This document shows positions 1 through 64,000 of a DNA stretch of 64,000 nt, piece by piece. Source of the stretch: Glaciozyma antarctica PI12. Taxonomy: Eukaryota > Basidiomycota > Microbotryomycetes > Kriegeriales > Camptobasidiaceae. Positions within the stretch are counted from its first letter, which is position 1. Each line of letters begins with the position of its first letter. The DNA is taken from NCBI GenBank assembly GCA_002917775.1, contig KZ627148.1, positions 638,949 to 702,948 of the forward strand, given 5' to 3'. The notes beneath the pieces were generated by a model that did not search any database, was not told the origin of the DNA, and saw only the letters and a program-made list of their open reading frames with translations. The position numbers and the translations under genes are program-made.

Positions 1-1783
1 CGACCGAGATGCAAAGCTTGAGGCAGACCATGAACTTGCTCGCTCCCTGCTCATCAAAGACGTGCGGTAAGCTCGTGGTGAGGTGCGAGATGATCATCCA
101 GCCGACGAAGGTGACGAGTCCGAGAGAGATGACGGCGGGGACGAAGTAGCCTGCGACGGTATCGGCGAACGCCTGGATCGGGGCCTTGGACGTCTGCGCT
201 TCCTCGACGAGATGAACGATCTGCGAAAGCGCCGTATCCTTCCCCGCGCGCGTAACCCGCATGTCGAACGTTCCTGAGCCGTTGACGGTCCCTCCGATAA
301 CGCCTTCGCCGATCCGCTTCTCGACGGGAACAACCTCGCCCGTGACCATGCTCTCGTCGACGGTCGATTCGCCTCGAATGACGGTCCCGTCCGCTGGGAT
401 TTTGTCGCCCGGAACGATCTTGACGACGTCCCCGACTTGAATGAGCTCGGTCGGAACCTTCTTCTCCTTCGTGCAATCAGGCGCGTCGGTGTAGATCGTC
501 GCCTGGCTCGGAGCGAGACTCATGAGCTTGCTCAGAGCTGCACTCGTCTTGCCCTTGGCGAGGTTCTCGAGGTAGCGACCGAACGTGACGAACGTGATGA
601 GCATCGTCGAGGTTTCGAAAAAGACTTTGGGGTGGTAGTCGGGGTCGCCGGCGAAGGGTGCGAAGAGCATGGCGGTGATGGAGTAGGTGAAGGAGGCGGT
701 GGTACCGAGGACGACGAGGACGTCCATCGTCGCCGAGCGGTGCTTGATCGCGCGGTAGGCGGATTGGTAGAACCGCCAGCCGATGATGAATTGGACGGGG
801 ATGGTGAGGACGAGGCATACGAGGTCCCCGAGGTAAATCCCCGGTGCGAGGCGGAAATTGACGAGGGGGCGAAGGAAGGGGATCATGGGGAAGACCATCG
901 AGAGGAGGAAGACGGGGAGGGCGAGCTTCCACGACCGCTGGAACGCCCTCTTCCACTCTTGCACCTCCTTTGTCCTCGCCAGCGACCGCAACTGGACGAG
1001 ATTACTCTCGTCGGAGGAGAGGGTCGCGTCGAACCCGATGTCGGAGATGGCGTCGACGATGTCGCGTGCGCCGCCGATGAGGAGAGGGTCGAAGGTGATG
1101 GTCGCGCGTTCGGTGACGAATGAGACGGAGACGGATAGGATGCCGGGAGTGTCGCGGAGGGAGGATTCGATGGACGAGACGCACGACCCGCAGCTGAGGA
1201 GAGAGGGGGTCAGAATGCAGAGGTCGTGTAGGAGGAGGAACGACGACGCACGTCATGCCGTAGATCTGCAAGCTGACCGTATCTGCGAGCACAGGCTTGA
1301 TAGTGGAGGCCTCGAAGCCCATGTCCTCGATTTCCTGCGAGCGCCAGATCAGCCGCTGATAAGATCGTTCATCGGAACCCAAGGGGAAGGAGAACGCACC
1401 TCGGCCAGCTTCTCAGGCGACCAGAACGCAGGATCGTACTCAATCACCGCTCGTTCAGCCCTGCAAGCACGCCGGATCAGCTCCCCACCCCTGACCAAGA
1501 TGCCGGCTCGAAAGGTCTCACAGCAACGCAACTCTGACCGACAAGATCCCCTCCTGCTCCTTCAGCCCTCCCTCGATACTAGCCACACACGCTCCGCACG
1601 TCATCCCTGCCACCACGGCGTATCAGCTCCGGCCCAGAGAGAGACGGTCGTGAACGCACCTTCGACCTTGAGCTGCGCAACCATCGGCAGATCCGTGCTC
1701 TTCCCCTCGTCCTCGTTCCCGAACGACAGGAGCTCGAGGTCCTTCTCGTCGTACGCTGCAGACTTGAACGTGAGAGGATCCAT
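1..1783 (-). CDS. CCC2: Copper-transporting P-type ATPase, Ccc2/ATP7 type (5' part; runs off the left edge)
   Basis: P1B-type ATPase that pumps Cu(I) into the trans-Golgi lumen for loading cuproenzymes. The N-terminus begins MDPLTFKSAA and carries two heavy-metal-associated domains, each with a GMTCxxC copper site: GMTCGACVASIEGG and GMTCGSCVSSIESS. Transmembrane helices follow, then the actuator domain with the TGE loop (STVDESMVTGEVVPVEK). The window ends just before the expected CPC copper-binding helix (last residues LKLCISV), so the phosphorylation and ATP-binding domains lie outside. At least four short introns fit the frame, for example 1607-1659, which splices KVEG to MTCGAC. A further intron splits the codon after GMT in the second metal domain. 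The ATG at 1783 is the first in frame. Family assignment is strong; the missing 3' half prevents checking the catalytic Asp. Confidence 0.93.
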
Positions 1784-2354
1784 GAGGTCGGCCGCCGAGT
1801 GCTGACTAGGGGTCGAAGCCTCGAAGGCGAGGGAGTGAGGGCGGAGGGGTAGGTGGAGGCGGTGGAGGGCTGGCGATGGGTAGTGCGCGCTCGCTTGATG
1901 GTGAAGAAGTCTGGGGGCGATTGTGAGTGGGGAAGGAGAAGGACAGCAAGAGACGCAAGGCGCGAAATTGGCGGGACCTTGGCAACACGCGACACGAGCG
2001 CGCTGTCGTCAAGGGGAGGCAAAGTGTTCTCTCTCGCTCACACGACAGCGACCACGCCTCTGTCGACGGCGGTACTGCAACGAGCTTTACGTAGAGAACG
2101 TCGAAAAATTGAGAGCTCGGCGCGCTCAAAGGTCGGTGAACAAGGAATGGATTGACCGGCAAGAGGAACAACGACCACGAGGCTAGCTCTCGGCAACGTT
2201 GGAACGAAAGAGGAGGGGAGGTTGGGGGTAGTATGAAGGTATATGGAAGGAGACAATAGTCGCGCCTGGTCGGCAGCGATGTGAATGGGAGAAAGAAGGG
2301 GTACGAGTTGGCGAGTGTCGAGCTTTGAGCTTTGCGCGTAGGCAGAGGGAGCGT
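1784..2354. other. Intergenic: 5' flank of the copper ATPase and 3' flank of the lysozyme-like gene
   Basis: About 570 bases between two minus-strand genes. They should contain the copper ATPase promoter and the downstream gene's terminator. Pyrimidine-rich stretches on the minus strand near 1810-1900 and 2200-2300 fit a fungal promoter, but I recognise no specific site. Open frames here lack conserved motifs. Confidence 0.5.
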
Positions 2355-4217
2355 TTAACCGCACACGCTGTAAAGACGTCAGTTTGAGTTCGTAAGCGGG
2401 GGAGAGAGACGCGAACGCACGCGAGGTTGTTGTAGGTCTTCATCTCGTAGCCCGTCTTGCCGAGGAGCCATCCGTTGAGCATCTGGTAGAGGTAGTCGAG
2501 GTTGTTCTGGCAGCGGCAGCAGCCCGAGTACTGAGCGGCGGTAGCACTGTTGAACGACATGCCAGGAGTCCACTGTCGAGGGAGAGCGAGGGTCAGTCAC
2601 GATCGAGTGCCTGAACGGGGGGAGATCACGAACGCCGTTGTACTGTCCACTGCGAGTCGTACAGACGTCAGTCAAAGTCGTAAAAGTGGGAAGAAGAGCG
2701 ACGCACAGAGCCCTGAGAACATTGCCTCCGGCGTTGTCGATCTCAGACTTGAGGTAGCGAGCGGCGGTGCCAACGTTGTAGTCGGGCTCCATGCAGCCAG
2801 CACGGTTGCGTCCACCGCACTTGTCGTCGGTGATCTGCATCAGCTGCAGCGGGGAGAAAAGGTGTCAGCGATGTTCTTGATGAGGTTGGCAGAGCGACGA
2901 ACGCCGTTCTCTCCTCCTCCGCCGACGACGTCCTTGTTGCAGGTCGACTCCTGGAGCGCGATAGCCTGCGAAAGTGTATGAGTCAGCTCTGGCGCAGTGT
3001 GTAATGGCGCAGAGAGTACTCACAGCGAGCATGATCGGGGGGATACCGGTGGCGGCGCCGTGCTTCTCGAAGAGAGGAATCCACTGCGCGCAAGGCGCCC
3101 AGACGGAGTTGAAGGCGAGGGCCCGCTCGATCGAGACGTAGGCGATGTGGTCGAGAGTGACGCCGGAAGCGGGGGCCTGGAGAGCAAACGAGTTAGGCGG
3201 GGTTCGTTCGCAAGGTTGGAGAGGTCAAACGTACCCAGCCGTTGGAGGGGTTGGAGCGAGAGATTCCGCTGCGAAAGACGAGTCGTCAGTTGCGGTGTGG
3301 GATCGAGAGGAAGAATTCGACGCACCAGTTGAGGAAGTCGAGGGAGCCGTTGGGCTCGTTGTCGGACGCGCGGGAAGCTCCGCAGTTGTTGGAGGTGAAT
3401 CCGATGAGACCGCGACCGTTTGCCTTGATGCTGGACGACTGGGACTTGACGGGCTTGGGCTGGACGTTGGCCTAGTCGGGAGAAAGATCAGTTCGAGCTC
3501 GAGACGAAAACGGAAAGCGACGAAGCGCACCTGGACGGTGATCTTCTGGTCCTTGACGGCAGCAGCCTTGACGGCCTTGATCTGAATCTGCCTGTCGAGA
3601 GCCTTCTTCCTGTCGGCAGCCTCCTCAGCAGTCAGCATCATCATTCGCCTCAGCAGCATCCTTCGCCTCAGCCGCAGCCTTGGCCTTTGCGTTCCTCTCC
3701 TTCCTCGCGACCTTTGCGGCGTGGATGGCCTCAGCCTCAGCCTCAGCCTCAGCAGCTTTGGCGGCGGCGGCGGCCTTCTTCGCGGCCTTCTTCTCGGCAC
3801 TGATTACACAAAGGGAACGCGAGAATCAGCGCACGCTCTTCTCGACCGACTGAGCCCTGCAAAATCTCCTCCCCCTCACTCGACACCATTGCTCCCAATC
3901 CACCACGAGACGAGAGAAGAAAGGAGAACGCACGCTGCCTTCTTCGCCGCAGCGATATCCTTCTCGCGGGGAGTCGCGACGAGCTTGAACGCGTACGCGC
4001 GCTCCTCCTCGTTCTGGGCGATCGCCTGCCCGAGGGCGGCCATGTTGATGTTGGCGAACGAGTAGGCGGAGAGGTCAGCGTCGGCGGCGGGAGCGCGGGC
4101 GTCGAGGTGGTTCAAGTGAGGGGCTTGGCGGGGCTGGTGCTCGAGACGGGCTTGAGAGAGAGGGGCTAGGACGGCGAGAGTCGAAGCGACGAGGAGGAGG
4201 GGAGAGAGTTGGACCAT
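2355..4217 (-). CDS. Secreted lysozyme/lytic-transglycosylase-like protein (SLT, GH23-like fold)
   Basis: Predicted secreted glycan hydrolase. A signal peptide (MVQLSPLLLVASTLAVLAPLSQA) leads into an Asp/Ala region, then a long Ala/Lys/Glu-rich segment (about 3540-3990) and a C-terminal lysozyme-fold domain. That domain has ALQESTCN, whose Glu fits the catalytic Glu of the SLT family, then LQLMQITDDKCGG, a Tyr-rich helix and a Cys-rich tail (CCRCQNN). Several introns join the pieces. The last one leaves a 13-base terminal exon (Ala-Val-Cys-Gly-stop, about 2355-2367). The reading frame slips by one base near 3625-3650 inside the Ala/Glu-rich segment: both flanks look coding but no GT-AG intron fits. 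The substrate is unknown; peptidoglycan is what family members usually cut. Confidence 0.72.
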
Positions 4218-5348
4218 CGTGTGGGTCGAGGGGGATGGGACTGGGAGGAAGGGGCGATGGGGAGGTACTGAGGACTCTTGGCGGCCGTTGGAGGGAAGAC
4301 GAGAGTCGTGGGATCAACTACCGGTAGTTGAGGAGGACGGAGTCGTGGAGACTGGTGAGTAGGTGCGTGTGGGCGAAGTGTGTTGAAAGAAGAACGAGTG
4401 AAGTGAGGTGAAGAGAGGGACGAGGGGAAACAAACGAACAAGGGGAAGAACTGGGGCCTGAGAGTTGCAGGCCCCAAAACGGTGTTTGTTCTCGCCTCGT
4501 AAGGAGGGTCCCTCTCGAGTACTCTCTCCAGTGCAGTCCGACCTCCCCTCCTGCTCCTGCTCTCCCTCTGAACCTCCCGTTTTTTCTGGCGAGGTGGTGT
4601 TGAATGAAAAGATCGACACGCGCTCTTAGAGCCTCAGGCCTTGCAGCGCGTCTGGGGTAGCAGGGGGTAGCGTCGTCGTAGAGCGTCGTAGCCAGCTCTG
4701 TACAGGCGAGTACAAGCCACCCGGGCTTCTGGGAGAGTGCTCGACGCTGCGACTGGAAGCTGAGGACGCGTCTCGCTCAATCGAAAGCTGTCCCTGCGCG
4801 AGGTCACCGCCGGTTCGTCTTCGCTAGCGCAACGTCGCCGTAGCTTGCAGCGTGAGAAGATTCAAGCAGGCGAATCGTGCGAGAACAAAACGCGAAGAGC
4901 GAAGCAGTTGAGAGGAGGAGGCGGCGCCAGCGCGATCCGAGGCAGGTTGCGAAGCGAGACCTGCGAGGATCGTAAACGGAGCCGCACACGAGCGGGAAAG
5001 CCTGGCAGCTATCTAGTGGAAGTATTCCTCTCTCGTGAGTCGCGCCTTAGGAGGCCAGAACCGAGGAGAGGACCGTTGCGAGTTGAAAGGCGAGCAGGAG
5101 CTGGGCCCGAAGCGACGCTGAACGCCAGCAGGAAGCAGTACCCACACTCCCTGACGCTAACGCCTCCCTCCGCCATAGAGCAGACATCCCAGCAGTCCTG
5201 AGCAGAGAGCGTGGCGATTCAGAGCAGTATCGAAGTCGACAAGACTCGCAGACCACGCGAATAGCCTCGTTCCTTCGTAACGTCCATGCATTGCTCTTTA
5301 GCAAGCACTTTGGCAGTGCCCAAGTCGTCCAGCTTGCGCCTCGACCTC
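4218..5348. other. Long intergenic region upstream of the lysozyme-like gene
   Basis: About 1.1 kb with no gene I can support. The first 400 bases upstream of 4217 are pyrimidine-rich on the minus strand and look like promoter plus 5' UTR. The stretch 4620-5300 has mixed composition with short overlapping open frames on both strands, none with recognisable domains. I saw no tRNA-like fold or mobile element. Confidence 0.45.
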
Positions 5349-5566
5349 CTAGCGACGCTGCTCGTGCTCGGCGATGGCGGCGGAGGCGACTTCGCCCGAG
5401 CCAGTCGATGGAGCTGCTCTGAGCTCACGGAGGCTCCGCACGGCGGGCTGGCTGCGTAGAGTGACCCTGTCAGCTCCCCCCTAACCCTTACGCTCGACAA
5501 ACGAACGACGTACCAGTCGCTTGCCAGCTCACTCGGCCTGACCTTCTCGCATCTCGATCGCGACCT
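5349..5566 (-). other. Possible 3' UTR with intron, or read-through extension, of the SDHAF1 gene
   Basis: Just past the SDHAF1 stop the same reading frame stays open. It runs through 16 codons and a well-formed intron (5452-5513: GTACGT donor, GCTGAC branch-like motif, CGCAG acceptor), then a further open exon ending in EHEQRR and a TAG at 5349-5351. The open stretch uses GC-rich codons like the genes around it. It could be an ordinary 3' UTR intron, a second terminal exon, or an extension reached by reading through or correcting one TAG. No homology is recognised. Confidence 0.35.
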
Positions 5567-5965
5567 CTACACCTTCCGTCCCAGTCCCCCCTTCCCACCT
5601 TTCGCGACCCACCCTTCCGGCCAATGCATCGTCTCTGGCACCTGGATATTCTTCACCGCGGGACTCTGGTAGCTCGCGAGCATCTTCTCCCCCTTGCGGC
5701 AGTAGTACTCGATCGCTCCGACGTCCTTCTTCCGTAGTGCGCCGCCGAGCGAGGGATGTCGGAACTGGTGAGAGACGAAGGCGAACCAGGCTGGGCGGGT
5801 TTCCTGTGCGTGGGTTAGCGGGAGGAGGAGGGAGGGAGGGGAGGGACGGACGAGGGGCTTTTGAGCGATCATGAGGAGGGATCGTTTGTAGAGGGAGTAG
5901 ATTTGGCGTTGTAGGCCTGTGATTCGGCGGGCCTTTTTGAGAAGGGGAGCTGCTGTGGGTGGCAT
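5567..5965 (-). CDS. SDH6: Succinate dehydrogenase assembly factor SDHAF1/Sdh6 (LYR family)
   Basis: Small mitochondrial matrix LYR-type protein that helps insert iron-sulfur clusters into the Sdh2 subunit of complex II. The N-terminus carries the LYR-like motif in the context LQRQIYSLYKRSLLMIAQKP, with LYK instead of LYR. After one phase-0 intron (GTCCGT donor) come ETRPAWFAFVSHQFR and KKDVGAIEYYCRKGEKML, which match the arginine- and tyrosine-rich second half of SDHAF1 proteins. Predicted length is about 115 residues, normal for the family. The ATG at 5965 is the first in frame. It shares an intergenic region with the plus-strand gene at 6445. SDHAF1 fits better than other LYR proteins because of the IEYYxRRGxKxL pattern. 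Confidence 0.82.
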   Translation of the reverse strand: MPPTAAPLLKKARRITGLQRQIYSLYKRSLLMIAQKPLVRPSPPSLLLPLTHAQETRPAWFAFVSHQFRHPSLGGALRKKDVGAIEYYCRKGEKMLASYQSPAVKNIQVPETMHWPEGWVAKGGKGGLGRKV

Positions 5966-6444
5966 CGCTGAGGGATCCGGAGAAGGCGGAAGGGAGAGGG
6001 CAAACCCGCGATCGAGGTCGGGTTCGGAGCTCGAGGGGAGAGGGGACGAGTTCGCTGTAATTTCTTTCTCTTCTTCCTCGTCTTCCTGTCTTTCTTGTAA
6101 GGAGTTCAGATAGCTTGTGGCTGTACTACAAAACTACAGAAAAGCTGCCGGCCTTCGCCTGGTTATTTTAGCGAGCGAAGCCCAGTTTCTTCTCCGATCT
6201 CTCTCGTCTCTCTCGACTCCCTCGCTCTTCTCTGCTTCATCATGCTCTCCACGAGCGCTGAACGCCTTTCTGCTCGACCGCATTCACAAGCCTCTAGAGA
6301 TCGAGCGCTTCGACCTTGTGCCTTTCAAGGGTCCGCCTTCCTAGTGGTTCACAGCCTCTGGAACGCGTGAGACTTGCGCGTCCACAGCGTATCGCGCTCT
6401 TACTTCCCACCAGCACCCACACCAACACCGACCAACAGGAAGCG
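5966..6444. promoter_or_regulatory. Divergent intergenic region between SDHAF1 and a serine-rich gene
   Basis: About 480 bases separate two outward-facing start codons, so promoters for both genes should lie here. CT-rich tracts near 6190-6240 and 6385-6440 on the plus strand resemble fungal core promoter and leader sequence before the ATG at 6445. I see no defined transcription-factor site. Confidence 0.5.
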
Positions 6445-7407
6445 ATGAGCACCAATCACCCCCGCTCTCTCTCGCGCAAGATCTCTGCGTCCCTCCTGTC
6501 CCTCCTCTCCTCCTCCAGGTCGCCAACCCCAACCCCGAACGCGACGCGCTCCAAGGACGAGCGATCCCCCACGCGCTCAAGGACGGCAAGTCGTGCCAGC
6601 CAGCTCAGCAACCTTAGCACGCTCAGCACCAAAACGAACGCGTCGGTCGCGAAGCTGGCGGAGCAGTTGAGGAAAGTGAGGAACTACCGACGTGAGTCCA
6701 AACAACACGAGGGGCCGGGGCGCGAGCTAACCCCGTGCGTTGCTACGACAGGCCGCGAGACGATCCGCCCTGGCTTCCACCCCTTCAACCTCCCCTCCTC
6801 CGCCAATTCGTCCGTCGTCGCTCTCGATTCCCTCAGCTCGCCGCACGATCTCTCCCTCTGCATCGCCACTCCGACCTCTCACCGGTCCTCGAGGACTCCG
6901 TCGGACTACCCCGTGCGCTTCCCCTCTAGCGAATGGAGCGCGTGGAGCGACCTCGGAGATGACGAGGACTGGTTCGCGCGACCTCCTGCGCCTAGGATGC
7001 GCTCGTACTCGGACGATTCGTTGGAAGCTAGGCTCGGGAACAAAGACTACGAGGAGGAGGACGAGACGCGCACTGAGCATGGGCACGTCTACGAACCCGA
7101 GGAGTACGCTTCGTTCGAATCCCTCATCGATCCCTCCTTCTCCTCCTTCTCCTCCCACACCTCCAGGACCTCCTCCCATGATATCTCCACCTCGTCGATC
7201 ATCACCTTCCCCTCCTCGGCATCCTCGCACCAAACGCCTCAGCACATTCGCAAGAGCGTGCCTCCTCCTAAATCGGAGCCGACGCGACCTAGGAGCCCTA
7301 TTTTCGCGCGCGCGCAGTCGAGGATGACGCCGGGGTATGTTGAGGTGGAGGATGTGTTTGGGGGTTGGCATGGAGTGAGGTGGAGGAGGAATAGCGTCGA
7401 GTGGTAG
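6445..7407 (+). CDS. Serine-rich protein of unknown function
   Basis: Not recognised. The start at 6445 (MSTNHPRSLSRKISAS) follows a CT-rich, AAC-rich leader. One intron at 6692-6751 has a GTGAGT donor and GACAG acceptor. Its removal joins NYR to RRETIRPGF without changing frame, and retention also leaves the frame open. The predicted protein is about 300 residues, rich in Ser, Thr, Pro and Arg. It has an acidic middle (EEEDETRTEHGH) and a more conserved-looking C-terminus with aromatic residues (VEDVFGGWHGVRWRRNSVEW). No signal peptide, membrane span or known domain is visible. The Ser-Pro/Arg pattern would suit a phosphorylated intrinsically disordered protein. Confidence 0.7.
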   Translation: MSTNHPRSLSRKISASLLSLLSSSRSPTPTPNATRSKDERSPTRSRTASRASQLSNLSTLSTKTNASVAKLAEQLRKVRNYRRESKQHEGPGRELTPCVATTGRETIRPGFHPFNLPSSANSSVVALDSLSSPHDLSLCIATPTSHRSSRTPSDYPVRFPSSEWSAWSDLGDDEDWFARPPAPRMRSYSDDSLEARLGNKDYEEEDETRTEHGHVYEPEEYASFESLIDPSFSSFSSHTSRTSSHDISTSSIITFPSSASSHQTPQHIRKSVPPPKSEPTRPRSPIFARAQSRMTPGYVEVEDVFGGWHGVRWRRNSVEW

Positions 7408-7642
7408 GAGGACAGCTTCGGGGGGTTGTTGGGACGGACCTTGAGTCTTTCGGGTCTATAGATTTTGTAGTTTCTGTTGTGGTTCGATTGTGAATATGAA
7501 CAGCAGCTTGAACATGTCTTCGCTGGAGCGGAGCAAACAAGGAGACGCGACGCAACGCGCCGCACGCCCGTCAGGAGTTGGATTTCTGTTTTCCTCTCCC
7601 TGTTCTCGCCACTGCTCCTCAACGCTCATCCTCAGCAGTCAG

Positions 7643-10600
7643 ATGGACCCACAGGATCCACCAGAGGGCGCCCATGGAACCCTCTTCGTCCCCGACACTC
7701 CAAAAGCTCCCGCCAACAACAACCCCGACCTCTCCTCCGCCTTCACCCACACCTACCTGCCCGGCGCCGAGACGCAGCCCGCAGAGCTCTCGTTTGGCCT
7801 TTCCTACGCCGACGACATCCTAGGCCCCCGCCCGCGCTCCTCTCCAGCCAAATCGGCGCACATTCCCCTCCTCCCCACTCGTCCTCGCGCCGTCCCCTCC
7901 GCCGCCACTCCAGCAAACGACCCTGAGGTCTCCCATATCGACTCTTCCCAGATCTCACCGACGTCGCAGGGGTCGCCCCGCGCAGGCCTGGACGAGGACG
8001 AGACCTCCTTTTCACGGCAGGCGGGGGACTTGAGCCAGTCGCAGATGCCCACGATGGGCGCTCCGGGGCTTCCCGCAGCTCGAGAGCACGTAGGAAAGCT
8101 CAGTGGAGTGGAAGAGGAAGTTGAGGAGGTCTCGGGACAGCAGGAGGCGATGTGGTCGATGGAGCGCGAGCTGAACGCGCTCGGCGGGGGGCCTCCTCCC
8201 CTCCCAGCGAGCTACGACAAGGACGTCGACGAACTCGACGACTCGATTCAGGATCCCGATATCTCCACTCTTCCCGCCCCCGCTCTTCCTCCTCGCCAAC
8301 CCTCTCCGACCGCCGGTACCTCCCTCCTTGACGACTCGAACGGCCCCTCCTCCTCTCCCTACGTCGCCGACCTTCTGCAGTCGAAATCGCCAGCAAAGAA
8401 GACGCCGTTTCGCTTCGTCTCGCTCGCGCCGGAGTCGTCGGCGTCGTTGCCGGCTGCGTCGAAGGTTGAGATGGAAGTGGAACCTCAGTCGAGTGCGGAC
8501 GACTTCTCGACGAGCTTGCTCGTGAGATCGCAGAAGGAAACTTTGGGAGGTGAGGGAGAAGAGGAGGACGAGGGAGAGGAAGGGGATTTGAGTGCGATGG
8601 ACTTGGAGGGAGATGCGGGACCTGTCGTGAGTTTGCTTTCTTCGCAGGCTGTTCAGCAGAGTTCCTGCTGATGGATTGATGTTTATCTGCAGACTTCTAC
8701 TCCCCCTTTTTTCGGCGCCGCTCCTCCTCGCCCTCTCTCCCCTCCGCCGACGATCAAAAAGTCCTCGCTGAGCGAGGAGGTGAAGCAGGGTGTGGCGAAG
8801 GAGGAGGACGAGCAGGACGAGACCGGGATGGACGTCGAGGAGGTGGAGGGAGCGCTGGAGCAGTCTTTGGACGAGGGAGGCGAGAAGGATAGGACGATGG
8901 ACAACGAGGAGGAGGAGGAGAAGGACGACGACGCCGATACCACCTTCCCTCGCCCCACCGCCGAACAGACGCTCGACATGGATGTCGACGAGCCGGATTC
9001 GACGGTTCAGCACTCGCAGCCGCGATCTCTGCACGACTCCGGAGCCGCGTCTTGCAACGACAGCTCCGAGAGCCACTCCAACAGCCTCCTCCCCGCCACC
9101 ACCGAACTTCCTTCCCTCGCCAGTCCTCTTTCTCAACAATCTTCGTCCCAGTCCCAATCTCAATCTCAATCCCAATCTCAATCCCAGTCCCACCTCGGCA
9201 GCGGCCATCCAGCTCCTCGCCAGCCTTCCCCCGCCCCTCGCGCCGCCACTCCCTCCTTCGGTCTCATCGGTGGATCACAGGGCTCCGACCACGGTGGACC
9301 AGAGCAGAGCCAGAGCCAGAGTCAGAATCAGAGCCAGCGACCGGAGGAGGATACGAGCAGGAGGCTCTCGGACATCGCCGACCTCCAGAGCAGCTTCGAC
9401 CAGCTTGAGCCATCGCAGGTTTTGCCGCAGGACCTCGAGGCGACTCAGTACGTCTACGATTCGGATAGGCAGACTGCCGAGCCGTCGTCAGGACAGAGCA
9501 TGCAGCGTACGTGACTTTATCTCCCTGTTCAGCACGATGATGATGTGCGCTCCTCCCATTAGCTCCCTCTCGCAACCTCCCACCTTTCGTCTTCAACACC
9601 GGCGCCGACGAATCCTCCACTCGTCACTCCTTCCCTCCGCCAGGCCGCGAGCTCCGCCGCGTCGTCCCTCCCGACAGCTCGATCCCGCACGAAGCCTCGA
9701 GCCCCTCCCTCGTCTCCTCCCAATCCGTTCCTCTCAATCCCCCGAACCGCCAGCCCCTCCTCGCTCTTGACACTCAGGCCGAACCTCAGGCCGAAACGCT
9801 GGAACAAGAGTCCCTCGAAGTCCCTGTCGCCGATCAAGCCGCAGTCGATCTCGACGAGTCGCTCGACATCCCCCTCGCCACTCTCGCCGCCTCGAAATCG
9901 GCCGTGCCTCCTTCGAACAAGCAGCACAAACTCGTCGTATCCTCGAACGGTCAAGTCCCCGATAGCGAAGGACCGACTCCGGATCAAGCCCAGCGTGTCG
10001 CGTCGCCGGCCAAGTCTCAGGCGGAGATCATCAGCGACGCCGCTACGATTGTGGATGAGATGGTCGTCGACGATTCCTTCGACGTGCATGGGGACTTTGG
10101 AGGCGGAGGCGAGGAGGAGCAGCAGCAGGAGAAGAGCTCGGACGAGGAGGTGGTCGAGGTCGAGGTCGGCAAGAGCAAGGGTAAAGGCAAAGCGAAAGCG
10201 ACGCCTACGCTCAAGCCCGCGCTCAAGTCGACGAGCAAGATCCCCGTCGGCCGCTCTGCGAAGAGCAAGGGCAAGGGTCGCGCCTTCCCCGAACCGCCGA
10301 CCGACTCGCCCGACCAGCTCGACCTTTTCCAGAAAAGCGACGTCGGCGCGCGCATGGAGAAGGACGAGGAGGATCCTCTCTTCGAGACGAACTACGAGGA
10401 GATGCCGACGAGCTCGAATGCGACGCATCGCTCGCCTGGACGAGGACGTACGAGCGTCGAGTCGACGACGTCGGTCGCCTCGACTTCAGCTGGGACGTCG
10501 AGAAGGAGCGGCAAGAGGAAGGGCGTCGTGAGCCCCGTCATCGAGATCGAGGTACCTTCGAAGAGGCGCCGGACGACCCCCGCTCCCGCCAAGAACTCTC

Positions 10601-12356
10601 GTGGAAAGGCGTCGCCTAGCAAGCCTCCGACGAAGCGAGCTTCCACACGAGACCGCAAGGCTAGCATCGTCACCGAGCATTCCTCCTCCCCCGAACCATC
10701 GACGAAGCGTCGCCCCACTCGACCGCGCAAGGCCAGCGTCGCTAGCAGTCGGTCGGTCTCTCTCGAAGGAGGTCCTGTCGCCGGGCCTTCGACGGTACGC
10801 TTCAAGTCGACGGACGACGTCGTCATGGCCGATAGACGACGGACCTCGGGAGCCTCGTACGTGCCGAAGTCGTCGACTAAACGCCCCACGACGTCGAAGC
10901 TCCCCTCGACCGCTCCCTTCACCCGCATCTTCGGCATGTGGCGCGACGACAAGTGGTTCTATCCCGGAACCATCGTCGGCTTCGTCAACGGCGACCTCAA
11001 GGTCATTTTCGACGACGACTCCAAGGCCGACCTCAAGTACGCCGAAGCTCGTCGCTGCGAACTCGAGCGCGGAGACTTTGTTCGCTACCGCGGGGACGAG
11101 ATCGAGACCGAGACGCAGATGGTCATGCTCTCGGACGACGTACGAGTTCTCCGAGTCGAGCGCGGGACGACGGGCGAGGATCAGGCGGGGGAGCTGGCGA
11201 GGAACGATATCATCGTCGCTACGAAGCCCGAGGTCGCTTTCGAGGACCAAGCCGGCGTTGAGAAGAAGGAACGCCTAACGGTCGACTCGATTTGCATCCC
11301 CGAGAACCGATCCGCTCAGCTCGATAACCGCAAGCTCACGCTCAAGGACATCGCCGCGCTCGAAGGTCGAGCTCTGCGCGCTGCGAAGCCGCTCACGCTC
11401 TGCGCCGTCCCCTCCAAGTCGACCTACACCTCTCTCGCCGTGAACCGCAGGATCAAGGGGATCTTCGACTCGATGGGCTTCCTCGTCACCCGCGCTCCCG
11501 ACTCGTGCTCGGCCCCCGGGAGGCGGTCGACGACCAAGGCGCCGAACGCGGACGACGTCGCGACCGAGAAGGCGGCGTACGTGCGTCTCCTGGAAGCGAA
11601 CGGAGGGACCGTTATTGAGGTCGAGGACCTGTACAAGGTCGAGATGGACGCGGGGAGGAGTCTATCCCTCTCGTTCCCGACCGACGCGTTCAAGGGCCTC
11701 GACGAAGTCCTCCTCCTTGCCGACCGCCCCTCGACGACGCACAAGTTCCTCGTCGCCCTCGCTCTCGGTATTCCTTGCATCTCGCGCGACTTTGTCAAGA
11801 CTTCAATCGAACGAGTGGGTCCTTTTTTCGCTCCCCTCGCCCGGCGTCGCTAATTTTGATCCTCGCAGAACTCACGCCAGGACTGGCGACCTTTCGCGAC
11901 GGCTGCAAGCTCGACGACCTACATCATCGGTGGCCAGCTCCGCGCCCTCGCAAAGGATTCGTTCGACCTCGCATCCATCGAGGAGTCGTACAACGAAGGC
12001 GGCCTCTTCTCCGACCTCTCAATCCTTATCGTCACGCCCAAAAAGGGCAAATCCAACGCCGTACGTTCTCTCTCCCCTCCTGCAGACGTAGCTCACGCTC
12101 GACGTTGCAGTACGACTCGCACGTCCTCACCCTCCGCTCCATCTTCGCCGCCGGAGGAGCCGACAAGGTCGATTTCGTCCTCACGCCCGACGCAGCTTCG
12201 ACGGGAGCGGGGTACGACTATGTGCTCCTCGAGGATACGCACGCCGTCACCGACGCGCTGGCGGAGCATGAGGGGATCTGCAACGTCGAGTGGCTCAAAC
12301 AGTCGCTCATTTCGGGGGAGGTGCTGCCGGCGAAGAGGTTCGCGGCGCCGGAGTGA
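7643..12356 (+). CDS. DNA-damage checkpoint mediator, Crb2/53BP1/Rad9 type (Tudor plus BRCT)
   Basis: Nuclear adaptor that links ATR/ATM-type kinases to checkpoint effector kinases at broken chromatin. The first two thirds are disordered and acidic, with two runs of SQ dipeptides (9146-9190 and 9301-9340) that look like an SQ/TQ kinase-target cluster. A Tudor-like domain follows near 10930-11190 (IFGMWRDDKWFYPGTIVGF, then VIFDDDSKADLKY). Two BRCT repeats end the protein; the first contains FDSMGFLVTR and CISRDFVKTSIER, the last ends CNVEWLKQSLISGEVLP. Introns at 8627-8692, 9507-9562, 11815-11868 and 12061-12110 all restore frame. About 1,500 residues. The 7643 ATG gives MDPQDPPEG; an upstream in-frame start at 7490 is possible but lies in CT-poor leader sequence. 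Confidence 0.88.
9146..9190 (+). repeat. Hexanucleotide array coding tandem Ser-Gln
   Basis: A 45-base run of TCN-CAR units encodes seven Ser-Gln dipeptides in a row, plus a final Ser, within the checkpoint mediator gene. A second, less pure Ser-Gln/Asn-Gln run with different codons (CAG-AGC) lies at 9301-9340. Both runs stay in frame and both give the SQ motif favoured by ATR/ATM-type kinases. Confidence 0.85.
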
Positions 12357-12551
12357 GGGAGGGATGGGGTGTTTGTATTGCTTTGTTATTACGTACGTCT
12401 TGTGCTGGGTGAGGCTCTGAGAGAAGAGAGGAGAAGTGAGATCTTGATCGTGGGAAGGGTTTCGGAAGCAGCGAGCAGGTGTTCTCTCGTTGCGCACGTC
12501 TTGGATGGTAGAGCACCGGTACATTCACAGCATCTACAGCACGTCCATCCC

Positions 12552-13091
12552 TCAGCAACCCTCCTCGTCTCGAGCCTTCCCCTCCGCTGACGCCTCCCCC
12601 TTCAGCTCCTCGTCCGTCCCTCGACAAATCCTTCCGCCCAAGGCAGCAAGGAGTGTAGGCACAACTCTGACAACCGTGGTATCATCGCCCGTAGGCATAC
12701 CCATAGCTTCTAATGTTGGCCGAAAGCGTTCGTCTCGCTTCTCAGAATCCCTCCTACGTCCTAGAAACGTCGACGAGGAGGACTGTCTAAAGTAATGAGA
12801 GCGTTCTTGTGTGTCGAGTGGGGTCGGGGAGGAAGGGGAGGGGTTGGGTAGAGGGGAAAAATTGTCAGCTTGGAGGAGGAGAGCAGACGATGCTGAGCGT
12901 TCGAGCAGAGGGTTGCGCGTAGAGAAGGGTTTAAGAGAGCGAAGGCGCTCGCTCCTGCCGAGAGACAGCTTGTGAGGTAGGAGAAGCGGCTGGGGGAGAG
13001 GCGTGGGGGGTGGAATTGGGAAAGAGAAATAGGAGAGTAGGAAAGGAAGAAAAGAGGAGGAGTCCGATCGGAGACCCTCGCTCAAAATCAA
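12552..13091 (-). CDS. Doubtful small gene of unknown function
   Basis: Open frame on the minus strand between the checkpoint gene and the Gln-rich gene. The first half is low-complexity Ser/Pro/Leu and may be leader or intron. The second half (about 12552-12830) looks more like protein: FLGRRRDSEKRDERFRPTLE, then AMGMPTGDDTTVVRVVPTLL and a charged tail. No domain is recognised and the true 5' end is unclear. It could be a real short gene beginning further in or spliced from upstream, or chance. Confidence 0.3.
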   Translation of the reverse strand: MILSEGLRSDSSSFLPFLLSYFSFPIPPPTPLPQPLLLPHKLSLGRSERLRSLKPFSTRNPLLERSASSALLLQADNFSPLPNPSPSSPTPLDTQERSHYFRQSSSSTFLGRRRDSEKRDERFRPTLEAMGMPTGDDTTVVRVVPTLLAALGGRICRGTDEELKGEASAEGKARDEEGC

Positions 13092-13818
13092 CGGTCGGTG
13101 CGCGTGGGCTGGTTCTGGTGCGAAGTGGATTCTGTTCGGTCTCTCGCTGGGGTCGATTCAGGTAGTTCCTACAGTAGGGATACACTGGAATGTATTGCAA
13201 GGCGATTAGAATACACTCCGCTGGCTCCGACCAAGTCCTGCAAAGCAACTGCGGTGGAAGCGGACGAAAGTCATCTCGCATTGTCCAGTCCACAAGGGAG
13301 TTCCTTTTGCTCCCCTCACCTACCGCAAAAGCAAGGTTCGCCTACCGCCACACGCAGCCACGCCGCCTACAGCAAAGACTCGCTTTCGCCTGCGCCAGTC
13401 CGCCAGGTCCAACCCTCCCAAACTCCCGCGTCTTGACAGCGGCGTCCTTTCACCTGCCGGTTTTGGACCCGCCAGTCTTTCGACTCCTAAGCCTGTCTAC
13501 AACGCCTGAGCTGGTACGAACTCGTAGGAAACTTTGCGTGAGTAGCCGAGAAGGAGCGGAGTCGTATCCGGTACAGGATCTGGACAGGGAGCTGACACTC
13601 GCCACGCTCTCTTCCCGCTGCAGCCCACCGCTCCCTCGAAGATCGTTTGAGACTGGAGCGACGCCACTCTCTAGAGCGACACGCTGGACTCTTCCCTCCT
13701 CCCTCCCTTTGGCTTCGACCCTTCGCATCCAACTCCTCCCACTTCGCCCCCTCGTCGAGTCGACCCGGCCGCTACGATAGCGTACCCACCGGCGCCCCTT
13801 TCGGCGGTCGAGCAGTGG
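13092..13818. promoter_or_regulatory. Upstream region of the Gln-rich protein gene
   Basis: About 730 bases before the ATG at 13819. The sequence becomes strongly CT-rich on the plus strand from about 13600 to 13810, as in long leaders of regulatory genes in these yeasts. Intron-like signals can be imagined (for example TCTTCCCGCTGCAG near 13620), but none can be tied to coding sequence. Confidence 0.4.
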
Positions 13819-16800
13819 ATGGAAGCGGGTGATATTCACTCGCTACCTTCAGCTCAACTGGCCACTCCACCGACCTCGCATACTCCCTTTCTTCCCCTCG
13901 ACCAAAATATCTCCGCCCAGGACGTCCCACCCTCCTTCTTCCATCAGCAACAACCGCTGCAGCCTCAACAGCAACAGCAGCAGCAGCAACCAGCCCGGGC
14001 GTTCTCCCCGACCGGTCCCAGCTCCCCGACGGCCCAACCCCATCTCCACCAGCTCTCTCCGTCACAAGCCGAGACTCTAGCAGGTCTTGGGCTGTCGGCT
14101 CTCATCACCAACGGCTCCCCTTTCAGTCCTGTCGACTCGCCGCTCTCTTCGGGCTCGCCAGGTTATCCGGGGGAGAATGGAGGAGGAGGAGGAGCGAATC
14201 AGGCGTACGCGAGGGGAGGTGCCGTTAGCGCGGGAGCAGCGTTGGCGGGAGTTATGGCGAGCGGGAATGGGGTGGGGACGACGCAGCCGATAGGATCAAC
14301 AGCTGCTGTCGCGCGTACTCTCAACATGGACCTCGACCACGCCTTCCCAACCCTCTCCGGTGACCGGTCCGACCTCGACCGCTTCGACTCCCTCTACCGT
14401 CCCTCGCCCCAACTACGCCTATTACCCTCCTCCCATGCCCGCCGTCCAACGACATCATCCTTACGCTCATCCTACCCATTCGCGACCACCCGCCATCGCC
14501 CATTCGCAGTCGACGTCGGCAGTCCCGATGTACTTCACCTCCTCCCCTGCCGACCCTCCTCTCGCTACTCCCTCCTCTCACATCACCGCTCCTCCCTCCA
14601 ATTCTCTCGCCTACACCTCTCCACCTCCGGCTCCCCCTCACCGCGTCCATTCGGCTCCAGCACACATCCTCACCCTCTCGACTCAAGGTCTACAACCCAA
14701 ACCCGAGCCCCATCCTCTTTCCAACTCGGAGATTGAAAACGGCGCCGAGCATCGGTTTCCGGACATGACGGGGATCGAGTCGGCGGGATCGTACGGAGGG
14801 AGCAACCCGAGCGAGTGGAAGCAAGGCTCGGCCATTCCTATGACCCTGCTACCCCTACAGACCACGGGTCTCAAGAACGGTGGAGGTTGGGAGGGAGAAA
14901 GGAGGATGAGCGAGGGGCAGCAGGCGCATGAGGAGCGTTCAGTGGGGTATTTCGACTCGACCGCCGGAGGCTTCTCGTTCGGGAACGCTCAGCATGGGTA
15001 CATCGCTCCTCAGCCGACGCCCTCTCGAGCCGTTCAGCTCGACTCGCCCATTCCGGCGATTGCGCTCGTGCGGAATCGACTACCCATCCTCGAGGCGGCG
15101 TTGTCGACGACGGCGAGCGAACCCGGGAATGACGAGGAGGAGATTTGGAAGGGTGTCGAGGGAGCGTACGAGGAGCTCAAGCGAGTGATGCTGGGGAGGA
15201 AAGAGGCGCGTAGGGATTCGCTAAGGACTGCTGTGGCTCTACATGGCCCCAAGGTGCGTCCTTCGGCTCTTTCTACCTCTTTCGTGCGAGGACTGATGAC
15301 TTTGTTAAACAGCGATCTTTCTCTTCGATGGATTTCGACTCTCTCGCCCCCGTCGACCGAGATCGCGCCCTCGCCGCCTCGAAGTTCCTCAAGTCCATAG
15401 TCCATCCTCCTCTCCTCCACTCCCAGTCGACTCCCGACGTCCCGCTCTCCGCCCAAGCCAACGTCGCCCGCGCTCAAGCTCACGTTCAAGCCTCGCAAGT
15501 CCAGCTCCAGCAGGCTCAACTCGAACAAGCTCAGGCGCAAGCTCAGCAGGCGCAGGCCGACGCGCAAGCCCGCGCCGACGCTCAACTTCAGGCCGACGCT
15601 CGAGCACGCGCGGAGGAGGACGCTCGCGTTCAGAAGGAGGCACTCGAGCGGGAGGCGGAGACCAAGGCGCATCAGCTCGCGATCGCGCGGCACGAGCAGC
15701 ATCAGCAAGAGCAGTACCAGCAGCAGGCGAGGGCACAACACGCGCTTCAGCTTCAACAGGAGCAGCATGCGCTCCAGCTTCAGCAGGAACAGCACATGCG
15801 CCACGCTCAGGCGCAAGTACAAGCCGCTCAGCAGCAGGCCCAGCAGCAAGCCGCTCAGCAACAGCAGCAAGCTCAACAGCAGCAGGTCCAGCAGCAGCAG
15901 CAAGCTCAACAGCAAGCTCAGGCTCAACAACTCACCTCTCCCCCCGCCTACAACCTCGCCGCATCGCCGTACCCGCACTCCTCGCTCGGCGCCACCTCCC
16001 TCGCCCATACTCCCCACACTCCTTCGCCTCTCTCTACAACGATCCCCGCCCACATTCCCCTCGTCTCCAGCCTCGGCAAGCAGCAGCTCTCCCCCACCTC
16101 GCGCACCCAACCCGCCTACCCCGTCCCCGCACCTCAGCCTCTCCCCGTCCCCATCCCTCTCGCCTCGTCAGTTCAAGCAGCGTTCGGCATGGCGTACGAT
16201 GCTCCACCGCCGGAGATGTCGTCGATGGGCGCGATGATGCAGATGCATATGGGCGGAATCGGGACGTTCCCTTCCGACGCGATGGATACGCAAGCGATGG
16301 GACTCCCGGCGCTCGACACTGGCGTAGACGGCGTGAGGCAGCCTTGGTCGACTGGGACGACCTTCCCTCTCGCCGTCACGATCCCCAGCGACGACATGGA
16401 CGTCTCGGGCGGTCCTTCGTCCAACACGAGGGCAGCGACGGCCGCTCCGACTCATACGCCCGTGCCAGCGCCAGCGCCCGCCCCCGCCGCCATCGCTTCG
16501 CCACCTCATTCGGTCCCGGCGTCGTTGTCATCGGGTCGACCTTCGCGCTCCAGGGCGGCTTCGGGATCGGGATCGCGCTCGAGGGCTGCGTCGGGGTCGG
16601 GCTACCAGAGCGTGTTCGAGTCGAGGTCGCGGGCGGCTAGCTCGGCGAGCTCCGTCTTTGGCACGTACGAGCGGGACGAGGAGGACGAGCTGGATGATGA
16701 GCCGGATTATGAGGAGGTGCCGCACAAGGTCTCAAGTCAGCTGGGCTCTGCGTCGGCTGGTGTCGAGCCTGAGCTTCGTGCGGCGATGGACCCGATCTTC

Positions 16801-18436
16801 CTCGACTTCCTCGCTGATCTTTGCTCGAACTGTGAGTCGCTTTCGTTTTCGGGATGGTGGAACCGCGCTGACCAGCTTCGTTCTTCGCAGTGGACGCCAC
16901 CGATTCGAAGGGGGAACCGATCCACCAGACGCTCATGGCGAAGAAGATGGAACGCCTCGACCAGTCGAACGACTTCCGCCCCTTCAAGTTCCGCATCCAG
17001 GCGTTCACGACGGCGTTCGCGGAGAAGCTGCAGGCGGCGGGATTCCCAGATTCGGAGGTGCCAGTCAAGCGGATTCGCCAGTACCTTTGGGCGCAGCCCT
17101 GCATCTCGCGCTTCAACGACGACGGCAAGAAGGCCAAGGTTTGTCTCGCTCGTTCTTCCCGTCGGCGACGACACCTAACCGAGCTTCGCACGCAGTCAAA
17201 GGGCAACCACATCTGGACGATCGAGGCGAAAAAGGTTCCCGACCGCAAGTGGATCTTCCGCGAGTTCACGCGCTGCATCAAAGGCGTCGCTCCCACCATC
17301 GCCTTCATCGGGATGCCTTGGACCTGGACGCCTCGCGTCTGGGATCCCCAATGCTCCGTCGCCGCCATCAACGCCGTCTTCTCCTCGCCCTCGCTCCCCG
17401 CATGGATGGCTTGGGACGACAACGTCCTCTCGGGTGAGGCGCCCGAGTCGGCTCGAGGGACCTCGTTCGACGTCCTCGCCGTCGCCACTTTTGAGGTGAA
17501 CGGCAAGGCTCAGCAGCTCGAGGCGGCCGTCTCCGTCGTCGTTGCTTCCGTTAGCGATCACGATAGTGCGTTCTCCTTTTCTTCTTTTCCTTATGAATCT
17601 CGCTAACTCCCTTTCGTATAGTCGATCTCCCGAATCACACTCGCTCGCAGGACGAGAGTAAAGTTGATACTTCCGCCTACGATTCGCTCGTCGCCAGCCC
17701 AGATCTTTCCGCCACTCGCACTCCCTGCCTCTCCCCATCCCTCTGCAGCAGCTCCCTCTACGACGAATCAACCTCGACCTCCACCCTCCTCCCTTCCATC
17801 GCTGGCATGTCGGCTCAGCCCGCTCCTCTCCAGCCAACCTCTCAGCTCGTCTTCGCTCCGAACGATCCTGCGTCGACGCAAGATCACCAGATGCGGCTCG
17901 AGACGGACGACCACACGGACAGCGAGCTCCTTCGTCACCACCTCCAGCGCCAGGAGGAACAGGAGCAGCAGTATCTCGTTCAGACGCTGTACGCCCAGTC
18001 GGCCGACGCCCAGATGCTCGACAGCCGCATGACGATACCGCAGCAGTCGTCGCCATTCGCGGGGACCGAGTCGCAGGCGGCTCTGCACCAGCGTTACGCC
18101 GCTCTTGCCTCCCTCCACTCTCCCTTCCCCGCCGTCTCTCCCGACTCGCTGTCCTACACGCCGGCGCCCGAACTCGTCGACGCCGCCCTGCAGCAGGCGG
18201 CGTTCGAGAGGAACACCAACCCGACGTGTACGTCGCCCCGCTTCCTCCCATTCTCTAGTGCATCCGGCTGACGTCCTTCTACTACAGACTCTTTGGACCA
18301 CGGGCTTGGTCTTCAGAACTTCTCGCACCCTCAGAGCGAGCTCGGCACCCCCGGTCTCCTCCACGACGTCGACGGCCGCCTCGCCAACTTTGCTCTTTCC
18401 CAACCTCCCTACACCGTGGATCCGCAAAACCTGTAG
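13819..18436 (+). CDS. Large Gln/Ala-rich protein with a conserved central domain, possible transcription regulator
   Basis: Not assigned to a named family. The N-terminus has a CAG-encoded poly-Gln run near 13966-13990. A Gln/Ala-rich coiled region spans about 15450-15940, followed by Pro/Ser-rich and RSRAASGSG repeats. The folded-looking core runs from about 16790 to 17560 (PIFLDFLADLCSN, VKRIRQYLWAQPCISRFNDD, KSKGNHIWTIEAKK, PWTWTPRVWDPQC). A Gln-rich C-terminus ends PPYTVDPQNL. Introns at 15254-15312, 16832-16890, 17139-17195, 17566-17621 and 18228-18287 fit the frame. The frame must change between about 14225 and 14360, by a weak intron (phase-0 GTT or GTG donors to TAG or CAG near 14293-14302) or an indel. 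Low-complexity Gln tracts flanking a folded domain suggest a transcription cofactor; that is inference. Confidence 0.68.
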
Positions 18437-18829
18437 CCTTCGTTTTGCACACCTAATCACTCTTTTTACCTTCTACTACCCCCCTTCAAAACGTGCTTAG
18501 CGCCACCATCGTCGAGCTTCTCGCTCGTCGCTGCGCCCTCCATACCCTCCAGTCGCTCCTTTTACGCTCGTTGTACTCCCCCTCCTTTTGCTTGTTTCTC
18601 TTCGCTACACATTCGTCGGCTCTCTGCAAAATTAGATTCAAACGGATGCAAGCGTATGGGAGAGCGCGACGAGAGAGGTCGCTAGCGAGGTTGCTCCCTC
18701 TTGCGAAGCCGACTTGCTCATCTCTCAGTTTCTTTCCAACTCCCGTTCAGCCTTCCTGCGGTACACTGCTTGATAACAATAGTGGGAGAGGGTACATGGA
18801 TGCAGGACGGAGGACAGACAGCCGGCAAA
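18437..18829. other. Convergent 3' region
   Basis: About 390 bases between the 3' ends of the plus-strand Gln-rich gene and the minus-strand lipase gene. T-rich runs at 18465-18480 and 18550-18600 would serve as 3' processing signals for the plus-strand gene. I see no further gene. Confidence 0.45.
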
Positions 18830-20317
18830 TCAGAAAGCAGGGCCGCAGTTGGTTGCGAAGCCTCGCTGACAGACGTAAGGCTAGCGAGAGCAGTTGGTCA
18901 GTTTGAGATCGTGCAAATAACGTAAAGCAACGCACCTGGAGCGTCGGCTCTTTGGGAACATTGACGGAGGTTGCCAAGGTGACCGCGTTCAGCAGGAGTG
19001 ATCTCAAGAGAGGGGGCGTGTTGCTGGCGTCGAGTAGGACGTTATCCTCTGCAAATCGCAAGACCAACTCAGTATCCTAGTCTCCGCGCAGCGGGAGAGA
19101 AAGCAAGCGCACTGAGGTACGTGCAGTACGTCTTGTCGAACTGAGAGGACTTGATCGGCCCCCCGTTCTCGAGAGTTGCCAGAGCGAGACCGAAAGCCGC
19201 TGGGTCGACGATTATAGTGAAGTGGTTTGCAACGTGTAGGACACCGCAGACGTTGAGGGCTTGAAGAGGGAACATGGTGGCGCCAGGAAGAGAAGAAGAC
19301 GGATTGATGATCTGCGGCTGAACGATCTGAGAGGAATGTAAGTCACAAGGTACGAAGAATTGCTTGAGGGAGTAACTCACCTCGTCCGTAATCTGTGCGG
19401 GAGAGAGGCAAGTCAGAACCTGCGCAGCGAAGAGGAGCGAGGGAGACGCACCGTGTAGATTGATGTGGTGGGGACCAGCGCACGGCCTCCTCCTCCAGCG
19501 AGGAGCGAGTTCTGCGCAGCGAGGTACTTGCTTCCGGCAGTCTGCTGCCAGACAGCTGGGGCGCAGCTAAGTTACGCGCCAGATCAGCTCGCTTGTCGCG
19601 AAGAGTGGGGCTGCGAACCTACGTTCCAAGCTTGAGGGGATTGCAGAGCAGCAGTCCCTGGATAGTACCACGGAAATCAGGAGCTAGTCCGATGTAATTG
19701 GTAACGAGCGGGCGAATCGAGGGCCAGAACGCTGTGCGAAGGGGGTCATCAGCTTCGCGGTGATGGGGACGGCGAGGAGAACGCACTCAACGCCCACTGA
19801 GGATTTACACCGCCTCCTTGCGAATGTCCAATGATCGATACCTTGCCCGTAGAGCTTTTCGAAGCCAAGTGCTTGACGCCGTACGCGACATACTCCGCCG
19901 AGCGCTGCACGTCGAGGACCGAACGTCCTGGCAAATCAACCTGAGAGCAGGCGGTCAGTCACCCGATCTGCGCTCCCAATGAGTCAAAAGGGACGAACCC
20001 AGCACACGTCGTAGCCCTTTCCCCCAGCCGGCAAGATCTTCACGTACGGACCAGCGGCCCAGCTCTCTGCGCCAGACGATCCTGTGCCGTGAACGAGAAA
20101 GACGATCCCACCTGCCTTCTTCTTGATGCCGTTGGGACAAGTGATTGCTGCTTCGATCGTCGCAAGAGGGATGGAGAAGGGAGCATCCTTGATCGCGCGT
20201 GGAGAAGGCTGCAAACGGGGTCAGCGCGAAATCGGCCCTGCCTCGCAAGCGAGAACGTACAGCGGCGTGGGCAGCTCCTGCGAGAGCACTCAAGAGGATC
20301 GCAAGCTTGAAGAGCAT
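18830..20317 (-). CDS. Secreted lipase of the Candida antarctica lipase B family
   Basis: Predicted extracellular serine lipase/esterase. The signal peptide is MLFKLAILLSALAGAAHAA. An oxyanion-loop region (FLVHGTGSSGAESW) precedes the nucleophile elbow SIIGHSQGGG, with Ser flanked as in GxSxG. Next come LAPDFRGT, VWQQTAGSKYL, LVPTTSIYT, then ITDEIVQPQ (matching the CalB segment with the catalytic Asp) and CGVLHVANHFTI (candidate catalytic His). The protein ends PYVCQRGFATNCGPAF. Eight introns give nine exons that stay in frame. One exon is only 12 bases (19381-19392, ITDE). Cys near the end may pair as in CalB. The similarity runs along the whole chain, so the family is secure; preference for triglycerides over other esters is unknown. 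Confidence 0.88.
19381..19392 (-). other. 12-base exon carrying the predicted catalytic Asp of the lipase
   Basis: Within the lipase gene, an acceptor CGCACAG and a donor GTGAGT flank exactly 12 bases coding Ile-Thr-Asp-Glu. The joined protein reads IYT-ITDE-IVQPQ, matching CalB around its catalytic Asp. Skipping the exon keeps the frame but would remove that Asp. Confidence 0.85.
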
Positions 20318-20651
20318 CTTGGAGACGTAGAGAGACGGGTGCAGACCTTGAAAGCAGGACTGGTCGAGCGAGCGGCGCGGGGAGAAGAGTCGCCGTTCGT
20401 TAAAGTGCCGGGACCGTTAATGAGTGGCGATCGCCAGCGATGCCAACGAAGACCAGCGTACGACAAAGGAGAGCTCAAGCAGGGTAAGGGGGAAGCAGTT
20501 GCGGAGAACAAAAGCAGAGGGGGGTTGAGCAGAGGGAGATTTGTTTGTTTATATTTCGCAAAATCGCCTGTTCGAGCGAAGTCTCCCCAAGTCCATCGAA
20601 ACAAAGCGTCCATCGTCGCCTAGCGTCGCCCTCCCACCCCCGCACGCCTGC
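20318..20651. other. Lipase promoter region and 3' flank of the DUF4203 gene
   Basis: 334 bases between two minus-strand genes. On the minus strand the segment next to the lipase start has CT-rich sequence typical of leaders. No specific operator or terminator hairpin is evident. Confidence 0.4.
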
Positions 20652-23075
20652 TCAGTACCCCAGCCACGAATGCCGCCCCTTCTTCACCGCCGCAGCCGCC
20701 TGCACTCCAGGACTCTTCAGCTCCACGATCTCCGGCGTCCCAGGTCTGAATGCTAGAGGCGACGAGTTTGACGTCGTCACCTCCGAGCAGCGATTCGAGT
20801 CCTTCCTCTGCTCAGCCTGCGGAGGACGACTGCGCGGAACGGTCGCGACGACGACGAGCTCGAGAGGATTGCCGAGGGAGCGACGGCGGCTGGGGTCCTT
20901 GACGATCGAGGAGATGCGGGTCGAAGAGGGGTGAGGAGGAGAGGGAGATAGTTTGGCGAGGAAATCTCCAGCGCTGCGACGACGGGTGGTCTTGTCGTTG
21001 ACGGAGGTGGAGAGATTGCGACCCGGCTTCGAGGCTGGGACGTCGGGAACTGGCTTCGCTTCAGCTTGCAGTCTGCGAAAAGAGTCAACATCTCCACCGA
21101 ATCTGGAAAGGAATAACGCACTGGCTCATCCGCTTGCGATGCCTCTCCTCAAGCTCCGAGAAATCCATGATGCGCGCCGGCCCAGGCGGAGGTTTCGGCT
21201 TCGGCGACCAATCCCCCACCAAGATCTTCTCCCCTCCCTCGTTCCACGAGCGATCTCGCTTGACGACTCCGGCAAAGTCGATGAGAGTGTGCCTGCGAGG
21301 GTCGTCGTTGACGAGGCTGAACTGGGCTTGACGAGGAATGGCGAGTGAGGAGGGACGAATGGGAAGTCGGGGAGTGGAGGAGGCGCGAGGGAGAAGAGAG
21401 GGGACGGGGATGGCAAGGGAATAAGGTCGACTGGGAAGGTTGGCGGGGGGAAGGCCGGCGAGAGGGGCTGAATTACGACGAGTCGGGGTGGGGAGGTCGT
21501 TGGGTCGAGCGTCGGAGGCGATGGGAGATCTTGAGGATGTGGTGCGAGTCTGGGAGAAGAGAGGTACGGAGCTGCCGCTCGAGCTGAGCTGGCGAGAGCG
21601 GCGCCTTTCCAAATCGTCCTTGTTCGACCCCTCGAACTCCTTGCCGTTCCCGCGTCCCCCGCCCTGAGCGTTTCCAAGCCAGGGCTCCGAGTTATTCGGA
21701 TTGAGTCTACGGCGGTCCATCGAGCTGTCGATATCGAGTTGAAGGAAGTCGAAAGTTGATGAGGAGGACGAGTCGAGGAGAGCCACCGCGGTGGAAGAGG
21801 ACTCGAGGTCGTGCGTCTTCTCCCAATCTTGCCGAGTTTCTTCTACGAACCGAGCTCGATCACCTGCATCAGGAGAGCCGCCGGCAGCCTGCGCTCGTTT
21901 CGCAGCCTTTTTCGTCGCGGCTCGGTCGCGAAGAAATCCGTAGACGCGGTACTGCCAGGCCGTCGCCATCAGGAATGCGGCGACCATCATTCCGAGCTCG
22001 ATCTGCATCGCCGTCGAGAGGAGGTAGTGTCCGCGGAGCTGCGGGAAGAGATCTGCGAAGCCCAGGTTCCACACGTAAAATTCCCTTAGTCTCCTCCATC
22101 AGCGAGCTGGAGAGGGACTAGGAGCGAACGAGTACGCACTTTAGACCGGTGGTAGAGAAGCAGTCGATTCCAAGAACGAGCGCCGACGACCCGACCGCTG
22201 AGGTGGAGAGGAGGAGGACGGAAGGAAGGATTCTGGGGATAGTGGCGAGGACGAAGCCAATCGTGGAGACGCCTGCAAGTAGACATTAGCCCAGCTCGGT
22301 TAAGTGCATAAAAAAGCAGCGCACATGAAATCAGCACGTATCGTAGCCCGACTGGTCGAATGAGGGAATCGCTTCGCAGCGCGAGGACGAAGAGGGCGAC
22401 GCAAAATCCGCCCAACGCGGCGGCGAGGAACTGCGCGCCTTTCCACCATACGACGCTGAGAAATCCGCACACAATTCCTCCGACGAGCGAGGCGAGCAAA
22501 AAGAGCCCGCGAACCTGGAGATGCGAAGTCATCAGCTCAACTCTTTCTCTCGGTAGCGAGATCGACATACCGTTTGAGAAGGGGGTTGCACCGCGTTGGC
22601 CACTCCAAGCTTAAGGATGAGCAAACCTATGACGAGAGCGCCACTGTAGGTGCCGACCAAGAAAACGGAGGACCTGCAGTCCCAATCAGCTCGAAATCCG
22701 TTCCTCGCGTCCCAAACTTCTCCCGACTCACCAGCGATTCCTAGCTCCCCACGCTGCCAACGCCAGCCCCGAGACGGTCAACACTCCTCCCAGCACCCCG
22801 AAAGCCGCGTCGATCCGCGTGTCGAGGCGGGGAGGTAGAGCTACCGCGACAGCGCTGGGGAGGGCACGCACCGCGGAGGCGACCGCGGAGAAGTTGGAGG
22901 CGAAGGTGGAGGTGGAACTCGTGACAGCTGAGCTGCTGGTGAGGGTGGGTGACGAGACGGTCGCGGTCGGAATCTGGCCCAGCGTGGACGTGACGAGGAG
23001 GAGGACTGCGAGGAAGACCCAGTGCTCGAAGCTCGCCTGGTTCCCTGCGCGGCGCTTCAGCGTGAGGTCGTCCAT
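20652..23075 (-). CDS. Multi-spanning membrane protein, TMEM198/TM7SF3-like (DUF4203)
   Basis: Integral membrane protein of unknown activity. From the ATG at 23075 (MDDLTLKRRAGNQASFEHW) come a first hydrophobic segment and signal-like VFLAVLLLVTSTLG, then a Ser/Thr-rich luminal stretch. About seven membrane spans follow (AAFGVLGGVLTVSGLALAAW, LVGTYSGALVIGLLIL, LFLLASLVGGIVCGFLSVVW, LGGFCVALFVLAL and others), ending at FYVWNLGFADLFPQL and LGMMVAAFLMATAWQYRVYG. The Gly-rich helices match the DUF4203 pattern. A cytosolic tail of some 400 residues is Ser/Pro/Arg-rich and ends GRHSWLGY. Introns near 21080-21120, 22090, 22270, 22520 and 22680 fit. A longer protein beginning upstream would need a non-ATG start, so I chose 23075. 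Confidence 0.75.
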
Positions 23076-23366
23076 CTTCCAGCTACTCGAACTTGAAGGG
23101 AGAAGCTGGATCGCCTGGGTCGCGGCCAAAATCGACGAAGAAGGGTCGCAGGTCGACAGGAGTTCCGGCAGTTGCGCGAGCCAAGGCAGGTCTTCTAGCT
23201 AGAAGGGAGGGAGCGCTGCGATAGACTGAAGGTTGAGTGTGATCTTGCAAGAAGCTCTGGAGCGAGAAGGAACGCTAAACAACGCGAGGGGAACGATCGT
23301 ACAAGAATAAAACAACAAAGGGGTGCAACGACGGACAGGGAGAGAGGAAGAGGAAGGGGGAAATGA

Positions 23367-25729
23367 CTACGAGAACACCACCCGCTTGCCCTCCTTCTTA
23401 TCGTTCCCTCGCTGCGGGAGCCCCCAGATCCGCACAGTGCGGTCATCCGATGCCGAAGCAAACATTCCTGCGTGCTTGGGGTTCCACGCGACGGCGTTGA
23501 TGGCTCCTGGACCGTGGCCGGGGAGAACGAGGACGAGAGCTGCGGTATCGCGGTGCCAGACGTAGATTTGGCCGTCTGCGGAGTTTGAGGTCAGTGAGGA
23601 GGCGAGGAACGAGAGCACGAACGGACCTTCGCTCCCACTCAGTACGTAGTTCTCGAGCGCACCGCCAAAGCAGCTCTGGAGGACGTACTGCCCTTGGTCG
23701 TGGCCCTGGTACCGTCTCAGGATCGTTCCATCTCGCAGATCGATGTACAGGATCTCCTGCGAAAGGAAGCTCGTCAGCTTCGATCTCAGGAAGCACGAGC
23801 GAGACAGAACTCACGTTCGGCGCATGACTGACGATCGCAAACCTCGAGTCCTTCGAAATCGACACCGAGGTCAACTCCCCAGGCTGAACGATCTCACTGC
23901 GAGAGCCCACCATCAGCTCCATCTTCCCCACGAGTGCAACCCGAACGACTCACTACTCGAGCTTCATGTCGAACATGCTGAAGACGCTGATGCGCTTGTC
24001 GTGCCTCGCAAGTACTGGCGGCGTCGGCGCTGGCGTCGCCCCTCGACTCCCCGCAACGCTCCCCGCCCGACTCGCTCCCGCCGTAAGTGACGATCCAGCA
24101 TCCGCCCGGCCGACAGTGACGAGTCGCTTGCCATCAGGCGTGACGGCAAGGTCGATGACGCGCGAAGGAGACTTGTCGAGCGAGGTGGAGACGTTGCCGG
24201 CGAGGTCCTGCGAAGGCGTCAGCAATATCAGGGAGAAGGGAAGCTTATCGCGCACCCAGAAGTAGACGCGGTGGTCCATCCCGCCCGAAATGAAGCCCTT
24301 GCCGTCTGGGAGCCAAGAGAGAGCGCCGACCGGGTAGTCGTGCTGCGTGAGGGTGTTGATGAGGAGTCCCGTCTGCTCGCGAGGAGGTCAGCAGCGATTA
24401 CAAAGGCGGCTGAGACTGACGAACCTCAGTGTTCCACATCTTGAGAGTTGATTCGGCAGCTGTGAGGAGGATCGAGTCGTCGGGCGACCAGGCAAGGCAT
24501 GAGACCGGATCGGCGTGGTCGCGGAAGACCCTCTCGAGCGAGAAGTTGTTCTGCGTCTCATCAGCCCTCTACACCTCTGCGGAGCGCACTCGAGAAACTC
24601 ACCTTGACGTTCCAGATGATCGCCGTCTTGTCCCTTCCAGCTGTTGCGAGCCATTCGCCGTTGTGCGAGAACTCGAGGCGCCAAATCTCGTCGGTATGGC
24701 CGGTGAGGGTGTGCGTGGTCAGGGAGGGGAACGAGTTTGCATCGCAGCGGCAGTCGGCGAGGAGGGACAGTTGCGCATCGGCGTTGTGGAAGACGCAGTT
24801 TTGCCGTTGGAAGGACTTGGCTTGCTCGAGGAGAACTGCCAGGCGTCGTTGTGGCAGCATGAGCGCCGGCGAAATGTACTCTGCTCAGGGAACGTGTCAG
24901 CGGTCGGTTGAACGGGAAGCGAGGACGAGGACGCACGCTGGAGGTCGTCGAGAAGCTGCTCTCGCGAGCGGCCAGCGACGCCGTCCCAACCTGCTCGACT
25001 TCGGAGATCCTCAGGACTACCGCACATGATGAGACTGTGCGAAAGCGCCAGAGATTAGCGAAGTGGCGAGGATTGTTGAGCGGCGCGCGGCTCACCTCGA
25101 GAGAAGGTGCAGCCGGTCCGAGTTGTGATTGAGCGGTGCGAGTTCGTTCCGAAGGATCGATAGTGCCTTCTTCGTCTCCTTGGCTTCGAGAGCCTCAAGG
25201 AACTGCTGCTGTCGGAGGACGAACTTGACCGTCTGTAGGTGCGTTAGAAGAGCGAGCAGCGGTCTCTGAAGTGCGGTACTCACAGGGAGATCCACAATTT
25301 CCTCCTCGGGTAGCTCAAGGAGAAGCTTCTCCACGACGTCCCACTTGCCTGCCAGGACGCCCGCGCGAAAGGCGGTCACGACGCTCGCTTCGAGGCTGAA
25401 GCCCGACTCGGCCTGCAGAGCTTCTGCTGTTCCACTACCGCAGTTCTCCGTTAGCTCTAGCCCAGACCATAAGAAGGATAAGCTCACGCATAGCCAATCT
25501 CCTTGAAAGCCTGCAGCGCAAGCCTTACGAACTCCCTCCTGTCCACCTGACTCCCCTCCCAAAGCGGCTTGAACCCAGCGCCTCCCTCGTACTCCATCGC
25601 GTCTGTCCAAGCGGGCGCAGCACCGTTGTCGTGCCCATTCGAAGACGCACTCTCCGCGTGACCGTTCGCTGGCGGCGGTCCCGCAGGCGTCGAGCTTGAG
25701 GAGTCGTCCATATCAATTGATTGCGCCAT
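23367..25729 (-). CDS. GID7: WDR26/Gid7-type subunit of the GID/CTLH ubiquitin ligase
   Basis: Adaptor subunit of the GID/CTLH E3 ligase, which in yeast degrades gluconeogenic enzymes and assembles the complex into higher-order forms. The order is: short acidic N-terminus (MAQSIDMDDSSSS); LisH-like helix pair (EFVRLALQAFKEIGY...SAEALQAESG); CTLH segment (VVTAFRAGVLAGKWDVVEKL, KFVLRQQQFLEALEAKE); then WD40 repeats including HTDEIWRLEFSHNGEWLATA, HADPVSCLAWSPDDSILLTA, YPVGALSWLPDGKGFISGG and a last repeat ending DDRTVRIWGLPQRG. A Ser/Ala/Pro insertion lies between two blades (near 24010-24110). About nine introns restore frame. Architecture and repeat sequences fit WDR26 better than other CTLH proteins. 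Confidence 0.9.
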
Positions 25730-26435
25730 GGTGAGGCGAGGGCTGGAGACAGGAGCGGTGGCGTTGAGTGTGGGAGGTGCTGGAGATGAGAAGATGGCGG
25801 TGCGGGCCTTCTTGCGTTGGAGGAGAGGAGGAGGACGAGGAGGTAGGAGAATCGTGGAGGCGTAGCCGATTCGTCGCCTGCTGCCTCGCTCGTGTGGCTG
25901 TTTGCGCTGCTTTCTCGCGCTCTGATCCTTGGATTGACGTTTCTGGTAGGCGAGAGTGGGTTGGGAAGGGTCAGGAGTGGGGGAGTGGTGGCGTCGACGG
26001 GGGACGAGGCGAGGGAGGCGGGCCGGCGAGACACGGTTGAAGAGGGGAGGGAGGAATGAAGGGAGGGGTCGGAAACGATCCGCGTGGCGAGAGTCAGAGT
26101 CCACGTTGGCGGGCAGAGGCTCAGCGAATACTGAGAGGGCCTGGAGGATTGCGATTGGGTTGGGACAGGCGCAGGAGCGAGCTGGGTTGAGATTCGACCT
26201 GAGAATGGGGGCGGGTGGATGAGCTGTCAGGCAGCACCGTGAGCGATGAGTTGAGGCGGAAAGGTGTTGGTAATAGGAGAAGGGCAGAGCGAGCAGGCGT
26301 GCTTTGTCGCGAGTTGTACTTGGTGAACGCCTCTTTGCGGCGCTCATCACAATCTCCTTCTCTTTCTCAAGGTTCAGCACAGGCGAATATAGCTGTAGAG
26401 ACATTGGAAGCAGGGCGCTGAACAAACGGGGAGCT
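25730..26435. other. Intergenic: upstream of GID7, downstream of VPS54
   Basis: About 700 bases between two minus-strand genes. The minus strand is CT-rich immediately upstream of the GID7 start (25740-26040). An open frame crosses much of this region on the minus strand but is low-complexity Pro/Ser/Arg and out of context, so I treat it as leader and promoter sequence. Confidence 0.45.
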
Positions 26436-29400
26436 TTACAGGAACTGGCTCTCCTCTTCATCCATCTCCATCTCCATCTCCACCACCTCCTCTCCTTCAA
26501 GCCCCTTCCCATCCTCTAAAATCTCCGCAATCGCCGCATCGTCCACCTCTAAGATCTCCTCGTCGACCTCCCCAACTGGCTCCGATGTGGGCACCTCGGC
26601 AGTCTTGTCCTCGCCTGCGATCTCCTCCTCTCCATTCGCAGCCGCGAGACTCGGTTCCTTCGTCGCCGATTCCTCGGCGAGAGATATCGAGACATCGATG
26701 TCCTCAACGTCAGGCGGCGGATCTGCCGCGGTTTCCTCGAGTGCGAGCTCCTCGCTCGCCGACACGACTTCGTCGGGGACGACGGCCGTGTTTCCGTCCG
26801 CTGTTGGCGCTTCAGCGGCGAAATCCTCCTTCGCAGCGGCGACCACATCGTCCTTGGCTGGAGTGGAGGGCGCGCCGAGGACCGACTCGTCCTCCGCAGG
26901 CTCGACCGACTCCTCTTTCGCAGGCGCGGCGACTTCCTCGACCGGAGCGACCTCCTCCTTCGCAGGAAGAACGGCGGCTTCCTCCCTGGCGACAACAGCG
27001 ACGACGTCTTCCTCCTGCGGTACCATCGGGAGCTCGGACGTCTTGATCCCGTTGCTCGGCAAGGCGACCTCCTTCTGCTTAACCGACCCTCTCCTCGCGA
27101 GATCGGCGAGTCGCTCGGCCATCGACTTTCGCGGAGCAGGTTTTGAGATTGCTGGCGGAGGTGTGGGCGTCGGAGTTATCGGTAGAGGGGCGGGAGCGTT
27201 GGGAGGAGTGAGGGAGGGAAGGGCAGGAGGAGCGGGTGGCGGAGGCGAGGAGGGTGTTGAAGGAGAGGGAGTTGTAGGAGCGGAGGAGAGCGCTGGAGGA
27301 GTGGTGGAGGGTGGGACGGCTGAGGTGCGGCGTGGGATGGCGCGAGCGGAGGCGGGGAGCTGCTTGGTCGCGATGAGGTTCTCGAGTTCCTAAAGCGAGT
27401 GTAACGTTAGCAACGGCATCCAAATCAGAGGAGTGTGAGACGCACGGCTCCAGGAGTTCCGCGCTCCATGCCCTTGAGCTCTGCAAGCCGTACTTTGAGG
27501 TAGTGCACGTCGACCATCATGCGCTCCTTCGCTGCCTCGGTACGAACGTTGATCTTGCCGTATTCCTCGGCGAGTCCAGCGTTGAGAGCGCTAAAGACCT
27601 GCATCATGATGTACTCGACCGTTGCGGCCTGCATGAACCGCGAAAGGACTTTGTGCAGCGTTGTGTGCTCCTTGATGAGCGCCTCCATGTAGACGTTCGG
27701 GAGTCCTTCTTTTCGGCCAGGAATGGGCTGCTCCCAATCGATCGCCTGCAAAGGTCGTGAAATTCAATCAGCAACGTCTCAAGCGAGGCGGAAGGCAGTA
27801 TCAAAAGCTCACCTCGAGGGTCTTGCAGTGAATCTGCAGGCGATCGCTCATGATAGCGACGAGCTTCGAATGGATCTCGTTCTGGTGCTCCTGGTAGTCG
27901 CGCTTGAGCTTGTCGAACTCGATGAGCATAACGGCCTGCTTGGGGTTGAGGTGGCGGCGTAGGGTTTCGCGAATGTAAGGGATGAGGGAGATCATGATGG
28001 AGAGAGCCTGCGACGCCAGAGCTGCAGAGGGCCAGGTCAGCGCGCAGGCAAGGGGAACGGACGAAACGACGAACCAAGATGCTTCGCAGTGATGTTTTTG
28101 AGGCCAGCGGACCGCATCGCTCCTGCGCCGAGGACGACTTGGCACGTTCGTGAGTTGAAGGACTGTACGACCGATCAGAAGCTGCCAGCGTTGGATCAGA
28201 GGGGAACTACGCACCTTCATGTACTCGACGACTTTGCTCATCGCGTCCGTCGTAAGCAGAGGGCAGTTTAGAACGACCTTGAGGTAGTCGGCTAGCACCT
28301 CGACGCACGCCAGTCCCGCTGGAACGGAGAAGTACTCCCTCCCCTCGATATCCAGCTGCTTCGTCGAAGCGGAAGCGACCGAAGCTTCGTCGACAGCTCC
28401 ATGCGTCGTCCGTCGCCGCTTGCCGAGGAGGAACTCGGGTGGATCCGAAACGGCGCTCTGAAGGATCAGGTTGACGATGACCTGCGTCGAATGCGGGACG
28501 TCCGCCGTCGACCACTGCTCGTTCTCGACGACTTTGGCGGCCTCGTTGATCCGCTTTTGGTGATACGTCTGGAGGAACATCTTCGACTGCCCGACCATCA
28601 CTCCGCGCAGGCCGACGATCATGCGCTGGCAAACGACCTCGCATTGAACGACGAACGCCCAAGACGCGTCAAAGATCTCGACAAACTCGGGGAGGGATAG
28701 GTTCGAGTGGACTTCGGTGCGGACGCCGATGACTTTGGAGAAGCGGAGGTTGGCGAGCTCGGCGGTGGCGTGGACGACGTCGGTGATGTCGGAGGCGAGG
28801 GAGGAGTCTTCGTTTGATCCCTTGGAGTCGACGGAGGAGATGGAGAGGGTGAGTGAGGGACGGGAGGGGGCTTCGCTGGAGTTGGGGACCATCAGCGACG
28901 AGTCGTTTGGCGCGGCGTCCTCGTCGACTTCTAATGCTCTTCGCCGAGCTTTCCGTAGTCGGTAGTCGGTCCCGAGCTTCGCTGGTGAGCTCGACGAGCA
29001 CCCTTGCGTGGATATCGACGACTTCGATGCATCCTAGAAGGCCGAGGTACGTGTCGCGAGCGAGGGAGAGGAATGCGGCGTAAGGGAGGGCGCGAAGATT
29101 TCGAGCGAGAGACAAGCTGAACACGGGTAGACGTCAGCTCGGTGCGGGTTGTTAAGAAAGGAAGCAGATCCGCTCACCTCTTGTCGGAAACGCTTCCAAG
29201 ATCCAAGCTCGCGCGACCCGACGTGCCGGCGAAGGCCTCCTCGTCCTCGGCAGGCGTCTCCGATGTTGGCAGATGCTGCAAAGACCATCAGCCCCCGCTC
29301 CATATCTCGACCCAGCGAGGAACTCACTTCTCGCACCATCGACCGCACGTCCTTGAGAACCGATTCTCGCCACGCTCCGACCGCGCTCTCCATCCCATCC

Positions 29401-31092
29401 GACCTCAGCAAACCCCTCACGACCGGCCGCACCCTCTCCTTCGCCCGCTCCCTCGCAAGGTCCTCCCCGGTCTCTCCCTCGTCCACGAACGAGATTGGCG
29501 AGAGAACCATCCCAACCGGCGAGAGCGACGACGTCGAATCTTCCCGTCCCTTGCCCTTCCAGGACCCCCTTCCAGCGAGTCGCATGTACTCCTCGACACC
29601 GACCTCCATCTCGTGGTCGAGGACGGTGATGAGTTCCGATTCGAGGGATTTGGCGACTTGAGCGCGGAAGAGGGCGAGTTTTTTGGGGACCGAGTCGAGG
29701 GCCTTGACGCGCGTGAGGTTTAGTCGAGTTCGCTTTGGTCGTCGAGGCTTTGCGGGATCGTCGGTTGAGGGGGAGGGGGAGACGACGATGTCGACGGTCG
29801 TCTTGGTGGGCGTCCGCTCCTCGTCTTCCTGCTTGTCGCCATAATAAGCGTCGAGGCCATAATAAAGCGATTCGACTTGTTCGCTAACCTGAAGCGCTCC
29901 CATCCACTCTCCCTGCTCCACGAGCTCCTTCACTCCCTCGACTCCGCTCCACACCTCCTCGACGCTCCGAACTCCCTCCTCAATCTTCTCCAACCCCTTT
30001 CTCCGCGCTTGACCCCTCAGCACCTGCAGCCCCCTCTTCGCCGCTCCTCCGACTCCCTTATTCTCCGGCGATAGCGCAGCTTGCAGCTCTGCGATCTTCG
30101 AAAGGCAGTTCTCGCCTTGCTCGTGCAGCGACTGGAGGTTCGACAGCGCCGAGAAGAACGAGCTACTCCTCAGCCCGATTTCTCGGACGAGGTGCGACTC
30201 GATCACGGCCGTGTAGTGCGAGAGCTTCTCCTGCAGGATCTGGTCCGTCGCGAGGTCCGCAAGCGTGAGGGGCCCCAAGCCTGGAATCGGCCCGAGTGCA
30301 GGCCCTGTCGGCGCGTCCATCGTCTCGTCGTGCGTCGTTTCGGGAGAGGCGGAGGGGGAGAGTCGAATGCGTTCGGTGACGAGGTCGAAGGTGCGCGGGT
30401 TGGAGAGGTTGAACGCGGGGTCGAAGAAGATCTGAGGGACGCCGTCGAGAGGAGGCAGTTCCTCCTCCTTCGCTTTCCGCTTTCCGCTCCCAGGCATCTC
30501 GTCCTCCGTACGCGTCGCTCCAATGCCCAAGCCGACTCCTCCACCGCTCGCGCCGTTCGAACCCAAGTTGACCGCGCCCTCCCTCCCCAGCCTCCGCTCC
30601 TTCTCCCACCGCTCCCACTCCGGCCCGACCTCCCCCAAGTACTTGTCGAACTCGCTTCGAAGGACCTTGCGAGACTCGCTGATGATGACGGGCGGAGCTT
30701 GGCTGCGGCGTTGGGCGACGGATTTCGAGGACGAGGCGGGGAGGCCGGAAGCAGTGAAGGTTGTTCCGAGGGAGCTGAGAGAGTTGGGGACGTAGGGGTT
30801 CTGGGCGAGGGAGGGGAAGGCGGGGAGGAGGGGAGGGGGAGCACTTGCGTCGACGAGGACGGACGAGATGGCTGCCGGTTCGGAGAGGGAGTGTCAGCTT
30901 CTCCTGGTACAGCAAGGTCATCAAACGAAGCTTACCGTATTGCCCAGTCCTTCGAGGGTGCGAGTGAGAGTCGTGCTCAGCAGCGTGAGCTCGTGAGTGG
31001 CCGTTGTCGAGAGGTGCGTGGTGGATCTGTGAGCCGACCGTCGTGTCGGAGGAGACGGATAGGCGGGCGTTGCGAGGTGCCGTTGGTGCCAT
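26436..31092 (-). CDS. VPS54: Vps54-like subunit of the GARP tethering complex
   Basis: Subunit of the Golgi-associated retrograde protein complex, which tethers endosome-derived vesicles at the late Golgi. The N-terminus (MAPTAPRNARLSVSS) is spliced to SSVLVDASAPPPLLPAF. A coiled-coil segment follows with ILQEKLSHYTAVIESHLVRE, SSSFFSALSNLQSLHEQ and LYYGLDAYYG. The conserved C-terminal domain has FDASWAFVVQCEVVCQRM, CQVVLGAGAMRSAGLKNITA, LIPYIRETLRRHLNPKQAVM and SRFMQAATVEYIMMQVFSAL. About 330 further residues are Pro-rich then Ala/Glu-rich and very acidic, which is unusual for Vps54. The frame slips by one base near 28970-29010, in a linker before the FDASWAF block; flanks on both sides look coding. 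Start chosen because only the 31092 ATG joins correctly through the first intron. Confidence 0.87.
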
Positions 31093-31398
31093 TGGAGCTT
31101 GACAGGACCAGCACCCACGGTAGAGCTCGAGAGAGGAGGTAGGAGGACAAGCGCGCTGGAGTCGCGGCAAGGGAAGTCCTCGCAGGCCCCTCTCCTTTCT
31201 CCTCAATCTCCCGCTCGACACTGAGGCACGGAGAGCAAAACGAGTAGACACACAAGCGAGCTCGGGACATCAGAGATCTCTCCGGGATTCGCAGGTGAAA
31301 GCGCCATTAATCATCGCCTGCTGAGAACCATCTCTCAATTGGTATGCGACAGCAGCGAAAGCAATCGCAGCCAGAGCTCTCGTCGAACAGGAATTGCA
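31093..31398. other. Short intergenic region between TAP42 and VPS54
   Basis: 306 bases holding the VPS54 promoter and TAP42 3' end. After the TAP42 stop the same frame stays open for only a few more codons. No further feature is visible. Confidence 0.4.
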
Positions 31399-32786
31399 TC
31401 AACCCCGATTGTGCCTGCACGTGCAAACATCAGCTCCATCCTTCTGCGAACAGCGACGCGCGAACTCACATGTTCCCCTCTCCCTTCCTGTGAGTATCCC
31501 TGAACTCGTCCCACTCCCTCACCTTCCTAATCCCCTCCTCCTCCGCCGCATACCCCCCAGCCGTATCCTCCTCCTTCGCTCCCTTCTCATCCCTCCTCGC
31601 CTGCTCGACCGCCTCGCTACTCGCCGGCCCTCCTCCCTGCAAGATATTCCCCTGCGCCTCCTCCTGCTCCAAAAACTCGTCGATCGTCATCGTCGGCAAG
31701 CGATGCGAAGGCCGGAAGACCTCTTCTTGTAGACGAAGGCGGGTGGAGAGATGAGAAGTGGTAGAGGGGAGGATGGTAAAGGGTCGCAAGACCTTGCCCT
31801 GCGGATCCAGCAGCGGCCCCGAAGCTCCTTCGCCTAATCGCTCGACGCGCCAACTAAGCTCATCCTCCTCTTCCCGCAGGTGCTCTCGCCCGTCCTCCTT
31901 TCCAGGTCCTCGGGGCAAGTCGCTCATAGCCATTCCGATTTGAAGCAGTTCGAGCTCTTGTGCGATGCTCGAGAGCTCGGCGTGGGCGGTGAGGTAGTGC
32001 AGGAGGAGGAGGTTGATGAAAAGTGGGCGGGAGGTGTCGTCCTCCTCCGAGTCGGAGGAGTAGGCCAGGTCGTCGTCTTCTGCTTCGGCAGCGGCGGCGG
32101 AGGAGGAGGCGTGAGGTCGACGTTCGCAGCGACGTTTTCGAAGTTCCTGTGCGTGCGTTAGCGGAGAGCGAGCGCGGCAGAACAGACAGGACGCACCTCG
32201 AGCTTGCCCTTGATCTCACGTTCCATCTTGTACTGGGCGATCTTGCTCTCGCGCCGGCGTGAGGGATCCTGAGTCGCGTGCTGAGGACCCGCAAAGACGC
32301 CCCTCTTCTCCTCCGGAATGACCTCGTAACGATCAATGAGCATGATGTACGCCTCAAAGTGTTCCTGCGCCACCCCGTCAGCTTACCCTCCCCTCCTCCA
32401 GACGGCAGCAGCTCACCTTCGCCCTCGTCAGCCACTGGACACGCTCCTTTCCGCCCTTCGTCTTGACCAGCACCTCCATCTCCCCTCGCATGGACTCGAC
32501 GAGCAAGCATCGGAGGTCGCGCGTGTTGATGTCCTCGAGCGTTTCGTTTGGAGAGAGGATGCCGAGTCGAGAGATGAGGGACGAGCAGATGGTGAGGTCC
32601 GCCAGAGCTGCTTGAAGGAGGGTCTGTTCGCAGCAAACCGCGTCTCAGCTAGTGCGCCTCGCCTTGTAGCTACAGAGCTGCTCTCACCTGTATCACCGCG
32701 TCGTTCGGAGAGCCAGCTTCGGAGACCTTGAACGCTGCTCGGATGCCGCGCGTAAGGAGCTGCCCTAGTGAGAGATCGTTTGACAT
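31399..32786 (-). CDS. TAP42: PP2A-associated protein Tap42/alpha4
   Basis: Regulatory partner of type 2A phosphatase catalytic subunits downstream of TORC1. The N-terminal helical domain (MSNDLSLGQLLTRGIRAAFK, LLQAALADLTICSSLISRLG, TRDLRCLLVESMRGE) is followed by EHFEAYIMLIDRYEVIPEEK, then REIKGKLE and an acidic loop (EAEDDDLAYSSDSEEDD). The C-terminal half has PLLDPQGKVLRPFTILPS and MTIDEFLEQEEAQGNILQGG, typical of the family. The final intron (GTGAGT donor at the NM codon) joins to a 16-base last coding exon giving NMHNRG-stop; the family usually ends in a similar NxG tail. If that intron is retained, a TGA inside the donor ends the protein four residues early. Divergent from YPT6, 182 bases apart. 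Confidence 0.9.
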
Positions 32787-32968
32787 CGGTCGCGAGGTTC
32801 GAAGAGGCGGCCAAGGTCGGCTGCGCTACTGGTAGAGTCGAGACCGAGGTTTGGAAAGAAGGACCTCGTCCTCTTTCGGAAGAGAGTTGGGAGGGAGGCA
32901 GGTCGCCCTGTTTCGCCCTGAGCTCTTCTCTTCCCTCTCCGCAACCGACCACCAGCTCCCCTACGACC
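32787..32968. promoter_or_regulatory. Compact bidirectional promoter between TAP42 and YPT6
   Basis: Only 182 bases lie between the two start codons on opposite strands, so both promoters and 5' leaders must share it. CT-rich sequence precedes the YPT6 ATG (about 32920-32965). No specific binding site is recognised. Confidence 0.6.
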
Positions 32969-34221
<1,253 letters not shown>

Positions 34222-34751
34222 TCAGCTCGACGGAGCTGTGAAGGATCTGTGGCGGAGGAGGGGCGAAGTCGCGGTTAGAGGGCTTCAAGGGGCGCTGGGA
34301 GGGTGCTGCTGTTCTTGTTAATGTCCCCAATAATACACCTTGCATGCGCATTGCTGATGGGCTCGTCTAGGTGAAGAGACGAGGACACGGCTCGATCAAG
34401 CCTCGCTACGGTCTGCTCTTGAGCGAGCTTGTCGTTCTCCCGCTCCTCCCGCTTGCTCGACTCGAGCCGTTGGGCAATTTGTCGACACACTGCTCCCTCT
34501 GCTTCTCTCCCTTCGAGCATCCCCCGAACGTGCAGTCTTTCTGCTCTCGCGAGTTTCGAGGACTCCAACGCCGTCTCGCTCGCGCTCATTCTCGACTGTC
34601 ACCAACCCCTCCGCTTCTTTCACTTCTCGCTCACTCGCATCACTCCACTCGGATACAAAAAGCATCCAAACGACTGGTAATTCCAACCGCAACGCTTCTC
34701 CAACCCAATAAATAGTCCCTCTACGCAAATCACAGCCCTCCCTCTCCTCCT
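34222..34751. other. Convergent 3' region between YPT6 and the CFEM gene
   Basis: About 530 bases. AT-rich patches near 34315-34335 and 34700-34715 (the latter AATAAATAG-like) may serve as polyadenylation signals. A minus-strand open frame at 34275-34589 has a coiled-coil look, but no splice context or homology supports it. Confidence 0.45.
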
Positions 34752-35485
34752 CTACAGGAAGAACGTTCCAGCGCCAACGAGCGCAAGGAGTGCGACGGGG
34801 ATCTCGAGGAGGGAAGAGTCTCCCGTCTTGGCGGTCGTGCTGGCGGCAGCAGCGGCGGCGGAAGTGGGAGTGACGGAGGTGGGGACGACAGTGGCGGTGG
34901 GGGGGACGAGAGCGGCGGTGGTAGGGACGACAGCGGCGGTGGTAGGGACGACAGCGGCGGAGGAGGTGGCGGCGGCGGCACTGGAGTGGAAGTTAGCGAG
35001 TAGAAGTTAGCGAGCGAACAGAGGGACGTACGCGCTGGTCTCGGCGGGGGCGGCGCTGGTGGCTGAGACTCCAGCAGGGATGACAATGGTAGCTCCGACC
35101 GAGGCGCAGTACTGTATCAGGGAGCTAGAATCAGCACGAGGACGCGAAGGAAGCGCGAGAGAGCTCACGTTCTGGCCAAAGGTAACTCCAGCAGCGGCGT
35201 CCTCAGCGCTGCACCCAACGGGAAGGCACTCGGCGACCTGCTTGATGAAGACGGGGGAAGTGCAGAGGCAGACGGTATCGGCCGTGGCGCAGTTGGTGCC
35301 GGCCGTGCTGGCGGCGATGCACTGGAGCACGCTGAGGGAGGGTCGTTAGCTCGTCCAGTCCTCCTTCCTCCTCCTTCCTCCTCCTCAAAAGGGACTCACC
35401 AAGTAGCGGCTTGACGGCGCTCGAAAGCGGCTCCGAGAGCGGGGGCGACGAGGGCGAGAGCGAAGAGGACGATGAAGGAACGCAT
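34752..35485 (-). CDS. CFEM-domain cell-surface protein, probably GPI-anchored
   Basis: Fungal extracellular Cys-rich protein; CFEM proteins can bind haem or act at the wall. The signal peptide is MRSFIVLFALALVAPALGA. Immediately after comes the domain with eight Cys: CVLQCIAASTAGTNCATADT, VCLCTSPVFIKQVAECLPVG, CSAEDAAAG and YCASVGA. A Ser/Thr/Ala/Pro-rich spacer with imperfect repeats (AAVVPTT, AALVPPT) follows. A hydrophobic tail (IPVALLALVGAGTFFL) preceded by a small-residue site suggests GPI attachment. Three introns restore frame. About 200 residues. Whether this copy binds haem depends on the axial Asp, which I cannot place confidently. Confidence 0.87.
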
Positions 35486-36168
35486 GCTGGAAGAGGGTGG
35501 TGTTGGGCGGTGGTTGAAGCGTGCGGGAGTGAGCGAGTTAGGTGGGAAAGAGAGAGAGGAGCGAGGCAAAAGAGGTCTTGCAGAAGCTCCAACGGAAGGA
35601 TTCCATACACTTTGGGAGGAGAAAGAACAAAGAGACGGATCGAGAAAACAAACAAAGAGCGATTATCTTCGGCGCTCCGGCCGCCTTCGTACCGCTCTTT
35701 GGAAAGAACTTCTGCTCGTTGCTGCTCGTTATAGTGAACAGCGCTGCTTGCTCGAGAGGATCCCCAAAAAAATCGGCGAGGGATCTGACGCTCAGGTCGA
35801 CAAACGCCGCAACGAGCGGGCGCCGCGTGCTCTCGACGTATACTGAAGCTTGGAGCAAGAAGCTGCCTCACCAACACGCAGAGATTCAAGTCAAAGGAAC
35901 AACGAGCGACCAGCCGTCGAGTCGCGGTCGAAGCGCGTCGTCGTCGCGCGGTCAAACAGCCGTTGAGCAGGCGACCTGAACGCTCCCGAATCCTCAGAGC
36001 GGGCGTCCGACGCAGTGAGACCAAGCAGAGGCGAAACGATAATCAAGCCAAGATTACGCACGAAGCGCTTGAAGAACTAGCGAGCGAGCGAAGGTCAAGC
36101 AGAAGAGTCCCCGGAGGACAAACACGACGAACCCTGAAACATTGACAATCCTACACCCTCCGCCTCCC
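35486..36168. other. Upstream region of the CFEM gene and 3' flank of SLT11
   Basis: About 680 bases. The part next to the CFEM start is CT-rich on the minus strand. The rest (35600-36100) has short frames on both strands without conserved content. The size may reflect a regulated surface-protein promoter, but no site is recognised. Confidence 0.4.
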
Positions 36169-37501
36169 TCACTTTCCCGTACTCGCCAACTCCCTCTCCG
36201 CAACGACCGCCAGCTCCCCCGTCGGCACGACCTGCGCCGGAGCCTTCTTCGGCCTACTCCTCCCCCACTGGCACTTGACTTCCACGCCCTCAATAACGAC
36301 CTTGACGCTGCTCCTCGCCGCTGCTTCTTCGGCGGATTTTCGGTCGGTAAAGTTGACGAAGGCGACGCGGGAGGTGGGGACTAGGACGACGGATTTGAGG
36401 GAGGAGGAGGAGGGGGCGTAGAAAGCTCGGATCGAGTCTTCGGTCGCGGTGGGAGGGAGGGAGGAGAGGAAGAGGGAGGTCTGCGCAGGTGCGGAGGTTA
36501 GCGACTGGAGGGGAGGAGAGGGGAGGAGGGGACGCACGATCGAGATATCGCCAGGGGCAGCGAGGCCGGAGGAAGCGGCGTGCGAAGCGAGGATCTTGTG
36601 CGCGACGGGATCGTTCACACCGTGGTCTTTCATCGGGCATTCCTTCGTCAGCTCCCACTCCCTACCTTAAAGCAGCGCGCGCAAGAAAGAGGAACGCACA
36701 ACGATCCTTGATGTTCTGGTGACTCAACGCGTTCTCCACCGGCAGCTCATGGCGGTACGGGCACTCGTCCCCCCTGTTGCACGCTCCCTTGGCATAGAAC
36801 GAGCAAAGGTGAGGTCGGTTCCGCTTGTAGTACGGGTCCGCGCGCGCCAACCGCTTGAGGAGCTCCTTGCCCGCGCTATCCGCCTTGCCGAACGAGATCG
36901 CTCCAGAGGCTCCGTCCTCGAGCTTGCCTTCCACTGTGGTGCCATATCTTAGCTACTGCGAGCGGGGGGAGGGGAAGGAGGACGTACTGTTCTGCGCGTA
37001 GTACTCCCTGTTGATGGCGCTCGTCGGCGCCGCTCCCTTCTGTCCCAACGCCGTATCGCGAACCTGCGTCGGCAGTCCAAACTGCAAATCCAGCAAGCAC
37101 GTCTAGATCGCCTCCCTCATCAGCTCCGCGCCCGTTCAACGAAAGCAGCAAAACGCACCTGGCAGACGTTCTTCGTCTTAGCGCACGTCTGGCAGATCTC
37201 CGTCTTCTTGTACCTCATTCCAGCTCCGGGAAGCCAGCGGAAGAGGGTAAACGGGCGCGTACAAATCTTGCACTCTGCGCCGAGGCCCTGCTTCGACATG
37301 CGAACGTAACTGTGGCGCCATTCGTCAGTTTGGTTCTTCAGGCACGTGGAAAGAGGGAGAACGCACGGGTTGGCACCGAGGCAGGTCTCGCAGAGGACTG
37401 GGAAGTCGGAGGACTCGACGCCGGCTTTGTTGAGGTCGCCTGGAGGGGGGTTAGTGCTGTGACTTGGAGGAGGCGGGAGGTTGCTCACTCTTGGGCGGCA
37501 T
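36169..37501 (-). CDS. ECM2: Pre-mRNA splicing factor Slt11/Ecm2 (RBM22 family)
   Basis: Component of the activated spliceosome (NineTeen-associated) that contacts U6 and the active-site RNA. The N-terminal zinc-binding part is very clear: [59 protein letters not shown] and [18 protein letters not shown] finger follows ([20 protein letters not shown]), then a C-terminal RRM ([36 protein letters not shown]). The start exon codes only MPPK plus one base, joined to SDLNKAGVE. Five introns restore frame. About 330 residues, normal for fungal orthologs. It should act on exactly the many short introns that dominate this genome. Confidence 0.93.
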
Positions 37502-37771
37502 GGCGGGCGAGTGGGAAAGGGAAAGGGAGAGGAGTGTGCTGGGAAAGAGGATGAGACTGGGAAAAGAACTCGGGAGCGACGCGGAGTGGAGTGGGGGAGG
37601 GAGAGCGGTAAGTTGGCTGAGAGCAAGTTCAATCGCGCGGCTCCTGTCTGCTCTCCGTCGTTCTCTCTTCGTATGAAGCTTCCACGCCCCCCAGACAGAT
37701 TTCTGTATTCACAGCTGAACCATAGTTGAAGCAACTACACGTTCGGAACAAAGCCCCGGCCTCAGCACGCC

Positions 37772-38960
37772 TCAAAACTTCTCTGCAAAGGGCCTCAAGT
37801 CGAGCTCTGTACCGGATCAGTCCTGGTCTCCTCCTCCTCCAAACAAGCAAAGAACGTACCCTGAGTCCAAGAGCTCTTCCCCTGCTCGGAGAGGTAGACG
37901 TACGCCTTGGCAATATCGGCTGGGTCAATCCTCGCGCCCTGCTCGCCCGGTCCCATCATCTTCGTCACCGACTCAGTGTCGATGATCCCTGTGTTCGTGC
38001 GATAAGTACGCGGAATTAGGAGAGACGAGGAGCCAGCGGACCGTCAATGATGGCGTGCGCGACGTGGATCCCTTGAGGGCCGAATTCGCGAGCGAGAGTT
38101 TGAGCTGCGACAGCATTAGGGGGTGCTGGAGGGAGAAAGGCGAGACGTACAGAGTCCGCGGAGAGCAAATTTGGACGGTGCGAGGGCGGCGAATCTGGCT
38201 CCTCCTGCGTTTCGTGCAGTGTCAGGCTCTGCGAGAGGCCCGAAGAAGGGAGTGACGGACCTTTCGTGGCGGCCGTCGCGCCCGTAAAGATCATGGTGCC
38301 GCCAGTCTTGTGATCGAGCATGAGTGGGATTACGAGCTGAGAGAAGTGGAAGGCGCCCATGCTGCCGTGAATCGTGGTCAGCGTGCGAAGGGTCTGAAAG
38401 CGAGCGGGGAACGAACATGTTTACGTCTATGCCCGTTTGCATCTCGGATGGCTTGAGATCGAGGAAGGGCTTCACGAGGAACGGAGAATTGGCGTTGAAG
38501 CAGGCCACCTGGGGAGACCTCCTTAGATGTCGTTCCCTCGAACTGAACGAAGAGAACTGACCTTGAGGTGATGATCGGGATACGTCTTGCGGATCTCGGC
38601 GAAAGCTGATGCGAGGGATTCGGCTGACGTAGCGTCGCAGGCGAAAGGTGCAGACTGAGCTCGAGGAGCGTCAGCCTCGCGCGTCCAACTCGGGCCGAGG
38701 GGACTCGTTCAAGACTTGCGTTCCCTCCTTCGGCGTTGATGGCACTTGAAACGGTCTGGAGCGTGACGGGGTTTCTTGCGAGCAGGGCAACGGCACTGGA
38801 GGTCTTGCTGAAGGCCAGTCCGACTGGCGAGGAGCAGGGTCAGCTGGGAAGCCCTGCGGCGGTCTCCAGCGCGAGGGACCTCACGAACTTGTCCAGTTCC
38901 TGGGCCAGCGCCGAGGATGATAGCGAGAGTTTTGGCTGTTCTGGCTGTTCTGGTAGCCAT
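37772..38960 (-). CDS. Short-chain dehydrogenase/reductase
   Basis: NAD(P)-dependent oxidoreductase of the classical SDR fold. The cofactor loop is AIILGAGPGTGQ, close to the TGxxxGxG pattern. Other parts are VALLARNP, CDATSAESLASAFAEI, then VACFNANSPFLVKPFLDL in place of the common NNAG motif, and IFTGATAATKGGARFAALAP. The last has Ser/Thr and Ala where the usual Tyr of YxxxK would be: the helix reads FAALAPSKFALRGL. Next come FGPQGIHVAHAIIDGIIDT and a C-terminus ending RPFAEKF. The SKFALRGL segment and missing Tyr resemble divergent SDRs common in fungi, so the substrate cannot be inferred. Several introns, each in frame. Confidence 0.78.
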
Positions 38961-39284
38961 TTGATAGGAGGTTCGGAGCGAGCAACGGCTCGGAAATTCG
39001 GAGACAGTTCATAAATTCAATTTAATTTCGTCTCGAATAAATTTAATCTAGGTGGACCTGCGTCCCTCACCTTCCCCTCCGCTCGCATTCCCCAGACCAG
39101 CCTTCGTTCGAACAGCAAACTCACTCTGACCTTCGACTCGACAACCTTGGGCCAAACTCGAACCGAGACAGAGACGAGAGAGCAACGAGCCAAGATCTGA
39201 CTCAACTTCCAGCTCTCGACACTCAACTCGAACGGACAACGACGACAACAAGCTCAGCCTGGATTACCCTTAAAGGGCCTTCCT
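38961..39284. promoter_or_regulatory. Divergent promoter region between the SDR and SAP-kinase genes
   Basis: 324 bases between opposite start codons. An AT-rich patch (ATAAATTCAATTTAATTTCG, near 39010-39030) and TAAATTTAAT (39040-39050) stand out from the GC-rich surroundings and might be core promoter sequence. Confidence 0.5.
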
Positions 39285-42200
39285 ATGGCAGGCCGTCTCT
39301 CACGCCAACCTACAGCACCTCTCGCCAACTCCCGCTCCTGCAAGCGAAAGCGCAACGACACCACTTCCACCTCTCTCTGTCGAGGGAACGACGACGAGCA
39401 AGAGCAGGACACCACCGAGTCTGAGGACGAGAACCCACCGCACGCGTTGAGAACTAGGACCCGCAAGACGCCGTCAACTGCAGCAGCAGGCCCCTCCTGC
39501 GCAACTCGTCGATCCTCCCTCCCCCGACGCACTTCCCCGCCCTTCGCGCGTCCCCTTGCAGGTCCCTCTCGACTCCACCCTTCCACCGCCCGCCCAACTC
39601 TCCGCGCAAAAGGATCTCTCCACTCAGTCCCTCGCCGTCGACCTAGGTTCCAGATCCTCTCCCCTCTCCCTGTCAACCACTCCGGTCGACACCCGTCTTC
39701 GTCGCATCACGCGATACACCAGAGCGGCTCGATGAGGCAAAGCAGGTCTGCGAGGACGAAAAAGCATACGAGGAGCACGAGCGCGATGGTCTTGGCGGAA
39801 GAGACGGGGGGGAATGCTAGGAAGCGGAAGCGCGTCGTCAACCTAGTTTCGAGTGAGGAGGAGGAGGAGGAGGAGGTCACAGAGGAGGAAGTCGGGGAGG
39901 ACGAAGAAGAGGTTGTGGAGGAGGAAGGGGATGTGGAGATGGCCGACGACAGTGCGTTCGCCCTCGCTCTCCGTTCGCCCAACAGAGCTAACGCCTTCCT
40001 ACACAGCTGACGACTACAACCTCCACCTCGCCCCCGGCACTGCACTCAACCGCCTTCTCCGACCCGAAGTCCAGCGCCTCCACCATCTCGCCACTTCCGT
40101 ATCCCTCTCCTCCTCCTATCACCTCACCAAGCCTCAACTCATCCAAGAGATCCTCGACGCACGTCCCTCGCCCTCCGAAGCTGCTTCAGACGAAGAGGAC
40201 GCCTCCTCAGAAGAAGTAGACGACGCCGATTCCCCACACGCTTCCACCTCTAAAGAGCCCTCTCCCTTCCCCTCCAAACGTACCCGCTCCCGTCCTTCGC
40301 AGCACCCCACCCCGCCTCCCTCCTCCTCCTCCTCCTCCACCTCTTCCGCCGCTCCACGCCGTACCCTCCGCCGCGGCTCTCAAAGCCTACCGAACGTCGC
40401 GCCCCGCGTCGTGAGGACTCGCAGCGGGAGTATGCTCGAAGGCCACGAGCTGCGAAACGGGAAGAAGATCCTCCCCGGTCGAACGGAGGAGTGTCGAGCG
40501 GGAGGGAAGAACGGGAAGAACGTCGCTTTCATCCCGCTGGAGGAAGAGGCGGACGATGGCGCGGATGAGCATTCGGACGAGGAGGGAGTGTCCCCTGTTG
40601 CACATCGTACGAGGGGAGGGCAGGCGGGTTCGCCGGGGAAGGAGAGGGAGAGACCGGAGAGGGCGGCGAAGGTCAGGGCGGTCGCGAGGATTGCGGGGAG
40701 GAGAGCGAGGGGGCAGGTGGAGACGCCCCCGGAGGAGGGGGAGATGTCGGAGGAGGAGGTGGAGGAGGCGGCGGATGTCTCGGTCGAAATCGTATCGCAT
40801 GAGAGGGCGGCGAGGAGGTTGAGGAATGGGAAGGTCGTTGAGCTGAGGAAGGGGAGCGACGAGGAGGAGGACGAGGAGATGGGGAGCGCGACTGAGCTGG
40901 AGGAGAGTGAGGAGGAGGTTGTCGAGGAGGATGAGGAGGAAGAAGCTGTTGAGAGCGAAGGTGGGGAGGAGGGTACGTCGCTTCCGCTTCGAGGGAAGAG
41001 CGTTCGCGTACTAACGCCGGGTTCTTGCAGGCGATGAGGTTGATTTGGCGTCGGCGACGTCGAAGAGCTTGCTGCGATTCTCGAGGGACGACCTGGTTCG
41101 CCTTTGCGAGGAACGGGAGCTCGACGGAGAAGGGACGAAGAAGGAGCTTGTACACGCCCTGCTCGAATGGGTGCGTCCTTTCCTCCATCAAAGCGACACC
41201 TGACCGCGACCTGACGTTTATCATCTCAGCGCGACCAGGACTTCGATGCCTCGTCCGGTGGTGGCTCGTCTTCCCATTCGACCGCCTCCGCCGCCTCGAA
41301 CGCCACCGCCCGCGCTCGCAAGGAAACCAAGACTCAAGCTCTCGCCGCGATCGGCTCCTCCGCCAGCTCGGTCGACACGCCCCTCCTCATGCGCAAGGAC
41401 CACTCGTCGAGCCCCGAGAAGCCGCGCACGCCCGAGTACTCGAAGCACGACGAGCAGGAGGAGGTCAACGCGCTTGATTTGGAGAGTCTGCAGCTGCAGG
41501 ACAAGGAGATCGCGCCGGAGAAGTTGACGAGGTTGGAGAAGGTTGGCAGCGGAGGGTTCAAGGTGCGTTTCTGCTGTCGTCGCGAGGGAACAATGCGCTG
41601 ATGATGAGCTGCGAGCAGGACGTCTACAAGGGCATCTACCGCAAGAAGACGATCGCCATTGCCGACATTCGCGGCCACCTCACCGAGATGGACATCAAAG
41701 AGCTCGGCCTCCTCCGCGACCTTCGCCACCCCAACATCGTCCACTTCATCGGCGTCTCGATTCCCAAGGAACCCTCCTCCGTTCCCGTCATGATCGTCAC
41801 CGAGCTCTGCGCCAACGGCGACCTCTTCGACTACATCCGAGGTGTCGCTCACCCGCCGTGGCTCTCGATGGTCGAAATGATGCTCGGCATCGCACGAGGA
41901 ATGGACTACCTTCATTCGAGGAAGCCGAGCATCATTCACCGGGACATCAAGAGCTCCAACGTCCTCATCACCGCTCAGGGCGTCGCCAAGATCAACGACT
42001 TCGGACTCGCGAGGGTCAAGACGAGCACGAGGAGCATGATTCGCTCGCTCGTTGGGACGGTCAACTACCAGGCGCCGGAACTGTGGACCGCCAACCCGAG
42101 GTACAGCGAGAAGGTCGACGTGTACTCGACTGGGCTCGTTTACTGGGAGATGTTGACGTGGAACCAGCCCGTCAAGCGCTACCCTTTCGAAGGTTCGTCG

Positions 42201-42643
42201 CGCGTTCGTTCACGTTGTCTGTGAGCTCGTGCTGAAGTTTCTCGTCCAGGCATGAACGAGCACGCGATCTATAGCGAAGGTGCGTTTCGTCGGCGTCCTC
42301 GAGGCTCCGTTCGTTTGTTGACGTTCTCTCGCATCGCAGTCGGCCAGAAGCACTTCCGCCCGTCCACTGCAGGCATGGGACGCCTTTGGTACGTCGCGTA
42401 GCTTTCTCCGCGAGCTCCCACGCTTATCTCGTTCGGTCGCAGGGGTCTCGACATCCTTCATCTCATCTCGGCCATGTGGGACAACGATCCTTCGCAACGC
42501 CCACCAATGGCTCAAGGTGCGCTTTCTCTCGCTCCTCCTCATCCTCGCAGTTCCTGACGCTCTCTGCAGTCGTCCTCGAGCTGGAGGTGATCCACACGAC
42601 GGAGAAGGAGAGGATCGCAAAGGAGAAGCGCGAGCGACGCTGA
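39285..42643 (+). CDS. Protein kinase (TKL-like) with SAP-type DNA-binding motifs and an alanine in the VAIK site
   Basis: The N-terminal half is basic then strongly acidic. A SAP-like helix pair occurs at LTKPQLIQEILDARPS, and a clearer SAP motif at SRDDLVRLCEERELDGEGTK plus KELVHALLEW just before the kinase domain. The kinase has an intact Gly loop (VGSGGFKDVYKG), HPNIVHFIGVSIP, ELCANGDLFDYIRG, catalytic loop IIHRDIKSSNVLI, NDFGLAR, activation segment ending YQAPELW, and VYWEMLTWNQPVKRYPFEGM. The strand that normally reads VAIK reads IAIADIRG: alanine replaces the ATP-anchoring lysine. The closest group I can suggest is the fungal TKL kinases. About nine introns, including very short exons near the C-terminus (GMNEHAIYSE). 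SAP motifs suggest a chromatin or nuclear role; that is inference. Confidence 0.85.
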
Positions 42644-42875
42644 ACGACCCCTACTCTCACCCACACTTCCTTTCCTTCCCCTTCGTCCCCTCACTTCTCT
42701 CGTCGCCATCAGCCACGATATAGCACCCCATGATTCCCTCGCATCCCCCACTCTACCGATCTGCATTTGTTACTTCGCTGCTTTCCCGCCTCGTCACTTT
42801 TGATTTTTGTAAAGCATCTCTCGGCATCGACATTGAACTGCAGCGTACCACACCCTGCAAAGCCCAGCGTCTCCA

Positions 42876-45800
42876 TCACAAAGTCTGAATCTCCTCGGCG
42901 CTCTCGCCCTTCGCAGCTTCCTCGTCGCCGAGCACGAGACGGCGGAAGACACCCCCTTCGATGCGGAGGAGCTCTTCGGGACTTCCCTGCTCGACAAGGC
43001 GTCCTCCGTCTGCGGAATGAATTAGCTGGGAGGACGACCGAGGGACGAAAGGACGGACCCAGCACGAGGATGGTATCGTAGTCTCTGATCGTCGCGATTC
43101 GGTGGGCGACCGTGATGATTGTTGCGCTGCCAAAGGAATTCCTCAGAGTTCGCCTGGGAGAGAGAGTAGGTTAGTATCGCTGGCAGCGGAGGATAGCGAG
43201 AGAACGACGAACTGGATCGCAGCGTCCGTCTCGACGTCGATGCTGCTCGTGGCTTCGTCCAGGCACACAATGTTGCGTTCTACAGAAGCGGCTCATCAGT
43301 ATATGAGTCGCCCAGGAACGAGCGACGGACTTCGGAGAAGCGTCCTAGCAAGAGCGAGGAGCTGCTTCTGCCCGCGAGAGAACGATCCAGAGCCAGTGAC
43401 AGGTTCCTCTAGCTTGAGAGGGAGAGCTTCGACGGTAGCCTTCATCTGCAGCGCGAAGCGTTAGCAAAGAATGCGAATAAGCGAGGCGTTCGATGTACCG
43501 AGCTCAACTCAAGCGCAGCCCAAATCTCCTCGTCGCTTCGGTCGCCCTCCAGCGAGAGGTTATCGCGGATCGACATCTCGAGAAGAAGAGGATCTTGAGG
43601 AATGAGAGACATCCCGCTCCGCAGGACGTCCAGTGGCAGTTCTGCGATGTCTTTGCCGTCGACTGCGAGCGGCCATCCATCAGCTTCGTTCCGAGTAGGA
43701 TTGTGAGATCGCGCACTCATCAACTGCCCGACGTCGTCGATGGGAATCTTGCGGAACAGCGCGGCGAGAAGAGTCGATTTGCCACTCCCTGCGAAGCAAA
43801 TACTTAGAGACGGCGATGTCGAAAGACGGCTCAGCGACCCACCTGTCCGTCCGACGATTCCGACACGCTGGGAAGAAAACGCATCAGACAGCGGTTTGTT
43901 AGAACTGCCAAGACGGCTCACTTCTCCTGCGCGGATCTTGAAGCTGAGGTTCTTGAGCGCGGGCTCCAAGTCGGGTCGGTAGCGAGCCGAAACGTTCTTA
44001 AAGTGAATCCCTCCTTGACGCGGCCAAACCTCGAGCAGGTCTTTCTTCTCGGCGTCGTCCTTTTTGAGGCCTAAAGTCTCTTCTGGCGTCCAGTCGGAGA
44101 ACTCCTTGATTCTGCAGAAGGAATACCGCCGTCAGCTTGCGGAGACGGAATAGAGCACGTTCCGCGCCTCTCAACAGCCACGACGGCGATCTCGACCTCA
44201 ACCCTGCAAGTCGTATCGTCAGGAAAGGCCACCCAGGCACTGAAAGGTACCAACCATGAAGTGAACAGGTGGTTCAAGTTGTCGGTGAGACTCGTCGCCT
44301 GGATAAGCGCGACTGCGAAGAGCCCGGCGGACGTCGAGTTGCGGGATCCTACGGCGAAGAAGATGAGCGAAGCATTGATGACTGCTACCGCAATGTTGAT
44401 CGCAGAATTGAGCCAGCGACGCGACACGTTCATCAGGTCTATTGACGGCAAAGTCAGTGGGACTTCGCTCGCTATCGCTGGAGAAAGAGCGTACAGTACG
44501 GCTGCTGGCTTGTTTGAACGCGCCTCGTATTAATGGCGGCGAAATGCTCTTCGCAAGCGAAAGCCCGCACTGTACGGATTCCGTCGGCATCGACCCTGCG
44601 AAGGAAGAATGAGCAACTTCGTCCGTGGAGAAAAAATGGAGACTGACGTGTCGGTGAGCAAGCTGTAGAGAGGACTCTTCGAGCCCAAGTCAAGTCGTCG
44701 AATCTGCTGCGAAGTGCGAGTGTAGAATCGCTGAATTCCGAAGAAAACGATGCCGACGCCTGGACTCGACATTAGAAGTGACAGCGCGAACGCTGGCGAG
44801 CGAGGACTCACCAACAATGATAAGGCCTACGTAAGGTGCGGCGACGATGATGAAGAGGAGGGCAGCTACTACCGCAGCTCCAGTCCTGAAACGTGGGGTC
44901 AGCTCGAGGAGGGAGAGCCCAAAGTAGGACGACGTACGACGTGAAGTTGACGAGAGCAAGAGGAAGGTCCCAATCCACTAAGAAGAGATCGCTAGAGAAC
45001 CTATTGACGACCTTGAACGAAGTATCAGCTCGAGAACCCACGCAGCGAGGTGTCCTCGCACCTTCCCAATTCCCGCTTCCTCGATTTTCGCTTGCGGCGC
45101 GTTGAGAACGCCCACAAGAAGGGACTTGTGCAAAGCTCGCGAGGCTGCTGGCATGGCAGAAGTTGCCGAGTAGAAGAAGAACAGGGAGAAGGCCGCCAGT
45201 CCCACCAGCTCGAGTGCGACGTAGCCGCCAAAATAGCTTCGCAAGCCCCCACGAGGATCCTGCGGAAGGAATCAGCTTCTGCGAGACCTCGATAGAAACG
45301 GACGACGAACCTTGTCGAGCGAACCTGCCCACACCTGCTGGTAGATATTGATCGAGAGAGGAACAGACCTGATGGTCAGGATCAGCGACCAGTCCAACAA
45401 CGCGGAGCTGCTCGACTCACGAAGAGATGATGCAGAGCAAGGCGTAGATAATAAGCCGATAGCCTCCCACTGCCTTGCCGAAGAACTTGTCTGCAGCGAG
45501 GATTAGCCGAGAAATCCGCACCGCAGGAATTACGCACACATTGCCCAACCCACACCACCGCGCCTTCCTTCGTCGTCAGGAACGAGAGCTGAAGATCGCT
45601 CTTTCTCCTCCGAGGCCTCCTTGACGTCGACTTCTCCGCCAGCGCCAGCGGCATGTCGCTCGCTCGAGACGAAATCACGAACGAGATCACTCATGGCGCC
45701 TGCAGACTCGAGGAGCGACGAGTAGGTGCCTTGCTCTGCAATTCGACCACCTTCAAGCATGATGACGTTGTCCGAGTGAGAAAGCCGATGGACTGGGGAA

Positions 45801-48800
45801 AGCTCGTAAGCGGAGAAGCCTTGGGGGTGCAGAGGAGACGTACTGCCGTTGGTGGCGAGAAGGACCGTCTTGCCCGCAAGCAGGCCTTGAGAGCGGTCGA
45901 AAAGTGCGCCGAACACCAACGCTTCCTGAGGGATTACGCTGGTAATCAGCGTGTGGAAGGCAAGCTCAGAAACGGAGGTGAACGCACGACGTTCTGGTCC
46001 AGAGCACTGAAAACGTCATCGAGGAGGTACCGCTCCGCACGCGAGTACACCGCACGAGCCAAAGCCTGCGAAGCTGATCAGCTGCGCTCGAGCGAAGTCG
46101 TTGCAAATACCTTACGACTCGTTGCCGCTGGCCACCCGACAGCTCAGTCACAAGCGTCTCGTCCTGACGAGGAAGCATCTGCGTTTGACGAGTGAGAATG
46201 CGGTAGCGCGGAGCTAGGAGCTGATCCTACCTCGATGTCGGTCACGAGCTCGACTGCACGAAGAACAGTCGAATACCACTCAGGCTCCAAGGGACTTGCG
46301 AAGACGATGGCGTCGCGGATCGTTTCGTTGCAAAGCCAGGCGTCTTGCGAGCAATACGCGGTGCGAACCTTCCGAACGTGATGCTCGCCTTTTTGAAGGT
46401 CGACTTCGCCCAGGCAGGCGTGGAGCAGGCTCGACTTGCCCTGCGAGAAGTGTCAGCGAGGAAGAGCCGCAGATGAGGAAAACTTACAGAGCCGACCCGG
46501 CCGACGATCATGGTGAGCTTGCCTTGAGGGATCGTAGTAGTGAGATCGTGGAGGAATGTCGCATCCTTGTAGCCAAAAGAAGCGTTCGAGAGGACGATGG
46601 CGAGACTATTCGAGGCTTTTTCGGCGGGCGAAGCAAAGGTCGGTCGAGCTTGCGAAGGTTTCTCTTCCGAGAGGAGAAACTGCTCGATGCGCTTGATGGC
46701 TGCGAAGTCTTCGTCAGCTCGCGCAGCGGAAGGAGAAAGGCTTCAAGCTCACAGGTCTAAGCTGAGACCATGGAAGCATAGCCTTGCCCGCTGCGAAAAA
46801 GCTTGTTCAGCAAAGTATCTCGCGACGAGCGTTCTTCACGCACATCGAAAAAAGTGGGGTAGACAGCGTGACGAGGACAGCGAGGACTGAAAACATCTTC
46901 TGCGTTCCGAGTGGAGCTGCGTTGGGATTCACGATCGTGACGACAGAGTCTGCGAAGGAGGAAGTCAGTCGAAGCAAGACCGCGAGAGGGTAGTGGACGT
47001 GCAAGCTCCCAGGGTCACGAGAGATACGCCATTGGTTCCCCAGTTGGTCCTGCAGGCCGTCAGAGAGTGCGCCAGCTCGCAGTGAGCGACACGCGGACGT
47101 ACAAGATAACAACCTGTGTTCAAACGCAGAGTCAGCTCGCTGCGAAGAAGGTAGCTGAAAGATCCTGCGCACCCTTCCCATCTGGATCCAAAACTCCCTG
47201 TACGCTACGAGCTCGTCCACTCGAAAAGCTTCAATCTTCTCGCCGAGGATGGTGGTGTAGGCTGAGAGCTTGACAGGAAGGATGTTGCGGACGACGGAGC
47301 TGGTAAGTCGCTGCCGAACGTCGGTAAGGTTGCTCCACGCCGCTTGCGCTGGACCGATTTTTCGCGCGAGGGGAGGCACGATCACGGTCAAAAAGACGAC
47401 ACTGAGGATGCTGGCGATGAACGTGACGCCAATCTCGTTGTAGAGGAGCACCATTCCCTGTACGCGATGTGTTAGGCTGTGAAGCGCGAAGGGTATCGGA
47501 GAACGTACGATGGGGATGATGATGAACGCGTTTAGGATGTCGTAGGCACTATTCAAGCGAAGGAGAATCTTCCTGTTGCAAAAACGAAGGGTGAGCGAGC
47601 CCTTCTGGCGGGGGAAAGCAAAGCTCACTCAGTCTCGAGAGACATCATCGAGCCCGTCTTGCCGCTCCCAGTCTCCTTCGAAACTTCAGCGTGGATAATC
47701 AGCGCCTTGCGGTAGATAGCTTCGATCTGAACCCTTTGTCAGTGAAGCTCCCGGGTCGAACAGTCGCGAAATAACGCACCAGAAACCCTCGCAGCATCGA
47801 AGCTCCACGATTCACGGCCAAGAACCACCACGAGTAGCAGATGCCGTCTGTGCAGCTCGCAAGTCAGCGAAAGAAACGAGCGTGGGAAGCCGCGACTCAC
47901 AAATGAGGTAGATAAGAAAGAAGCCCACTCCGAGTCCCCACCCCTGCTCCACAGGAGTCGGCGACGATCCAGAGTACGACTGAACGAAAGCCAGTGCGTC
48001 GTGGATTGCCACAGGCCGTGCAATCTGCGCGAGAGCTGCAAACGAGGTCAGCTGCGCACCAAGACGCAGCGTGCGAAGGTCTCACAATAAACGACGCAAG
48101 GCAGGACGGGCGCAAACAGCGCCGACGGGAACGCCTTGATGAGCGTCCAAACGAGCGGATGCTTCCCTCCACGAAGCTTCTCCTTCTGCCACCGAGCGTT
48201 GCCTCGCTCCCAGAGCGGGATTGCGTCAAGATCGGCGGAGATGGGATCGAGGTTGTCGAGCGTGAGCTGCGTTCTAGCACCACGAATGAGGAGAGGAGTC
48301 GCCCCTGCGTGTGTGAAGCGGTCAGGATTTATCGAGAGCGGCAGAGCGAGGACGAACACGCGAAGACGAGGCGGGAAAAGAACGAGGCGGTTGATTCGGG
48401 CGAGAGCTTCTCGTGCTGCGAAAGATCGTAAGCTTGCGACGAAGACGGGTTACAGGGCTGGTCCTCACGCCTTCCATCTGCTCGATGATCCATCCTTTCT
48501 CGATGTTCTCGGTGAGGCACATGATTCCGCGCAAGGCGAAAGCTGCCGCGAAAGCGGTGAAGAACCCCCTGCTTCCAGAATCGAGAAATCCCGTGAGGAC
48601 TAGCGTTCGGATGCGTACGATATCGCAGATGAGGGTGGCATAGAAGGATAGAAGGGCAGAAGTATGGCGGAGCGAGTCGTACGGAAGTGCTCGAAATGAG
48701 ACAGGATGAGGGTGGCGAGCTGGAGACGATAGAGTTAGCTAAGGATCTTGGAGGTGGAAAAACATGGGCTTACAGATGCTGCGAAAGCGAGAGCGACTGC

Positions 48801-49220
48801 TGCCGTTCCCTTGGGATCTGCAGGGCGTCCCTTGGTGACGGTCCACTCGACGAGAGCAGCGAGGTTTCCGGCGACGAGGCCAACCGCAGCGGAGGCTTTG
48901 ACGAGATAGACTGCTTGCGCGAGCCTGGTTGAGCTTCGTAGTCTTGGGAGCTTGGAGGGTTGTTTGGCGAGCCAGGGAATCCTGATGGCCGCAAGGACGA
49001 GAAGCAGGGCGGACGGGACGATGGAGAGCACGCTGCGAAGAGAAGCGTCAACACCTAGTACACAGCACTGCACGTACACGCTTTCGAATCCGAGCGTAAA
49101 GTCGAAAGACCGGCAAGCGATAGGGCCCTGTTGTTCGGGAACGGCGTGAGCAGCGGCCTGGAGAAGGGAGAGCAGGAGACTCACGAAAGCGAACTCGTTT
49201 GGGCAGAAGCGCAGTGCCAT
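42876..49220 (-). CDS. ABC transporter, subfamily C (MRP/Ycf1-type, full length)
   Basis: ATP-driven exporter of organic anions or glutathione conjugates, at the vacuole or plasma membrane. An N-terminal TMD0-like region begins MALRFCPNEFAFVSLLLSLL and continues with hydrophobic segments (VLSIVPSALLLVLAAIRI). The first nucleotide-binding domain has Walker A in IVGRVGSGKSSLL, WLCNETIRDAIVF and signature ELSGGQRQRV. The second has VGIVGRTGSGKSTLLAALF, MSLIPQDPLLLEMSIRDNLS, signature GSFSRGQKQLLALARTL, Walker B IVCLDEATSSID and VAHRIATIRDYDTILVLDGG, all MRP-like. The protein ends AEEIQTL. Both Walker A motifs are interrupted by introns, at slightly different positions. Around 1,500 residues in more than 20 exons; small exon boundaries are approximate. 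Placement in ABCC is secure, the substrate is not. Confidence 0.88.
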
Positions 49221-49550
49221 CGCGCGAGAACGCCCTGGTGCCTGATGGGAGAAAGATGGAGTACAAGAGGAGCGGGAGTCAGAGAAACGGAAGGAGGAGA
49301 GCAGCCACGCGGTCAGCTCGACCAACATGCCGAATCTCCGTAACTCCTTCTATCTCCCCGCCCGTCTTCAACTCTCCAATATCGTCTTTGGCCTGAGCTC
49401 AAGCATTCCACATGATTAACAGCAGATACATCGTCCCTTGTAGCGCATCAAACCATCAGCGAGTCGCCGGAGCCTCAGGTGAAACCGACTCGCCTCGAAA
49501 ATCCCGCTCAACAAGCCGGGAGCTCCCCTCCTCCCACCTCCAAAGAAGCT
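49221..49550. promoter_or_regulatory. Upstream region of the ABC transporter gene
   Basis: About 330 bases between the ABC transporter start and the end of the next minus-strand gene. A modestly AT-rich patch lies near 49390-49430 (GATTAACAGCAGATACATCG). No defined motif is recognised. Confidence 0.4.
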
Positions 49551-50196
49551 CTACTCTACCTTGACCCCCATCTCCTTCCAATCCAGTTCCCTCGCGGACG
49601 AATTGTTGGGCGAACCCCCTCGTCGTCGAAGCGTCGCGAGACCAGGTGGCGATATCGAGTGGACGGGATTGGCGACCAGAGGACACGCACAGCGGTCCAC
49701 TCCTACGTACTCCCCCGAACCAGCTACGACATCGCACGTAGCCATATGAATAACTGCCAGCACATCAGCACTCGTCCCTTCGCTCGCTCGCACAGAGAGC
49801 AAGCTCACCACTCTCCCGTCCCCTCTCCGCCTCATTCCACATCTCCTCCTGCCTCAGCCTCAGCCCTTCCCCCTCCTTACACTCCCACGCCAGTTCCGCC
49901 GCGTCGAACCCCGCAGCAGCAATCACGCTCCGTTCCCTGAAATGGTTCCTCGGGGGACTTTGGCTGGCGTTTCGTTCGGCGGGCGTAGCGCGGGCGGCGT
50001 GGGCGTGGGCGACGTTGGAGGGGAAGGAGAGGGCGACGAGGGGGGAGATGGGGATGGAGGAGGTGGGCTGGTGGGTGGAGGTCGAGGGTTGGGGTGCCTC
50101 GGTGTTCTCGGTTGAGGAGGAGCCGGGAGCTGCTGGAGCTGCGGAGACGGCGGAGCTGCTGGGGTGGTGGCTCGAGCTTGGTTGTTCTGAGACCAT
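49551..50196 (-). CDS. Small protein of unknown function
   Basis: Not recognised. Start at 50196 (MVSEQPSSSHHPSSS). The N-terminal half is Ser/Pro/Ala-rich and disordered, then AAAGFDAAELAWECKEGEGL and RLRQEEMWNEAERGRES. One intron (GTGAGC donor, GGCAG acceptor, about 49758-49810) joins this to VIHMATCDVVAGSGEYVGVD, RCACPLVANP and a charged tail ending ELDWKEMGVKVE. About 195 residues. The Cys residues (WEC, ATC, RCAC) could hint at a CX9C-like mitochondrial intermembrane protein, but the spacing is not convincing. Confidence 0.6.
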
Positions 50197-50688
50197 CGTG
50201 TTGAGTCGTGGAGGAGTTGAGATGGAAGAAGAGCGCTGAGACTCCGCGCGTCCTCCGCCCCGCGTTGGAGTTTTTCGGCTGGGGAAGAGAGGAGAATGTA
50301 TCTCTGGGCGCGGAACAGGCTCACACTTGGGAGTGCTAGTGTGCTATTCAATCAAGAGCAAGAGTCCGACGGGCGGAGGCCTCGAGGAACCGAGGCAATC
50401 TCGAAGAACCCGCGTCGCGCGCCGCTCTCCCCTCGCTCCCTCGCTCTGGCCTTGGAGTCCCTGACGATGACCGACGAAGCTGTACAGAAAGGAGAGCCAG
50501 TAAGGAGCAGAAGATGGAGATGAACACGCAAGACAGTCGCGTGCCGTGCGACAGCTAACGTCGCCGAGCGAGCGAGCGAGCGAGAGCAGGAGAGCCCAAC
50601 ACAACGACTGCCCCAATCCCTCCGTGTCAAATTAACCAAACGCCACCTCGATAAACAAAAAGGCCGTTCCTGACGTACCCCAAATCCC
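50197..50688. other. Intergenic region between two minus-strand genes
   Basis: About 490 bases with the unknown gene's promoter and the 3' end of the UPF0658 gene. A perfect GAGC tetranucleotide run occurs at about 50569-50586 (CGAGCGAGCGAGCGAGAG). No gene is seen. Confidence 0.4.
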
Positions 50689-52632
50689 TCAATCCAAAGT
50701 CATTCGACCATCGTCGTTCCCCGCTCCCACCTTCTCCGGTACGTCGGCCTTGTTCCTCCTCCTGTGGCCCCACGAATATGGCGGAACTGTGAGGTATCAG
50801 TACGTCGCGAAAAGGAGCGAGAGAGGGACGTACTAGCTTCCTTGAGACCTCGATCAAAGTTCGCGTAGCATAGGCCCGTGACGATGAACTGCTAGGGGGT
50901 TAGACGGCGAGCGGAGGAAGGAGGGGAGAACGTGCGGTGGCGAGGAGCATGAGGAAGGAGAGGATCGAGAAGATTGTGAGAGTCTTCTTGGCGGTTTCGT
51001 ACCGCTGCCCTGAGGAAGGCGTGAAGATGCGCACGAGCTTGTAGATGAAATACGCCTGCGTACACTCGCTGTCAGTGATGTGGTTCGGTGGGGGGAAAGA
51101 GGAGAGAGCGCACCATGCCAGCCATTTGGAGGAAGAACCACGCGTAGGTCGCTGGCCTGCTTTCGATTCGGATGATGTACGCTGCGCTGGAGTCAAAGTG
51201 GGTCGGTATGGGTCTGCAAAAGTGAGATGGGAAGACTCACAGTCCCAAGCAAACGAGGATTGTCGGCAGAGCGGCGATGGTGATGATCTTCTCCGCCGTG
51301 GGTGTTGCGGAGACCAGTACGAGGAACTGGATGCTGAACTGCGAGATGGATCGAGTTCAGCGCCTGCAGACTGGTAGGAAGCAGTGTACGCACTCCGATG
51401 AAGAAGAATCCGTCGAATTTCAGCAAAGTAATCTGCGACACGTTTCGTTAGCGAAGCCTGAGCGAGCCAAAGGTGGAAGGAGCGCACGTAGACCTGATAC
51501 ACAAAGTACATCCTCTTGATTGAAATATCGGCTCCCAGTTTCTTGAACACCTGCGCAGGAACGATCGGTTAGGTCAAGTCCCAGCTGCGGCGATGCGATG
51601 CTCACCTCCCACCCGAATTCCTCGTACAGCTTCCACAGCAGGAAAGCCATAACCAACGTCACAGCTCCAACGACGCTAGGAATCACGATGGAGTACGCGC
51701 GTACATGGCGGAGGACGCTGGCGGTCTCCGCTCGAGTCCCACTGATCGCTTCGCGGAGCTGAGAAGGCAAGACGGAGGAATACACGAGCATGGCGACTGA
51801 GTTTGATGCGTTAAAAAGTGTCCAGTCGTGAGCGAAGATGGTGAAAGGAGCGCACCTTGGAACGGAACGAGCATCGCAAGCTGCATGATGTTCTTCTGCG
51901 AGAGCGCGTCGAGCGAGACGCCGATTTCAAAGAGCCTGCGCCTGTTCAGCTTCGCAGTCTGTAGGAGAGATGACAGGACGTACTCGGCCAGGATGAACAG
52001 CCCAAGGTAGGTGCTGACGCTCTCCAGCTTTGGCGCATTCTCAAACGTTACGGAAGCAGGTATATCGGCGCCAATACCCGTGTTGACCGTCGCCTGCGAG
52101 GTACAGTTAGATGCTGGGCTCGTCCGCGGCGCAAAGAAAACTCACATAAATCACAGCAATCATGGTCAACACCGCCAGAGCTTGGAAGAAGATCAGGCTG
52201 AGGAACGCGATCTGTACACACCAGCGCAAGTTCAACTCCTGCCCTCCAAATGCGCCGTTCTTTCCTCGAAAGGGCAGCAAGCCAAAACAACAACGCACCT
52301 GATTACGCGTATTCAGCCCCGCCACGAACGACTCGAACCTCCCAGGCTCCGTGGCGCCCTCCTTCCGTCTCCCTCCTGGCTGGCTCCTCCTCGGATGCTG
52401 CTGGTCTGATGGTCTGAGCTTTTGGGCGATAAGATCCGTACGAATGTGAAGGGTGTCCGGCGGGGCGAGGGCAGGGTTGCTGAGGTGGGAAGGCGTCGGG
52501 AGAAAGGGGTAGAGGGGAGAAGTGTTCGGTAGGGGCTGAGGTGGTCTGCTGCTGTGGATTGCTGTACGAGTTGCTGAAGAGAGGGCTGTGAGATTCGTAG
52601 CTTGTTTCGCCGTAGCTGTGCTGTTCGTTCAT
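50689..52632 (-). CDS. UPF0658-family Golgi-type multi-spanning membrane protein
   Basis: Fungal membrane protein of unknown activity (the S. pombe member is annotated as Golgi). A disordered N-terminus (MNEQHSYGETSYESHS) precedes FESFVAGLNTRNQ and the membrane part: IAFLSLIFFQALAVLTMIAV, YLGLFILAEYVLSSLLQT, IVIPSVVGAVTLVMAFLLW, LYEEFGWEVFKKLGADISIK, FDGFFFIGFSIQFLVLV, TYAWFFLQMAGMAYFIYKLV, LTIFSILSFLMLLATFIVTG. The C-terminus ends DDGRMTLD. Seven or more introns; one at 50889-50935 has a GC donor. The frame changes between about 52400 and 52560 in the low-complexity N-terminal part: the upstream frame has the ATG, the downstream frame reads DTLHIRTDLIAQKLRPSDQQ into the conserved domain. The conserved region itself is uninterrupted. 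Confidence 0.82.
50889..50935 (-). other. GC-AG intron
   Basis: On the minus strand the exon ends at GCCACC and the intron begins GCACGT, where the genome's usual donor would be GTACGT. It ends CTAGCAG after 47 bases and contains CTAAC as a branch-like motif. Removal joins MLLAT to FIVTGLCYANF in the final membrane span. No GT donor nearby keeps this frame. Confidence 0.8.
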
Positions 52633-52983
52633 CCTCTTCAGCTCAAAGGAAAGAAGGAACGCGCACGACGCCGGCGGCAAGTCCGAAAGATTTAACATTT
52701 ATTTTGCTACCTGGGCATAATTAATTCCGCCGGACAATTCCAATGTCCCCTGCGGCGTCGGACTGCTGCGGCGTCGTACGGTCCAGACCGAGCAGAGCAG
52801 GAGACTCAATCTTCAGGTAGTGAGCTTCAAGCTTACTTTCAAATCACAAAGAGGTGAGGAAGGATCACTCTGCGACTCAGGTACTCCCGAGTACTCACCC
52901 CCACTCCCCACGCAGCTCCTCAGCACCACCGACCATCGCCCCCTCCTTTCCCCTCTCCTGCTCTTCGCCTATCCTCTCTACCA
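52633..52983. promoter_or_regulatory. Divergent promoter region between the UPF0658 and Sna3-like genes
   Basis: 351 bases between opposite start codons. An AT-rich patch (ATTTAACATTTATTTTGCTAC, 52690-52711) lies near the UPF0658 side. A direct repeat CTGCGGCGTCG occurs at about 52752-52762 and 52768-52778, which might be a binding site pair. Confidence 0.5.
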
Positions 52984-54281
52984 ATGGACGGAGTGGCTGC
53001 CAAGATCGGCGCGACCAAACAAAAGGATCTCAAGGTGAGGCCTTCCCCCAGTCCTCGCCACGCAGCCCGAACCTCTCCAGCTCACCCCTCTCACCCTTAC
53101 CCTCCACAGCCTCAGAGCCATCACTTCTTCTATGTCGTGGTCTGGCTCATGGGAATCATCGCTCCTCCCGTCGCAGTGGCGATGCGGTTTGGCATCGGGA
53201 GGGACTTCTTTATCAACATCCTGTGCACGATCTGCGGCTATTTCCCAGGGCACGGTCACAAGTACGTTCGTCTCTACTCATTCACATTCATACGGAGGGG
53301 AGGCGTCGCACCGAGGAGGGAGCTTGGGGAAGGAGAGGCATGGACTGGAGCTGATTACCCCACTCTTTCTCTCTCGCAGCTTCGTAAGTCGGATCTAGCG
53401 AGCTCACCACGCGCAGGGGAAGGAAAGCTAACACAATCGCATGACTCGCAGTACTGCCAAACGATCCGAAACAACAACAACAAGGCGCGCACTCCCAAGT
53501 GGGCCGTCAAGTACGGTCTCGTCAAGCCCCTCGACACTCGTGGCGGCAAGCACCAGTGGGCCGGCCGCTACGATGGTGCGTCCCCCTCCCTCGACCCGCA
53601 GTTACTGCGCCGCTAAACTATTGCGCGCACGCAGAACGACTGCCCGACTCCGCACAACGAGAGTACGACGATCCCTCCTCCTCCACTCTCCCCTCCACCG
53701 CCGAAACCTGGGACGGCCGCGGTCCTCAACCTCCGTCCAAGGACGCCACTACGAACCGGAACGGACTGTCGGCGCGTCCTCCTGCAACGGCAACGGAGAA
53801 CGAAGAGCTTCTTCCCTAGTGGGAGCCAGGCGAGTGGGAGTATCAGGGGCGGGAGCAGCATCAAGAAGGGAAAGAAGAAGAAGGGGATCAAGGGGCTGTT
53901 TGGGAAGAGGTCGAGGTACGAGAATCAGGAGCCTGAGGACGCGGGAGGGGATCGATTCGAGAGGATGAACTCGGCGCATGGGTCGGCCGTCGTTCCGGTC
54001 GAGCGGACGGGGTACGAGATTGATGATATCGCACCGAGTCCGGGGGAGAGTAGAGGGAGGGACGAGGAGTATGCGGACGAGTTTGAGAGGGAGTTGAATG
54101 GGGGAGCGAGGAAGGCGACGGCGAGTGGGAACGACGACCCTTGGGCGATCAAGCCGACGAAGGAGGATCCTCTCAACGCAACACAGGGATCAAAAGATCG
54201 TGAGTCGCTTCCACGAATGCCTCGTTGCGGGAGCTGGGAGCTGATTGGGAATCTCGCACAGCTTTCAACCACACTTTTTAA
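52984..54281 (+). CDS. Sna3/Pmp3-family (UPF0057) small membrane protein with long polar tail
   Basis: Pmp3-type proteins are two-span membrane proteins of the plasma or vacuolar membrane. After MDGVAAKIGATKQKDLK comes the family signature: FFYVVVWLMGIIAPPVAVAM, FGIGRDFFINILCTICGYFP, GHGHNFY, CQTIRNN. HNFY is assembled through a 4-base microexon (53380-53383) between two introns (53262-53379 and 53384-53451). The tail continues RTPKWAVKYGLVKPLDTRGG, then a probable intron (about 53735-53819, donor GTCCAA, weak), a Lys-rich patch (KKGKKKKGIKGLFGKRS) and an acidic region, ending GSKDPFNHTF. If the weak intron is retained the protein ends at ENEELLP. The Sna3 subgroup has such cytosolic tails. 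I see no PPxY motif. Confidence 0.84.
53380..53383 (+). other. 4-base microexon in the Sna3-like gene
   Basis: The sequence reads CTCTCGCAG, then CTTC, then GTAAGT. The four bases complete an Asn codon and give a Phe codon, yielding GHGHNFYCQ, the family's conserved HNFY. Skipping them shifts the frame and loses the whole tail. Confidence 0.85.
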
Positions 54282-54494
54282 TCATCCCCCTTTCTCCCCT
54301 CCCCTCCTTTTTCCTGTTGCCCTTGCCCCAAATAGTATTCCCGCTCTTAGACTCTTCGCAAAATCGCCCACGTGCTGTGAAGGAGAGAAAGAACCGAGAC
54401 CGGGATTTTATCGCAAGACCGCTCGCACTCGCAAGATCACTTCATCGCAAGAGCTCAGCACTCCTCTCCCAGCCCATCAACACGAAAGCCCACC

Positions 54495-56118
54495 TCAAAC
54501 GCGCATCGCAGTCGACCATACCAGCATCCTCAACAGCACCTGCGTCGACCCCTCCTCCCAATTCACGTCACCAACATACCCCACCCACCCCTTCCCAACA
54601 CTCCGCATCGCCACCGGCGTCTCGACGCTCACCCCTGCAAGGCTCACTCGATCCTCCTCCCTATTTCCCTCTTCAGCAACGTACACCGCGTCGCGCATAT
54701 CCACATTCCTCAGATGAACCGCCTTGATCGAGAACTCCTTCTCGAGCGGCGTCTTGGGCGAGGTGACGGCCCGTACGAAAGGGTGCGAAGGACGGAGGTG
54801 GAACTTTGTACGGCGGTAATCGCTTTTGCGCCATGCGAGACCGAATGAGATGAAGAAGCGCTCGAGGTCGGTAGGGATGACGTGCGAGGCGAAATGGCAC
54901 CCTACGACGAGCGTGCCGCCAGCGTGGACGTAGGCGATGAGAGCGTCGAGGAGAGGTTTACATCTCGCGAGAGTGATTGTAAGGGTTCGAGATGAGGATG
55001 GCGGTAGGTGCGGGCGCGAGTTTGAGGAGGTTCAGGACGGGAGGGGTGCAGGTGGCGAGGGTGACTTTGGCGAAGGAGAGGAGGGAGGTGATAAGGGTCT
55101 GGTTGGTTTCTTGAAGATCGGGGTACGACGTTTTGGAGATGTCGAGGATTAAGATGTTCGGTTTGGTGCTGTTGAGAGGGAGGGGAGATGGCGGAGTTGC
55201 CGGCGGCAGAGTCGAGTGGGAAGGAGAGGCAGGCACGACAAGGCCGATAAAGCCCAGCCTCGCAGGTAGTGTTGCAGGAGCTGTCGAGAGTCGTGGAGGA
55301 GGAGGAGCGTGGTTGGGATTGGTAGAGCCAGTGGCGAGTCTCGCGGGCGGCGAAGAGGTGTAGCTGGGAGGGGGATTCGCCTGCGTCGGTCCCTTCTTTT
55401 TGTTGCGGTTCCGCTTCTGCTTCGTTCCCGCCGCTCCGCCGAGGCTGAGGTTCCCAAGCTGTCCCTCGACCGAAGCCTCCGAGAGATCCAGCATCGCAAG
55501 GAGAATCGCCGTCGCCTCGTCGCCCGGATTGACGTCCCCAAAGTAGCCCAGGTGCCCCAACCCAACGCTCGTGAACGGCGCCATGGCCTCGGGAGAGGGT
55601 TCCGCGTCCTCGGGCTCCCCCTCCTCGAAGTTGGAGACGTAGACGGCATCCGACTTGGCGAACGAACGCAGCGTCGTCCCCTTGCGATAGAAGCTCTTCG
55701 GGATCGCGGCATCCTGAACGAACTTGGCTAGTCCAGCAACGTTGAGCACTTAATTGATCCCGCCGTATCCCCCTATCCGCCACGGTACGCCCCAAGAACT
55801 CCACGCCTTGTCGAGCTCGTCGAACCCGCAGTTGTTCGCAACGCAGCAGCCGTAGACGCCCGTCCCTCCCTCCTCACGCGCAAGCTTGAGGAGTCGCGCG
55901 CGGACTGGAGCGTTCGCGCGGTCAAAGATTCCCGCGTCCGAGACGAGGACAGCGGAGAGGAGGGGAGCTGAGAGTGCATGGAGAGCTTCGGCGGGCCTCG
56001 TTACGTGGGTGACGGCGGCGCGTTGGCGGAGGAGGGAGAGGAATTCGGGGAAGATGGTCTCGGCAGGAGGTCCTCCGGAGCTAGGTAGGTCGAGGAGGAG
56101 TATAGAGGGGCGGTCCAT
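54495..56118 (-). pseudogene. Two-copy ThuA/glutamine-amidotransferase-like domain gene, apparently broken
   Basis: Conserved fungal protein with two copies of the same domain. Copy 1 (56118 to about 55440) starts MDRPSILLLDLPSSGG, has SAVLVSDAG, GTGVYGCCVANNCG, WGVPWRIGGYG, SDAVYV and LGHLGYFGDVNPGDEATAIL. Copy 2 (about 55170 to 54495) starts NILILDISKTSYPD, has AILISNPYN, HAGGTLVVGCHFASHV, FGLAWRKSDY, MRDAVYVAEEG and WVGYVGDVNWEEGSTQVLL. A Pro/Lys-rich linker joins them. An in-frame TAA lies in copy 1 (55750-55752), and the frame shifts by one base in copy 2 near 54965; neither fits an intron. Either the gene is decaying or the sequence has errors. The Rossmann-like start and GG(T)VxG motif suggest a ThuA-like amidotransferase fold; function is unknown. 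Confidence 0.65.
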
Positions 56119-56522
56119 CGAGGGGAGGAGCAGCTCGTCGCTCGAGGTCTGGCGGGGCTGGGTTCCTGGATGGTGTGTCGCTTTGTAGCTCTGAGCTGCC
56201 TTAATTTAGAGCTGAGTTACTCCCCAGCAAGTACGCGCGCACGAGTGAAGTGGGGAAACAAGAGGGCTTTCTCGAGTCGACCTCTCTTGCTCTTCAACCA
56301 CCTCTCCGGCAACCTCGCTCCCTCTCCTGTACTGGCAAGCTCCGTGCAAGCACACAGGTACTTATTCAGGCGGCTAGGCGACATCCCATCCTTTCGAGCC
56401 AAGCTTCATGACTCGATTCCTCGGCCTCCCCTCTCCGGATCCCCCTTCGTCCTCTTCCTTCGCCAATCTCGCCGACGAGTCAGGTTAGAATTAACCACTG
56501 CTTCGATAGAAAAAGCTTCACC
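56119..56522. promoter_or_regulatory. Divergent region upstream of the NAT gene
   Basis: About 400 bases between the two-domain gene and NAT, transcribed apart. On the plus strand, CT-rich sequence runs from about 56380 to 56490, then TTAGAATTAACC and the ATG. No specific site is recognised. Confidence 0.45.
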
Positions 56523-57737
56523 ATGGTGCGTCCGCCTCAAGGGTGCGGGAGCCCAGCTGACCGTTCCCTCCCCTCGCAGCGCCCCCAGCATTCGATCTAC
56601 TTGAGCACCACGGCTCCTCCCCAGCTCGCGAGTCTCAACCTCTCCGACACCCTGGCCTACCTCGAGCGTATTGGCCTACCCTCGTCGACCGCAGCCCTCC
56701 CTCCTTCCCTCTCCCTCCTCGCCCAACTCAGCTTCGCCCACCAGACCACAACGCCGTACGACTCCTCCTCTCTCCACGTCACTACCGTCGAATGGGAGGA
56801 TCCCTCCACACATGTCGTGCTCGGTGACGGACAGGGGATGGAGTTGGGTCGAGGGAACTTTGAGCGGATCGTGCTGAGACGCGGCGGAGGGCATTGCATC
56901 GCGCTGAACACGCTATTTGCCTCCCTCTTGAGGGGATTCGGGTTCAGCGTTGCGGAATGCGGAGCGAGGGTCTACCTGCCGCGAGGGAGGGACGCGGTGG
57001 AGGCGGGGTGGATCTGGAGCGCGTTGACCCACGTTGCGCTGGTGGTGGATTGGGACGGGAGCGAGGGACGGCGGTACGTTATCGACGTAGGGTTCGGCGT
57101 TGGTGGATGTCCGTACCCGTAAGATTTCTATTGTCACTGCTGGTTCTGCCCGCTGTGCTCACCGTTCCCCGCAGGATGCCCCTCGAAGACGGCGCGACCT
57201 CCAAATCCCTCTCTCCGACCGAGTCGTTCCTCCTCAAGGCAGAGTCACTCCCCGTGGGCTACGCAACCTCAACGCATCTCCCCGGCTACACTTTTTATCG
57301 ACGTGTCGCCGCTCCGGGCGAAATCATCGCCGACCCCGCGACCGCCGATTCGGATCCGCACAGTCATTGGACACCCTGCTACGCCTTCACCCTTTCAACC
57401 CTCTGTCCTGGAGACATCCGAATGGCTGATTACTATAATCAGTACGCGCCAGACGTGCGTCCCTTCTCCCGCTTTTCGTCTGGCTTCGCTGACCCGGTCT
57501 CGCAGGCCACCTTTACCAACTTTTTCGTCGTCTCGGTCCTTTTAGTTACCGGGTCACGCAAGTCGTTAATCTATGGACAACCACCTGAAGGATGGTCGAT
57601 GAATGACCGAGGAGCGGCGGGCAAAACTATACGAGAAGGAGGGAGTCCGAGGAGAGGAGCGAAATATGCGCATGATCCCATTCGAGACGGGCCCGTTGAA
57701 GGAGGTGCTTAGAGAGGAGTTTGGATACCGCTTTTAG
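56523..57737 (+). CDS. Arylamine N-acetyltransferase (NAT)
   Basis: Acetyl-CoA-dependent enzyme that N-acetylates aromatic amines and hydrazines. A 54-base intron (GTGCGT donor, CTGAC, CGCAG acceptor) follows the ATG directly, giving M-RPQHSIYLSTTAPPQL; retention would keep the frame. Then LAYLERIGLPSS, LAQLSFAHQTTTPYDSSSL, the catalytic-Cys segment GNFERIVLRRGGGHCIALNT, THVALVV (catalytic His), and YVIDVGFGVGG (catalytic Asp). The chain continues CPYP-MPLEDGATSKSLS and ATFTNFFVVS. A one-base frame slip near 57600-57615 separates this from a C-terminus that reads MTEERRAKLYEKEGVRGEER and LKEVLREEFGYRF, typical of NATs. The Cys-His-Asp triad lies upstream of the slip. Confidence 0.85.
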
Positions 57738-57906
57738 AGACGAATGCAAGATGGTTGTAGAGCCAGACACTGGCAGCCCGTGTTGACCTCGAAGCCGCAA
57801 ACGAGTCGTTCGCCTCTCTCCCTCTTCCCACTCGCTCACTCCACCCGCAACACTGCGGTTCCCCCGCCTCCCCCACCTCCTTCTCCGCCTACGAGCTCTC
57901 ACTCCA

Positions 57907-59087
57907 ATGCCACCAAAGAAGGGGAAGCCAGCCTTCTACGCCGGTACGCCCTCCTCACGCTCCCATTCTCCATCGCTCACCCTCCTCACAGTCCGTATCG
58001 GCCGCCGACCAGGCGTCTACACCACCTGGTACGCTCTGATCTATCTAACCTGTTCTGTCACAGCTAACGACGACGCAGGCCCGAAGCTCAAGCGCACATC
58101 GCTGGGTTCCCTGGTGCCATCCACAAGAAGTTCCCCACCCGCTCCGAAGCCGAGGCCTACGCTCTTCCAGGCGGCGGCTCCGCACCTATAGCTAGCTTGT
58201 CGAGGATCCGCGTGAGGGAGGAGGACGACGGGCCGCCGCCGCTTAAGCGGAGGAATAAGGAGGCGTCAGAGGTCGCGCCTGGGACGAGGACGGTGTATTG
58301 CGATGGGAGCTCGTTGGGCAATGGGAAGGTGGGGAGCAAGGCGGGGATTGGGATCTTTTGGAGTCATGAGATGGGGGCGTTGTGAGTTGCTCTTTGAGAG
58401 GGGGTGGGGTAGGGGAGCTGATGATGCGCACAGGAATGTGTCGGAGCGGCTGCCTGGAAAGCAGCAGACGAACAATCGAGCGGAGATGTACGTGCGTACT
58501 GTGGAACTGGTAGGAGGGATTGAGTGGCGGGACTGACTTGCTTCCCTTCGCAGGCTGTTGCTCGCATTCTCGAGATGGATCCTACGCCTCATCTACCTCT
58601 CACAATCTGTACCGACTCGCAATATACGATATCAGGTGCGTCGTTTCCCATTTCCCTCTCAGAAAAGCCCTCACGCCTCCTCGCAGTCTTCTCCGAATGG
58701 ATTCCCGCCTGGCGTCGCAGGAACTGGCGCACCGCGACCAACACAGCCGTCGTCAACAAGGACTTGATCCTCTACATCCTCTCCCTCATCTCCCTCCGCA
58801 TGCCCGCCAATGCTTATTCCCCCACCGCGAACGTCTCGTTCCACAAAGTCCAGGCCCACGTCGGGGTAGAGGGGAACGAGCAGGCGGATCGGTTCGCGAA
58901 GGAGGGAGCGGGGATGGAGGAGGTTGCGGAGAGGGATTTTGAGCGCGAGGCGAGGGGGATTGAGAAGAAGTTGAAGGAGAGGGGAGCGAAGAAGGTCGAA
59001 CTGCAGTTCGTGGTCGAGTGCGAAGAGGGGGATTTACTCTCCGACGACGATATGCGAAGGATGGAGGAGTTGCAGGAGTTTGATTGA
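57907..59087 (+). CDS. RNH1: Ribonuclease H1
   Basis: Endonuclease that removes RNA from RNA:DNA hybrids in nucleus and/or mitochondria. After MPPKKGKPAFYA comes the hybrid-binding domain: VRIGRRPGVYTTWPEAQAHI, AGFPGAIHKKFPTRSEAEAY. A short basic linker leads to the RNase H fold: TVYCDGSSLGNGK (first Asp), NNRAEMYAVARILEM (Glu), LTICTDSQYTIS (Asp), then a basic handle-like stretch WRRRNWRTATNTAVVN and KVQAHVGVEGNEQADRFAKE (His and last Asp). All four metal-binding acids are present. Five introns restore frame, the second ending at an acceptor 14 bases beyond an alternative one. An acidic C-terminal extension (EEGDLLSDDDMRRMEELQEF) follows the fold. Confidence 0.92.
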
Positions 59088-59152
59088 GCTCGCTGGGAAT
59101 GGACACGATTTACTTGGGCACAGGAACAGGGTACATTCCAGCAGCAGCGAGG

Positions 59153-60195
59153 TCACTCGGCGGCCTCGTCGAGTTCGGGGTACGCGCGGAATACTTTGGG
59201 AGAGCAAGTCGATCAGCTACGTTCCGGGTGACTTGCGAAGGAGCGCTTACGGCCCATCGAGTACTTCTGCCTGCGGTCGCTCGTCAAGTACTCTGCGATG
59301 AGAGGAGAATCGGCGACTCGAGCGTGGAGGGCGAAAATCCGGGGGAACGCCGGCTTGAGCGTCTTCATCAGGTTGGGGAACGCGTAGAGCAGCTACGAAT
59401 GGAGGTTAAAAGCGCATACGTTTACGAGTGGGGAAGACGCACCCCATCGACGATTTGGAAGAGAGCGAGATCAGCGTAGCTGCACTCCTTAAGCAAGTAC
59501 CCGCTGTCCGCCTTCGCGAGAGCTCCCTCAAAGTGCTTGAAGTACTTCGGCACCCTCTCCTCCCTGAATCCCTTGGATTTGGAGAGCGCAGCCTCATAGC
59601 GCAGTCTGGTAGTACTGCCCAATCGAAATCGGGTGATGCGTATCGTGAATCTACGAGCTCGGCTCAGCCTTAATCTCGCTCGCGGAGAAACGCAACGCAC
59701 CTCGTTTCCGAAATCTAGCAGTGTAAGAAGCAGTGCCTGGCGATGGAACGTCGTAGGATCGTGCAAGCTAGCAGTCGACGACCGTGGGTTCTTGTGCTTG
59801 AGGTCAAGGTCGAGCTCAGGGAGGTGCGCGGAGAGGTAAAGGATGATGTTGGGCGTCTGGGAGATGACCACTTCTCCGTACTGGAGGATCGGAGGAGCGA
59901 ATGGCGTAGGATTCTTGTCTGCAGGATCCTTGTCAGCTCCCCCCTCCTCCTGCTACCCCACATCGGACGAACCGGATCCCTCGAAGCCGTCCTTGAGGAA
60001 GGGGAAGATGCACGCCTGGCCAACGGTACGCGCATGGTCCTCGTAGGGCGTCCGGGTGGCCTCGAAGAAGAGGCGGATGAACTGCGGAGCGCGAGGTGAG
60101 CTGGGAGAGAGGGATGCTCGGAGACTGTCTTCCGCACTCACCTCTGCGCGCCCTGGGATGGAAGCGTGGTAGATGAGCTTGAAAGGAGGAGTCAT
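59153..60195 (-). CDS. Glutathione S-transferase-like protein
   Basis: Two-domain GST. The N-terminal thioredoxin-like part has MTPPFKLIYHASIPGRAE, PQFIRLFFEATRTPYED, PFAPPILQYGEVVISQTPNI (cis-Pro, then the Ser-Gln/Thr glutathione-site segment) and ILYLSAHLPEL. The C-terminal all-helical part has HRQALLLTLLDFGNE, YFKHFEGALAKADSGYLLKE, SYADLALFQIVDG and FPNLMKTLKPAFPRIFALHA. The final intron, with a CAAAG acceptor, joins KYSMG to LFRAYPELDEAAE. The catalytic Tyr or Ser is not certain: Tyr in KLIYHAS is a candidate. The class resembles sigma/mu-like fungal GSTs (PYED, SYADLALF). A longer N-terminus is open to about 60310 but the 60195 ATG gives the normal GST start. Convergent with RNH1, 65 bases apart. 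Confidence 0.85.
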
Positions 60196-60399
60196 CGTCG
60201 TCGAGATGAGCTTGGAGTAGATAGAGAAGAGGAGAGGGACGAAGAGAAGATCGACGAGAGCAGTTCGCATTGGGGAGAGGGCGAACGCCGAAACTAGCAC
60301 GGGGCAGCGAGCCAAGTCTTCGTTCCCTTGCGCCGGTCTTTGTCAAAGTACAGGCTAACTAGTTGCGAAGAGTGTACACGTCCTACAACACGTAAACAT
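60196..60399. other. Short intergenic region between synaptojanin-like and GST genes
   Basis: About 200 bases containing the GST promoter and the 3' flank of the phosphatase gene. On the minus strand an in-frame upstream ATG at about 60270 (MRTALVDLLFVPLLF) would add a hydrophobic leader to the GST if used. Confidence 0.4.
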
Positions 60400-63300
60400 C
60401 TAATGGTAACTCGCCTCAATCACCTCCCATCCTCCCGCCCCCTTCGTTCCTCTCGCTTCCCTCGAATCCTCAACACTATCCAGCAGCGACGAAGCCGACG
60501 GAGACCTCTTGACCCCCGGGCGCTGAGGAATCGGAGGTGCCGCTCTTCTATTTGCCGAAACCTCGGGCGGTTGGAGCGATATATTGATGCGAGGTGCGGG
60601 AGGTGGTGGTTTTCGGCGAGAGGGAGCGGCGCTGAGGGAGGATTTGCTGGGGACGATGGGAGAAGGCTTGCAGTGGGAGGAGAGTTGAGAAGAGGAGAGA
60701 GAGTGGGGAGCGTCGAATGGGTTGGTTGTGCTTGGGCTTGTAGAGGGGAGCTCGTTGGAATCGACGAGACTCTCGGGGTGATCTGCAACGCCTTCCTTAG
60801 TCGTCGTAAAGGAATTACAGACGTAAAGCGTACCCGAGTCGTTCCACCAGGCCTGCTCGTCGTCAGAAGGCGGAGGCAGGTCGATGGTCGCCACCCCGTT
60901 CGTAATCCGTGAGAGCTTGTCGTCGAGCTTCTCCGCCGGCGAGTGGACGAGAATCTCCTTGAGGATCTCCTTCCGGAGTGTAGCTCGCTTCGCATGATCG
61001 ATGGTCCGAATGCGAGCTCGGAGCACGGCGTAGACTGGGCGATGATCTGAAGCGAGCAGCTCGGCTCGGTAGTAGCGACTGAGGTCGAGCTGCGTTGAGA
61101 ACAAAGTCAGCCTGAGGACGTTCAAAGCCAAGGAAAGAGGACGTACGTCGTTTCCCGAGTACAGGATGCGATCTGGCGAGACGAAGGAGTTAGCCAGGCA
61201 ACGAGGCGAGCGAGCAAGCTACTCACCAGTCCATGCTGGAATGCGCTGCTTCTCTGAAGTATCGTAATTCTGAGTGCCGTTGTCGTACCTGAACGAACGA
61301 GAAAGGTCAGAGTCGCGTCGCGAAAGCTGATGAGAGCGAGCGAGCTCACTTGTAAGTCGGAGCGAAGATGAGAGGGCCCTCCGTGAAGCCCGAAAAGACG
61401 TTTCGCGTTCGCATACTGAGCGAGAGCTACAGGTAACACGTCAGCTCGGCCGTCAGATGCAGCTGGAGCCGGACTCACTTGATCTCCGGCCATCAACGCA
61501 GCGTAGTCGTCTTCAGCAGCCAGTCTCCGCACTTCGTCGTTCGAGAACGAGATCCGATAGTTCGTATCGGCCGCCCAGATGACGTTCCTATGCGACAGCG
61601 AGTCAGAAGCCGAGTCGAGACGGGAGTATAGCGGCGTCGAACGCACTCGTGGTTCGCGATCATCTTGCCCTTCGAGAAGTGGAGGCCTTCAGCGATGGTA
61701 AAGTAGTCATTGTTCCGCTCGTCGATATTGCTGTGGCCTGCAGCAAGATGGGCGGTGACGAAGCAGAACGATGAATCTCGGTAGTCGAGTCGGATCGCGA
61801 CGGCTCCCTCTGCAAGAAGGAGTTAGCGAGTGCGGAGATGGGGAGACGGCTCGAGGTGGCGTACTGTTGCCCGCCATGCCCTTGAGACCGGTCTTCAGAG
61901 AAACTGGTCAGCAGAGTCTCGGAGGGACGACGGAGCGACGACGCACCTTCTTCGTCGCAACTTCGACGTTGCGGACCTCGTTCGCCAGCGACTTCTTAAT
62001 GAGAACGATGAGAGCAGTGCCGACGAGCTGACCAGATCGCAGGAGGATGTAATCGGCCTTCTTGTCGGGTCGTTCAGCGACAGTCTTGAGGATGTGAGCT
62101 TCCCAGCGGCGCCTGCAGGGACGAGATCAGTACTGTGATGACGAATGGCGGATGAGCCTCCGCACTTCTTCTCGGGGTCCGTTGCCATGATCATCTGAGG
62201 CGTAAGAGGTACGATCTCCTGGAACGCGACGATGAGAATGCTCGGTTCCGGTCCTACAAGCGAACGATCAGCGCGCGCTCGCGTATCCTCTGCATGCCGA
62301 GAACACTTACCGTCCGCAGGAAAGAGCCAAGGAAGAAGAGACTCGGTCCCAGGGCCCTTGCCGTTGAGGTTGTACGTCCCGACCCAGATCCAGATCGGCT
62401 CGTAGCTCGTGTACTCCGACGCGCGTGCTTGGAGGCTCTCGCGAAGAGCGTCGTTGATGGGGTTAAAAACGCGCACTTTCTGCGAGCTGCTGAGGTAGCC
62501 CTGCGACGCGAGAATATCAGCTGGAGACTTAGGTACTGGGGAGTTCGACGCACCAGCAGAGCATCGATGGCACTTTGCTTGCTCGTGTCCAAAAAGTTAG
62601 ATTGATACATCCTTCCGACGCTCTTCGTCGCGTCCGACAGCAAGCCAGCGAACGACTTCTTCCCGCTGCGAGTGAAGGACGTGTTGATTGCGCCGGTGCC
62701 GACGTAGATCTTCGAAAGGGCGTCGCCGTTCTGGACATGCCGAATCAGCTCGCGTTCGATGGCTCAGGCGAAGAAGAGTTCACCTCGGCGAAAAGGATTC
62801 GGTGAGATGACCAGAGAGCGGATTCGGGACTCGACCAGTCGGGATTCGTATTGCGAATAAAGTCCTCGAGCGCGAAGCGAGAAAGGACGTCCTCGACGAC
62901 GTTCGTGCGATCGAGACAATCTGCACGAATCCGAGGTCAGCTTTACCACCTTTCAGCGCGCACAGACGAAAGCTCACCTTTGCAGTTGGTCCTAAACACT
63001 CCTCGCTGACCCATAACGAGAGTTCCCTCCCCATCTCGGTCGATACTGATGAGGCACGACCCGTACTCCGCCTCCGTCTCGCCCACCGCATTCGCCAACT
63101 GACTCTTGACGCTCTCGATCCCTCCGACCCTACTCTTGGCATGAAAGTCAAATTCGGTAATCCTCACTCTATCCCGCACGTCCTCGTCGACGAGCGCCGC
63201 AGCAGCGAGGTGCGCCTCGTACGCCGCTGTGAGGGAGGCTTCTTGGTCCTTGGAGCTGAGGAGGTTGATGATGTGGATCGAGGAGTAGTTGTCGAGGAGC

Positions 63301-64000
63301 TCTTCGAAGTGGCGTAGGAAGGCGGGGAGGGAGGCTTCGATGGGGCGAGTGACGGTGATCTTGAGGCCGAAGGGCTGCACGCCGAGCTCCTCCCAGAACA
63401 CTGAGAGTCGGCGAGGGTTAACAGGGGCTCAAGGCGAAGAGAGATAAGGCCCACCTGGTACACTCCCGCGGATCTGGGTGTACGAAAAGCAAAGCGTCGC
63501 AGTTCGCAGGATCGTCTCCGTCTGCGCGTCTTCACAGTCAGCTCGACTCGGCAGCTTCGAACTAAATACGCACTTCCACAAAATTCGCAACGCTCCCATG
63601 ATCGTCCACCCCACGCACATTGAACCTCGTTCCCGCGCGCTTCCAGCCCAGCCTACTGACGAGCGAGAGGACGGCCGGTTGACCTCCCAAGCTAATATCG
63701 TAAAGGCCGCAGAAGCCCTGAATAGCGAGGACGATAAACCCCTGCTGATCAAAAACCTCCCGTGCTGTCGACGGCAGCGACGCACGAAAGGAAAGGAGAG
63801 GAGCGATCAGGAACGTATTCCAGAGGAATCTCGTATCGTATTCCTCCGGCTCCCCGTCGTCCTTCGCCGCGCCTTTCCCCTTGACGTTCGAACGCTTCCT
63901 CGCTAACCGCGCCTCGAGCCTCGTCGAAAGGTCGAACGCGTTCTCCCCGCTCGAGAAATAAAAAGACGAGTTGCTGAGGATCTTGCGGATCCCTGCGCAG
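60400..64000 (-). CDS. Synaptojanin-type Sac1 plus 5-phosphatase (Inp52/Inp53), 5' part missing
   Basis: Polyphosphoinositide phosphatase controlling PI(4,5)P2 during endocytosis and at the trans-Golgi. The window enters the gene inside the Sac domain (NTFLIAPLLSFRASLP, FIVLAIQGFCGLYD, CFSYTQIRGSVPVFWEE). The Sac catalytic CX5R motif is RTNCKDCLDRTNVVED. The 5-phosphatase domain follows with WVGTYNLNGKGPG, ILIVAFQEIVPLTPQMIMAT, TGLKGMAGNKGAVAIRLDY, FVTAHLAAGHSNIDERNND, VIWAADTNYRISFSND, YKYDNGTQNYDTSEKQRIPA, WTDRILYSG and LLASDHRPVYAV, a complete motif set. The C-terminus is Pro/Ser-rich (AAPPIPQRPGVKRSPS) and ends VIEASYH. More than ten short introns. The Sac N-terminus lies beyond the right edge. 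Confidence 0.93.

Follow-up and report, generated by a model that had tools for sequence, protein, structure and literature searches.

A probable four-base internal exon, CTTC, in a Pmp3-family gene of the yeast Glaciozyma antarctica PI12

The closest described counterparts of the locus analysed here are the bglA genes of four basidiomycetous yeasts. Comparison with cDNA gave shortest exons of 5 bp (Sirobasidium magnum), 6 bp (Rhodotorula minuta), 18 bp and 64 bp (PMC9142197). Ten exons under 30 bp were described in the R. minuta gene and none of microexon size in Sterigmatomyces elviae, one of the four species, and the authors suggested that microexons are common in such basidiomycetous yeast genes (PMC9142197). 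Like our locus, these yeast genes are intron-dense, with introns of about 60 bp on average in three of the four; they differ in that another gene is concerned, the shortest exon is 5 bp rather than 4, and the structures were determined by cDNA, whereas ours was read from sequence alone (PMC9142197). The P450 genes of another basidiomycete, Phanerochaete chrysosporium, also combine short introns with exons down to 6 bp, although these are other genes with larger exons, and their structures came from a genome-wide gene survey (PMC1184071). A four-base microexon, reported to be constitutive, is described in human MPC1, where exon definition through a region of the introns on either side was argued for (PMC9929638); in a fungus with short introns, intron definition is the more likely mode. 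The exon of Arabidopsis APC11, a single nucleotide in a plant gene, was likewise regarded as too small for exon definition, and its authors favoured intron definition with recursive splicing, the introns being removed in turn (PMC4674806). A Cryptococcus paper mentions a microexon once (PMC3990503). Neither a 4-base fungal exon nor a Pmp3 microexon was found in the portions consulted of the open-licence literature on basidiomycetous-yeast microexons and Pmp3 introns. With high probability, the exon CTTC reported here is a new and slightly smaller example of a kind already known in basidiomycetous yeasts, and the four cDNA-based bglA genes (PMC9142197) indicate that exons this short are less rare in such yeasts than an earlier note on this DNA had held.

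On the plus strand of the window, the whole stretch of 64,000 nucleotides that was analysed, lies a Pmp3-family gene. Exon 1 (52984..53034, MDGVAAKIGATKQKDLK) and the 75-base intron 1 (53035..53109) precede exon 2 (53110..53261), which holds the bulk of the Pmp3 domain (PF01679, 54.3 bits) and ends in ..GYFPGHGH plus the two bases AA. Intron 2 (53262..53379, 118 bases) has the donor GTACGT (8.4 bits), a branch-like CTGAT 29 bases before its end and the acceptor CTTTCTCTCTCGCAG, which at 9.3 bits exceeds the 98th percentile (8.7 bits) of 442 confident acceptors; the sequence CTCTCGCAG, ending at 53379, directly precedes CTTC. The microexon CTTC (53380..53383) completes the Asn codon of HNFY at its third base and contributes the whole of the Phe codon; it lies, as originally placed, between a strong acceptor and a GTAAGT donor at 53384. 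Intron 3 (53384..53451, 68 bases) has this donor (5.0 bits), a branch-like CTAAC 24 bases before its end and the acceptor CTCGCAG (4.1 bits), ending at 53451. Exon 4 (53452..53575, YCQTIRNNNNKARTPKWAVKYGLVKPLDTRGGKHQWAGRYD), the 59-base intron 4 (53576..53634) and exon 5 (53635..53819, with the stop codon TAG at 53817-53819) complete the gene. Introns in this genome showed a length peak at 50-60 bases, as the earlier note had expected; its description of the 118-base intron as unusually long was correct as to length, but the intron is not exceptional, as 56 of 580 introns were at least 118 bases long in gene models built under an intron length prior that we set ourselves.

With CTTC included, the codons across both junctions (slashes) read CAC-AA/C-TTC/TAC, giving H-N-F-Y, and the predicted spliced sequence would include CACAACTTCTACTGC and ..CACAACTTCTAC.. 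The resulting protein of 171 aa has GHGHNFYCQ at this point and runs ..GYFPGHGHNFYCQTIRNNNNKARTPKWAV..RYDERLPDS.. It matched PF01679 at 57.2 bits, above the cut-off of 22.9, over positions 4-47 of the 49 in the profile, placing it in the Pmp3 family. HNFY is probably conserved among fungal relatives. Two bacterial relatives have HAIW, and the paralogues have HAFW, HALY and HAWW, so the Asn is not family-wide.

Splice chains were enumerated between exon 2 and exon 4 with GT/GC-AG sites (28 donors, 19 acceptors) and introns of at least 35 bases, yielding 221 one-intron and 3,685 two-intron chains, 3,906 altogether. HNFY was produced by a single chain, the one with the CTTC exon. The frame stayed open into exon 4 in 69 of the one-intron and 901 of the two-intron chains (970), and also when all 190 bases were retained. 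The earlier claim that CTTC alone restores HNFY and the downstream frame thus stands for the motif and falls for the frame. The pattern H-x-[FLWYM]-[YW] directly after GYFPGHG was found in four chains: the HNFY chain and three that give HKYY through a donor at 53266. Two of these three rely on absurd sites, and the remaining one is a single intron of 186 bases. On PF01679, the model with the CTTC exon was the best of five, followed by retention of intron 3 (55.2 bits, reading HNFVSRI and then a stop), the 186-base intron (54.0), skipping of CTTC as one 190-base intron (53.1; the frame is shifted, and a long frame is still open) and retention of both introns (51.4). CTTC falls within the size of a microexon, about 30 bases or fewer, has a usable site on either side (9.3 and 5.0 bits) and is needed for a product with the probably conserved HNFY. 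It is not a zero-length exon of the recursive-splicing type (a ratchet point, AG/GT), as four bases lie between the sites and are needed for HNFY; the site may still operate like a ratchet point.

A homology-blind gene model was built by dynamic programming on splice-site scores, codon usage and intron length, and short exons were given no bonus in it. Its output was precisely the set of five exons, CTTC included. The total was 40.5 bits with the CTTC exon, compared with 35.0 when 53266-53379 was removed and intron 3 retained, a model that inserts 24 extra residues into the motif, and 28.2 for full retention. These totals depend on site scores whose training sequence included the window, and on two settings of our own, the intron cost and the length prior; with an intron cost 5 bits harsher, the margin over the second-best model would shrink to 0.5 bits.

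The arrangement of sites was then compared with chance. Both strands of 264 kb (the window and L005-L024, including 3,466 N) were scanned together with three Markov copies. The combination of an acceptor of at least 9 bits, its branch-like motif and, no more than 12 bases further on, a donor of at least 4.9 bits occurred once in the real sequence, at CTTC, and never in the three copies. At laxer thresholds, acceptor-donor pairs were more frequent in the real sequence than in the copies at every spacing of 60 bases or less (10 vs. 3.3 at 1-6 bases), so this excess is nothing particular to tiny exons. When the inner part of the 190-base stretch was replaced 20,000 times each by Markov or genomic sequence, an equal or better frame-keeping exon of at most 12 bases arose in none of the Markov and one of the genomic replacements, and an intron as good as the 186-base one, or better, arose in 480 and 562, respectively. 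A loose scan for microexons gave 20 candidates, 11 of them with a length not divisible by three, of which six fitted inclusion, one skipping and four neither, a result that is suggestive only; under strict coding thresholds, no microexon candidate was found in 27 chains.

A second, independent 4-base exon appears to be required in the same genome, in a K+-channel gene on the minus strand. This predicted exon, GGCG (L016:5300-5303; G000:C3:115300-115303), lies between introns of 52 and 49 bases and encodes the second Gly of the selectivity filter TTIGFGD and the first base of the Asp. The gene model contains two filter motifs, TTIGFGD and TSIGYGD, and its predicted spliced sequence with the microexon is GGCTTCGGCGACATA. 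TxGFGD was obtained in four of 3,755 enumerated chains, all sharing the 52-base first intron; the second intron was of ordinary length in the GGCG chain only and measured 435, 435 and 471 bases in the others. Ion_trans_2 matched the whole model at 79.5 bits in two stretches and its first 200 aa at 53.3 bits. With GGCG skipped, the match dropped to 22.2 bits and a stop followed immediately.

Splice-site strength, protein-family fit, the homology-blind gene model and the second 4-base exon elsewhere make the 4-base exon the best-supported reading, and we consider it highly probable that this stretch is a Pmp3-family gene with a real 4-base internal exon, whatever the share of transcripts that include it. 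The sequence, the strength of the sites, the frame and the uniqueness of HNFY are direct observations; that the cell splices the gene in this way is very probable, and the exon is most likely always included. The CTTC exon might instead be real and alternatively used, a variant within the same explanation in which inclusion would give Pmp3 and skipping or retention a different tail. Such a switch would be compatible with the long open frame after skipping and the frame kept by full retention, and a Trichoderma microexon works as a switch in the account cited (PMC11121469). We judge it rather improbable, as skipping or retention would cost the protein its tail or break up the motif, and the strong flanking sites suggest constitutive use.

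The serious rival to the CTTC exon, overlooked in the earlier note, is the single 186-base intron (53266..53451, plus strand) with the donor GTTCGT, by which CTTC would be intronic, the protein would read GHGHKYYCQ, with HKYY in place of HNFY, and the predicted spliced sequence would be CACAAGTACTACTGC. Frame and length would be unchanged with one intron fewer, and introns of at least 186 bases made up 22 of 580 in the gene models. GTTCGT is a donor in use in this genome: in the interval 46-66 bases upstream of strict acceptors, 24 copies with no GT four bases before them were counted where 3.5 were expected, and about 32 of 618 expected introns were assigned to it in an unbiased expectation-maximisation fit. 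At 5.0 bits it equals GTAAGT, so the donor of the microexon is no stronger. We had counted GTTCGT as a weak donor against the 186-base intron and dropped this argument, as the first matrix was trained on GT[AG]NG donors alone and the unbiased count demonstrated use. That GTTCGT is the mere tail of longer GTNNGTTCGT donors was ruled out, since 24 of 29 foreground cases had no GT four bases upstream. Against the 186-base intron, its gene-model total of 28.1 lies 12.4 bits below that of the CTTC exon and its Pfam score, a difference of just 3.2 bits for HNFY over HKYY, is also lower. It would further leave as coincidence a near-perfect acceptor and a GTAAGT four bases apart, in frame and encoding N-F, which the 20,000-fold replacements produced zero times and once. 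On this evidence, the 186-base intron is very unlikely. Position 53266 is a second candidate donor four bases downstream of the intron 2 donor (GTACGTTCGT), a tandem-donor arrangement, and could yield a minor HKYY isoform. Finally, that nothing is spliced here, the frame being open throughout with no in-frame stops and giving a 233-aa protein with 62 extra residues, is scarcely credible given the lowest Pfam score among the models scored (51.4 bits), the strong splice sites of both introns and the intron that the paralogue L002 carries, by eye, at the same codon boundary.

The CTTC exon would be readily accommodated under intron definition, in which the splicing machinery of this intron-dense fungus would take each short intron as its unit of recognition. 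For introns of the size found at the peak, 50-60 bases, the two splice sites are generally assumed to pair with each other across the intron. Under intron definition, an exon between two introns would have no minimum length. The 118- and 68-base introns would leave in succession: only four bases separate the CTCTCGCAG acceptor from the GTAAGT donor, which gives U2AF/U2 and U1 little room to be bound there at the same time. This sequential removal is our inference and agrees with what was argued for the Arabidopsis 1-base exon (PMC4674806). Intron 3 may be the older of the two, with intron 2 gained later at a site four bases upstream, because the L002 intron at HAF/W lies, by eye, in the same place as HNF/Y. 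The 186-base intron would use the HNF/Y boundary too, and the position of the L002 intron does not separate it from the microexon.

Further tiny exons were predicted in this genome. The Pmp3 paralogue L004 probably has a 5-base exon, ACATC (L004:1939-1943; ..HALY I/ILKY and stop), and the predicted spliced sequence CTTTACATCATCCTC. With ACATC, the protein ends ..GIIHALYIILKY (..HALYIILKY) followed by the stop and matches Pmp3 positions 1-49 of 49 at 86.3 bits, compared with 82.4 bits when the exon is skipped and 83.8 bits when the last intron is retained; this end was found in one of 29 terminated models. Against ACATC stand the gene score, 31.2 with the 5-base exon vs. 35.7 with the last intron retained, and the weak donor GTAAGATC (1.8 bits). 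A Na+/H+-exchanger-like gene on the minus strand has a predicted 14-base exon (L007:3631-3644), TACTTTGCTCTTTC within LFLPLYFALSGLKT; PF00999 matched at 66.9 bits with this exon and the downstream part and at 46.8 bits when the model was cut off there, a difference that partly reflects length. In a gene model made up of repeated units, 9-base exons (GCCCTGCCG, GTCCCGAAG and GTCCTGAAG; G000:C3:49105-49113, 49912-49920 and 50795-50803, minus strand; L009, L010) were predicted at corresponding positions of three units, as though exon and introns had been duplicated together. A 12-base exon, ATTACGGACGAG, was predicted on the minus strand of the window (19381-19392) in a gene of lipase-like look, with ..TSIYTITDEIVQPQ.., which we take to be a lipase-like motif that may hold a catalytic Asp; the hydrolase matches of this gene on Pfam were weak and below the cut-off. 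Among 442 internal exons in the gene models, 27 were at most 15 bases and six at most 6 bases long, in a list that includes errors (one zero-length exon; one 3-base exon in a 79-aa model). Of these six, we trust the two 4-base ones, CTTC and GGCG.

Searches for relatives confirmed none in the genome-contig and viral-contig scans; the 78 plasmid records were all bacterial by organism tally, and the PDB search gave one distant chain. Further matches to the tail in the yeast's own genome were weak (E 0.05 to 1), and two motif strings looked up as text had no match. A search for the carotenoid desaturase family yielded fragments below the cut-off only, in a genome split by introns, and does not establish the organism as a red yeast, the term used in the earlier note. 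The donor consensus in the 264 kb of this genome (G000) was unusual, with C at +4 in 63%; GTGCGT, GTGAGT and GTACGT were far commoner than GTAAGT, and GTTCGT was a regular donor.

We give about even chances to a broader reading, that exons of 3-6 bases are in routine use in this lineage, even in its most constrained motifs (the K+-channel selectivity filter and the Pmp3 membrane turn), exon length being irrelevant under intron definition, and that two Pmp3 paralogues, each with introns lying close together, at sites that differ between them but fall in the same dozen bases, reflect repeated intron gain or sliding. With its two short introns, the 4-base exon would cleanly test what distance between acceptor and donor intron definition still tolerates, and whether removal of the introns follows a set order. 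Read mapping is difficult for exons under 8 bases (PMC8042270), so in intron-dense basidiomycetes protein annotation may go wrong at the very motifs that identify the proteins. Gene-finding in such yeasts must allow for exons that nearly vanish.
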